Shown piece by piece: positions 1 to 39,752 of a stretch of DNA of 39,752 nucleotides; position 1 is the first letter of the stretch, and every line of letters begins with the position of its first letter. The translations under genes and the position numbers were made by a program. The notes beneath the pieces are model-generated. The model saw only the letters and a list, made by a program, of their open reading frames with translations, was not told the DNA's origin and ran no database searches. This stretch comes from Actinomycetota bacterium (GTDB taxonomy: Bacteria; Actinomycetota; Thermoleophilia; Miltoncostaeales; Miltoncostaeaceae), in contig VGCE01000012.1 of assembly GCA_016870155.1 (NCBI GenBank), positions 1 through 39,752 on the forward strand, read 5' to 3'.

Positions 1-875
1 CGCACCGGCAGCGCATCTCCCCAGCCGCGCTGGCGATCGCCACCCGCGGTGCGGGCATCGAGTGATCCGGGCAACACGCCCATCAGCGGCGTGGTGCGCA
101 GTGACATGACACGGAACCCCGCGAGCGCCAGCACCCATCGCAGCGAGTCGCGGTCGTAGTGCACAAGGTGCCGGGGCAACTCGAGCCCGTCCCATGCGCC
201 ACGCGTGGCGCGCGCCGCGAGCGATCGGATATTGGGGACGCCCACGATCAGGCGACCTCCCGGGGCGAGCAGCCCACGGATGACGCCGAGGGTGGCCAGC
301 GGATCCGGCACGTGCTCGAGCACCTGTGACATGCGGATCACGTCCCAGGGGCCGTCGGGCAGCGATCCGTCGTGCACAAGGGCGTCGAGCGAGCCCTGCA
401 GCACCCAGGTGTTGCCCCGCTCGCGTGCGACCTCCACGGCGCGTGCAGAGGGATCCACCCCCCAGGCCTCGTGCCCGGCGTCTCGGAATGCCAAGACGGC
501 GCCGCCGGTGCCTGCGCCCACGTCGAGCACCCGCATGCCGGGCCGCATGGGCCCGCCGGTCTCGGCCTCGGGGATCGTCACCCCCAATGCTCGGGCCACC
601 GGGCCGGGGGCCGTGCCCGCGCGCTGCAGCGCCAGGCGCGATGCCCGGGCGGTCACCGACTCGCCGGCGGCGTGCTGGGGGTACTCATCCGGGTACCAGG
701 CGCCGGGGTCGTCGGGCCACGGATCGGTGCGGCACAGGCGGCACGAGGTGCACTCCACCACGCGGAACTCCCCGGGCATGCCCCGGCGGTGATCGCGGGC
801 GCAGAGCACCTCGCGGCCACCGGTGGATGCGCAGATGGGGCAGGCCGATGGATGGGTGGCGAGGGATCCCGGCAC
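1..875 (-). CDS. Class I SAM-dependent methyltransferase with N-terminal zinc ribbon (C-terminus off window)
   Basis: Reading the minus strand from a GTG at 875 gives 291 codons without a stop up to the left edge, so the C-terminus is missing. The N-terminus has paired cysteines (CPIC at residues 12-15, CTSCRLC near 42-48) as in methyltransferases with a small zinc-binding head. The SAM-binding motif I, VLDVGAGTGG, is at about 116-125, followed by an acidic motif II (GVDPS) and an LEHVPDP post-motif. Such proteins often methylate sugars or small metabolites; the substrate cannot be told here. The GTG is chosen because a TATCCT -10 box ends 7 nt before it, the leaderless arrangement. It diverges from fabZ with a 43-nt gap. 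The longer plus-strand reading frames over this interval are shadows. Confidence 0.85.
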   Translation of the reverse strand, partial: MPGSLATHPSACPICASTGGREVLCARDHRRGMPGEFRVVECTSCRLCRTDPWPDDPGAWYPDEYPQHAAGESVTARASRLALQRAGTAPGPVARALGVTIPEAETGGPMRPGMRVLDVGAGTGGAVLAFRDAGHEAWGVDPSARAVEVARERGNTWVLQGSLDALVHDGSLPDGPWDVIRMSQVLEHVPDPLATLGVIRGLLAPGGRLIVGVPNIRSLAARATRGAWDGLELPRHLVHYDRDSLRWVLALAGFRVMSLRTTPLMGVLPGSLDARTAGGDRQRGWGDALPV

Positions 876-882
876 GCACGAG

Positions 883-888
883 AGGATA
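883..888 (-). promoter_or_regulatory. -10 box for the methyltransferase (leaderless)
   Basis: TATCCT on the minus strand, 7 nt before the GTG start at 875. No Shine-Dalgarno sequence fits between, so translation probably starts at the mRNA 5' end. No convincing -35 box is visible. Confidence 0.5.
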
Positions 889-903
889 GGGGCCCGAAAC
901 CAG

Positions 904-909
904 TAGCCT
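904..909 (+). promoter_or_regulatory. -10 box for the fab-acc operon (leaderless)
   Basis: TAGCCT on the plus strand, 9 nt before the fabZ GTG at 919. It lies back to back with the methyltransferase -10 box at 883-888, so the two promoters share the 43-nt divergent gap. No -35 consensus is seen. Confidence 0.5.
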
Positions 910-918
910 TGCGGGGAC

Positions 919-1365
919 GTGACCGCTCTTCCGGACCCCAAGGACGTGCTCCCCCACCGGGATCCGTTCCTCTTCATCGACGAGGTGCTGGAACTGGTTC
1001 CCGGCGAGTCGGCGCGGGCGAGGTGGACCCTTCGCCCCGACACCCCGTTCCTGGCTGGCCACTTCCCCGGCGAGCCCATCATGCCGGGGGTCATCATCGT
1101 CGAGGCGCTGGCCCAGACGGGCGCGCTCGCGGCGCTGTCCACCGACGACGGAAAGGGCAAGCTGGCCCTGTTCGCCGGCGTGGACAAGTGCCGGTTCAAG
1201 CGGCCGGTGCGTCCCGGCGACACCCTGGAGTTCGAGACACGGGTCACCCGCGTGCGCGGGCCGATCGGCGAGGCCGAGGCCGTGGCGAAGGTGGGCGACC
1301 AGGTGGCGTGCCAGGCCACGCTGAAGTTCGCGATCGTCGACCGCGACCAACTGGAGGGCTCGTGA
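919..1365 (+). CDS. fabZ: 3-hydroxyacyl-ACP dehydratase FabZ
   Basis: 148 aa, the usual FabZ length. It dehydrates 3-hydroxyacyl-ACP to trans-2-enoyl-ACP in type II fatty-acid synthesis in the cytoplasm. The hot-dog fold signature is clear: LPHRDPFLFID near the N-terminus and GHFPGEPIMPGV with catalytic His48, then Glu62 in IIVEALAQ on the central helix. The GTG start follows a TAGCCT -10 box with no Shine-Dalgarno. It is the first gene of a plus-strand lipid operon, and its TGA overlaps the GTG of fabH by 4 nt (GTGA). FabZ usually sits elsewhere or next to lpx genes in Gram-negatives; here it leads the elongation cluster. Confidence 0.95.
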   Translation: MTALPDPKDVLPHRDPFLFIDEVLELVPGESARARWTLRPDTPFLAGHFPGEPIMPGVIIVEALAQTGALAALSTDDGKGKLALFAGVDKCRFKRPVRPGDTLEFETRVTRVRGPIGEAEAVAKVGDQVACQATLKFAIVDRDQLEGS

Positions 1366-2387
1366 GCCTGGTGGCGGCCACGGGCCGCAGCCGCCCGCGC
1401 GCGCGGCTCACGGGCGTGGGCACCTACCTGCCAGAGCGCGTGCTCACCAACGCGGAGCTCGAGGAGATGGTGGACACCAGCGACGAGTGGATCATGTCGC
1501 GCACGGGCATCCGCCAGCGCCACATCGCCGCTGACGACTTGGCCACCACCGACCTGGCCGCCGAGGCCGTGAACGACCTGCTCTCGCGCACCGGCACCGA
1601 CCCCGCGAGCGTTGACCTGCTCATCGTGGCCACCACCACGCCCGACTACGTGTTCCCGCCCTGCGCGCCCATGGTGGGCACCACGTGCGGCATGGACCAC
1701 GTGGCCGCCTACGACACCAACGCTGTGTGCTCGGGGTTCATGTACGGCATCGCCCAGGCCACCGGCATGATCGAGAGCGGCATCGCCCGCCGCGCCGTGG
1801 TGGTGGGGGCCGAGACCCTGTCGCGCATCATCGACTGGAACGACCGCGCCACCTGCGTGCTGTTCGCCGACGGCGCAGGCGCCGTGATGCTCGAGGCCGA
1901 CGATGGCGAGCAGGGCAGCGGAGTGATGGGCGTGGAGCTGGGGTCGGATGGCAGCAGCCCGGCCGACCTCTGGGTTCCGGCGGGCGGCACGCGTACGCCC
2001 CGCACCGACGCCACCCCGCACGCCGACACCTGCATCCAGATGAACGGCCGCGAGGTGTTCCGGTTCGCCACGCGAATCCTCGTGGAGAGCAGCCAGCGCC
2101 TGCTCGACGAGGCCGGCATGACCATGGACGACGTCGACCTGCTCGTGGCCCACCAGGCCAACGAGCGAATCCTCGACCACGCGTCCGAGCGCATGGGGAT
2201 CGCGCGCGAGAAGGTGGTGATGAACCTCGACCGCGTGGGAAACACCTCATCGGCCAGCATCCCGCTGGCCATGGCCGATGCCCGCGATCGGGGGCTGCTC
2301 GAGGAGGGCGCGGTGGTGCTGATGGTCGGGTTCGGCGCGGGGCTCACGTGGGGCAGCGTGCTGGTGCGCTGGGAGCCGCGCGCATGA
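1362..2387 (+). CDS. fabH: 3-oxoacyl-ACP synthase III FabH
   Basis: 341 aa. KAS III condenses an acyl-CoA primer with malonyl-ACP to start fatty-acid synthesis. The Cys-His-Asn triad is present: Cys123 in DTNAVCSGF, His264 in LVAHQANERI and Asn294 in RVGNTSSAS. The N-terminal GVGTYLPERVLTN stretch and DEWIMSRTGI are typical. The GTG start at 1362 overlaps the fabZ stop as GTGA. The same frame stays open far upstream, but that extension is antisense to the methyltransferase and is not coding. Its TGA overlaps the fabD ATG (ATGA). Whether it prefers acetyl-CoA or branched primers cannot be read from the sequence. Confidence 0.96.
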   Translation: MSLVAATGRSRPRARLTGVGTYLPERVLTNAELEEMVDTSDEWIMSRTGIRQRHIAADDLATTDLAAEAVNDLLSRTGTDPASVDLLIVATTTPDYVFPPCAPMVGTTCGMDHVAAYDTNAVCSGFMYGIAQATGMIESGIARRAVVVGAETLSRIIDWNDRATCVLFADGAGAVMLEADDGEQGSGVMGVELGSDGSSPADLWVPAGGTRTPRTDATPHADTCIQMNGREVFRFATRILVESSQRLLDEAGMTMDDVDLLVAHQANERILDHASERMGIAREKVVMNLDRVGNTSSASIPLAMADARDRGLLEEGAVVLMVGFGAGLTWGSVLVRWEPRA

Positions 2388-3295
2388 TCGCCCTGCTCTT
2401 CCCGGGCCAAGGTGCCCAGCAGGTGGGCATGGGCCGCGACCTGGCCGAGGCCTTCCCCGCGGCCGCCGACACCTTCGCCGAGGCCAACGATGCCCTGGGC
2501 TACGACATCACGAGGATCATCTTCGAGGGGCCGGAAGACGACCTGGTGCGCACCGACGTGTGCCAACCGGCGATCCTGGCGATGAGCGTGGCCTGCCTGC
2601 GCGTGGCCACCGACCACGGCCTGCGCGCGGACCTGGCCCTGGGCCACTCGCTGGGCGAGTTCTCGGCGCTGGTGGCCTGCAGATCGATCGGCTTCGGCGA
2701 CGCCCTGCGCCTTGTGGGCGAGCGCGGCGCCGCCATGCAGGCGGCGGGCGAGGCCCGCCCCGGCACCATGGCGGCGATCCTCGGGCTCTCCGACGGCGAG
2801 GCCGAGTCGCTGTGCGCCGAGGCCGGCGAGGTGTGGCCCGCCAACTACAACTGCCCTGGTCAGGTGGTGGCGTCGGGCAGCGTGGAGGGCATCGAGCGGC
2901 TGCTGGGCATCACCACCGAACGCGGCATCAAGGCCACCCAACTCAAGGTGGGCGGCGCGTTCCACAGCCCGCTGATGGAGCCGGCGTCCGAGCGCCTGGC
3001 CCCGGCGCTCGAGGCCTGGGACCCCCAGCCGCCCACTCCCGAGTTCCTCAGCACCACCACCGCGCAGGTGGAGCCGGCCGATCGCATGCGTCCGGTGCTG
3101 CTCGACCAGCTCACCTCGCCCGTGAGGTTCGGCCACGCGGTGGAGACCGCCGTGGCCATGGGCGCGGACACCTTCGTCGAGCTCGGCCCCGGTCGCGTGC
3201 TGTCGGGGCTGGTGAAGCGCATCAAGCGCGACGCCACGCTGCATCAGGTGTCGGGCCCCGAGGGCCTCGAGAGCCTGGCCGAGGTGATGGCATGA
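2384..3295 (+). CDS. fabD: Malonyl-CoA:ACP transacylase FabD
   Basis: 303 aa, normal length. It moves malonyl from CoA to acyl carrier protein. The N-terminal LLFPGQGAQQVGMG is the family signature. The nucleophile is Ser89 in GHSLGEFSALVA, Arg114 in GERGAAMQ binds the malonyl carboxylate, and His194 in GGAFHSPLM is the catalytic base. The ATG overlaps the fabH stop by 4 nt and its own TGA overlaps the fabG ATG by 4 nt, so fabH, fabD and fabG are probably translated in a coupled way. Confidence 0.96.
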   Translation: MIALLFPGQGAQQVGMGRDLAEAFPAAADTFAEANDALGYDITRIIFEGPEDDLVRTDVCQPAILAMSVACLRVATDHGLRADLALGHSLGEFSALVACRSIGFGDALRLVGERGAAMQAAGEARPGTMAAILGLSDGEAESLCAEAGEVWPANYNCPGQVVASGSVEGIERLLGITTERGIKATQLKVGGAFHSPLMEPASERLAPALEAWDPQPPTPEFLSTTTAQVEPADRMRPVLLDQLTSPVRFGHAVETAVAMGADTFVELGPGRVLSGLVKRIKRDATLHQVSGPEGLESLAEVMA

Positions 3296-4023
3296 GCACC
3301 GCTTTGGTCACCGGTGCGAGCCGTGGCATCGGCGCGGCGTGCGCGGTGGCGCTGGCCCACGGCGGCCACGACGTGGCCGTGGGCTACGTGAACGACCTCG
3401 CGGGTGCCCAGGCCACGGCCACCGCGGTGGAGGCCGTGGGCACGAAGGCCGCTGTGGTGCAGGGCGACATCTCCGATTCCGCCGCCGCCGGGGCCGTGGT
3501 GAGCGCTGCCGAGGACGCCTTGGGCCCGCTGGGCGCGCTGGTGCTGAACGCCGGCATCACCCGCGACGGCCTGATGATGCGCATGAGCGACGACGACTGG
3601 CAGGCGGTGATCGACACCAACCTGTCGGGATCGTTCTACTGCGCCAAGGCGGCTCTTCGCGGCATGATGAAGCGCCGCGCCGGATCGATCGTGGTGGTCT
3701 CGTCGGTGGTGGGTCTCATGGGCAATGCCGGGCAGGTGAATTACGCTGCCGCGAAGGCGGGCCTCATCGGCATGATGAAGTCGCTGGCCAGGGAGGCCGG
3801 CTCGCGCGGGGTGAGGGCCAACGCCATCGCCCCGGGGTACATCAGCACCGACATGACAGACGCGCTGTCGGACGACATCAAGGAGCAGTTGATCGGCCAC
3901 ACCCCGCTGGGGCGCCTTGGCACGCCGGACGACGTCGCGGGACTCGTGGCGTTCCTGTGCTCGGACGTGGCTGCCTTCATCACCGGGACGGTCATCCCGG
4001 TGGACGGCGGCCTGGGGATGTAG
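3292..4023 (+). CDS. fabG: 3-oxoacyl-ACP reductase FabG
   Basis: 243 aa short-chain dehydrogenase that reduces 3-oxoacyl-ACP with NADPH. It has the nucleotide-binding TGASRGIGAA at residues 7-16, LNAGITRDGLMMRM, and the catalytic set Asn110, Ser138, Tyr151 and Lys155 (NYAAAKAG), which falls at the same numbers as in E. coli FabG. The C-terminus ends in the usual TGTVIPVDGGLGM. The ATG overlaps the fabD stop. Twelve nucleotides separate it from fabF. In the classical fab cluster acpP sits in that position, and there is no room for it here. Confidence 0.96.
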   Translation: MSTALVTGASRGIGAACAVALAHGGHDVAVGYVNDLAGAQATATAVEAVGTKAAVVQGDISDSAAAGAVVSAAEDALGPLGALVLNAGITRDGLMMRMSDDDWQAVIDTNLSGSFYCAKAALRGMMKRRAGSIVVVSSVVGLMGNAGQVNYAAAKAGLIGMMKSLAREAGSRGVRANAIAPGYISTDMTDALSDDIKEQLIGHTPLGRLGTPDDVAGLVAFLCSDVAAFITGTVIPVDGGLGM

Positions 4024-4035
4024 GCGGGAGGGGTC

Positions 4036-5310
4036 ATGCCTAGCACCCTGATCGACGCAAACGGGCTCCGGCGCGTGGTGATCACCGGCATCGGCCTGGT
4101 GTCGCCGCTCGGCCTGGGGCGCGACGACGCCTGGGCGGCGGCGAAGGCCGGCACGTCCACGGCCGCGCCCATCCGGCAGTTCGACCCCTCCGACTGCGAC
4201 ACGCACTTCGCGTGCGAGGTGCCCGAGGCCTTCGACATCGAGCAGTTCCTCGAGCGCAAGACCGCCCGCCGGATGGACCGCTTCTCGCACCTGGGCGTGG
4301 CTGCCGCGATGCTGGGCTACGAGGACTCGGGGATCAAGGGCTCGGTCAGCCCCGAGCGCATGGGCGTGCTCATCGGATCGGGGATCGGCGGTATCCAGAC
4401 GTGGCACGAGCAGACCGTGCGCCTGCGCGATCTCGGCCCCACGCGCGTGAGCCCGCTATTCATCCCCACGATCATCGCCAACATGGGCGCGGCGCAATCT
4501 TCGATGGAACTGGGCCTGCAGGGCCCGCTCTCGTGCAGCACTACCGCCTGCGCGTCGGCGAACCACGCCATCGGCGATGCCTTCGATCACATCCGCCTGG
4601 GCCGCGCCGACGCCATGATCGCCGGTGGCACCGAGGGCGCCGTGGCGCTGGTGGGCATCGCGGGCTTCAACGCCATGAAGGCCCTCTCCACCCGCAACGA
4701 CGACCCCGGCACCGCCAGTCGCCCCTTCGACATCGGGCGCGACGGATTCGTCATGGGCGAGGCCGGCGCCGTGCTGGTGCTCGAGGAACTCGGCCACGCC
4801 ATCGACCGCGGCGCCGACATCGTCTGCGAGTTGGCGGGCTATGGCCTGTCGGGAGATGCCCACCACATCACCGAGCCCGACCCCACCGCCGTGGGGCCGG
4901 CCCTCGCCATGAGCATGGCGCTGGCCGACGCCGGCATCGACCCCTCGGAGGTGGACTACGTGAACGCCCACGGCACGTCCACCCCGGTGGGCGACCCGTC
5001 GGAGATCCGGGTGATCAAGCGGGCGCTAGGTGACGATGCGGCCGCGCGCACCATGGTGAGCAGCACCAAGTCGATGCACGGCCACACCCTCGGTGCCGCC
5101 GGCGGGCTGGAGGCCGCGCTCACCGCGCTGGCCGTGCGCCACGGCGTGGTGCCACCCACGATCAACGTGAGCGAGCTCGACCCGGGGTGCGCGGGCGTGG
5201 ACCATGTGCTGGGCGAGTCGCGCGAGGCCGACGTGCGCGTGGCGTTGTCGAACGTGTTCGGCTTCGGCGGCCACAACGCCACGCTGGCGTTCCGCCGCAT
5301 GGAGGACTGA
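4036..5310 (+). CDS. fabF: 3-oxoacyl-ACP synthase II FabF
   Basis: 424 aa. KAS II elongates acyl-ACP with malonyl-ACP. The Cys-His-His triad is Cys172 (CSTTACASA), His312 (VNAHGTSTPVGD) and His350 in STKSMHGHTLGAAG, with the conserved Lys345. The ATG is preceded by GGGAGGGG about 5 nt upstream, one of the few clear ribosome binding sites in this operon. The final A of its TGA is also the first base of the ATG of the next gene. Confidence 0.96.
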   Translation: MPSTLIDANGLRRVVITGIGLVSPLGLGRDDAWAAAKAGTSTAAPIRQFDPSDCDTHFACEVPEAFDIEQFLERKTARRMDRFSHLGVAAAMLGYEDSGIKGSVSPERMGVLIGSGIGGIQTWHEQTVRLRDLGPTRVSPLFIPTIIANMGAAQSSMELGLQGPLSCSTTACASANHAIGDAFDHIRLGRADAMIAGGTEGAVALVGIAGFNAMKALSTRNDDPGTASRPFDIGRDGFVMGEAGAVLVLEELGHAIDRGADIVCELAGYGLSGDAHHITEPDPTAVGPALAMSMALADAGIDPSEVDYVNAHGTSTPVGDPSEIRVIKRALGDDAAARTMVSSTKSMHGHTLGAAGGLEAALTALAVRHGVVPPTINVSELDPGCAGVDHVLGESREADVRVALSNVFGFGGHNATLAFRRMED

Positions 5311-5933
5311 TGGCGAAGTCGGCGGGGCACGCCGGGGGCCACTACCCGAGCCGGCTGCGCGTGGCGCTCACGCCGGTCCGCGACGCGTGGTTCCGCATCG
5401 CCACCAAGGCGTACGGCCCGGGCACCAGGACCCGCCCATGGACCTGGATCGGCGACGAGCGCATCGCCATCGGCAGCGTGCCCACGCCAGAGAGCCTGCA
5501 GGTGCTGGCCCGTGAGGGCGTCACCCACGTGGTCAACTGCCGCGCGGGCCTGCAGACTCGCTTCAGCCAGGACCTCTCGGCCGAGCGCGCGGTGTTCGGC
5601 GACCGCAACGTGGCGGTGGCCCCTATGTGGGATCACGGCCGCCACCAGTCGCCCGAGAAGTGGGCACGCGCGGCGGAGATCGCCGCGGGGTGGCTCGAGG
5701 ACAACCCCAACGCCCGGGTGCTCATCCACTGCCAGCGCGGTCGGCGCCGGTCGCTGTTCGTGGCCTACGCGGTGCTGCGCCTGCGCGGGCGCTCGCCCGA
5801 GGTGGCCGCGCGCGATCTGCTCGAGCACCGCCACGAGGCGCGCCTGGTGCCCATCTACCGCAAGGCGGTGGAGGACTGGCTGGCCACCGGGGTCAAGCCC
5901 ATCCACCAGGCCGACCTGGACGCCGTACGATGA
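5310..5933 (+). CDS. Dual-specificity/tyrosine-phosphatase-like protein
   Basis: 207 aa. It carries the cysteine-phosphatase signature HCX5R: His140-Cys141-QRGRR-Arg147-Ser148, in the DSP/PTP superfamily. Asp108 in MWDHGRH sits where the WPD-loop general acid is expected, so the active site looks complete. No signal peptide or membrane segment is seen, so it should be cytoplasmic. Its start shares a base with the fabF stop, and accD begins 10 nt after its stop, so it is embedded in the fatty-acid operon. The substrate is unknown; a phosphoprotein or a phospho-lipid/nucleotide intermediate are both possible. The link to lipid synthesis is inferred from context only. Confidence 0.85.
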   Translation: MAKSAGHAGGHYPSRLRVALTPVRDAWFRIATKAYGPGTRTRPWTWIGDERIAIGSVPTPESLQVLAREGVTHVVNCRAGLQTRFSQDLSAERAVFGDRNVAVAPMWDHGRHQSPEKWARAAEIAAGWLEDNPNARVLIHCQRGRRRSLFVAYAVLRLRGRSPEVAARDLLEHRHEARLVPIYRKAVEDWLATGVKPIHQADLDAVR

Positions 5934-5943
5934 CGGCCACGCC

Positions 5944-6975
5944 ATGAGTCGCGTCGGACGCAACATCCACGTGTCGGTGGACCGCCTGCGCCAGCTCGCC
6001 CAGCGCGAGGGCCGCCCGCGGCGCATCAAGGCCGATGCCGGCACCTGCCCCAAGTGCGACAGCCACTACTCGGCTGACGAGATGCAGCGCAACATGCGGG
6101 TGTGCCCGGCGTGCGGCCACCACTTCGCGGTGACGGCCCGCGAGCGCATGGAGCAGCTGGGCGAGCCCGGTGGCTATGTGGAGCTCTGGTCCGAGCTGAG
6201 GGCATCCGACCCGCTGCAGTTCACCGACCTCAAGCCCTATACCGAGCGCATCGTGGAGGCCGAGAAGTCGACGGGCATGGGCGAGGCCATCGTGTGCGCC
6301 GAGCTCGAGGTGCGCCACCAGCCGGCCGTGGCCGCGGTGATGGACTTCTCGTTCATGGGCGGCAGCATGGGCGCGGTGGTGGGCGAGAAGTTCGCGCGCG
6401 CCTGCGACTACGCGGCGCAGAAAGGCCTGCCGCTCATCATCGTGTCGGCGTCGGGTGGCGCGCGCATGCAGGAGGGCACCCTGGCGCTGATGCAGATGGC
6501 CAAGACGGTCATCGCCCTCGACGCCCTGGCCGAGGCCCGCGTGCCGGTGGTGGTGGTGCTGGCCCACCCCACCACGGGAGGCGTGTGGGCATCGTTCGCA
6601 TCGCTGGGTGACGTCACCTATGCCGAGCCCGGCGCGCTCATCGCCTTCAGCGGCCCGCGCGTGATCGAGGAGACCACCCGCGAGGTGCTGCCCGATGACT
6701 TCGGCCGCGCCGAGGCCCAGCTCAGGAACGGCCAGGTGGACGCCGTAGTCGACCGCCGCGAGCTGGCTCAGCGCATCGGCCGGGTGCTGCACATCCTGTC
6801 GCGGCCGCCCGGCGATGGCGCCAGCACCGCGGCGCCGGCGCTGCAGTGGGCACAGGGCGGCGCGCAGAAGGTGGGCGAGGCCGTGCAGGCGCTGCCGTCG
6901 CTGCCGCGCAAGATGATGGACCGCATGCGCCCGGGGTCCACCGACGGCGAGGACCCCGGGGAGACCCCGGCATGA
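5944..6975 (+). CDS. accD: Acetyl-CoA carboxylase carboxyltransferase subunit beta AccD
   Basis: 343 aa. With AccA it transfers the carboxyl group from biotin to acetyl-CoA, making malonyl-CoA for the fab enzymes encoded upstream. The N-terminal zinc ribbon is CPKC (Cys35, Cys38) and CPAC (Cys54, Cys57). The crotonase-fold core follows, with FSFMGGSMGAVVGEKFARA and SASGGARMQEGTLALMQMAKT. The tail after about residue 285 is a low-complexity extension. Its TGA overlaps the accA ATG by 4 nt, consistent with the equal amounts needed for the alpha2-beta2 complex. The biotin carboxylase and carrier genes are not in this window. Confidence 0.96.
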   Translation: MSRVGRNIHVSVDRLRQLAQREGRPRRIKADAGTCPKCDSHYSADEMQRNMRVCPACGHHFAVTARERMEQLGEPGGYVELWSELRASDPLQFTDLKPYTERIVEAEKSTGMGEAIVCAELEVRHQPAVAAVMDFSFMGGSMGAVVGEKFARACDYAAQKGLPLIIVSASGGARMQEGTLALMQMAKTVIALDALAEARVPVVVVLAHPTTGGVWASFASLGDVTYAEPGALIAFSGPRVIEETTREVLPDDFGRAEAQLRNGQVDAVVDRRELAQRIGRVLHILSRPPGDGASTAAPALQWAQGGAQKVGEAVQALPSLPRKMMDRMRPGSTDGEDPGETPA

Positions 6976-7892
6976 GCGACCGCAAGCAGGGCGGGCGCTT
7001 TCGAAAGGTGACCAACAAGGTGCGCCGCACGCCCGAGGCCCAGGACGAGGACCTCTGGGAGCGCGTGCAGTTGGCGCGCCACGCCGAGCGCCCTTACACC
7101 CTCGATTACATCAACCGGCTGTGCAGCGACTTCGAGGAGCTCCACGGGGATCGCTACTTCTCAGACGACGCCGCGCTGGTGGCCGGGTTCGGCCGGTACC
7201 ACGACACCCCCGTGGCCTTCATCGGCCAGCAGAAGGGCCGTGACACCAACGAGCGCACCTGCCGCAACTTCGGCATGGCCGGCCCCGAGGGCTACCGCAA
7301 GGCCATGCGCGTGATGGAGATCGCCAACCGCTTGGGTATTTCGGTGGTCACGCTCATCGACACCCCCGGGGCGTTCCCGGGTGCCAGCGCCGAGGAGCGC
7401 GGGCAGGGCGGCGCGATCAGCCGCAGCATCCAGATGATGTGGCGCCTCGACGTCCCCACGGTCGCCGTGATCATCGGGGAGGGGTCATCGGGCGGCGCGC
7501 TGGGCCTGGGCGTGGCCGATCGCGTGCTCATGCTCGAGAACAGCACCTACTCGGTGATCAGCCCCGAGGGCGCGTCGGCGATTCTCTGGCGCGACGCCAG
7601 CAAGGCCAAGCTCGCGGCGCAGGCCTTCAAGCCCACCGCCGCCAACTGCTACCGCTGGGGCGTGGTGGACGCCGTGGTGCCCGAGCCCGAGGGCGGTGCC
7701 CACACCGACCCCGGGCAGGCCGCGGAGATCCTCGACCAGTACCTCTCACGCGTTCTTACCGAGCTCGGTGCCGTGCCCCCGGCCGATCGCCGTCGCGCGC
7801 GACGCGAGCGCTTCCGCAGGCTCGGCCCGCTGCGCGATCCCGAGGGCGGTATGGGAATGGCCACCGGGCGCGAGACCCCGCCCCCGGGCTGA
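6972..7892 (+). CDS. accA: Acetyl-CoA carboxylase carboxyltransferase subunit alpha AccA
   Basis: 306 aa, close to the family length. It is the partner of AccD. Typical stretches include RPYTLDYINRLCSDFEELHGDR, FIGQQKGRDTNER, NFGMAGPEGYRKAMR, LIDTPGAFPG and GEGSSGGALGLG, which forms the oxyanion hole region, then SPEGASAILWRDA. The ATG overlaps the accD stop. The last 30 or so residues (after VPPADRRRARRERFRRLG) are basic and variable. Separate AccA and AccD subunits differ from the fused AccD-type carboxyltransferases common in mycolic-acid actinobacteria. Confidence 0.96.
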   Translation: MSDRKQGGRFRKVTNKVRRTPEAQDEDLWERVQLARHAERPYTLDYINRLCSDFEELHGDRYFSDDAALVAGFGRYHDTPVAFIGQQKGRDTNERTCRNFGMAGPEGYRKAMRVMEIANRLGISVVTLIDTPGAFPGASAEERGQGGAISRSIQMMWRLDVPTVAVIIGEGSSGGALGLGVADRVLMLENSTYSVISPEGASAILWRDASKAKLAAQAFKPTAANCYRWGVVDAVVPEPEGGAHTDPGQAAEILDQYLSRVLTELGAVPPADRRRARRERFRRLGPLRDPEGGMGMATGRETPPPG

Positions 7893-7927
7893 CCGTGCCG
7901 CCCCAGGAGGACCCCGGGGAACGCCGC

Positions 7928-8320
7928 ATGGACGCCAGCCGCCTGGCGCCGATCGACGACCCGCTCGCCCTGGCCCGCCAGGTGGACGACGGCGAGCCGT
8001 CCGACCCGTGGCCGCAGGTGCGGGACATCCTCGACGGCGCCCGCGCGGGCCTGCCCGACACGGAGTTCGAGGCCGTGGTGGGCGCCACGCGCAGGGTGAT
8101 CCACCCGCTCATGCAGGGGCGCCCGCCCGAGTGGCCGCCCGCGGGCCCGTCGGACGGCGGCAGCCTGCCGGCCGGCGCCGCGGCCGCCATGCGTGACCTC
8201 CGCGCCACGCTGTGCCTGTCGGCGCGCCACGGGGGCCCGGGAAGTGCCCGCACCCTGGCCATGCTGGGCCGCCGCATCGACGCCCACCTCGACGACCTGG
8301 TGTCCGGGCAGGATATCTAG
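7928..8320 (+). CDS. Hypothetical protein at the end of the fab-acc operon
   Basis: 130 aa, no family recognised. It is largely helical and rich in Ala, Asp, Arg and Pro, with no membrane segment or signal peptide. A GTG at 7895 in the same frame would add 11 residues; the ATG at 7928 is preferred, although the AGGAGG at 7905-7910 is farther from it than usual (17 nt). It starts 35 nt after accA on the same strand, so it may be co-transcribed with the lipid operon. The codon pattern has strong third-position G/C like its neighbours, which supports it being coding. Confidence 0.55.
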   Translation: MDASRLAPIDDPLALARQVDDGEPSDPWPQVRDILDGARAGLPDTEFEAVVGATRRVIHPLMQGRPPEWPPAGPSDGGSLPAGAAAAMRDLRATLCLSARHGGPGSARTLAMLGRRIDAHLDDLVSGQDI

Positions 8321-8326
8321 GGCGTC

Positions 8327-9268
8327 TTGATTGCCCGCGAGGGAAATGATTCCGGTACAGAACTTCATCTGAGCCCCCGCCCCGTCATCGTCATCCTGCT
8401 GGCCGCCGCCGTGGTGGCGCCCGCACCCGCGATGGCAGCCACCACGGTGCAGTCCTGGGCCTCCACCGGGGCCGAACCCCGCGGAATCGCCATCGATACG
8501 CAGGGCAATGTCTTCACCGCCAACTACGGCAGCAACAGCGTCACCCGCATCAGCGCCAACGGCCTGAGCACAGCGCAGTTCGGCGGCAGCACCGGCACGT
8601 ATCCGTATGCCATCGCAGTGGATGGCGATGGCAACGTATTCACGGCCAACACCACGAGTGGCACCGTCACGCGCATCAGCCCCGATCGTGGACCCCTCGG
8701 CTTCACGACGGGGGACTTCCCGGAGGTCGCGGTGGGCTCGCGCATTCCGCCGTTGGGCGCGTGCACGGTGGAACTGTCATGGGCCCCGACGAGCGCTGGG
8801 CCCCTGTCAGGCGGGCAGTTGCGCATCGCGTGTCCCGATGGGTCTGGATCGGGCAAGGCGACGGTCCTCACGGGCACGGCCCGGGCTGCCGCATCGGTGA
8901 CGCCTATGGCCGTTCTGGTGGCCATCGTCGTGCGTTCCCGCCCGCGCGCGACGAGCGGCCGGTCGCTGCGCGTCGGAATTGGTGTGCGCAACACCCGATC
9001 CGTCGCTGCCGCGTCGGTGACCTCGTGCGTGACGCTGCCGCGCAATCTCATCCCCACGCGCACGGTCGGCGCCCGGCGTTCGGGTCGCACGCGGTGCTTC
9101 GCAGTCGGGGTGATTCCGGCCGGGCGGCAGATCACGCGCACCATCACCATGCGCGCGACACCCACTCGGCCAATCACCCGCTACATCAGTGGGACCGCCC
9201 GCGCGCCGGGGCTTTCGATCGCCACGGCGCCCCGCGTGGTGGTGAGGATCTCCCCCTGCGTCTCATAG
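8327..9268 (+). CDS. Secreted NHL-repeat protein with abnormal-spindle/choice-of-anchor-like segment
   Basis: 313 aa from a TTG start. A hydrophobic stretch (VIVILLAAAVVAPAPAMA) looks like a signal peptide cleaved after AMA, so the protein is probably exported. Two NHL-type beta-propeller repeats follow (GIAIDTQGNVFTANYGSNSV and AIAVDGDGNVFTANTTSGTV). The chain then switches abruptly to a beta-sandwich segment (FTTGDFPE, PPLGACTVELSWAPTSAGPL, LTGTA) of the choice-of-anchor-D type, and ends in a basic segment of about 110 residues. A propeller needs more blades than two, so this looks like a shortened relative. Base composition is slightly less extreme than its neighbours. The start is uncertain. 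Confidence 0.6.
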   Translation: MIAREGNDSGTELHLSPRPVIVILLAAAVVAPAPAMAATTVQSWASTGAEPRGIAIDTQGNVFTANYGSNSVTRISANGLSTAQFGGSTGTYPYAIAVDGDGNVFTANTTSGTVTRISPDRGPLGFTTGDFPEVAVGSRIPPLGACTVELSWAPTSAGPLSGGQLRIACPDGSGSGKATVLTGTARAAASVTPMAVLVAIVVRSRPRATSGRSLRVGIGVRNTRSVAAASVTSCVTLPRNLIPTRTVGARRSGRTRCFAVGVIPAGRQITRTITMRATPTRPITRYISGTARAPGLSIATAPRVVVRISPCVS

Positions 9269-9287
9269 CCGCCGGGTGAGGGCTCGC

Positions 9288-10259
9288 TCAGGCGCCGTGG
9301 GGTGCGCCGGGGGCGTCACCCCGCAGCACCAGCAGCCCCTTCGCGGGCCGTACCACGATGCGCCGGTGCCGCCCCAGCGGCTCGCCGTCGGCCTGCACGG
9401 CCACGCCGTCAGGTGACTCCATCACGATCTGCTGGCTGGCGGTGCCGTGCGCGATGCGCGGGGAGTCGAGGTGCCATCCGCCCGTGAAGGCGCCTGCGGC
9501 AGCCACGGCCGGGCCCGTCATGCCGCGGCCCACCGAACCGAGCCAGCCGAGGGCCCCCTCGGTGCCGGCGTCGGGGATGAGGTCGAAGGCCCGGGTGCGG
9601 AAGTACGCATAGGGGCGCGCGCAGGCGATGCTCACCGACGCCAGCGGGAAGGGCGTGCCGTGGTCCACGCTCACGCGCATGGGGGTGCGGCGCACCTGGC
9701 GGGCGGCCGCCACGAAGGTGGCGCCCGCGAACCACAGCTGGCCGATACGGCGCTTCATGTCCGGGTGGCGCTCCACCATGTCGGCGGCCTCGGCGTCGAT
9801 TCCCACGCCCGCGTTGACGATGAACGGTCGCTCCTGCCCGCCGGCCTCGACGATGCCGATGGTCACGGGCTCGGCGCGCTGGCCGCTGGCGATCACGTCA
9901 ACAAGGCGGTCGATGGCCTCGTGGGCATCCGTGGGCCAGCCGATGGTGCGCGCGAACACGTTGGTGCTGCCGGTGGGCATGGGGGCCAGGGCGGCGCCGG
10001 TGTCCACCAGGGCACCCGCGGCCTCGGCGGCCGTGCCGTCGCCGCCCAGGGTCACCACGGTGAGGGCGTCGTGCTCCTTCATGGCCAGCCGCGCCAGCTC
10101 AGCGGCGTGGCCGCGCTGGCGGGTGGTGAGCACCGCCTGCACGCCGAGGGGCCCCAGGCGTCTCGTGGCGTACTCGGTCAGTCCCGGATGCGTCGCCGTC
10201 GCGCGCGGGTTGACCAGAATCGCGATCGGGTGATCCGCAGCATGCCGCGGTTCGGTCAA
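9288..10259 (-). CDS. Diacylglycerol kinase-family lipid kinase (YegS/DgkB-like)
   Basis: 323 aa. It has the ATP-binding GGDGT motif at 72-76, NPRAT near the N-terminus, PTGSTNVFAR at about 95-104 and the VNAGVGIDAEA region, all typical of the LCB5/YegS/DgkB family that phosphorylates diacylglycerol or related lipids at the inner face of the membrane. The TTG start at 10259 overlaps the stop of the upstream hydrolase as TTGA, the same 4-nt coupling used across the window. It converges with the NHL gene, with 19 nt between the stops. Exact lipid substrate unknown. Confidence 0.9.
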   Translation of the reverse strand: MTEPRHAADHPIAILVNPRATATHPGLTEYATRRLGPLGVQAVLTTRQRGHAAELARLAMKEHDALTVVTLGGDGTAAEAAGALVDTGAALAPMPTGSTNVFARTIGWPTDAHEAIDRLVDVIASGQRAEPVTIGIVEAGGQERPFIVNAGVGIDAEAADMVERHPDMKRRIGQLWFAGATFVAAARQVRRTPMRVSVDHGTPFPLASVSIACARPYAYFRTRAFDLIPDAGTEGALGWLGSVGRGMTGPAVAAAGAFTGGWHLDSPRIAHGTASQQIVMESPDGVAVQADGEPLGRHRRIVVRPAKGLLVLRGDAPGAPHGA

Positions 10260-10966
10260 GCGTCCTCCGCCAGCGACAGCTCGACACGTGCGAGGAACGC
10301 CGCGATGAGCAGGTCGATCATGTCGGGGCGCTCCAGCTGCGGCACGTGGGCGGTCTCGGCGATGATGGCCAGCGTGGCGTCGGGCAGCTCATCCGCGAGC
10401 TCCTCCGACAGCCACATGGGCACCAGCGGGTCGGACTCCCCGGTCATCACCATGGCGGGCACATCCACGCCGCCGAGCTTGCCGCGCAGGTCGTGCGCCT
10501 GGGCCGAGAGGTAGTCGGCGCGCAGGGCGTCGGGGCCCATGGAGATCACCGAGTTGGTGCCGCGGCGGATGAGGTCGGGCTCGTGGTGCAGCCACGACTG
10601 CTCCACCATGCGGGCGCACTCGGCCCCGAAGTCGGCGTCGATGCGCGCGATGGCGTCGTCGGGCACCGGCAGGCGCGCCCCCGTGGACACCAGCACGAGG
10701 CCGGAGACCAGATCGGGGCGCGCCAAGGTGATTTCCAGCGCCACGGCGCCGCCTAGCGAGTGGCCCACCATCACCATCGGCCCCTCGACCTCCTCCACCT
10801 CGGCGATCACCCACTCGGCCATGGCCTGCGTGCCCATGAGCGGCACGCCGTCGGGGTGGCCGGGCAGGGCCACGGCCAGCGCGCCTTCGAACCGGGCCAG
10901 CTGGGGGCCCCACGATGCGGGCGTGCGGCCCGCGCCGTGGATGAACAGCGGACGCGGCGCGTCTAT
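10256..10966 (-). CDS. Alpha/beta hydrolase, apparent ATA start
   Basis: 236 aa if begun at the ATA at 10964-10966. The fold is clear: oxyanion-loop LFIHGAG at 7-13, nucleophile elbow GHSLGG with Ser70, acid Asp179 (TGESDP) and His207 (ETAHVPQLE). The only standard start downstream, a GTG near residue 32, would remove the oxyanion strand, and no ATG, GTG or TTG exists in frame between the upstream stop and that point. A perfect ribosome binding site, AGGAGGTGA (10971-10979), lies 7 nt before the ATA. Its stop overlaps the lipid kinase TTG, so the two genes are probably one operon. The substrate (an ester or lactone) is not predictable. A sequencing error in an ATG is the main alternative. Confidence 0.8.
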   Translation of the reverse strand: MDAPRPLFIHGAGRTPASWGPQLARFEGALAVALPGHPDGVPLMGTQAMAEWVIAEVEEVEGPMVMVGHSLGGAVALEITLARPDLVSGLVLVSTGARLPVPDDAIARIDADFGAECARMVEQSWLHHEPDLIRRGTNSVISMGPDALRADYLSAQAHDLRGKLGGVDVPAMVMTGESDPLVPMWLSEELADELPDATLAIIAETAHVPQLERPDMIDLLIAAFLARVELSLAEDA

Positions 10967-10970
10967 GGGG

Positions 10971-10979
10971 TCACCTCCT
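10971..10979 (-). promoter_or_regulatory. Full-consensus Shine-Dalgarno before an ATA codon
   Basis: AGGAGGTGA on the minus strand matches the complete 16S anti-Shine-Dalgarno. The spacing from AGGAGG to the ATA at 10966 is 7 nt. This decides the start of the alpha/beta hydrolase, as no standard start codon is placed correctly. Confidence 0.75.
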
Positions 10980-10990
10980 GCACGCCAATC

Positions 10991-10996
10991 ATGGTA
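10991..10996 (-). promoter_or_regulatory. Candidate -10 box for the hydrolase-kinase operon
   Basis: TACCAT on the minus strand, about 24 nt before the ATA start, leaving room for the Shine-Dalgarno. On the plus strand the same bases contain an ATG in frame with the HAD phosphatase; treating them as a promoter favours the downstream GTG for that gene. Confidence 0.4.
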
Positions 10997-11009
10997 GCGG
11001 TGCCGCTGG

Positions 11010-11015
11010 TACCCT
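11010..11015 (+). promoter_or_regulatory. -10 box for the HAD-ileS operon (leaderless)
   Basis: TACCCT ends 8 nt before the GTG at 11024, the same geometry as the other leaderless starts in the window. It lies inside a GGTACC palindrome. Confidence 0.45.
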
Positions 11016-11023
11016 CACCGGCC

Positions 11024-11695
11024 GTGGCCCCGCTCCTTCTTGCCGTGGATTTCGACGGCACGATCACCATGCGCGACACCCTGCACGTCATCGTCGACGA
11101 GCACGGGTGCGAGGGCGTGTGGGATGCCCTCGAGCCCGACCTGCGCGCGGGGCGCATCACGATCGAAGAGGCGATGTCGCGCCAGTTCTCAGAGGTGAAG
11201 GCAGCCCCTGAGGACATCATGGCGCTGGTGCGCGAGCGCGCCGGGGTGCGCGACGGCATCCGCGAGTTGGTGGAGTGGGCCGATGAGGAGGGTCACCGCC
11301 TCATCATCATGTCGGCGGGCTTCCGCACGGTGATCGACATGGTGCTGGACGGCATCGGCCTGGGCCACCTGGAGGTGGTATCGAACGAGGCCATCTTCAG
11401 CGAGGACGGCTGCACGCTGGTGTTCTCGGACGAGCGCGGTGAGATCTGCGAGCTCTGCGACCGCCGGTGCAAGCGCCACGCGCTGTCGGTGCGCCACGAG
11501 GGCGAGCACATCGTGTTCGTGGGCGACGGCATCAGCGACCGCTGCGTGTCGGGCATGGCCGACCTGGTGTTCGCGCGCGCCCACCTCGCCGAGTGGCTCG
11601 ACGAGCGCGGCGAGCCGTATGAGCCCTTCGAGGACTTCCACCAGGTGATCGCCCGGGTGCGCGAGTGGGATCACCAGGAGCCGGCGGCCGCGTGA
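11024..11695 (+). CDS. HAD-superfamily phosphatase (MtnX/SerB-like)
   Basis: 223 aa. Motif I is AVDFDGTIT with nucleophile Asp9 and Asp11; a motif II-type segment is LIIMSAGFRT, and the acidic GDGISDRCV is the metal-binding motif. Overall it resembles the 2-hydroxy-3-keto-5-methylthiopentenyl-1-phosphate phosphatase/phosphoserine phosphatase branch, but the cap is not diagnostic, so the substrate is left open. The GTG at 11024 follows a TACCCT box by 8 nt; an in-frame ATG at 10991 would add 11 residues and overlaps the probable -10 of the divergent operon. The TGA overlaps the ileS GTG (GTGA), which ties it to translation of a tRNA synthetase. Confidence 0.85.
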   Translation: MAPLLLAVDFDGTITMRDTLHVIVDEHGCEGVWDALEPDLRAGRITIEEAMSRQFSEVKAAPEDIMALVRERAGVRDGIRELVEWADEEGHRLIIMSAGFRTVIDMVLDGIGLGHLEVVSNEAIFSEDGCTLVFSDERGEICELCDRRCKRHALSVRHEGEHIVFVGDGISDRCVSGMADLVFARAHLAEWLDERGEPYEPFEDFHQVIARVREWDHQEPAAA

Positions 11696-14600
11696 GCCCG
11701 TGGAAGCCGGTGGGCCCGGCCTCCGACTGGACGTCGATGGAGGAGCGCGTGCTGCAGGGCTGGCGCGATGGCGACGTGTTCCGCCGCAGCGTGGACGAGC
11801 GCAGGGGCCACGACCCCTACGTGTTCTACGAGGGCCCGCCCACCGCCAACGGCCGACCGGGGTCGCACCACGTTCTCTCGCGCGTGTTCAAGGACATCTT
11901 CCCGCGCTTCCACACCATGCGTGGGCGCTACGTGGAGCGCAAGGCCGGCTGGGACTGCCACGGGCTGCCCGTGGAGCTCGAGGTGGAAAAGCAGCTGGGC
12001 ATCAGCGGCAAGCCCGAGATCGAGGCCTACGGCATCGCGGAGTTCAATGCCAGGTGCCGGGAGTCGGTGGGCGAGTACCTGGATGAGTGGGAGCGCCTCA
12101 CTGAGCGCATCGGGTTCTGGGTGGACACCTCCGAGGCCTATCGCACCATGGATACCGACTACGTCGAGAGCGTGTGGTGGAGCCTCGCCACCCTCTACGA
12201 CAAGGGCCTGGTGTACGAGAGCGACAAGGTGGTGCCCTACTGCCCGCGCTGCGGCACGGCGCTGAGCAGCCACGAGGTGGCGCAGGGCTACAAGGACGTC
12301 ACCGATCCGTCCATCTACGTGAAGTTCCCGCTGCGGGCGCCGGCCGCGGGTGGTGGTGATGCCTCGGCGACCGGGCCGGGCTCCGCTGCCGCCGAGCTCG
12401 GCCCCGGCACGTCGCTGCTGGTGTGGACCACCACGCCGTGGACGCTTCCCGCCAACCAGGCGGCCGCCATCAACCCCAGCACCGACTACGCGGTGGTGGT
12501 GGACGGCGGCGAGCGCCTGGTGATGGCTGAGGCCCTGGTAGGCGCAGTGATGGGCGAGGGCGCGGTGGTGGAGCGCGTGGTTGCCGCCACCGAACTGGCG
12601 GGCGCCGAGTACGACCCGCCCTTCGACTTCATTCCCGGTCGCCACGCGGTGGTGCTGAGCGACTTCGTCACCACCGAGGACGGCACGGGCATCGTGCACA
12701 TCGCCCCGGCCTTCGGCGAGGACGACATGCGCGCCGCGCGCGAGCATGGGCTGGACGCCCCTAACCCGGTCGACCGCCAGGGCCTTTTCACCACCATGGT
12801 GCCGCTGGCCGAGGGCGAGTTCGTGAAGGATGCCGACCGCGCACTGATCACCGACCTCGAGGGCCGTGCGCGCGTGCATCGCGAGAAGCCCTATGAGCAC
12901 TCGTATCCGCACTGCTGGCGCTGCGGCACGCCGCTTCTCTACTACGCCAAGCCCTCGTGGTACATCCGCACCACCGACGTGCGCGACCGCATGCTCGAGC
13001 TCAACGCATCGGTGGGCTGGCACCCCGATCACGTGCGCGACGGCCGTTTCGGCCGGTGGCTCGAGGGCAACGTCGACTGGGCGATCTCGCGCGAGCGCTA
13101 CTGGGGCACGCCGCTGCCCTTCTGGCGCTGCGACGACTGCGAGCACGTGGCGGCCATCGGGTCGTTCGCCCAGCTCCGCGAGCGCGCCACCGTGGACGTG
13201 CCCGACGACCTCGACCCCCACCGCCCGTGGGTGGACGACATCCCCATCCGCTGCCACTGCGGCGGCGTGGCGCACCGCGTGCCCGAGGTGGCCGACGTGT
13301 GGTTCGACTCCGGGGCCATGCCGTTCGCGCAGCACCACCACCCCTTCGAGGGCCCGGACGACCTGGCCGGGCGCTTCCCCGCCGACTTCGTGTGCGAGGC
13401 CCTCGACCAGACCCGCGGCTGGTTCTACTCGCTGCTGGCCGAGGGCACGCTGCTGTTCGACGAGTCGCCGTATCGCAACGTGGTGTGCCTGGGACTCATC
13501 CTCGATGGCGAGGGCCAGAAGATGAGCAAGTCGAAGGGCAACGTGGTGGAGCCCTGGACGGTGCTCGACCACGCCGGCGCCGACGCCTTCCGCTGGTATC
13601 TGTTCACGGCCCAGAGCCCCTGGGAGTCGTTCCGGTTCAGCCTCGACGTTGTGGACGAGACCCGCCGCAGGTTCCTGTTCACGCTGTGGAACACCTACGC
13701 GTTCCTGGTCACCTACGCGGCGCTGCCCGATGGCTGGTCGCCGGGCGACGGCGCGCCGCCGGTGGGCGAGCGCGGTGAGATGGACCGCTGGGCGCTGTCG
13801 CGCTTGGACGGCACCATCGAGCAGGTCACCGCGCGCCTCGCCGAGTACGACCCCACCGCGGCGGGCCGTGCCCTCGAAGACCTGGTGGACGATCTCTCCA
13901 ACTGGTACGTGCGCACCTCGCGCCGCCGGTTCTGGAGGAGCGATGACCCCGCCGATACCGCGGCGGCCTTCGCCACCCTGCACGAGTGCCTCACCACCAT
14001 CTCGCTGCTGGTGGCGCCGTTCTGCCCGTTCGTGGCGGATGAGATGTGGGGCAACCTGGTGGCGGCGCACGACGACGCCGCGCTACCCAGCGTGCATCTG
14101 GCCGACTGGCCCGCGCCGGGCGGTCGCCGCGACGAGCAGCTCGAGCGCGCCATGGCCGCGGCCATGGAGGCCACCACGCTGGGCCGCTCGGCTCGCAAGG
14201 AGGCCAAGCTCAAGGTGCGCCAGCCGCTGCTGGAGGCCGTGATCGCCTGCCCGCCCGCCACGGCCCGTGAGCTGGATGGGTTGAGCGGCATCGTGGCCGA
14301 GGAACTCAACGTGCGCGAGGTGAGGTTCATCACCGACGCCGGCGGGCTGGTGCAGGTGAGCCTCAAGCCCAACTACCGCACGCTGGGCCCCCGCATGGGC
14401 CCGGGCATGCCGGCCATGGCCAAGGCCGTGGCGGCGCTCGACCCCACCGCCACGGTGCACGCGCTTGACGCCGGCGAATCGGTGACAGTCACCGTCAACG
14501 GAAACGCCGAGGTGCTTGCGGACGACGACCTGCTGCGCGAGGTGCGCCCCAGCGAGGGCTACGCGGTGGCCGAGGGCGGCGCGCTGGCCGTGGGGCTGGC

Positions 14601-14889
14601 CACCGAGATCACGCCCGAGCTCGAGATGGAGGGCCTGGCGCGCGACCTGGTGAGGGCGATCCAGAACGCCCGCCGCGATGCCTACCTCAAGGTGGAGGAC
14701 CGCATCATGCTGCACCTCGACGGATCGGCGCGCATCCGCGAGGCCATTGACGCCCACCGGGCGTGGATCGCCGGTGAGGTGTTGGCCACCGAGATCACGG
14801 TGGGCCACGGGGTGCCGTTCACGCCGCTGCACCGGGAGGACGGCGAGATCGACGCCGAACCGGTTGCAATCGCCTTATCGCGGGCATAA
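11692..14889 (+). CDS. ileS: Isoleucyl-tRNA synthetase, eukaryote-like (type 2)
   Basis: 1065 aa. It charges tRNA-Ile and edits Val-tRNA. The HIGH-type motif is in GPPTANGRPGSHHVLSR (about residues 48-64), the editing domain includes LVWTTTPWTLPANQAAA, and KMSKSKGN is at about 610. A CPRCGTALSSHE zinc site is near 180. The GxHHVL form of the HIGH region and the length are typical of the type 2 enzymes, which resemble eukaryotic IleRS and in several bacteria are poorly inhibited by mupirocin (family knowledge, not tested here). It begins with a GTG overlapping the HAD gene stop. A 6-bp hairpin follows its stop. Confidence 0.96.
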   Translation: MSPWKPVGPASDWTSMEERVLQGWRDGDVFRRSVDERRGHDPYVFYEGPPTANGRPGSHHVLSRVFKDIFPRFHTMRGRYVERKAGWDCHGLPVELEVEKQLGISGKPEIEAYGIAEFNARCRESVGEYLDEWERLTERIGFWVDTSEAYRTMDTDYVESVWWSLATLYDKGLVYESDKVVPYCPRCGTALSSHEVAQGYKDVTDPSIYVKFPLRAPAAGGGDASATGPGSAAAELGPGTSLLVWTTTPWTLPANQAAAINPSTDYAVVVDGGERLVMAEALVGAVMGEGAVVERVVAATELAGAEYDPPFDFIPGRHAVVLSDFVTTEDGTGIVHIAPAFGEDDMRAAREHGLDAPNPVDRQGLFTTMVPLAEGEFVKDADRALITDLEGRARVHREKPYEHSYPHCWRCGTPLLYYAKPSWYIRTTDVRDRMLELNASVGWHPDHVRDGRFGRWLEGNVDWAISRERYWGTPLPFWRCDDCEHVAAIGSFAQLRERATVDVPDDLDPHRPWVDDIPIRCHCGGVAHRVPEVADVWFDSGAMPFAQHHHPFEGPDDLAGRFPADFVCEALDQTRGWFYSLLAEGTLLFDESPYRNVVCLGLILDGEGQKMSKSKGNVVEPWTVLDHAGADAFRWYLFTAQSPWESFRFSLDVVDETRRRFLFTLWNTYAFLVTYAALPDGWSPGDGAPPVGERGEMDRWALSRLDGTIEQVTARLAEYDPTAAGRALEDLVDDLSNWYVRTSRRRFWRSDDPADTAAAFATLHECLTTISLLVAPFCPFVADEMWGNLVAAHDDAALPSVHLADWPAPGGRRDEQLERAMAAAMEATTLGRSARKEAKLKVRQPLLEAVIACPPATARELDGLSGIVAEELNVREVRFITDAGGLVQVSLKPNYRTLGPRMGPGMPAMAKAVAALDPTATVHALDAGESVTVTVNGNAEVLADDDLLREVRPSEGYAVAEGGALAVGLATEITPELEMEGLARDLVRAIQNARRDAYLKVEDRIMLHLDGSARIREAIDAHRAWIAGEVLATEITVGHGVPFTPLHREDGEIDAEPVAIALSRA

Positions 14890-14895
14890 GAATGC

Positions 14896-14912
14896 CGGTC
14901 CCATGAGGACCG
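14896..14912 (+). terminator. Small hairpin after ileS
   Basis: CGGTCC-CATGA-GGACCG is a perfect 6-bp stem with a 5-nt loop, 7 nt after the ileS stop. No T-tract follows, so it is a weak terminator or an mRNA-end hairpin. Confidence 0.4.
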
Positions 14913-14955
14913 TCCGATAGGCACCTTCCCGCTTCCGGCCCGCTCGCCCGCCGTT

Positions 14956-15633
14956 GTGCACCCGTGGGCCCCGCGATTCGCGCAGGCCATCACGGGCCTC
15001 CTGTGCCTCGAGGCCGTGCTCTTCCAGACCATCCCCGTGGTGGTGGTGGCCGCGGCGTTCATCGCACTGGCGCTCATCGGCCCGCGGTGGTCGCCCGTGG
15101 CCTACCTGTTCGCGATCCTGCCGGTGCGCCCGGCCGAGCTCGAGCCCGCGAAGCCCGTGCGGTTCGCCCAGTGGATCGCCCTGGTCATGCTGGTGGTGGC
15201 CATCATCCTGCTCTACAGCGGGCTCGAGCTCGCGGGATGGATCGTGACGGGCATGGTGGCGGCCGTGGCGCTGTTCTCAGGGATAAGCGGCATCTGCATC
15301 GGCTGCATCGCCTGGAAGCAGATCGCCCGCCGTGCGGGTTCGGCCCACGACCTCAAGAAGGCCTTCGACCTGCAGGGCCAGGGCCCGTGGCTGCTGGTGG
15401 TCACCGCTCCGGGCTGCCCGCGCTGCCCGGCGGCCAAGCAGGCGATACACGACGCGGCCACCGGCCGCGCCGTGGTGGACATCGACCTCGACGAGCACCC
15501 CGAGGCCGGCGCCCTGCCGATCTGGAGCGTGCCCGCCGGCATCATCATCGAGCCCTCAGGCGACGTCGGGATGGTGAAGACCGGCCGCATTGGCGCCCCC
15601 GAGGCCGCCGAGCTGGTTACCGCCCTGGGCTGA
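14956..15633 (+). CDS. DUF4395 membrane protein with thioredoxin-like C-terminal domain
   Basis: 225 aa from a GTG. The first half has about four membrane segments (roughly 12-41, 72-90, 94-118) and a GICIGC motif (Cys114, Cys117), as in DUF4395 proteins. The second half, from about residue 132, is soluble and thioredoxin-like, with CPRC at 154-157 (APGCPRCPAA) and a later VPAG at the usual cis-proline place. A role in membrane thiol-disulfide exchange is inferred. It is 66 nt after ileS and converges with a small unknown gene. A separate thioredoxin gene lies 350 nt away on the other strand. Confidence 0.75.
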   Translation: MHPWAPRFAQAITGLLCLEAVLFQTIPVVVVAAAFIALALIGPRWSPVAYLFAILPVRPAELEPAKPVRFAQWIALVMLVVAIILLYSGLELAGWIVTGMVAAVALFSGISGICIGCIAWKQIARRAGSAHDLKKAFDLQGQGPWLLVVTAPGCPRCPAAKQAIHDAATGRAVVDIDLDEHPEAGALPIWSVPAGIIIEPSGDVGMVKTGRIGAPEAAELVTALG

Positions 15634-15653
15634 GCCCGGGCCCCGGCCGGCTC
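15632..15653. terminator. Bidirectional hairpin between convergent genes
   Basis: GAGCC at 15632-15636 pairs with GGCTC at 15649-15653, with additional G/C pairing inside (GGGCC against GGCC with a bulge). It sits in the 18-nt gap between two convergent stop codons. It lacks a T-tract. Confidence 0.35.
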
Positions 15654-15927
15654 AGTCGGTCTTCTTCTTCTCGCGAACCACGATCGAGAGGTCGACGTCG
15701 CCCTTCACGCGGCGCCAGCACTCGTAGGGGTCGACCCCGGCCTTATCGCAGATCTCCTCGAGGCGGTTGAGCATGCGCACGTCGGGAAGCAGCATGCCCA
15801 CCACCTGGCCGTCGGCGATGGTGAGCTCCACGCCCTCCTCGCCCTCCACGGGGCGCAGCGACATCTCCGCGAACGGTTGCACCGTGCGGAGGCTGAAGTA
15901 CATGGCGGGCATCTGTCTGTCGGTCAT
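15652..15927 (-). CDS. Hypothetical small protein, 91 aa
   Basis: Not recognised. It is an acidic protein with a charged tail (REKKKTD) and no membrane segment. The middle (VELTIADGQVVGMLLPDVRMLNRLEEICDKAGV) looks like two short strands and a helix. The single internal Cys pair (C in EEICDKAG and YECW) is not a CxxC. The ATG at 15927 has GGAG 6 nt upstream. It follows the thioredoxin gene after a 55-nt gap that holds a dispersed 22-bp repeat, so it may or may not be in the same transcript. Confidence 0.6.
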   Translation of the reverse strand: MTDRQMPAMYFSLRTVQPFAEMSLRPVEGEEGVELTIADGQVVGMLLPDVRMLNRLEEICDKAGVDPYECWRRVKGDVDLSIVVREKKKTD

Positions 15928-15944
15928 CAGGTCTCCGGGCGAAT

Positions 15945-15966
15945 GGTTAAGTGCCTGGCACCGGGG
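15945..15966 (-). repeat. 22-bp dispersed repeat, copy 1
   Basis: On the minus strand this reads CCCCGGTGCCAGGCAC followed by TTAACC. It matches 21 of 22 bases of the copy at 34758-34779 (C against T at the ninth base). The core GGTGCCAGGCAC contains a partial palindrome. It lies in the gap between the thioredoxin and the 91-aa gene. Confidence 0.7.
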
Positions 15967-15982
15967 TCGTCGGAGAGGCTAC

Positions 15983-16300
15983 CTATCCCAGGTGCTTCGC
16001 CAGCGCCCTGCGGATCTTCTTCTCCGACGGGGCGCCCGTGAGGCGGGCCACCTCGGTGCCGTCCGAGAAGAGGATGAGGGTGGGCAGCGAGAGCACGGCG
16101 TGGCGGGCAGCCGCTGCCGGGTGGGCCTCGATGTCCAGCGCGGCAACGCGCATGGTGCCCGTGTGCTCGGCGGCGAGGGCCTCGATCACCGGCGAGAGCC
16201 TGGCGCAGGGGCCGCACCACGGGGCCCAGAAGTCCACGAGCACGAGCCCGCCGCCCTCGACCACCACCCGGTCGAAGTCAGCATCGGTGAGCGCCGGCAC
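15983..16300 (-). CDS. Thioredoxin
   Basis: 105 aa, normal thioredoxin size. The active site is WCGPC (Cys29, Cys32) in LVDFWAPWCGPCARL, with the cis-proline in LSLPTLILF and the C-terminal Gly-rich turn (RLTGAPSEKKI). It reduces protein disulfides in the cytoplasm. The GTG at 16300 is the first standard start. A CTG at 16318 in the same frame would overlap the L,D-transpeptidase stop as CTGA and give nine more residues before LTDADFD, closer to the spacing of E. coli thioredoxin. It lies directly downstream of the transpeptidase. Confidence 0.93.
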   Translation of the reverse strand: MPALTDADFDRVVVEGGGLVLVDFWAPWCGPCARLSPVIEALAAEHTGTMRVAALDIEAHPAAAARHAVLSLPTLILFSDGTEVARLTGAPSEKKIRRALAKHLG

Positions 16301-16314
16301 CGCGGGAGCGTCGG

Positions 16315-17913
16315 TCAGGGGTTGATCTCCACGGGCATGTTCACGGCGACGTACTCGTAGAGCTCCTCGACGTCGGAGATGTGCATGCGCAGGCAGCCGT
16401 GGCTGGCGGCGGTGCCGATGCTCCAGTCAGCATAGGTGCCATGGATTCCCACGGCGGGCGCGGAGGTGCCGATCCAGCGCGTGCCCAGCGGGTTGCCCGG
16501 CCCGGGCGGGATCTCACCGAGGCCCTCGGCCCATGGCGAGTCGGGCGGGATCCACGTGGGGTTCTTCTGCTTGGTCACGATCTTGTAGCTGCCGGTGGGC
16601 GTGGGGTACTGCGGCTGCCCGATTGCCACGCGGTAGGTCTTCACCACCTTGCCGTCGCGCTCGATCGTGAGGGTGGTTGCCGAGAGGTCGATGGTGATCT
16701 TGCCCACGATCGCGCGCAGCGTGCGGGCGTCCACCTTGCCGTTCTGCTTCAGCTTGTGCTTACGCTGGTACTTCTTGACCGCTGCGACGGTCTTGGCGTC
16801 GTACTTGCCGGTGGCCCCGCCCTTCCACAGGCCAATCTTCCCCAGGCGCTCCTGCAGCTGGTCTACGTCGGCGCCCACGGCGCCCTCCATCAGCTGCTGC
16901 GTGCCGAACTCGCTCGAGGTGTCCACGAACGACATGAACTCCTGGCGGGCCACGTTGCCGCCGGGGTCGCGTACCCATACCGACACCACGTTGTTGCCCT
17001 CGGCCAGCTTGCCGGGAGCCAGCGTGAACGTGTTGCCCTTGATGGTGAGCGTGGGCCCGGTGCCGTCGCTCGCGGCCTGCGAATCGGCGGTGGCGGTCTC
17101 GCCGGCCATGGCGTCGCGGCCCTTGAGCACCGGAATCTGCTGGCCGTTGATCTTCGCGCCGAAGATGAGGTCGCGCGGCTTGTCGCCACCCACCTTGCCG
17201 TAGATCACCGGGGCGGACGTGGTGGTGAGCTTGCTCAGCTTCGTCTCGCCCACGAGCACCAGGGTGGGCTTCCGGGTGTCCACGACGATCGCACGCTTCT
17301 TCGTGGTGGAGTTGCCGGCCTCGTCGGTGGCCGTGAACACCACGTTGGCGCGTCCCTCGGGCAGCGTGCCCTGCATGCTCCAGGCTCCGGTGGATGAGTC
17401 GGCTGCCACGGCCACGTGGCCACCCGCCCACGATGCCTGCACCACGGATCCGGGCTGGGTGGTGCCGGCGAAGCGCACGTCGCGGGTGTTCACGCCGTCG
17501 CCGATCGGCACGTTCACCTTGAGCGGCGGGGCCTTCTTGTCGACGGTGAAGGTCCACTCGGCCGACGCCCCGCGCGAGAACAGGTTGCTGGCCGAGTACG
17601 ACACCGCCATGGTGTGGGTGCCCTCGGCGAGCTTCGGGGCGTCCACCACGATTCCGTCCCCGGCGCCCGCCACCTTGTCGGTGACGTCCGTGCCGTCGAT
17701 GCTCACCGAGAGGTCGCCCATGGCGCCCGAGGTGGTGCCCACCACGATGGGCCGCTTCGCGGGATTGATGGAGCCGTCGGCGGTGGGTTGCAGCGGGTTC
17801 ACCACGGGCCGGGTGGTCCACTCCACCACGAGGAAGGCGGCGAGCAGGCCGGTCGCCACGATGCCGATTACGGTCACCGTGATCAGCCCGCTACGTGTTC
17901 CGAGTCCCCGCAT
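16315..17913 (-). CDS. L,D-transpeptidase (YkuD) with Ig-like and peptidoglycan-binding domains
   Basis: 532 aa. One N-terminal membrane segment (about 9-29, ITVTVIGIVATGLLAAFLVV) anchors it outside the cell. Residues 45-340 are Ig-like beta domains (for example FTATDEAGNSTTKKRAIVVD). A peptidoglycan-binding module lies at about 345-405 (VDQLQERLGKIGLWKGGATG). The YkuD catalytic domain ends the protein with HGTYADW and SHGCLRM, nucleophile Cys507. It should form 3-3 cross-links in peptidoglycan or attach proteins to it. The ATG has GGAGGG just upstream and a TATGTT -10 box at 17942-17947. It is the first gene of the thioredoxin operon. Confidence 0.93.
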   Translation of the reverse strand: MRGLGTRSGLITVTVIGIVATGLLAAFLVVEWTTRPVVNPLQPTADGSINPAKRPIVVGTTSGAMGDLSVSIDGTDVTDKVAGAGDGIVVDAPKLAEGTHTMAVSYSASNLFSRGASAEWTFTVDKKAPPLKVNVPIGDGVNTRDVRFAGTTQPGSVVQASWAGGHVAVAADSSTGAWSMQGTLPEGRANVVFTATDEAGNSTTKKRAIVVDTRKPTLVLVGETKLSKLTTTSAPVIYGKVGGDKPRDLIFGAKINGQQIPVLKGRDAMAGETATADSQAASDGTGPTLTIKGNTFTLAPGKLAEGNNVVSVWVRDPGGNVARQEFMSFVDTSSEFGTQQLMEGAVGADVDQLQERLGKIGLWKGGATGKYDAKTVAAVKKYQRKHKLKQNGKVDARTLRAIVGKITIDLSATTLTIERDGKVVKTYRVAIGQPQYPTPTGSYKIVTKQKNPTWIPPDSPWAEGLGEIPPGPGNPLGTRWIGTSAPAVGIHGTYADWSIGTAASHGCLRMHISDVEELYEYVAVNMPVEINP

Positions 17914-17941
17914 GCCCTCCGACGCCCGTCAGCCCGGCCGG

Positions 17942-17947
17942 AACATA
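17942..17947 (-). promoter_or_regulatory. -10 box for the L,D-transpeptidase gene
   Basis: TATGTT on the minus strand, 28 nt before the ATG at 17913. The leader contains GGAGGG next to the start. Unlike its neighbours this promoter gives a leadered mRNA. Confidence 0.4.
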
Positions 17948-18002
17948 CCAGCCACCCACGCCGCGGAAGTCGACCCCGGGTGCACTCCGGATGGCTGTCA
18001 GA

Positions 18003-18788
18003 TCAGGCGGCCAGCGCGCGCATGAGCGCGAGCGCACCGTCGGTGCCCGGCACCGCCTCATCGGCCTGCGCGCGCAGCTGGGCATCCACCTCTGGCCCGT
18101 CGGCGAGCACGCACCACGCGTGGTCGAGTTGCCCGTTCGCCACCATCTCGCGCATGGCCCGCCAGGCATCGGCATCGGTGTGGTCGTCGCCTACGTAGAG
18201 CACGCGCCGTGCTCCCGCGGCGGCCACGATTGCCGCGAGCGCCGTGCCCTTGTGCACCTGCACGTCGGGCAGCAGCTCGAGGATCATCTTGCCGTCACGC
18301 GTGCGAAGCCCGGCTGCGATCGCCGCCGGGCGCACCTCGGCGCGCAGCCACTCGCCGGTGGCCGAGGGGTCGGGGGCCCCGCGGTAGTGCAGGCTCACCG
18401 AGGCGCCCTTGTCCTCCATCCACGCGCCACGCGACGCCAGCGCCTCTGCGTCGAGTACCCCGACGAATTCCCGCAGTCGCCTCGCCGCGGGCTCGGCACC
18501 CGGCACCCCGTGGGCCCGCCCCCCGGGGCCAGCCACCTCGAGCCCGTGGTTGCCGCCCCGGGCGATGCCCGGTACCGGAACCATGCGGTCCACATCGGCC
18601 ATGCCGCGACCGCTGATCACCCCTGCCAGCAGGTAGCGGTCGGCCAGGGCGGACAGCAGCGCCAGGGCCTCGTCGGGCACCCGGGCATCGGCGGCGTTCG
18701 GCACGATGGGCGCGAGCACGCCGTCGATGTCGAACAGCAGCGCGCTCTGCCCCGGGTGATCGCGCAGGTGGGTGATCATCTGGCTCAC
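18003..18788 (-). CDS. otsB: Trehalose-6-phosphate phosphatase (OtsB-like HAD)
   Basis: 261 aa. HAD motif I is LLFDIDGVLAPI with Asp20 and Asp22; GVISGRG is motif II, HGLEV and KGASVSLHYR are typical of OtsB, and YVGDDHTDADAW is the metal-binding motif. It should remove phosphate from trehalose-6-phosphate. The usual DGT is DGV here, and no otsA is in the window, so a phosphatase for a related sugar phosphate is possible. GTG at 18788 is chosen because TAGCGT ends 8 nt before it; an ATG at 18779 is the alternative. The gene is divergent from tetR across a structured 234-nt gap. Confidence 0.85.
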   Translation of the reverse strand: MSQMITHLRDHPGQSALLFDIDGVLAPIVPNAADARVPDEALALLSALADRYLLAGVISGRGMADVDRMVPVPGIARGGNHGLEVAGPGGRAHGVPGAEPAARRLREFVGVLDAEALASRGAWMEDKGASVSLHYRGAPDPSATGEWLRAEVRPAAIAAGLRTRDGKMILELLPDVQVHKGTALAAIVAAAGARRVLYVGDDHTDADAWRAMREMVANGQLDHAWCVLADGPEVDAQLRAQADEAVPGTDGALALMRALAA

Positions 18789-18796
18789 GGCAACTG

Positions 18797-18802
18797 ACGC
18801 TA
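18797..18802 (-). promoter_or_regulatory. -10 box for otsB (leaderless)
   Basis: TAGCGT on the minus strand, 8 nt before the GTG. The -35 region would fall at about 18820-18825, inside the left arm of the inverted repeat described next. Confidence 0.45.
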
Positions 18803-18814
18803 ACACCGGCCCCC

Positions 18815-18892
18815 ACGTGCATCGCAGGCCGGGCGATCGCCGAACGCGTGGTGCGCACGCGTCCGGACCCACCGCGGGCCTGCGATGTGCGT
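18815..18892. promoter_or_regulatory. Large co-centred inverted repeat between otsB and tetR
   Basis: The outer arms are 18815-18830 and 18877-18892: sixteen base pairs including two G-T pairs, the inner eleven perfect (CATCGCAGGCC against GGCCTGCGATG). An inner palindrome, ACGCGTG-GTGCG-CACGCGT at 18844-18862, has the same centre to within one base. It could be a TetR-family operator controlling both genes, or a long hairpin in RNA. Function is inferred from position. Confidence 0.6.
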
Positions 18893-18940
18893 CATGCTCA
18901 GCAGACCACCGGGTCGGCGGGATCGGGTGGATGCGGGGTG

Positions 18941-18946
18941 TAGGGT
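18941..18946 (+). promoter_or_regulatory. Candidate -10 box for tetR
   Basis: TAGGGT, 77 nt before the tetR ATG. It would give a leader of about 70 nt, which ends with GGGAGG and GGAG near the start codon. The -35 region is not convincing. Confidence 0.35.
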
Positions 18947-19022
18947 CTTCGGCAGCGCAGACAGAGGTTGCACGCCGTCCCCCCGCTGCACGACAACGCC
19001 ACACCGGGAGGTTCGGAGAGTC

Positions 19023-19631
19023 ATGGCCACCACGTCCAGCGAGAAGCAGAGCGCACCAGCTCGCCGCCCCCGGGGGCGCCCGCGCGACCCGCGCGTGGAG
19101 GGCGCCGTGCTCGGCGCCACGCGCGAGCTGCTGCTGGATCGCGGCTACGGCGGGCTCACCATCGCCGCCGTGGCCGACATGGCCGGGGTGGGCAAGGGCA
19201 CCATCTACCTGCGCTGGCCCGACAAGGAGTCGCTCGTGGTGGGCGCGCTGGCCGCGGTGTGGAGCCGGGTGGACGACCCCGACACCGGTGCGCTGCGCGA
19301 CGACCTGCTCACGCTCATGATCGGATTGATGCGCGACGTGAACGGCCGCGACGGACGGCTGCCCTTCGAGATCCTCCCTGAGCTGCAGCGATCGGGCGCG
19401 CTCCGGGCCTATTGGAACAACGAGATCGCCCGCCCACGGGCCGTCGTCGCACTCGACTGCCTGTCCCGCGGGGTGGAGCGCGGTGAGATGCGAGCCGACG
19501 TCGACCCGATGCAGGCGTGGCAGTTGCTCGCGAGCCCGCTCGTGGCCGTTGCCGCAGTGGACGACAAGAAGTTGAGCACCCAGCAGGTGACCGCCTGGGT
19601 GGACATCTTCCTGAGGGGCGTCGCCCCCTAG
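19023..19631 (+). CDS. TetR-family transcriptional regulator
   Basis: 202 aa. The N-terminal helix-turn-helix follows the basic RRPRGRPRDPRVE: TIAAVADMAGVGKGTIYLRWPDKESLV (about 51-77) is the TetR recognition region. The C-terminal ligand-binding domain contains the TetR_C-type helices (FEILPELQRSGALRAYW). The ligand is unknown. GGAG lies about 7 nt before the ATG. It diverges from otsB and may bind the dyad between them. Its TAG and the nuoN TAG overlap on opposite strands in the palindrome CCCCTAGGGG. Confidence 0.92.
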   Translation: MATTSSEKQSAPARRPRGRPRDPRVEGAVLGATRELLLDRGYGGLTIAAVADMAGVGKGTIYLRWPDKESLVVGALAAVWSRVDDPDTGALRDDLLTLMIGLMRDVNGRDGRLPFEILPELQRSGALRAYWNNEIARPRAVVALDCLSRGVERGEMRADVDPMQAWQLLASPLVAVAAVDDKKLSTQQVTAWVDIFLRGVAP

Positions 19632-19634
19632 GGG
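19625..19634. other. Palindrome joining the convergent tetR and nuoN stops
   Basis: CCCCTAGGGG is a perfect 10-bp palindrome. Its central CTAG supplies the TAG stop of tetR (19629-19631) and, on the other strand, the TAG stop of nuoN (19628-19630). There is no intergenic terminator between the two genes. Confidence 0.8.
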
Positions 19635-21076
19635 ATGACTAGCGCGCGGGCGGCGCCCGCGCAGAGGTCCAGCAGGGGCTGCGCCCAGACGGCCAGGGCG
19701 ATGATGGCCACGGCACCTGCCGCGGCCACTGATGCCACCGACAGAGGAACGCGCAGCCTGCGCGCGGACCGCGCTCCCTCGGGCGCCGGCGACCACATGA
19801 CGATGACCACCCGCAGGTAGTAGACCACGCTCATCACGCTGGCCAGCGCGCCCACGATGGCCAGCCAGCTCATGCCGGCGTCCACGGCCGACCCGAACAG
19901 CAGGAACTTGCCCACGAACCCGGGCAACGGCGGGAAGCCCGCGAGCGAGGTCATCGCGAGGGTCATCACCACGCCGGCCCAGGGGCGGGCGCGGCCGAAT
20001 CCAGTGAAGGCCACCTGGGTGTCGCCGGCCTCCACCTCGCGCTCGCGCAGCATGACGATGGCGAACGCCGCGAGGGTCATGGCCACGTAGGCGAACAGGT
20101 AGTAGATGAGCGCCTCGGCGCCGGCCGCGGTGCCCACGGCCACGCCGATGAGCAGGTAGCCCGCCTGCGCGATGCTCGACCACGCGAGCATGCGCTTGAT
20201 GTTCCCTTGCATGAGCGCGCCCACGTTGCCCACTACCATGGTCACCACGGCGAGGGCGCCGATGAGCGCGCGCCAGTCGCCCGATGCCTGCTGGGTGGCC
20301 CCGGTGAACACCAGCAGGAACGCGCCCATGGCGGCCACCTTGGTGCCCGTGCCCATGAACGCGGTGACCGGCGTGGGGGCGCCCTGGTACACGTCGGGCG
20401 TCCACATGTGGAATGGCACGGCGCTTGCCTTGAAGCCCAGGGCCACCACGATCAGCACGATGGCCGCCACCAGCAGCGGCTCGGTGAGCAGGCCGTCCAT
20501 GGTGTCGAGCTTCAGCGCGATGCCGGTGAGCGATGTGGTGCCCGTGGCGCCATAGAGGAGCGCGAAGCCGTAGATGAGGATCGCCGTGCCGATCGAGCCC
20601 GTGATCAGGTACTTGAGCCCGCTCTCGCGCGACCTCTCGCGCGACACCTCGATGGCGCAGAGGATGTACAGCGCCACCGACAGCAGCTCGATGCCGATGA
20701 ACAGCGTGATGAGGTCGCCGCTCATCACCGTGAGCATCATCCCCGTGGCGGCGGCAAGCACCAGGCCCACGAACTCCGGGCGGCGTCCGGCGGCCGAGGG
20801 CTCGCCCCACGAGAAGAGGATCGCCGCAAGCGCCGCGGGAAGGATGATCCACGTGAGCAGCAGTCCGAAGCGATCGATGCGCAGCTCACCCGAGAACGCC
20901 ACCTGACGCTCGCCCCACTGGGCCACGGCGAGGGCGAGGGTGGCCACGATTCCTGCGAAGCCCACCCACTCGGGCAGCCGGCGCCACGTGGATGGCAGCG
21001 GCACCACGGCCAGTACCAGCGCCAGCACCGTGGCCGCACTCATCACGTAGAGGGTGAGTGCTGCCCCGGCGTTCAC
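19628..21076 (-). CDS. nuoN: NADH-quinone oxidoreductase subunit N
   Basis: 482 aa, about 14 membrane helices. One of the three antiporter-like proton-pumping subunits of complex I. Conserved parts include the GIELLSVALYIL helix with its glutamate, FKASAVPFHMWTPDVYQGAPTPVTAFM with the pumping lysine, and KRMLAWSSIAQAGY. The GTG at 21076 overlaps the nuoM stop as GTGA; the longer open frame upstream is antisense noise. It is the last gene of the operon, and it runs into tetR with overlapping stops. Confidence 0.95.
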   Translation of the reverse strand: MNAGAALTLYVMSAATVLALVLAVVPLPSTWRRLPEWVGFAGIVATLALAVAQWGERQVAFSGELRIDRFGLLLTWIILPAALAAILFSWGEPSAAGRRPEFVGLVLAAATGMMLTVMSGDLITLFIGIELLSVALYILCAIEVSRERSRESGLKYLITGSIGTAILIYGFALLYGATGTTSLTGIALKLDTMDGLLTEPLLVAAIVLIVVALGFKASAVPFHMWTPDVYQGAPTPVTAFMGTGTKVAAMGAFLLVFTGATQQASGDWRALIGALAVVTMVVGNVGALMQGNIKRMLAWSSIAQAGYLLIGVAVGTAAGAEALIYYLFAYVAMTLAAFAIVMLREREVEAGDTQVAFTGFGRARPWAGVVMTLAMTSLAGFPPLPGFVGKFLLFGSAVDAGMSWLAIVGALASVMSVVYYLRVVIVMWSPAPEGARSARRLRVPLSVASVAAAGAVAIIALAVWAQPLLDLCAGAARALVIP

Positions 21077-22656
21077 GGCCGCACCCCCGCGGCGCCGGGT
21101 GGCGGCTCGGAGGCCGTGCCCACGGCTGCCGCGCGATCGGGCAGCACGCCGATCTGGTCGGTCGGCCGCTCGAGCACGATCTGCGCGGGTGCCACGGCCA
21201 GGTCGGTGCTGGCGCGCGTGGGGGCCACGATGCTGTTCGGCCACACGGCGATCCACGCCATCATCAGGATGAGGGGCACGAGCACGATGGCGTCACGCGC
21301 GGTCATCTCGGCCGCCCGCCCGCCGTCCTGTACGCCCCGCGGCGGGCCGTTCATGGTGCCCTGGTACATGCGCAGCATGTACACCGCGGCGTAGATCACG
21401 CCCAGCAGGGCGATCACGGCCATCCACGCGTACTGGTCGAACACCCCGCCGAGGATGAAGAACTCGCCCACGAACGCGTTGGACCCCGGCAGCGCCAGCG
21501 CCGCCATGGTGACGAACAGGAACGCCACGGCCAGGCGCGGCGCGCCCCTGGCCAGCCCGCCCAGACGGTCGATGTCCTCGGTGCCGGTGCCGCGCGCCAG
21601 GATCATCACGATCACGAACGCCGCGGCCGCCACGATCCCGTGGTTGATCATCTGCAGCACGGCGCCCTGAGCGGCCAGGCGGTCGATCACGATGATGCCC
21701 AGCACGATGAACCCCAGGTGCGCCACGCTCGAGTAACCCACGAGCAGGCGCATGGTGGGCGCGCGCCAGGCGAGCAGCGACCCGTAGACGATTCCGATGA
21801 GCGCCAGGATGGCCACCGGGATGAGCAGGTTGCCGATGCCCTCCGGGAACATCGGCACGCCCACGCGCAGCAGGCCGTACACGCCAGCCTTGCTCATGAC
21901 CGCCGCCAGCAGGATGGTGACCACGATGGGCGCCTGCGAGTACACCCGCGGCAGCCAGCCGTGGAACGGCCAGAGGGGGATCTTGATGGCGAAGGCCAGC
22001 AGGAACCCCGCCAGCAGCACGGTGGCCGTGGCCTCGCCGTAGGGCACGCCCATGAGGTCGCGCATGAGGAACGACAGCTGGCCGGTGTGGTCCATGGCGA
22101 TGATGCCCGTGGCCACGATGGCCACCAGCATCAGCAGCGACCCCACCATGGTGTAGGCCACGAAGATCATGCCCGCGCTTCGCCGCTCGCTGCCGCCCCA
22201 GTTCCAGATGAGCAGCGCGAACGGGATGAGCATGAACTCCCAGAACACGTAGAAGAGGATCAGGTCGCCGGCGGTGAACAGCCCCAGCAGCCCGGCCTCG
22301 GCCAGCATGATGAGCGCCAGGAAGATCCCCCCGCGCTGCTGCGGCAGGCGCTGGCAGGCGAGGATCACCCCCAGCGTGAAGATGACGGTGGTGAGCAGCA
22401 CCAGCCAGATCGAGATGCCATCCACCCCGACATCCCACGACACCCCGGCCGCGGGAATCCAGTCGAGGTGGTCCACCTGCTGCAGCACCGCGAGGTCGCG
22501 GTCGAACAGCGCCAGCACCACGATGGATGCCGCCAGGGCCAGGAACGACCCCACGAGCACGATGCCCCGCGCCGTGCGCCGATCGCGCGCCGGCACGAAT
22601 GCCAGCACCAGCGCGGTGACCAGCGGGATCAATATGAGGGTGGACACCCAGGGCAT
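21073..22656 (-). CDS. nuoM: NADH-quinone oxidoreductase subunit M
   Basis: 527 aa antiporter-like proton-pumping subunit. Typical features are GISIWLVLLTTVIF in the N-terminal helices, FWEFMLIPFALLI with the conserved glutamate, FAIKIPLWPFHGWLPRVYSQAP with the pumping lysine, and YSSVAHLGF. The final 40 residues (TDLAVAPAQIVLERPTDQIG and beyond) form an extra soluble tail. Start ATG shares one base with the nuoL stop (TGATG). Confidence 0.96.
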   Translation of the reverse strand: MPWVSTLILIPLVTALVLAFVPARDRRTARGIVLVGSFLALAASIVVLALFDRDLAVLQQVDHLDWIPAAGVSWDVGVDGISIWLVLLTTVIFTLGVILACQRLPQQRGGIFLALIMLAEAGLLGLFTAGDLILFYVFWEFMLIPFALLIWNWGGSERRSAGMIFVAYTMVGSLLMLVAIVATGIIAMDHTGQLSFLMRDLMGVPYGEATATVLLAGFLLAFAIKIPLWPFHGWLPRVYSQAPIVVTILLAAVMSKAGVYGLLRVGVPMFPEGIGNLLIPVAILALIGIVYGSLLAWRAPTMRLLVGYSSVAHLGFIVLGIIVIDRLAAQGAVLQMINHGIVAAAAFVIVMILARGTGTEDIDRLGGLARGAPRLAVAFLFVTMAALALPGSNAFVGEFFILGGVFDQYAWMAVIALLGVIYAAVYMLRMYQGTMNGPPRGVQDGGRAAEMTARDAIVLVPLILMMAWIAVWPNSIVAPTRASTDLAVAPAQIVLERPTDQIGVLPDRAAAVGTASEPPPGAAGVRP

Positions 22657-24572
22657 CAGGACGTCCCCGCCAGCACGAGGGCGATCACGATGCCGGCCAG
22701 GCTGATGCCCAGCACCATCCAGAAGGTGTAGGCGCGCACCATGCCGCTCTGCGACGCGCTCACCACGCGCGACGCCCCGCGCACCACGGCCACGGTGCCG
22801 GTGATCAGCCCCTGTGGGCCATCGGGCTCCACCTTCGTGGCCATCACGTCGGCCACCTCGCGGCCGGGATCGACGAACAGGTCGTCATAGGCCCGGTCGA
22901 ACTCCCAGGCGTCGCCCATCACGCGCAGCGGGCCCGCGGCAACGCCTGCCAGGCGCTTCCTGCGCTCCGGGTCGGCGCCGAACAGCCACCAGGCCAGCGC
23001 GATGCCGCCGAAGGCCGCCACCAGCGACACGATGATGGTGATCACCTCGGCGGTGTGGGTGGGCTCGATGATCTCGGCGCCAGTGCCCAGCACCGGCGTG
23101 AGCCAGCTGTCGAGCCCGCGCCAGCCGAAGGGCACCTGCAGCCAGCCGCCCACGATGCTGAGGATTCCCAGGATCACCACGGGCACCGACATCCACCAGC
23201 GCGACGGGTGGGGCGTGGGGTCGTACCCGCCATCGGGCCCGGGGCCGAAGAACGCGCGGAACAGCAGCCGGAACATGTACAGCGCGGTGAGGAACGCCCC
23301 CACCACGCCCACCACCCAGCAGAACATCCCGAAGCCGCCGTAGGCCAGGGCGCTCGAGAGCACGTCGTCCTTGGCGAAGAAGCCCGCGAAGCCGGGGACG
23401 CCCGCGATTGCCAGGCAGCCCGCGCCCATGCCGAAGAACGCCACTCGCAGGTACTTGCGAAGCCCGCCCATCGCATCGAGGCTCTGCTCGTCGTTCAGGG
23501 CGTGGATGATGATGCCCGCCGCCAGGAACAGCGCCGCCTTGTAGAAGGCGTGCGCCATGAGCATGAACATGCCGCTGGCATACGCCCCCAGGCCCACGGC
23601 CATCACCATGTAGCCCACCTGGCTCACGGTGCTCCAGGCCAGCACGCGCTTGATGTCCACCTGCTGCAGCGCCACGGTGGCGGCCAGCAGCAGGGTGATG
23701 GCGCCCACGAAGGCCACGATGTCGCCGGCCAGCCACGACAGGTCGAAGAACGCATGGCAGCGCACGATCAGGTACACGCCGGCGGTGACCATGGTGGCGG
23801 CGTGGATGAGCGCGCTCACCGGGGTGGGGCCCTCCATGGCGTCGGGCAGCCACGTGTGCAGCGGCACCTGCGCGCTCTTGGCGGCCGAGCCCACGAACAG
23901 CAGCAGGCAGATGGCCAGCGCGGTGCCCGACTGCGCGCCCATCTCGGGGGCCCTGGCGAAGGCCTCGCCGTAGTCGAGCGTTCCGAGGGTGCGCAGGACC
24001 AGGAAGGCGCCCAGCACCAGGCCGACGTCGCCGATCACGTTGATCACGAACGCCTTCTTGGCGGCGGCCACCGCCGAGGGTCGCTGGTACCAGAACCCGA
24101 TGAGCAGGTACGACGCCAGGCCCACGAACGCCCAGCCCACGATGAGGAAGAAGAAGTTGGCGGCGAGCACCAGCAGCAACATCGCGAAGACGAACAGGTT
24201 CATGCACGCGAAGAACCGCCGGTAGTCGCGGTCGTGCTCCATGTACTCCACCGAGTACAGGTGGATGAGGAATCCCACCCCGGTGATGATGAGCATCATC
24301 ATCACGCTCAGCGGATCGACGAGGATCGCCAGGTTCACGTCCACGCCGCCGATGGAGATCCACTCGAATGCGCTCGAGGTGAACGCCCGGTCGTCGGCGG
24401 CGTTGCCGAGCAGCCCGGCGAAGATGGTTGCCGACAGGATGAACGCGAGGAGGATGCTGCCCACGCCCAGCACGCGCGTGACCGCGTGCGGCGGCTCCGT
24501 GGGCCAGCCGGCCAGCACCAGGCCGCTGATCAGCGGCACCACCAGCACGATCCATGCGAGCGCGGTGGCCAC
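22656..24572 (-). CDS. nuoL: NADH-quinone oxidoreductase subunit L
   Basis: 638 aa, the longest antiporter-like subunit of complex I, with the lateral helix that runs along the membrane arm. Landmarks are VDPLSVMMMLIITGVGFLIHLYSVEYM, the Lys-bearing SAAKSAQVPLHTWLPDAMEGPTPVSALIHAATMV, and WSTVSQVGYMVMAVGLG. The C-terminal region (about 500-638) includes the extended helix and a final membrane anchor. The GTG at 24572 follows the nuoK stop by 3 nt. Confidence 0.96.
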   Translation of the reverse strand: MATALAWIVLVVPLISGLVLAGWPTEPPHAVTRVLGVGSILLAFILSATIFAGLLGNAADDRAFTSSAFEWISIGGVDVNLAILVDPLSVMMMLIITGVGFLIHLYSVEYMEHDRDYRRFFACMNLFVFAMLLLVLAANFFFLIVGWAFVGLASYLLIGFWYQRPSAVAAAKKAFVINVIGDVGLVLGAFLVLRTLGTLDYGEAFARAPEMGAQSGTALAICLLLFVGSAAKSAQVPLHTWLPDAMEGPTPVSALIHAATMVTAGVYLIVRCHAFFDLSWLAGDIVAFVGAITLLLAATVALQQVDIKRVLAWSTVSQVGYMVMAVGLGAYASGMFMLMAHAFYKAALFLAAGIIIHALNDEQSLDAMGGLRKYLRVAFFGMGAGCLAIAGVPGFAGFFAKDDVLSSALAYGGFGMFCWVVGVVGAFLTALYMFRLLFRAFFGPGPDGGYDPTPHPSRWWMSVPVVILGILSIVGGWLQVPFGWRGLDSWLTPVLGTGAEIIEPTHTAEVITIIVSLVAAFGGIALAWWLFGADPERRKRLAGVAAGPLRVMGDAWEFDRAYDDLFVDPGREVADVMATKVEPDGPQGLITGTVAVVRGASRVVSASQSGMVRAYTFWMVLGISLAGIVIALVLAGTS

Positions 24573-24575
24573 GGG

Positions 24576-24881
24576 CTAGCCCTTCATCGCCGACAGTTCA
24601 TCGACGTCGAGGTTGGTGCGGTTGCGGAAGATCGCCACGGTGAGCCCGAGGCCGATCACCACCTCCGCCGCCGCCACCACCATCACCACGAGCGCGAACA
24701 CCTGGCCCGAGGGGTCATCCCACTGGCGCGAGAACCCGATGAGCGCCACGTTGCCGGCGTTGAGCATGAGCTCCACCGAGAGCAGGAGCATCAGCGGGTT
24801 GCGACGGCGCATCACGCCGATGAGCCCCAGCACCAGCAGGCCGAGCGACAGGGCCAGGTATGCCGCGATCGGCACGGTCAC
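24576..24881 (-). CDS. nuoK: NADH-quinone oxidoreductase subunit K
   Basis: 101 aa, three membrane helices, normal size. The membrane glutamates essential for proton transfer are Glu37 (SVELMLNAGN) and Glu73 (AAAEVVIGLG). GTG start; the nuoJ stop is 13 nt upstream. MRRRNPLMLLLSVE is the usual family stretch. Confidence 0.95.
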   Translation of the reverse strand: MTVPIAAYLALSLGLLVLGLIGVMRRRNPLMLLLSVELMLNAGNVALIGFSRQWDDPSGQVFALVVMVVAAAEVVIGLGLTVAIFRNRTNLDVDELSAMKG

Positions 24882-24894
24882 AGGCGGGCCCCGG

Positions 24895-25416
24895 TCATCG
24901 CCCGCCCTCGCCCTGCACCGCGCCCTTGGCGAGGACCACCGCGCCCACGGCCGCCACCAGCAGCACCAGCGAGGTCACCTCGAAGGCCAGCAGGTGCGAT
25001 GAGAGGAAGGCATCGCCGATGCTGGCGGGCGATCCGACGTCGGTGGTGTCGGGTGCGGGTCGCGCGGGGCCCGCGGTGGAGTCGAGGATGGCCACGGTGC
25101 CGAACATGCCGAGCCCGATGAGCCCGAGCCAGCCGAACACCTGCCAGCGGTCGAGGCGGTCGGGCCCGGGCAGCGCGCCGCGATCGCCCAGGTAGGCGAT
25201 GACGAAAAGGAACATCACCACGATGGCGCCGGCGTAGACGATCACCTGGATCGCCGCGGCGAATGGCGCGAGCAGCGCGATGAACAAGAGCGCCACCGAC
25301 AGCAGCGTGCCGATCAGGCTCACCGCCGCCCGGAAGGCGTCCTTGAAGAACACCACGCCCACGCCGAAGCCCAGCGTGCCAATGGCCGCCACCGCGAACA
25401 GCACCTGCTCACCCAC
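24895..25416 (-). CDS. nuoJ: NADH-quinone oxidoreductase subunit J
   Basis: 173 aa with five predicted membrane helices. The YAGAIVVMFLFVIAYLG helix is the pi-bulge helix 3 typical of NuoJ, preceded by FKDAFRAAVSLIGTLLSVALLFI. The loop at about 105-130 is rich in Pro, Ala and Asp and probably longer than usual. GTG at 25416 is chosen: the open frame extends 15 codons farther but overlaps the cupin gene heavily. Even so, it overlaps the end of the cupin gene by 8 nt. Confidence 0.93.
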   Translation of the reverse strand: MGEQVLFAVAAIGTLGFGVGVVFFKDAFRAAVSLIGTLLSVALLFIALLAPFAAAIQVIVYAGAIVVMFLFVIAYLGDRGALPGPDRLDRWQVFGWLGLIGLGMFGTVAILDSTAGPARPAPDTTDVGSPASIGDAFLSSHLLAFEVTSLVLLVAAVGAVVLAKGAVQGEGGR

Positions 25417-25915
25417 GCGGCACCGCCCCGTGCCCCAGCACCGATGGGTCGTACTCGCCATGGATGCGCATGCCGTGCCGCGCGGCCAGGGCCATGGCGT
25501 GGTCGCTCTGCTCGCGGGTCACTTCGGGAAGCGCCGCGCCGGGGTCGCTCACCGGCTCGCACACCGCGAGCAGGAAGGCCTCCATGTCATCAGGCGGCGA
25601 GAGGGTGCACAGCAGCCGGGCGGGGGAGTCGCCCAGGTTGCGGTAGGTGTGCGCGAGCCACGGACGGATCGTCAGGCTCTCGAGCGGGGCCAGCCGGTGC
25701 ACGCCGTCTTCGGTGATCACCGTGATCACGCCGTCCAGGCACATGTACTGCTCGGCCGCCTCGTGGCTGTGCAGGTGGCGCGGGCCGCCGGCGGGGCGCG
25801 AGATGATCTCGGCGATCAGGAACCTGCCGCCGGTGGTGGCGCTGGTGGCGTGCACGCGGAATCCCTCTCCCATGAACAGCATGGGCTCGCCCGGCGTGAG
25901 TGTGGCCACCGGCAC
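25409..25915 (-). CDS. Small cupin-domain protein inside the nuo operon
   Basis: 168 aa. The first cupin motif contains HLHSHEAAEQY with the His-x-His and Glu metal ligands (residues about 46-56), followed by MCLDGVITVITEDG; the second motif is PWLAHTYRN with the last His. The metal-binding set looks complete. The C-terminal 60 residues are helical. The GTG shares a base with the nuoI stop (TAGTG) and its end overlaps nuoJ by 8 nt, so it is translated as part of the operon. This gene is not a standard complex I subunit. A ligand, enzyme or assembly role is unknown; lack of any membrane segment makes it cytoplasmic. Confidence 0.85.
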   Translation of the reverse strand: MPVATLTPGEPMLFMGEGFRVHATSATTGGRFLIAEIISRPAGGPRHLHSHEAAEQYMCLDGVITVITEDGVHRLAPLESLTIRPWLAHTYRNLGDSPARLLCTLSPPDDMEAFLLAVCEPVSDPGAALPEVTREQSDHAMALAARHGMRIHGEYDPSVLGHGAVPRG

Positions 25916-26397
25916 TAGGTGTCGGCCGCCGGGGAGGGGTCGCCGGGAGCGTTCGGCCGCACGGGCGGCTGCTTGGGGGCCGGCTCCAGGAGCATGTCCT
26001 TGTCGTAGATCAGCGCCTCGCGCGTGTACTCGCTGAGTTCGTACGAGTGCTCGAGGGTGATGGCGTCGAACGGGCACGCCACCTCGCAGTAGCCGCAGAA
26101 GATGCAGCGCGCCATGTTGATCTCGTAGATGCGCGCGTAGCGCTCGCCCGCCGACACACGGTTCTCGGGCGTGTTCTCCTCGGCCACCACGCGGATGCAG
26201 TCGGCCGGGCAGGCCGCGGCGCACAGCGAGCAGCCCACGCACTTCTCGAGGCCGTTCTCGAACTGCCACAGCCGGTGCCGGCCGCGGAAGCGCGGGTACA
26301 CGGGCGTCTTGTGCTCGGGGTACCCGATGGTGACGGGTGTGGTGAGAAGGTTCCGGAACGTCACGCCGAAGCCCCTGAGCGGATCGAGCACGCCCAT
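25915..26397 (-). CDS. nuoI: NADH-quinone oxidoreductase subunit I
   Basis: 160 aa ferredoxin-like subunit carrying clusters N6a and N6b. Two CxxCxxCxxxCP motifs are visible: Cys53, 56, 59, 63 and Cys98, 101, 104, 108. It relays electrons from NuoG towards NuoB. The C-terminal 20 residues are Pro-rich. ATG shares a base with the nuoH stop (TAATG). Confidence 0.96.
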   Translation of the reverse strand: MGVLDPLRGFGVTFRNLLTTPVTIGYPEHKTPVYPRFRGRHRLWQFENGLEKCVGCSLCAAACPADCIRVVAEENTPENRVSAGERYARIYEINMARCIFCGYCEVACPFDAITLEHSYELSEYTREALIYDKDMLLEPAPKQPPVRPNAPGDPSPAADT

Positions 26398-27395
26398 TAG
26401 CCCGCGAACACCGTTCCAACCGCGATGGCCGTGACGAGGATGTTGGCCATCGACACCGGGATGAGCACCTTCCACCCGAACTTCATCAGGCGGTCGTACC
26501 GGAAGCGCGGCAGCGTGGCGCGCACCCAGATGAAGATGAACAGCAGCACGGCGATCTTGATGCCCAGCCAGATGAATCCCGGCAGCCAGGGGCCGTCTGG
26601 GCCGCCCAGGAACAGCGTGGCGGCGAATGCCGAGATCACGATCATGGCCACGTACTCGGCCGCCAGGAACATCGCGAACTTCACCGAGCCGTACTCGAGG
26701 TTGTAGCCCGCGATCAGCTCGCTCTCGGCCTCGCCGAGGTCGAACGGCGTGCGGTTGGTCTCGGCGAAGGCGGCGATCATGAACACCACGAACGCCACGG
26801 GCTGGAAGAGGATGTACCAGAGGCCCGACGCCTGGTCGTCGGCGATGTCCACCAGCGAGAGGCTCTGGCTGATCATCACCACGCCGAGAATCGAGAGGCC
26901 CATGGCCACCTCGTACGACACCAACTGCGCGGCGTTGCGGGCGGCGCCCAGCAGGGAGTACTTGTTGCCGCTGGCCCAGCCGCCGAGGATCAGCCCGTAG
27001 AAGCCCAGGCCCGAGAGCGCCAGCATGACCAGCACGCCCACGTTGAGGTCGGTGCCGTACAGCGTGACCGTGTGGCCGAACCACTCATGCACGCCGCCGA
27101 AGGGGATGAGCGACAGCGCGGCCACCGCGGCGATGAGCGGCACCATCGGCGCAAGGCGGAACACCCAGCGGTTGGCGCCGGCCGGGACGAAGTCCTCCTT
27201 GAAGGCGAGCTTGCCGATGTCGGCCAGGGGCTGCAGCAGGCCAAACGGGCCCGCGCGGTTGGGGCCGCGGCGCGCCTGGAACCGCCCGATGAGCTTGCGC
27301 TCGATCACAGTGAGGCCCGCGAAGCACGAGAACACCACGGCCACCACGACGATGGCCTGGATGATCATGGTGAGCACGACCTCCTGCGGCGGCAT
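26397..27395 (-). CDS. nuoH: NADH-quinone oxidoreductase subunit H
   Basis: 332 aa membrane subunit with eight helices that forms part of the quinone pocket. Signature stretches are ERKLIGRFQARRGPNRAGPFGLLQPLADIGKL, the acidic loop FAETNRTPFDLGEAESELIAGYNLEYG, and RATLPRFRYDRLMKFGWK. The ATG shares a base with the nuoG stop (TGATG). The larger open frame upstream is antisense or out-of-frame within nuoG and is not coding. Confidence 0.96.
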   Translation of the reverse strand: MPPQEVVLTMIIQAIVVVAVVFSCFAGLTVIERKLIGRFQARRGPNRAGPFGLLQPLADIGKLAFKEDFVPAGANRWVFRLAPMVPLIAAVAALSLIPFGGVHEWFGHTVTLYGTDLNVGVLVMLALSGLGFYGLILGGWASGNKYSLLGAARNAAQLVSYEVAMGLSILGVVMISQSLSLVDIADDQASGLWYILFQPVAFVVFMIAAFAETNRTPFDLGEAESELIAGYNLEYGSVKFAMFLAAEYVAMIVISAFAATLFLGGPDGPWLPGFIWLGIKIAVLLFIFIWVRATLPRFRYDRLMKFGWKVLIPVSMANILVTAIAVGTVFAG

Positions 27396-29746
27396 CAGGT
27401 GCTCACCTCCTCGCGCTGGGCCACGCTCACCACGGCGCGCACCGGGCCGCCATCCATGGCCAGCAGCGCGGTGGCGCCCCGGTGCGGGTCGCCGGTGAAC
27501 AGATACGCGGCGCCCTCGGCCAGGCGGGAGTCCACCTCGAGTGGCAGCACGGCCTGGCCATGCGGGGTCGCGATGCGCACCCGGGCCTCGGTGCGCACGC
27601 CCAGCCGCTCGGCGTCCACCGGCGCCAGGCCCACGCGGGTGGGCTCCACAACGCTGGCAAGTGCGTCGCTGCGGTGCGCGGTGGCGTCGCCGAACACCGG
27701 TCGGCACGGGATCACCAACAGGCCCTCGCCCTCGGGCTCTCGGCGCGCACCGGCGCCGCCAGCGCCCGCCTCGCCGCCCGCACTCGCGCCTGCACCCGGC
27801 ACCGCGCTCTGCCTGATCACGGCGCCGGTGGTGCCGAGCTCGCGGTAGTCGAGCCCCGCAAAGGGCGCGTGCTGAGCCGCGAGGCGCGCGAAGGCCTGTG
27901 ACGGCGTGCGGTCGGGAACCGGCCTGCCCAGGCGGTGGGTGAGGGCGATCAGCAGCTCCCAGGCGCTGGCGGCGCCGGCGCACTCGCGCGCCACCGGGCG
28001 CATGCGCTGGGCACGGCCGGCCATGCTCACCAGCACGCCCTCGTCCTCCAGCGCGGTGAGCAGCGGCAGCACCAGGTCGGCGCGGTCGGTCAGCCCCGTG
28101 CGATAGGTGCTCATCTCGATGAGGCGCGGCACGCCCTCGATGGCCTGCGACCACCGCGCGCCCTCGGGCCCGGTGGTGGGGTCGGCCTGGATCGTCACGA
28201 GCAGGTCCACCTCGTCGGCCTCCATGGCGGTGAGCATGTCGCCCGCCGTGGCGATGCCCAGGGCGCGCAGCCCGGGGCCGCTCACGTCTGACGCCATCTC
28301 GATCGCCCGGGCGGCGGGCACGGCCTCGATCTCCTGCGCCAGCGTGGCCGCAGCACCGGGCTCGGCGGCCAGGTCGGCCTCGTCCCACAGCACGATGGGC
28401 CGCTCCGCGGCGCCCAGCATCTCGGCGATCACCGGGGCGGCGTCGAGCAGGTGCCCCGGCGTGGTGCGGATCACCTCGCACGCGGGGTCGAGCGCCGTGG
28501 GCCGCGGGCCGGCCAGCGCCACGCGCGCGCCGCGACGGCGCGCCTTGCGCAGGCGAAGCTCGGCCACCGGGTGCTGGGTGCATGGGTCGCCGCCCACCAC
28601 CACCACCACGTCGGCGCCATCGATGTGGTCCATCTGCGCTCCGGGAAGCGCGCGCAGGGCGTCCAGCCCGTGGCCCGGGATTCCCATGCGCCGCACCAGG
28701 CCCCGGCCGTTGCCGGCACGCTCGGCGAATTCGGTGGCCAGGAACCCGGCCTCGACCGTGATGGGCTCGCCCAGCAGCACCGCAATGCGCAGGCCGGGCG
28801 CGCCCAGCATGCCGGCGGCCTCTTTCACCGCGCGGTCGAGCAGCACCTTGCGCCGCCCCACGGCGTCCACCAGCACGGGGGCCTCGATGCGCTCGGGGCT
28901 GCGAAGCGCCGGGTAGGCCCAGCGACCGCGGTCGCAGATCCAGCCCTCCTCCACGGCGAAGTTGGGCTCGGGCCGACCGGTGAGGCGCTTCACCTCGTTG
29001 TCGCGCTCGGTGGCCTCGAGGTTGCAACCCACCGAGCACCCTGCGCACACCGACGGGGTGTTCTTGATGTCCCAGGGGCGGCTCACGAACCGGTACGGGT
29101 TGCTGGTGAGCGCGCCCACGGGGCAGAGATCGATGGTGTTGCCGGTGAACCGTCCCTCGTAGGGGTCGCCGCTGAAGGTGGCGATCTCCGCGTGGTCACC
29201 GCGCTCCTGGAAGGTCAGCTGGCCGTCCTCTGCGACCTCCTGGCTGAAGCGCACGCAGCGGTAGCAGGCGATGCACCGCTCGCGGTCGAGCGCCACCAGC
29301 GGCGAGAGGTCGAGCGGCTTGGGGAAGTGCAGCTTGGGCTCCACCGTGCGGGTCTCGCCGGGGCCGAACCGGAAGGTGCGGTCCTGCAACGGGCACTCAC
29401 CGCCCTTGTCACACACGGGGCAGTCGAGCGGGTGGTTGGCCAGCAGCAGTTCGAGCACGCCGTCCTGGGCGTCCTTCGCCACCTCGCTCTCGGTGTGCAC
29501 CACCATGTCGGGGGCCACGGGCGTGGAGCAGGCGGTCTGCAGCCCGCGCATGCCCTCGATCTCGACGAGGCACATGCGGCACGCGCCGATGGGCGCGCCC
29601 AGGCGCGGCTCGTAGCAGAAGATCGGGATCTCGATGCCAGCGGCCTTCGCGGCGTCCACCAGCATGGTGCCCCTGGGCGCCTCGATAGTGCGCCCATTCA
29701 CGTTGAGCGTCACCATGTCGCCCGGGGTGTCGGGAGCATCAGCCAA
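27395..29746 (-). CDS. nuoG: NADH-quinone oxidoreductase subunit G
   Basis: 783 aa. It carries the N1b cluster (Cys44, 56, 59, 73), N5 with His105 and Cys109, 112, 118, N4 from Cys158, 161, 164 and a later Cys, and the CAGCSVGC plus WIC set expected to bind N7. A molybdopterin-type domain follows. A Gly/Ala/Glu-rich linker at about 670-695 is unusual. The TTG at 29746 is selected because GGAGG lies 6 nt before it; the gene overlaps the nuoF end by 8 nt. Confidence 0.95.
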   Translation of the reverse strand: MADAPDTPGDMVTLNVNGRTIEAPRGTMLVDAAKAAGIEIPIFCYEPRLGAPIGACRMCLVEIEGMRGLQTACSTPVAPDMVVHTESEVAKDAQDGVLELLLANHPLDCPVCDKGGECPLQDRTFRFGPGETRTVEPKLHFPKPLDLSPLVALDRERCIACYRCVRFSQEVAEDGQLTFQERGDHAEIATFSGDPYEGRFTGNTIDLCPVGALTSNPYRFVSRPWDIKNTPSVCAGCSVGCNLEATERDNEVKRLTGRPEPNFAVEEGWICDRGRWAYPALRSPERIEAPVLVDAVGRRKVLLDRAVKEAAGMLGAPGLRIAVLLGEPITVEAGFLATEFAERAGNGRGLVRRMGIPGHGLDALRALPGAQMDHIDGADVVVVVGGDPCTQHPVAELRLRKARRRGARVALAGPRPTALDPACEVIRTTPGHLLDAAPVIAEMLGAAERPIVLWDEADLAAEPGAAATLAQEIEAVPAARAIEMASDVSGPGLRALGIATAGDMLTAMEADEVDLLVTIQADPTTGPEGARWSQAIEGVPRLIEMSTYRTGLTDRADLVLPLLTALEDEGVLVSMAGRAQRMRPVARECAGAASAWELLIALTHRLGRPVPDRTPSQAFARLAAQHAPFAGLDYRELGTTGAVIRQSAVPGAGASAGGEAGAGGAGARREPEGEGLLVIPCRPVFGDATAHRSDALASVVEPTRVGLAPVDAERLGVRTEARVRIATPHGQAVLPLEVDSRLAEGAAYLFTGDPHRGATALLAMDGGPVRAVVSVAQREEVST

Positions 29747-31037
29747 CAGGAGCCTCCGTCATCGGCACGGGACGGGGTGATCCCTCGCGCGCTACGCGCT
29801 CGAATTCGTCGCGGAACAGCTCGAGCGCGCTCTGGATGGGCATCACCGCGCCGTCGGCCAGCGGGCACAGCGAGCGGCCCTCGATGCGCCCGAACAGGCT
29901 CTCGAGCAGGCGGATGTCCTCGTCGCCCCGGCCCTCGCCCCGCACCATGCGGCCCAGGATGTTGGCAAGCCAGCCGGTGCCCTCGCGGCATGGCGTGCAC
30001 TTGCCGCAGCTCTCGTGGCGGTAGAACTGCGCCAGGCGCCACGAGGCGCGCACGATGCACCCGGAGTCGTCCATCACGATGCACCCGCCGCTGCCCAGGA
30101 AGGTGCCCACCTCATTCAGCGCCTCGTAGTCGAGGATCACGTCGAGCGAGTCGGCGCCGATCACCGGCACCGACGACCCTCCCGGCCACACGGCCTTCAC
30201 CTCGCGTCCGGGGCGCAAACCACCGGCCATGTCGTAGATGAGCTCGCGCAGGGTGGTCTCGCCGAGCACGATCTCGAAGTTGCCCGGGCTCAGTACGTGC
30301 CCCGACACCGAGAACACCTTGGTGCCCGGGCTCTTCTCGTTGCCCATGGCGGCGTACCAGTCGGGGCCGCGGTGCATGATGGGCGGCAGCGACGCCAGGG
30401 TCTCGACGTTGTTGATGAGCGTGGGGCAGCCGTACAGGCCCGCCACGGCGGGGAACGGCGGCTTCAGCCGGGGCTGGCCGCGCTTGCCCTCGAGGCTCTC
30501 GAGCAGTGCCGTCTCCTCCCCGCAGATGTAGGCACCCGCCCCGCGGTATACCGTGATGTCGAACGGCCGCCCCGGGCCGAGGGCGTCGGGGCCCAGCCTG
30601 CCGGCCGACCGCGCCTCGGCGATGGCGTCATCCAGCACCCGGGCCTGGCTCTCATACTCGCCGCGGATGTAGATGTAGGCCCGCTCGCACCCGACGGCGT
30701 ACGAGGCGATGGTGATGCCCTCGATCAGCTGGAAGGGGTTGTGCTCGATGATCTCGCGGTCCTTGAAGGTGCCGGGCTCGCTCTCGTCGGCGTTGCACAC
30801 CACATAGGTGGGCTTGCCGGCGTCCTTGGGCAGGAACGACGCCTTGCGACCCATGGGGAACCCGGCGCCGCCACGGCCGCGCAGGCCTGAGCGGTGGAAG
30901 GCGTACAGCGCGTCGTCGGGAGGCATCTCCAGCGTCTCCTTCAGGCCCAGGTAGCCGCCAGCGCGTTCGTAGGCGGCAAGCGTGGTGAGATGGTCACCGA
31001 ACTCGCGGTGGCGGTAGACGGCGTTGAGCTCGGGCAC
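29739..31037 (-). CDS. nuoF: NADH-quinone oxidoreductase subunit F
   Basis: 432 aa. It binds FMN and NADH and holds cluster N3. GLRGRGGAGFPMGRK is the NADH-binding loop, NADESEPGTFKDR and GAGAYICGEETALLESLEG are FMN-site stretches, and SCGKCTPCREGT with the later SLCPLADG binds the 4Fe-4S cluster. The GTG at 31037 shares a base with the nuoE stop (TAGTG). The presence of NuoE, F and G means the enzyme should take electrons from NADH, unlike reduced complex I forms. Confidence 0.96.
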   Translation of the reverse strand: MPELNAVYRHREFGDHLTTLAAYERAGGYLGLKETLEMPPDDALYAFHRSGLRGRGGAGFPMGRKASFLPKDAGKPTYVVCNADESEPGTFKDREIIEHNPFQLIEGITIASYAVGCERAYIYIRGEYESQARVLDDAIAEARSAGRLGPDALGPGRPFDITVYRGAGAYICGEETALLESLEGKRGQPRLKPPFPAVAGLYGCPTLINNVETLASLPPIMHRGPDWYAAMGNEKSPGTKVFSVSGHVLSPGNFEIVLGETTLRELIYDMAGGLRPGREVKAVWPGGSSVPVIGADSLDVILDYEALNEVGTFLGSGGCIVMDDSGCIVRASWRLAQFYRHESCGKCTPCREGTGWLANILGRMVRGEGRGDEDIRLLESLFGRIEGRSLCPLADGAVMPIQSALELFRDEFERVAREGSPRPVPMTEAPVG

Positions 31038-31534
31038 TAGCGGTCGTACCTCGCGGGCGCGGGCTCGGCGCGCAGGTCGTCGATCAGGCACGTGGCGTCG
31101 GCCGCCTCCAGCGGGCCCAGCTGCATGCCCGAATCAACCTGCAGGCAGGGTGCGCGGTCGCATGCCCCGATGCACTGCACCTTGGCCAGCGTGAACATCC
31201 CGTCAGCCGTGGTGCCCTCGCCGTCCAGCCCCAGGTAGTCGGCGATGTGCCCGAACAGCTCATCCGATCCGCGCAGCATGCATGAGAGCGTCACGCACAC
31301 GTTGATGCAGTAGCGCCCGGTCTCGTCGAGGTAGAGCCGGTCGTAGAAGCTGGCCACGCTCTCCACGTAGGCCTGCGAGAACCCGGTGGCCTCGGCCACG
31401 GCGGCCATCGACTCCGCCGGAAGCCAGCCCACGTGGCCCTGTGCGTATCGCAGCGCGGGGAGGATGAGCGACCTGGGGTCGGCGTACTCGCCGCGCATCG
31501 GCGCCAGGTACTCCTCGATCTCGGCGATGGTCAT
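31037..31534 (-). CDS. nuoE: NADH-quinone oxidoreductase subunit E
   Basis: 165 aa thioredoxin-like subunit with the 2Fe-2S cluster N1a: Cys80 and Cys85 (CVTLSC), Cys121 and Cys125 (CIGAC). ESVASFYDRLYL and the helical N-terminal bundle are typical. The ATG overlaps the nuoD stop by 4 nt (ATGA). Confidence 0.96.
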   Translation of the reverse strand: MTIAEIEEYLAPMRGEYADPRSLILPALRYAQGHVGWLPAESMAAVAEATGFSQAYVESVASFYDRLYLDETGRYCINVCVTLSCMLRGSDELFGHIADYLGLDGEGTTADGMFTLAKVQCIGACDRAPCLQVDSGMQLGPLEAADATCLIDDLRAEPAPARYDR

Positions 31535-32892
31535 CGGTCGACGCCCCCCATCACGGGGTCGAGCGTGGCCACGATGGCGATGAGGTCGGCCAGGTAGTTG
31601 CCGCGGCACAGGGGCGCGGTGGCCTGCAGGTTGACGAACGACGGGTCGCGCATGTGTACGCGGTGGGGCTTGGGCCCGCCGTCGCTCACCACGTAGCAAC
31701 CCATCTCGCCGCGCGGGCTCTCGATGGGGGCGTAGGCCTCGCCGGCCGGCACCTTGAAACCCTCGCTCACCAGCTTGAAGTGGTGGATGAGGGCCTCCAT
31801 CGACCACGCGAGCTCCTCGCGCGGGGGCAGCACCACCTTGCGGTCGTCCGCGATGGTGGGGCCCTCGGGCAGGCCGTCGATCACCTGCTGGATGATGCGC
31901 AGGCTCTCGCGCATCTCGCGCACGCGCACCAGGTAGCGCGCGTAGCAGTCGCCCTCGGTGGCGGTGGGCACCTCGAACTGGAAGTGCTCGTACCCTGAGT
32001 AGGGGTTGGTCTTGCGAAGGTCGTGCGGCACGCCGGCGGCGCGCAGGGTGGGGCCGGTCACGCCGAGGGCGATCAGGTCGTCCGCCGGCAGCACGCCCAC
32101 GCCCTTCATGCGGTCCTTCCAGATCGGGTTGCCGGTCAGCAGCGCCTCGTACTCGTCGATGCGCCGGGGCATCTCGTCGATGAAGGCCTGCAGGCGCTCG
32201 ATGAACCCCGGGGGAAGGTCCTGCGCGCAGCCACCCACCTGGAAATACCGGTGGTTCATGCGCTCGCCCGACACCATCTCGAACAGGTCGAGCAGCTCAT
32301 CGCGCTCGCGGTAGCAGTAGAAAAACACGCTCATCGCGCCGAGCTCGAGGCCCGACGTGCCCAGCCACACCAGGTGGCTCGCGATGCGGTTGAGCTCGGC
32401 CAGTAGCACGCGAATCCACTGCGCGCGCCCCGGCACCTCGATGCCGAGCAGCTTCTCCACTGACATCGTGTAGGTCTTGATGTTGGCGAAGGGCGCCAGG
32501 TAGTCCATGCGGGTGACCAGCGTGACGCCCTGCCACCAGGTCTTGTTCTCGCACTGCTTCTCGATGCCGGTGTGCAGGTACCCGATCACCGGCGTGACCT
32601 CCTTCACCACCTCGCCGTCGAGCTCCACGATGAGGCGCAGCACGCCGTGGGTGCTCGGGTGGTTGGGGCCGAGGTTGATGAGCAGCGGGGCGCGCACGCC
32701 CGGGCGGGTGTCGGCAAGCATCTCGTTGGCCAGGGTGCGCTCAGCCGCCTCCTGCGGCGTGTAGGCCTCCACGCTGGCGATCACCCGCTCGGTGGGGGTG
32801 AGGCCGCGCTCCTCGCGAAGCGCCGCCAGGGTGGCCTCGCGGCTCTCGGCGGCAAGCGGGAAGTTCTCGGTGCGCGGGTCGGTGGTGCTCAT
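31531..32892 (-). CDS. nuoD: NADH-quinone oxidoreductase subunit D with N-terminal extension
   Basis: 453 aa. The 49-kDa-type subunit lining the quinone site: NLGPNHPSTHGVLRL, YLHTGIEKQCENKTW, RMDYLAPF and the C-terminal LDPVMGGVDR. The core begins near residue 68, preceded by a charged, helical extension of some 65 residues (for example EATLAALREERGLTPTERV) that standard NuoD lacks. It is separate from NuoC, unlike the fused NuoCD of E. coli. Start ATG at 32892; a later in-frame ATG at residue 58 would give a near-standard N-terminus, so the extension needs proof. Confidence 0.94.
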   Translation of the reverse strand: MSTTDPRTENFPLAAESREATLAALREERGLTPTERVIASVEAYTPQEAAERTLANEMLADTRPGVRAPLLINLGPNHPSTHGVLRLIVELDGEVVKEVTPVIGYLHTGIEKQCENKTWWQGVTLVTRMDYLAPFANIKTYTMSVEKLLGIEVPGRAQWIRVLLAELNRIASHLVWLGTSGLELGAMSVFFYCYRERDELLDLFEMVSGERMNHRYFQVGGCAQDLPPGFIERLQAFIDEMPRRIDEYEALLTGNPIWKDRMKGVGVLPADDLIALGVTGPTLRAAGVPHDLRKTNPYSGYEHFQFEVPTATEGDCYARYLVRVREMRESLRIIQQVIDGLPEGPTIADDRKVVLPPREELAWSMEALIHHFKLVSEGFKVPAGEAYAPIESPRGEMGCYVVSDGGPKPHRVHMRDPSFVNLQATAPLCRGNYLADLIAIVATLDPVMGGVDR

Positions 32893-32913
32893 GGTCGTGG
32901 CAGGTCGCGGGGC

Positions 32914-33387
32914 CTAGACGGCGTCCGAGAACTGCACCTCCTCGCCGCCGATGGGGTAGTCGCGCCTGAGCGGATGGCCATCCCAGTCGAGGGGGTTGAG
33001 AATCCTGCACAGGTCCGGATGGCCGTTGAAGCGCACGCCGAACATGTCGTATACCTCGCGTTCCATCCAGTTGGCCCCCGGCCACACGGAAGTGACTGAC
33101 TCGATCTCGGGGTCGAGCGCGCCGGCCCATGTACGAAGCCGCACGCGGGCACCGGTGGCCAGCGATGTAAGCTCGTACGCCAGGCGAAACCGGCCGGGCT
33201 CGTCGGGGAAGTCCGCGCAGGTGATATCGCTCAGCAGAACGTACTGCGACGGCCCGTCGCGAAGCGCCCGGCAGGCCTCCACGATGCGTTCCTTCTGAAC
33301 CTCCACGGTGAGCTCGCCGAGGAGTTCGTGCTCGCCGACGACTGCCCCGGGCGAGGCCATCTCGATCTGCGCCGACACGTCGCTCAT
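32914..33387 (-). CDS. nuoC: NADH-quinone oxidoreductase subunit C
   Basis: 157 aa, 30-kDa-type subunit. The signature is [39 protein letters not shown]. It binds NuoD in the hydrophilic arm. The ATG overlaps the nuoB stop by 4 nt (ATGA), and nuoD begins 21 nt later. Confidence 0.96.
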
Positions 33388-34220
33388 GCGCGCACGTCCC
33401 CGTCGCCACCGGCCCGGTCGCCACCGGCGTCGGGCGCCTTGTCTCCGGGCTGCGCCACGGCTGTCGCCGTGTCGTCGGCCGCCTGCTCCGCTTCATAGCG
33501 CGCAAGCGCCTCGGCCTCGGCCGCGGCGACCATGGGCTCCACCACGGGGGCCTCGCCGGCCTGCAGCACGTCATGCCCGGCCGACATCTCGCGAAGCGCC
33601 TCGAGCTCGGCGGCGTGCTCCTTCTCCCACTCCGCGCGCTCGGCGCGGCGCTGGGCGATGAGCTCCGTGGACGTGACCTGCCCGTTCACGCCGATCTTCT
33701 TGCGCAGCACGTCGATGCCCTCCATCAGGCCCTCGGGCCGGGGAGGGCAACCGGGCACGTACACATCGACCGGCAGGATCTTGTCGACGCCCTGCACGAC
33801 GGCGTAGTTGTTGAATACGCCGCCGGTGCTGGCGCAGGCGCCCATGCTGATCACCCACTTGGGCTCCAGCATCTGGTCGTAGATGTGGCGCACCACCGGG
33901 GCCATCTTCTGGGTGAGGCGGCCGGCCACGATCATCAGGTCGCTCTGGCGCGGCGTGCCGCGGAAGTACTCGGCGCCGAAGCGGCCCATGTCGAGGCGGG
34001 GGCTGAGCGTGTGCATCATCTCGATCGAGCAGCAGGCCAGGCCGAAGGTGGCGGGCCAGATGGCCGAGGTCTGGGTCCAGGCGATGGCCTTCTCCACCGT
34101 GGTGGTGAGCAGGCCCTTGCTCACCTCGGCGGTGAGCGGGTCGCGAAGGTCCCAGTCGATGTGGTCGTCGGTGCGGGGCGCGCGGCGGATGGGCGCGCCG
34201 GGAGGCGGGATCAGCGCCAT
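33384..34220 (-). CDS. nuoB: NADH-quinone oxidoreductase subunit B with long C-terminal extension
   Basis: 278 aa. It holds the terminal cluster N2: Cys63, Cys64 (LACCSIEMM), Cys129 (MGACASTGG) and Cys158 (VPGCPPRPE). The core ends near residue 185. The remaining 90 residues are a charged helix ([20 protein letters not shown]) followed by an Ala, Glu and Asp-rich tail, which is much longer than in typical NuoB proteins of about 160-220 residues. Its start overlaps nuoA by 10 nt. Confidence 0.95.
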
Positions 34221-34567
34221 TCGAGTGCCCTCTTCCTCCAGATGTACGCCAGCGCCGCAGTGAGGATGGCCATGAACACCGCCAGCTCAACCACCGCGAC
34301 CGTGCCGAAGTCCTGCAGCACCACGGCGAGCGGGTACAGGAAGGCCAGCTCGATGTCGAACACGATGAAGAGCATGGCCGTGAGGTAGAAGTCGATCGAG
34401 AACCGCTGCCTCACTGGCTGCACGGTGAGGATGCCGCTCTCGAACGGCAGCTCCTTGGTCGGGTTCGGGCGCTTGCGACCGATGGTCGACAACGTGAACA
34501 GCGCCACGGCGACGCCGCCGCCGAGGATGATGTAGATCAGGAGTGGAAGCCAGGTATATAGGTCCAA
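34211..34567 (-). CDS. nuoA: NADH-quinone oxidoreductase subunit A
   Basis: 118 aa with three membrane helices, first gene of the operon. [44 protein letters not shown] is the conserved family stretch, with the acidic residues of the quinone channel. The start is a TTG at 34567 with GGAGAGG 10 nt upstream. Its 3' end overlaps nuoB by 10 nt. Confidence 0.95.
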
Positions 34568-34610
34568 AGGGACCGGCCTCTCCGCAGTCGCCGCAGTGTT
34601 CCGATGGTGT

Positions 34611-34627
34611 GTACCACCGGGCGGTAC
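34611..34627. promoter_or_regulatory. Inverted repeat downstream of the nuo promoter
   Basis: GTACC-ACCGGGC-GGTAC: perfect 5-bp arms with a 7-nt spacer. It lies just downstream of the candidate -10 box and 44 nt before the nuoA start, a position suited to a repressor or to an mRNA hairpin. Confidence 0.35.
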
Positions 34628-34633
34628 GGAGTC

Positions 34634-34639
34634 ACCCTA
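34634..34639 (-). promoter_or_regulatory. Candidate -10 box of the nuo operon
   Basis: TAGGGT on the minus strand (inside TTAGGGT), 66 nt before nuoA. No good -35 box is seen 17 nt upstream. The same hexamer appears before tetR. Confidence 0.4.
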
Positions 34640-34757
34640 ACAGCGGTCGCGCACAAGCGCACCATCGTGCGGATTGCCTCATGGCAACGGGGATCTCAGG
34701 GGTCCCCCAAGTACCATTTGTAACATTCTCGTGACGAAAGCGCACAAGCCCCCAGAG

Positions 34758-34779
34758 CCCCGGTGTCAGGCACTTAACC
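34758..34779 (+). repeat. 22-bp dispersed repeat, copy 2
   Basis: CCCCGGTGTCAGGCAC followed by TTAACC. It matches the minus-strand reading of 15945-15966 at 21 of 22 positions. Both copies are intergenic; flanking bases differ on both sides. Confidence 0.7.
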
Positions 34780-34882
34780 GAAAGCAGGGGGACCACCCCC
34801 AAGGCTTCGTTGACACAACTTCGTGTCGTGTTCGTTGCGATGCTACTGCCCTTGATGACATCCGCCGGTGGACCATCGAGGG

Positions 34883-35107
34883 GTGAGATTCACGCGCCAC
34901 GAGCGCAATCGCTTGCGCTTCTTCCGGCTCTCGGCGGATGACATCGCCACCTCCGTCTTGATCGACTCGGGCTGGATATCTCAGGACGACCGGGGCAACA
35001 TCGAGGTCACGGGCTTCATCCGCGGCCATCGCGTGACGGCGGTCTTCGCCAGGGATGAGCCCGATTTCGTGATGACCAACTTCGGGGAGAGGGGGAGACG
35101 ACCGTGA
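34883..35107 (+). CDS. DUF4258 domain protein
   Basis: 74 aa from GTG at 34883; a GTG at 34868 would add five residues. The start RFTRHERNRLRFFRLSADDI matches DUF4258, whose members begin with an RxTxHAxxRxxxRxI-type helix and often behave like mRNA-interferase-type toxins. Here the conserved core is followed by VTGFIRGHRVTAVFARDEPDFVMTNF, the typical beta sheet. The stop overlaps the next GTG (GTGA). Toxin activity is inferred only. Confidence 0.7.
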   Translation: MRFTRHERNRLRFFRLSADDIATSVLIDSGWISQDDRGNIEVTGFIRGHRVTAVFARDEPDFVMTNFGERGRRP

Positions 35108-35397
35108 GAGCGCTCTACGACAGCGAGGCGCACGCCATCTGGATCGACGTCATCGATCCCCCTGCAACAACGGGCGTGGGCGCTGATGACGACACCTACC
35201 CGACCCTCCCGCACTACGACACAGACGATCGGCTCATCGCCGTGGAGCTCCTCCGGGCCGAAACGCTCTCCGAGGAGAAGGTCGTGACCGCCCTCACCGG
35301 ACTCGACCTCGACATCCCCACGCTGCTGGCCGCGTGGCGCGCCGGCGTTGCGGCCCCCGATCGCGAGGTCGTGGTGGGCCTCGCCATCCCCGCCTAG
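35104..35397 (+). CDS. DUF2283-like protein, possible antitoxin partner
   Basis: 97 aa. The N-terminal ALYDSEAHAIWIDVID and DTDDRLIAVELLRA match the DUF2283 pattern (YDxExDALYI and DxxGRLVGIEIL). DUF2283 and DUF4258 genes are often adjacent and are thought to form toxin-antitoxin-like pairs. A GGGGGAG lies 5-10 nt before the GTG. The C-terminal 40 residues are helical (LTGLDLDIPTLLAAWRAGV). Function inferred from the pairing. Confidence 0.7.
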   Translation: MRALYDSEAHAIWIDVIDPPATTGVGADDDTYPTLPHYDTDDRLIAVELLRAETLSEEKVVTALTGLDLDIPTLLAAWRAGVAAPDREVVVGLAIPA

Positions 35398-35400
35398 CCG

Positions 35401-35715
35401 GTGGCCATCGACCGCATCGCCTGGTTCTCGGACCTCGTGGCCGAGAACCCCGATGAGCCCCGCGCAAGGTTCGGCCTGGCCGTGGCGCTGCGGCAGGCCG
35501 AGCGGTGGGACGATGCCGTGCCGCAGTACCGCGCCTACCTCGACCTGGCCACCGACGAGGGCGCGGCCTACGGCCATCTCGCCGAGTGCCTGGCCGCGCT
35601 GGGCGACGACGACGCAGCTGCCGACGCCTATCTGGCCGGCATCGACGCCGCACTGGCGCACGGCCACGCCGGCCTGGCCGACGACTTCCGCGAGGCCATA
35701 GAGGGCCTGGGCTGA
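35401..35715 (+). CDS. Small TPR-repeat protein
   Basis: 104 aa. Two to three tetratricopeptide helices are visible: ARFGLAVALRQAERWDDAVPQYRAYL, and AYGHLAECLAALGDDDAAADAYLAGI. Such proteins mediate protein-protein contacts. No membrane segment. It begins 3 nt after the DUF2283 stop and its TGA overlaps the next gene as CTGA, so it may be translated with both neighbours. Confidence 0.8.
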   Translation: MAIDRIAWFSDLVAENPDEPRARFGLAVALRQAERWDDAVPQYRAYLDLATDEGAAYGHLAECLAALGDDDAAADAYLAGIDAALAHGHAGLADDFREAIEGLG

Positions 35716-36491
35716 GCGCCACCTCGCAGCCGCTCTCGCTGCGCGGCGCCGCGCGGTTCTGGGCGCGCAACGCCACCATCGGGCGCAAGACGATCCTCAC
35801 CACGCTCGGCCCGCGCTTCGTGGAGGCCATCGCCTACCTGGCCATCATGGGCCTGGGCCTGGGCGCCTATCTCACGTCGGTGGACGGCGTGTCGTACGTG
35901 GTGTTCATCGCGCCCGGCATCGCCGCCAGCGCGGTGATGTTCGGGGCCATCCTCGAGACGTCCTACAACGCCTTCGTGCGCATCCACGTACGAAGGGTGT
36001 TCGAGGCAGCGGTCACCACGCCCCTCTCGGTGGGCGACGTGGTGGTGGGCGAGTACATGTGGGGCGCCACCCGCGGCACCATCTACGGGGTGGTGTTCCT
36101 CATCGTGATGGCGCCCTTCGGGCTCATCGAGAGCTGGTGGGCGCTGCTGTGCCCGCTGGTGTTCGTGATCGGCGCCCTCACGTTCGGGGTGCTCGGCATG
36201 ACCTACACCTCGTTCACCTCGAACATCGAGCACTTCAACATCTTCTGGACCGGCGTGATGACGCCCATGTTCCTGTTCGGGGGCATCTTCTTCCCGTTCA
36301 CGGCGCTGCCTGACTGGGCGCAGGTGATCGGCTGGTGCCTGCCGCTCAGCCACATGGTGGCCGCCACGCGAGAGCTGGTGATGGGTGACGTGGGATGGGT
36401 CACCCTTGGCCACGTGGCCGTGCTCGCCGCCTTCGCCGCGGTGCTGTTCTGGGTACCCGTGCGCCGGCTCGGTCGCACGCTCCTGGCGTAA
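35712..36491 (+). CDS. ABC-2-type transporter permease (NodJ-like), apparent CTG start
   Basis: 259 aa with about six membrane helices. RFWARNATIGRKTILTTLGPRFVEAIAYLAIMGLGLGAYL is the usual N-terminus of NodJ-type ABC-2 permeases, and FFPFTALPDWAQVIGWCLPLSHMVAATRELV is the conserved C-terminal loop. The first standard start (GTG at 35820) would delete the N-terminal helix, so the CTG at 35712, overlapping the TPR gene stop as CTGA, is preferred. No ABC ATPase gene is nearby; the energising subunit must be encoded elsewhere. The cargo is unknown, possibly a lipid, polysaccharide or drug. Confidence 0.8.
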   Translation: MSATSQPLSLRGAARFWARNATIGRKTILTTLGPRFVEAIAYLAIMGLGLGAYLTSVDGVSYVVFIAPGIAASAVMFGAILETSYNAFVRIHVRRVFEAAVTTPLSVGDVVVGEYMWGATRGTIYGVVFLIVMAPFGLIESWWALLCPLVFVIGALTFGVLGMTYTSFTSNIEHFNIFWTGVMTPMFLFGGIFFPFTALPDWAQVIGWCLPLSHMVAATRELVMGDVGWVTLGHVAVLAAFAAVLFWVPVRRLGRTLLA

Positions 36492-36515
36492 CCGCGAGTC
36501 CGAGCCGCCGGAGCT

Positions 36516-36546
36516 TGTGAACATGGTGTTACACCGGTGAAACATG
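36516..36546 (+). promoter_or_regulatory. Pho-box-like operator before pstS
   Basis: GTGAACATG (36517-36525) and GTGAAACATG (36537-36546) flank a palindrome, GGTGTTACACC (36525-36535). On the other strand the three TTCACC, AACACC and TTCACA cores are spaced 11 and 9 nt apart, similar to PhoB/PhoP direct repeats. The right repeat covers the -35 position of the pstS promoter. Regulation by phosphate is inferred. Confidence 0.5.
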
Positions 36547-36561
36547 CCGCTCGCGGACCCG

Positions 36562-36567
36562 TAGCGT
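36562..36567 (+). promoter_or_regulatory. -10 box of pstS
   Basis: TAGCGT, 36 nt before the pstS ATG; the same hexamer precedes otsB. A GAGGAG is about 8-10 nt before the ATG. The -35 region coincides with the right half of the Pho-box-like repeat. Confidence 0.45.
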
Positions 36568-36603
36568 GCGACCCATCGTCAGCGTCTTGAGGAGTTCTTC
36601 TAC

Positions 36604-37662
36604 ATGAAGCACAGCATCCTCGTGGCGGGCGGGGTGCTCGTCGCATCCGCCTCGCTCATCGCCGCCGGGTGCGGCTCCAGCAGCACGTCGAGTGCCGACA
36701 CCACCGCAACAGGTGGCGGAGAGGCCCCCGCCGGCGCCGCCGTGGGATCGGGCGCCACGTTCCCGGCGCTGGCCTACACCCGTTGGTGCCAGGAGTCGGA
36801 GACATGCACCTATGCCGCCAAGGGATCCGGCGCGGGCATCAAGGACCTCACCTCGGGCACCGTCGCCTGGGCGGGGTCGGATGCCCCCCTCGAAGCCGAG
36901 GAGCAGAAGGCCATCGGCAAGACGGTCTACTACTTCCCCACCCTGCTGGGCGCCATCACCCTGCCCACCAACATCGAGGGCGTCAGCAAGGCCATCAACC
37001 TCACCGGCCCGGCGCTCGCGGGCATCTTCGACGGCGAGATCACCACCTGGGATGACAAGGACATCGCCGCGAGCAACCCGGGCGTCACCCTGCCGTCCAA
37101 GCCGATCACCGTGTGCGTGCGCGCCGACTCGTCGGGGACCTCCTACAACTTCACGGCCTACCTGGCGCAGGTAAGCCAGGGCTTCGCCGACAAGATGGGT
37201 GCCAAGGGCAGCAAGACGCCCACGTGGACCGCCAAGGTGTCCGCGAACCCCGGCAACCCGGGCGTGGCCAACTGCGTGAAGAGCAACCCCAACTCCATCG
37301 GGTACGTCGACCTGGCCGACGCCACGCAGGCGGGCCTCGCCGACAAGACGGCGGCCATCGGCGTGGAGGGCAACTACGTGGCGCCCACCACGGCGTCCAT
37401 CGAGGCGGCCGGCGCGGCTGCGGACATCACCGACAACCTGGTGGTCGACGTGGCCAACAGCCAGGCGAAGGGTGCCTACCCGCTGGTGGCCACCACCTAC
37501 GCCCTCGCGGTGCAGGGCGGCAACGACAATGCGGCCGTGAAGAAGGTGCTCACCTACTTTCTCGGAAGCATGGCGCAGGGACAGCTGGCGGGCATCGGCT
37601 ACGCCCCGCTGCCCGCGGATCTGAACAAAGCCGCCACCGCGCAGCTGGCGAAGTTGGGGTAG
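36604..37662 (+). CDS. pstS: Phosphate-binding lipoprotein PstS
   Basis: 352 aa. Lipoprotein signal with lipobox LIAAGC (Cys23), then a Ser/Thr linker. The PstS fold is shown by VGSGATFPALAYTRW, SGAGIKDLTSGTVAWAGSDAPL and RADSSGTSYNFTAYL, which bind phosphate in the family. It captures phosphate outside the membrane for PstCAB. No pstC, pstA or pstB follows; a hairpin terminator comes next. The paired Cys (CQESETC, residues about 61-67) and a second pair may form disulfides in the exported protein. Confidence 0.93.
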   Translation: MKHSILVAGGVLVASASLIAAGCGSSSTSSADTTATGGGEAPAGAAVGSGATFPALAYTRWCQESETCTYAAKGSGAGIKDLTSGTVAWAGSDAPLEAEEQKAIGKTVYYFPTLLGAITLPTNIEGVSKAINLTGPALAGIFDGEITTWDDKDIAASNPGVTLPSKPITVCVRADSSGTSYNFTAYLAQVSQGFADKMGAKGSKTPTWTAKVSANPGNPGVANCVKSNPNSIGYVDLADATQAGLADKTAAIGVEGNYVAPTTASIEAAGAAADITDNLVVDVANSQAKGAYPLVATTYALAVQGGNDNAAVKKVLTYFLGSMAQGQLAGIGYAPLPADLNKAATAQLAKLG

Positions 37663-37710
37663 CACCCGCTCCACAGCCGAGCAGCATTCGCAGCACCCAT
37701 GCAGCACACA

Positions 37711-37738
37711 CCGGCCGGGCCCCCAGGGGTCCGGCCGG
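37711..37738 (+). terminator. Strong GC hairpin after pstS
   Basis: CCGGCCGGGCCCC at 37711-37723 pairs with GGGGTCCGGCCGG at 37726-37738: a 13-bp stem with one G-T pair and a minimal loop. It lies 48 nt after pstS and 16 nt before the convergent mazF-like gene end, so it may stop transcription from both sides. No T-tract. Confidence 0.6.
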
Positions 37739-37754
37739 CGGCGTTTCGGGACGT

Positions 37755-38081
37755 CTAGCGAAGCGCCAGCACCAGCCGCAGCGCGTCATCGACCTCCGCG
37801 GCCTCGTCGGCGCCGAGGCGCCCGAGCCGTGCTCCCACCCGGTCCACGTCGATCGCGGTCATTTGATCGGTCATCAATGTCGAGGGCGTGCCGTCGAGCA
37901 CCACGACCGGGCGTATGCGCCCTGCGACCGCCGATGCCGAAAGCGGCGCGACCACCACCGTGGAGAGCGGCGAGAGGGAGTCGGCCTGCAGCACCACTGC
38001 GGGGCGCACCCCGGCCTGCGACCTGCCGCTGGCACGCCCGAACCGCACCCGGTGGATGTCGCCGCGCCTCAGTCCGGCCAC
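37755..38081 (-). CDS. MazF/PemK-family toxin
   Basis: 108 aa from GTG at 38081. LRRGDIHRVRFG, then AGVRPAVVLQADSLSPLSTVVVAPLSA and VVLDG are the standard MazF/PemK beta-barrel. These toxins cleave mRNA at specific sites in the cytoplasm. The gene lies downstream of a ribbon-helix-helix antitoxin and overlaps its end by 13 nt, the usual coupled arrangement. The cleaved sequence cannot be predicted. Confidence 0.9.
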   Translation of the reverse strand: MAGLRRGDIHRVRFGRASGRSQAGVRPAVVLQADSLSPLSTVVVAPLSASAVAGRIRPVVVLDGTPSTLMTDQMTAIDVDRVGARLGRLGADEAAEVDDALRLVLALR

Positions 38082-38317
38082 GGCGCCCGGGCCTCGTCCA
38101 TCTCGCGGCGCACCTGCATGGTGTGCGCCACCTGGTCGGGGTTGGCCATCATCCGTTCGCACTCCGCGCGCAGGGCGGCGTCCGTGCCGCGCGCCGCCGC
38201 AGCCTCCACCAGCGCGGTGCGCACGGCCTCCGACTCGGTCATGCCGGTGCGCACCAGCATCCGCAGCGCCAATCGCGACTCATCATCGAGCCGCGCTCTC
38301 ACGATCTTCTCGGGCAT
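38069..38317 (-). CDS. Ribbon-helix-helix antitoxin (MazE-like)
   Basis: 82 aa. EKIVRARLDDESRLALRMLVRTGMTESEAVRTALVEAAAAR is a ribbon-helix-helix DNA-binding domain at about 3-43; the acidic C-terminal part (RREMDEARAPWPD) probably wraps the toxin. It should bind the palindrome just upstream and repress its own operon, as in the RHH-type MazE antitoxins of mycobacteria. ATG at 38317; no clear Shine-Dalgarno. Confidence 0.85.
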   Translation of the reverse strand: MPEKIVRARLDDESRLALRMLVRTGMTESEAVRTALVEAAAARGTDAALRAECERMMANPDQVAHTMQVRREMDEARAPWPD

Positions 38318-38326
38318 GGGCTCATC

Positions 38327-38345
38327 GTGGCACAAATCGTGCCAC
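38327..38345. promoter_or_regulatory. Operator palindrome of the toxin-antitoxin pair
   Basis: GTGGCAC-AAATC-GTGCCAC: perfect 7-bp arms with a 5-nt spacer; one more C-G pair outside extends each arm to 8. It ends 9 nt before the antitoxin ATG, the position expected for autoregulation by a ribbon-helix-helix protein. Confidence 0.65.
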
Positions 38346-38361
38346 GCCTGCATGTGACGCC

Positions 38362-38877
38362 TCAGCGCCCCCTGGTGCCGGAACGCGCGCTGATGCGTGT
38401 CAACCAACGCGCGCCCTCCGACCTCCGCCGGTCGAGTGCATCGGCGTCCGCCTCGGCCACCCGGCTCACCCCGCTCAGGCGGTTCAGCTCGCCGTTCACC
38501 TGCGCGTGGCTCATGCCCGTTGCCCCGGCGATGGCCCTCACCAGCACGGCGTTGGCATCGCGCAAGGCCCGCCGCCGCGCCACCGGGCTCTGCTCGGCGG
38601 CGACGCTCTCCAGGTGCGGCGCATCCGCCAACTGCAGCTCGAACCCCTCTGCCGCCTGCGCCCACTGACCCTTCAGGTGCTGGGTGGGCGCCACCACCAC
38701 CAGCCGCCGCCCTGGGTGCGCGGCCAGGTCCTGGCGGGCGGCTGCCAGCGCGAACGTGGTCTTTCCGGCACCCGGCGTGGCCACCGCGAGGAAGTCGTCG
38801 CCGTCGCGCGCGCGGAAGGCATCGAGGGCCGTCTTCTGCCACTTTCGGAGGCGGATTGTGCGAGGGGAGGCGGCCAC
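38362..38877 (-). pseudogene. DEAD/DEAH helicase with large internal deletion
   Basis: An open frame of 171 codons from GTG at 38877. The start is a helicase N-terminus: LRKWQKTALDAF (Q-motif-like region), AVATPGAGKTTFALAAA (Walker A), VVVAPTQHLKGQWA (motif Ia). The chain then jumps to the conserved C-terminal tail of the same family (REL-type ANAVLVRAIAGATGMSHAQVNGELNRLSGV). Motifs II to VI, the DEAH box and all of RecA domain 2 are missing, roughly 400 residues, but the reading frame is intact. It cannot be a helicase. It is either a decayed gene or an assembly error. Confidence 0.7.
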
Positions 38878-38947
38878 GGAGCGCGGGAGGCTAGCCAGCC
38901 CTCCCCCCGAGGGGCGCCGCCCTGCATCCTGCGTAGCCAGCCAGCCG

Positions 38948-39752
38948 CTACCCCAGCAGGGCCTCTGCCCGGGCCACGTTCTCGAGCCCCACGCGATCGC
39001 CCTCTGCCCGCTGGTCGGCGTCCCACTCCGGCCCCGGGTCCTCGCGCAGCGACCCCGGCGGTTCCTGCCCCAGCGTCTGGCGCACGGCATCGCACCAGGC
39101 ATCCGGTAGCTCGTCATCAGGCACCTGCCCCGCCATCGCCCCCAACTGCAGCGCCCACAGCCGCCCCAGCGTGGCGGGGTTGTATCCACCACCCGCGGTG
39201 TTGAGCAGCCGCCCCGCGCAGGCGTCATCCGCCAGTGCCACCACCCGCCGGTACATCTCCTCCATGCCGGCCATGGTCATCTGAAGGTGGGTGAGGGGGT
39301 CGGCGTGGTGCACGTCGGCGCCCAGGTGCACCACCAGCGCGTCGGGGGCGAAGGCCCGCACCGCGGGTTCCACCACCCGCTCCACCGCCGCGAGCATGGC
39401 CACATCCCCGGCGAAGGGCGGCAGCGGCACGTTCACCGTGGTGTCGGGCGTGCCCACCGGGCCGCGCTCGGTCACGTCGCCCGTGCCGGGATAGAACCCG
39501 TACGCGAACTCGTGCACGCTCACCGTGAGCACCCGCGGGTCGTCGTGGAATATCCACTGCACCCCGTTGCCGTGATGGGCGTCCAGGTCCACATAGGCCA
39601 CGCGCTCGGCCCCGGCGTCGAGCAGCCAGGCGATGGCCAGCGCGCAGTCGTTGTAGATGCAGAAGCCCGACGCCTTGTTGGCAAACGCATGGTGAAGCCC
39701 GCTTGGCGCCGGGCAGAAGGCACGCGACCCCGCGCCGCCATCCCACACCGCC
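38948..39752 (-). CDS. acuC: Histone deacetylase family protein, AcuC-like (N-terminus off window)
   Basis: At least 266 residues, open to the right edge, so the first 80-100 residues are missing; a GTG at 39748 is not taken as a true start. The zinc-dependent deacetylase core is clear: PSGLHHAFANKASGFCIYND with the His pair, AYVDLDAHHGNGVQ (metal ligands), SVHEFAYGFYPGTGD, GADVHHADPLTHLQMT and the catalytic Tyr in TAGGGYNP. In other bacteria AcuC deacetylates acetyl-CoA synthetase; this target is inferred. The last 45 residues are a helical tail. Confidence 0.9.
   Translation of the reverse strand, partial: AVWDGGAGSRAFCPAPSGLHHAFANKASGFCIYNDCALAIAWLLDAGAERVAYVDLDAHHGNGVQWIFHDDPRVLTVSVHEFAYGFYPGTGDVTERGPVGTPDTTVNVPLPPFAGDVAMLAAVERVVEPAVRAFAPDALVVHLGADVHHADPLTHLQMTMAGMEEMYRRVVALADDACAGRLLNTAGGGYNPATLGRLWALQLGAMAGQVPDDELPDAWCDAVRQTLGQEPPGSLREDPGPEWDADQRAEGDRVGLENVARAEALLG

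Follow-up and report, generated by a model that had tools for sequence, protein, structure and literature searches.

The hydrolase gene and its surroundings

The window analysed here is a stretch of 39,752 nt (contig VGCE01000012.1, assembly GCA_016870155.1) from an Actinomycetota bacterium of the Miltoncostaeaceae, and on its minus strand it carries a gene for an alpha/beta hydrolase of 236 amino acids (10256..10966), the frame of which runs from an ATA codon at 10966-10964 to a TGA at 10258-10256 and is supported by Pfam, a predicted structure and purifying selection. Read from the ATA, the frame begins IDAPRPLFIHGAG... and matches the Pfam family Abhydrolase_6 with an E-value of 5.8e-19 (70.1 bits against a cut-off of 26.3). 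The Pfam match, the GxSxG nucleophile elbow, the catalytic histidine, the HG oxyanion motif and a fold match identify the product as a protein of the alpha/beta hydrolase fold, and the motifs GHSLGG, AHVPQLE and HGAG as well as H207 are invariant in the genus comparison. In the predicted structure (pLDDT 81.7) the first strand spans residues 5-10 and the next one residues 30-33. By sequence, carboxylesterase Est-2 (5frd, E 2.3e-19) is the top PDB match, and it is also among the best fold matches; Est-2 and BioH/PcaD-type alpha/beta hydrolases are the closest enzymes, with ~27% identity to the window hydrolase. The protein scored under every NCBIfam equivalog cut-off.

The stop codon of the hydrolase overlaps the TTG start (TTGA) of a YegS/diacylglycerol-kinase-like lipid kinase gene on the same strand (9288..10259; DAGK_cat, 1.4e-18), which lipid kinase models match under their cut-offs. 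On the other side lies a divergent HAD-IB (MtnX-like) phosphatase gene (11024..11695, plus strand; Pfam HAD 3.2e-16, TIGR01489 above its cut-off) with a probable leaderless GTG start, since the GTG at 11024 stands 8 nt past a TACCCT box at 11010-11015 that we take to be its promoter.

On the minus strand the region ahead of the hydrolase reads TACCAT-GATTGGC-GTG-C-AGGAGGTGA-CCCC-ATA-GAC-GCG-CCG-CGT-CCG-CTG-TTC-ATC-CAC-GGC. The original prediction, that this gene initiates at an AUA behind a Shine-Dalgarno (SD) sequence, rested on this arrangement, and re-reading confirmed the arrangement: the extended SD AGGAGGTGA at 10979-10971 is followed by CCCC and the ATA at 10966-10964, which is 7 nt past AGGAGG. 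The nine nucleotides of the SD are complementary to the 3' end of 16S rRNA, the anti-SD of which we took to be CACCUCCUUU, and the predicted duplex of -14.6 kcal/mol exceeds that of each of 304 sampled genes (best -13.7, median -5.7).

It had also been claimed that no ATG, GTG or TTG lies between the preceding stop of the frame and a GTG at codon 32 (10873). This holds for the window, where that stop is 16 codons ahead of the ATA. Among the 11 related species that share the ATA (see below), the frame upstream of it is open for 12-16 codons without ATG, GTG or TTG, and the near-cognate codons CTG, ATT, ATC, ACG, AAG and AGG were likewise found in frame upstream of the ATA in none of the 11. The claim needs qualification downstream, as codon 7 is GTG in 8 of these species, the window, L007 and L014 having CTG, GTA or GTC there; the lack of a canonical start before codon 32 is thus true of the window and not of all relatives.

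Conservation of the ATA codon

We compared 20 genomes of this uncultured genus of Thermoleophilia, all of them drafts and mostly MAGs, several of which are recorded under the names Miltoncostaeales or Thermoleophilia, and found the gene in 19. In every species without an in-frame canonical start (11/11, window included) the start column is ATA. In the other eight species a GTG lies in frame 5-9 codons further upstream, and their start column is ATC (six), AGA (one) or ACA (one). Among the 11 ATA species, codons 2-31 show a dN of 0.020 and a dS of 0.797, a sign of strong purifying selection which indicates that this segment is translated as protein, and codons 2-6 are conserved at the protein level with synonymous change. 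The SD at -14.6 kcal/mol is retained in 8 of the 11, window included, so that in these an AUA start would be served by an extended SD at proper spacing; the weaker forms AGGAGATGA and AGGAGCAGC occur in L009, L012 and L013 (-7.9 to -6.6).

In our sample of sequence stretches from the window genome (~435 kb), ATA makes up 1.8% of isoleucine codons (49 of 2658), for which reason an ordinary isoleucine codon would not be expected to remain ATA. The combination of AGGAGG and ATA at 5-9 nt is not rare in itself, as it occurs 4 times on both strands of the ~435 kb, at the same rate as other triplets. What exceeds chance, as judged from these comparisons, is the conservation of the ATA across species and not its co-occurrence with an SD in one sequence.

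The start column was also followed into other genera of the family, where the homologous start aligns as M-S-A-P-R-P-V-F-I-H-G. It is ATG in G029, G036 and G031, GTG in G030, G063, G064, G065, G032, G034 and G025, and ATA in two genomes of other genera, G028 and G023. In the latter two a TIGR00725-like gene lies upstream and its TAG stop overlaps the hydrolase ATA (ATAG), and in G032 the junction with the upstream gene is GTGA at the place of ATAG. By this alignment, the ATA of the window occupies the position where relatives start translation. The sister genomes had been singled out beforehand as the check that could overturn the prediction, should they all carry ATG at this codon; sister genomes from several projects carry ATA instead. 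Together with the conserved SD core, the occurrence of ATA in all 11 species without another start supports initiation at AUA, and the comparison argues that the ATA is no sequencing error and that the AUA start is real and under selection.

One species, L008 (G012), provides a natural experiment. In a tree based on 3.7 kb, from which the start region was left out, it is nested in the ATA clade (grouped among six species with support 100/100), and monophyly of the ATA species without L008 was rejected (p-AU 0.005). From the GTG to the hydrolase, L008 differs by an additional base and several substitutions (GTG CAG GAC AGT GAA CCG ACA GAC), which place the upstream GTG in frame. In the same stretch the SD is broken (AGGAC), ACA stands in place of ATA and the TAG is gone. 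The joint loss of SD, ATA and TAG once a canonical start had been regained is what initiation at AUA predicts, as far as sequence can tell.

Putative promoter, mini-ORF and a proposed route to the AUA

Upstream of the hydrolase, a -10-like box TACCAT (10991..10996, minus strand) is invariant in all 19 genus species that carry the gene and is followed, in every one, by exactly 7 nt and a GTG; we infer that TACCAT is a promoter element, with a predicted transcript start at ~10983, the G of the GTG. The sister-clade genes look leaderless, the GTG after TACCAT being their in-frame start. In the ATA clade the retained GTG is out of the hydrolase frame and opens GTG CAG GAG NNN NNN NNA TAG, which in the window is the putative mini-ORF GTG CAG GAG GTG ACC CCA TAG (10963..10983, minus strand; MQEVTP), the TAG overlapping the ATA as ATAG. 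Directly before the GTG four bases vary; then comes the invariant CGTGCAGGAG, and of the 8 bases after it 6 vary. The mini-ORF peptide is otherwise not conserved, although the spacing of the GTG is kept in 19/19. That the GTG is retained hints at translation of the mini-ORF, but a constraint on the transcript start could be the reason instead.

The stop of an upstream frame overlaps the start in the window and its relatives, and in G028 and G023 a genuine upstream gene ends there. We do not count the AUAG as evidence in its own right, because within the genus the UAG follows automatically from AUA and a second codon starting with G, and the overlap is thus no independent evidence for coupling. 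Coupling of AUA initiation to termination of the mini-ORF is plausible, and we judge its chances to be about evenly balanced.

We consider it highly probable, from the comparisons above, that the hydrolase is translated by SD-driven initiation at AUA, probably aided by termination of the overlapping mini-ORF. The ordinary initiator tRNA (CAU) would start the hydrolase at the AUA at 10966-10964, and the mismatch at the third codon position would be offset by the extended SD at good spacing. The transcript would probably begin with the GTG of position 10983. Being out of frame in the ATA clade, this GTG would open the six-codon mini-ORF ending in the UAG that overlaps the AUA. A terminating ribosome, held by the internal SD, could then restart at the AUA as at the common AUGA overlaps, and direct SD initiation at the AUA would be a simpler form of this event. 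Because the hydrolase stop overlaps the TTG of the lipid kinase, translation may pass on to the kinase through TTGA, and a weak AUA start would then set the output of both genes. Among 47 tRNA matches, our search found no UAU tRNA and only CAU tRNAs for AUA or initiation, one of the latter in the genome being of initiator type, and a special initiator tRNA for AUA was ruled out on these grounds. Three tRNA-CAU-like sequences, one of them partial, lie within 14 kb of one another (G000:C3:17899-17972, 20048-20121 and 31623-31695) and may be where an integrated element is attached.

Other explanations were weighed against initiation at AUA. Some of the features above would also suit a programmed -1 frameshift, in which a leaderless start at the GTG at 10983 yields MQEVTP and the ribosome slips at CCA-UAG into MQEVTPIDAPRP..., a product resembling the N-terminally extended forms of the sister species: the sister clade and L008 evidently start at the in-frame GTG, the spacing of the GTG is constant in 19/19 species, an SD-like element precedes the stop, and in the window CCC-CAT-AG permits re-pairing from CCA to CCC. 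The slip site, however, is not conserved, since both the codon ahead of TAG and the base preceding it vary, and re-pairing would fail in 4 of 11 species (L010, L012, L013 and L014). The spacing of the SD fits initiation at ATA, the ATA aligns with true starts in other genera, and G028 and G023 have it behind unrelated upstream sequence, all of which makes a frameshift improbable. Slightly less improbable, yet still unlikely, is a start further downstream, at codon 7 or codon 32, with the ATA as an upstream relic. The GTG at codon 7 in 8/11 species and that at codon 32 in the window would allow for it, but the former is not conserved, three species, the window among them, having CTG, GTA or GTC instead, and lacks an SD at the usual spacing; codons 2-6, moreover, show protein-level conservation with synonymous change, and an invariant rarest isoleucine codon goes unexplained if it is not a start. 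With a start at codon 32 the protein would lose a core strand, the predicted first strand at residues 5-10 that carries HGAG, and with it the oxyanion loop.

That the frame is a pseudogene or unexpressed in the ATA clade might be argued from its missing canonical start; against this stand 11 frames, all intact and equally long, in which dN is low, dS is high and the catalytic GHSLGG and AHVPQLE motifs are invariant, and we regard this reading as very improbable. The original prediction had itself offered a point error in an ATG as its alternative, and ATA does differ from ATG by one base in a window assembly that is a draft of 16 contigs. This reading did not survive the comparison, as ATA and not ATG stands in another 10 species, which were sequenced in different projects, and we give it next to no weight.

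Near-cognate starts in the genus and in known systems

We also scanned 435 kb of genome sequence for genes with a coding-like stretch ahead of their first canonical start. The ribBA gene (L084:8333-9574, minus strand, G000 contig C2) has a CTG start within CTGA, overlapping the stop of an upstream riboflavin-synthase-like gene behind the SD GGGGGAGG; the CTG is found in 18/18 genus species, with a varying SD, and in other genera ATG or GTG stands at the CTG site or within four codons of it (22/22 genomes). For priA (L084:17259-19496, minus strand, same contig) the only plausible start is a CTG, from which the gene overlaps its metK-like upstream neighbour by 8 nt; the CTG is present in all ten ATA-clade species with the region available, the L008 genome included, and in the sister clade a GTG lies three codons downstream of the CTG site. 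A putative lipoprotein gene (lipobox LLLAGC; L087:17488-17964, plus strand, contig C2) has an ATA start behind GGGAGG, for which one close relative (G019) has ATG. A methyltransferase gene (L098:4367-5017, plus strand) and a gene for a TPP enzyme (L091:7929-9569, plus strand) seem to have CTG starts; close relatives of the methyltransferase gene were looked for in the genus and none was found, and its CTG start stays a candidate.

Across 36 genome triplets with 61,358 ancestral AUG starts, two changes to CUG and one to AUU have been reported, AUA not being mentioned and annotation bias being a factor (PMC5622118). The lineage studied here seems, from its sequences, richer in near-cognate starts than expected. 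A more general reading, which we put forward tentatively and think somewhat unlikely, is that start-codon selection is relaxed in this genus, whose members are streamlined, AUA and CUG having become fixed in several genes and always at stop-start overlaps, where termination-reinitiation may admit codons that fresh initiation would reject.

The AUU start of E. coli infC is non-AUG, conserved over evolution and sensitive to IF3. The hydrolase resembles it in having an evolutionarily conserved non-AUG start, but does not encode an initiation factor, and infC of this family uses GTG or TTG. This was the case in all 31 genomes of the family examined, none with AUA, and a regulation through AUA shared with infC (IF3) was discarded. 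In the infC genes at L083 (G000:C2:96545-96754, minus strand) and loci L053-L082, the GTG or TTG start is directly followed by CCTCCTAGG or a similar run, an anti-Shine-Dalgarno-like feature conserved across the family, and autoregulation is possible.

Known parallels come from Staphylococcus, where infC and ccpN have conserved AUA starts; in S. aureus these have an extended SD, and AUA gave ~10% of AUG in reporters; the ccpN AUA is conserved to Bacillus and reached up to 30% of AUG in rich medium (PMC13009471). The shared feature is a conserved AUA start behind a long SD, whereas the window differs in gene (an alpha/beta hydrolase), phylum, leaderless-type promoter and possible 5' mini-ORF overlap, and is known here from sequence comparison. 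The purpose suggested originally, low expression or a tie to initiation-factor levels, is plausible only by analogy with the S. aureus ccpN, citZ and cvfC1 reporters (PMC13009471). As in AUGA/UGAUG termination-reinitiation overlaps (PMC6728339), stop and start share bases and the SD lies inside the upstream frame, but the start is AUA (AUAG) or CUG (CUGA) and not AUG or GUG, and the upstream frame of the window has only six codons.

Beyond the original prediction, the analysis adds the mini-ORF with its AUAG overlap, a leaderless-type promoter, the lipid kinase operon and other near-cognate starts in the genus. On the comparative evidence, the hydrolase is a further case among the known conserved AUA starts, few of which are documented. 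Gene callers normally permit only ATG, GTG and TTG, so that they shorten or overlook such genes and leave conserved near-cognate starts unnoticed. The present case holds both a natural experiment, L008, and a genus with at least two more conserved near-cognate starts at stop-start overlaps, and whether reinitiating ribosomes tolerate near-cognate starts would be directly testable here with reporters.
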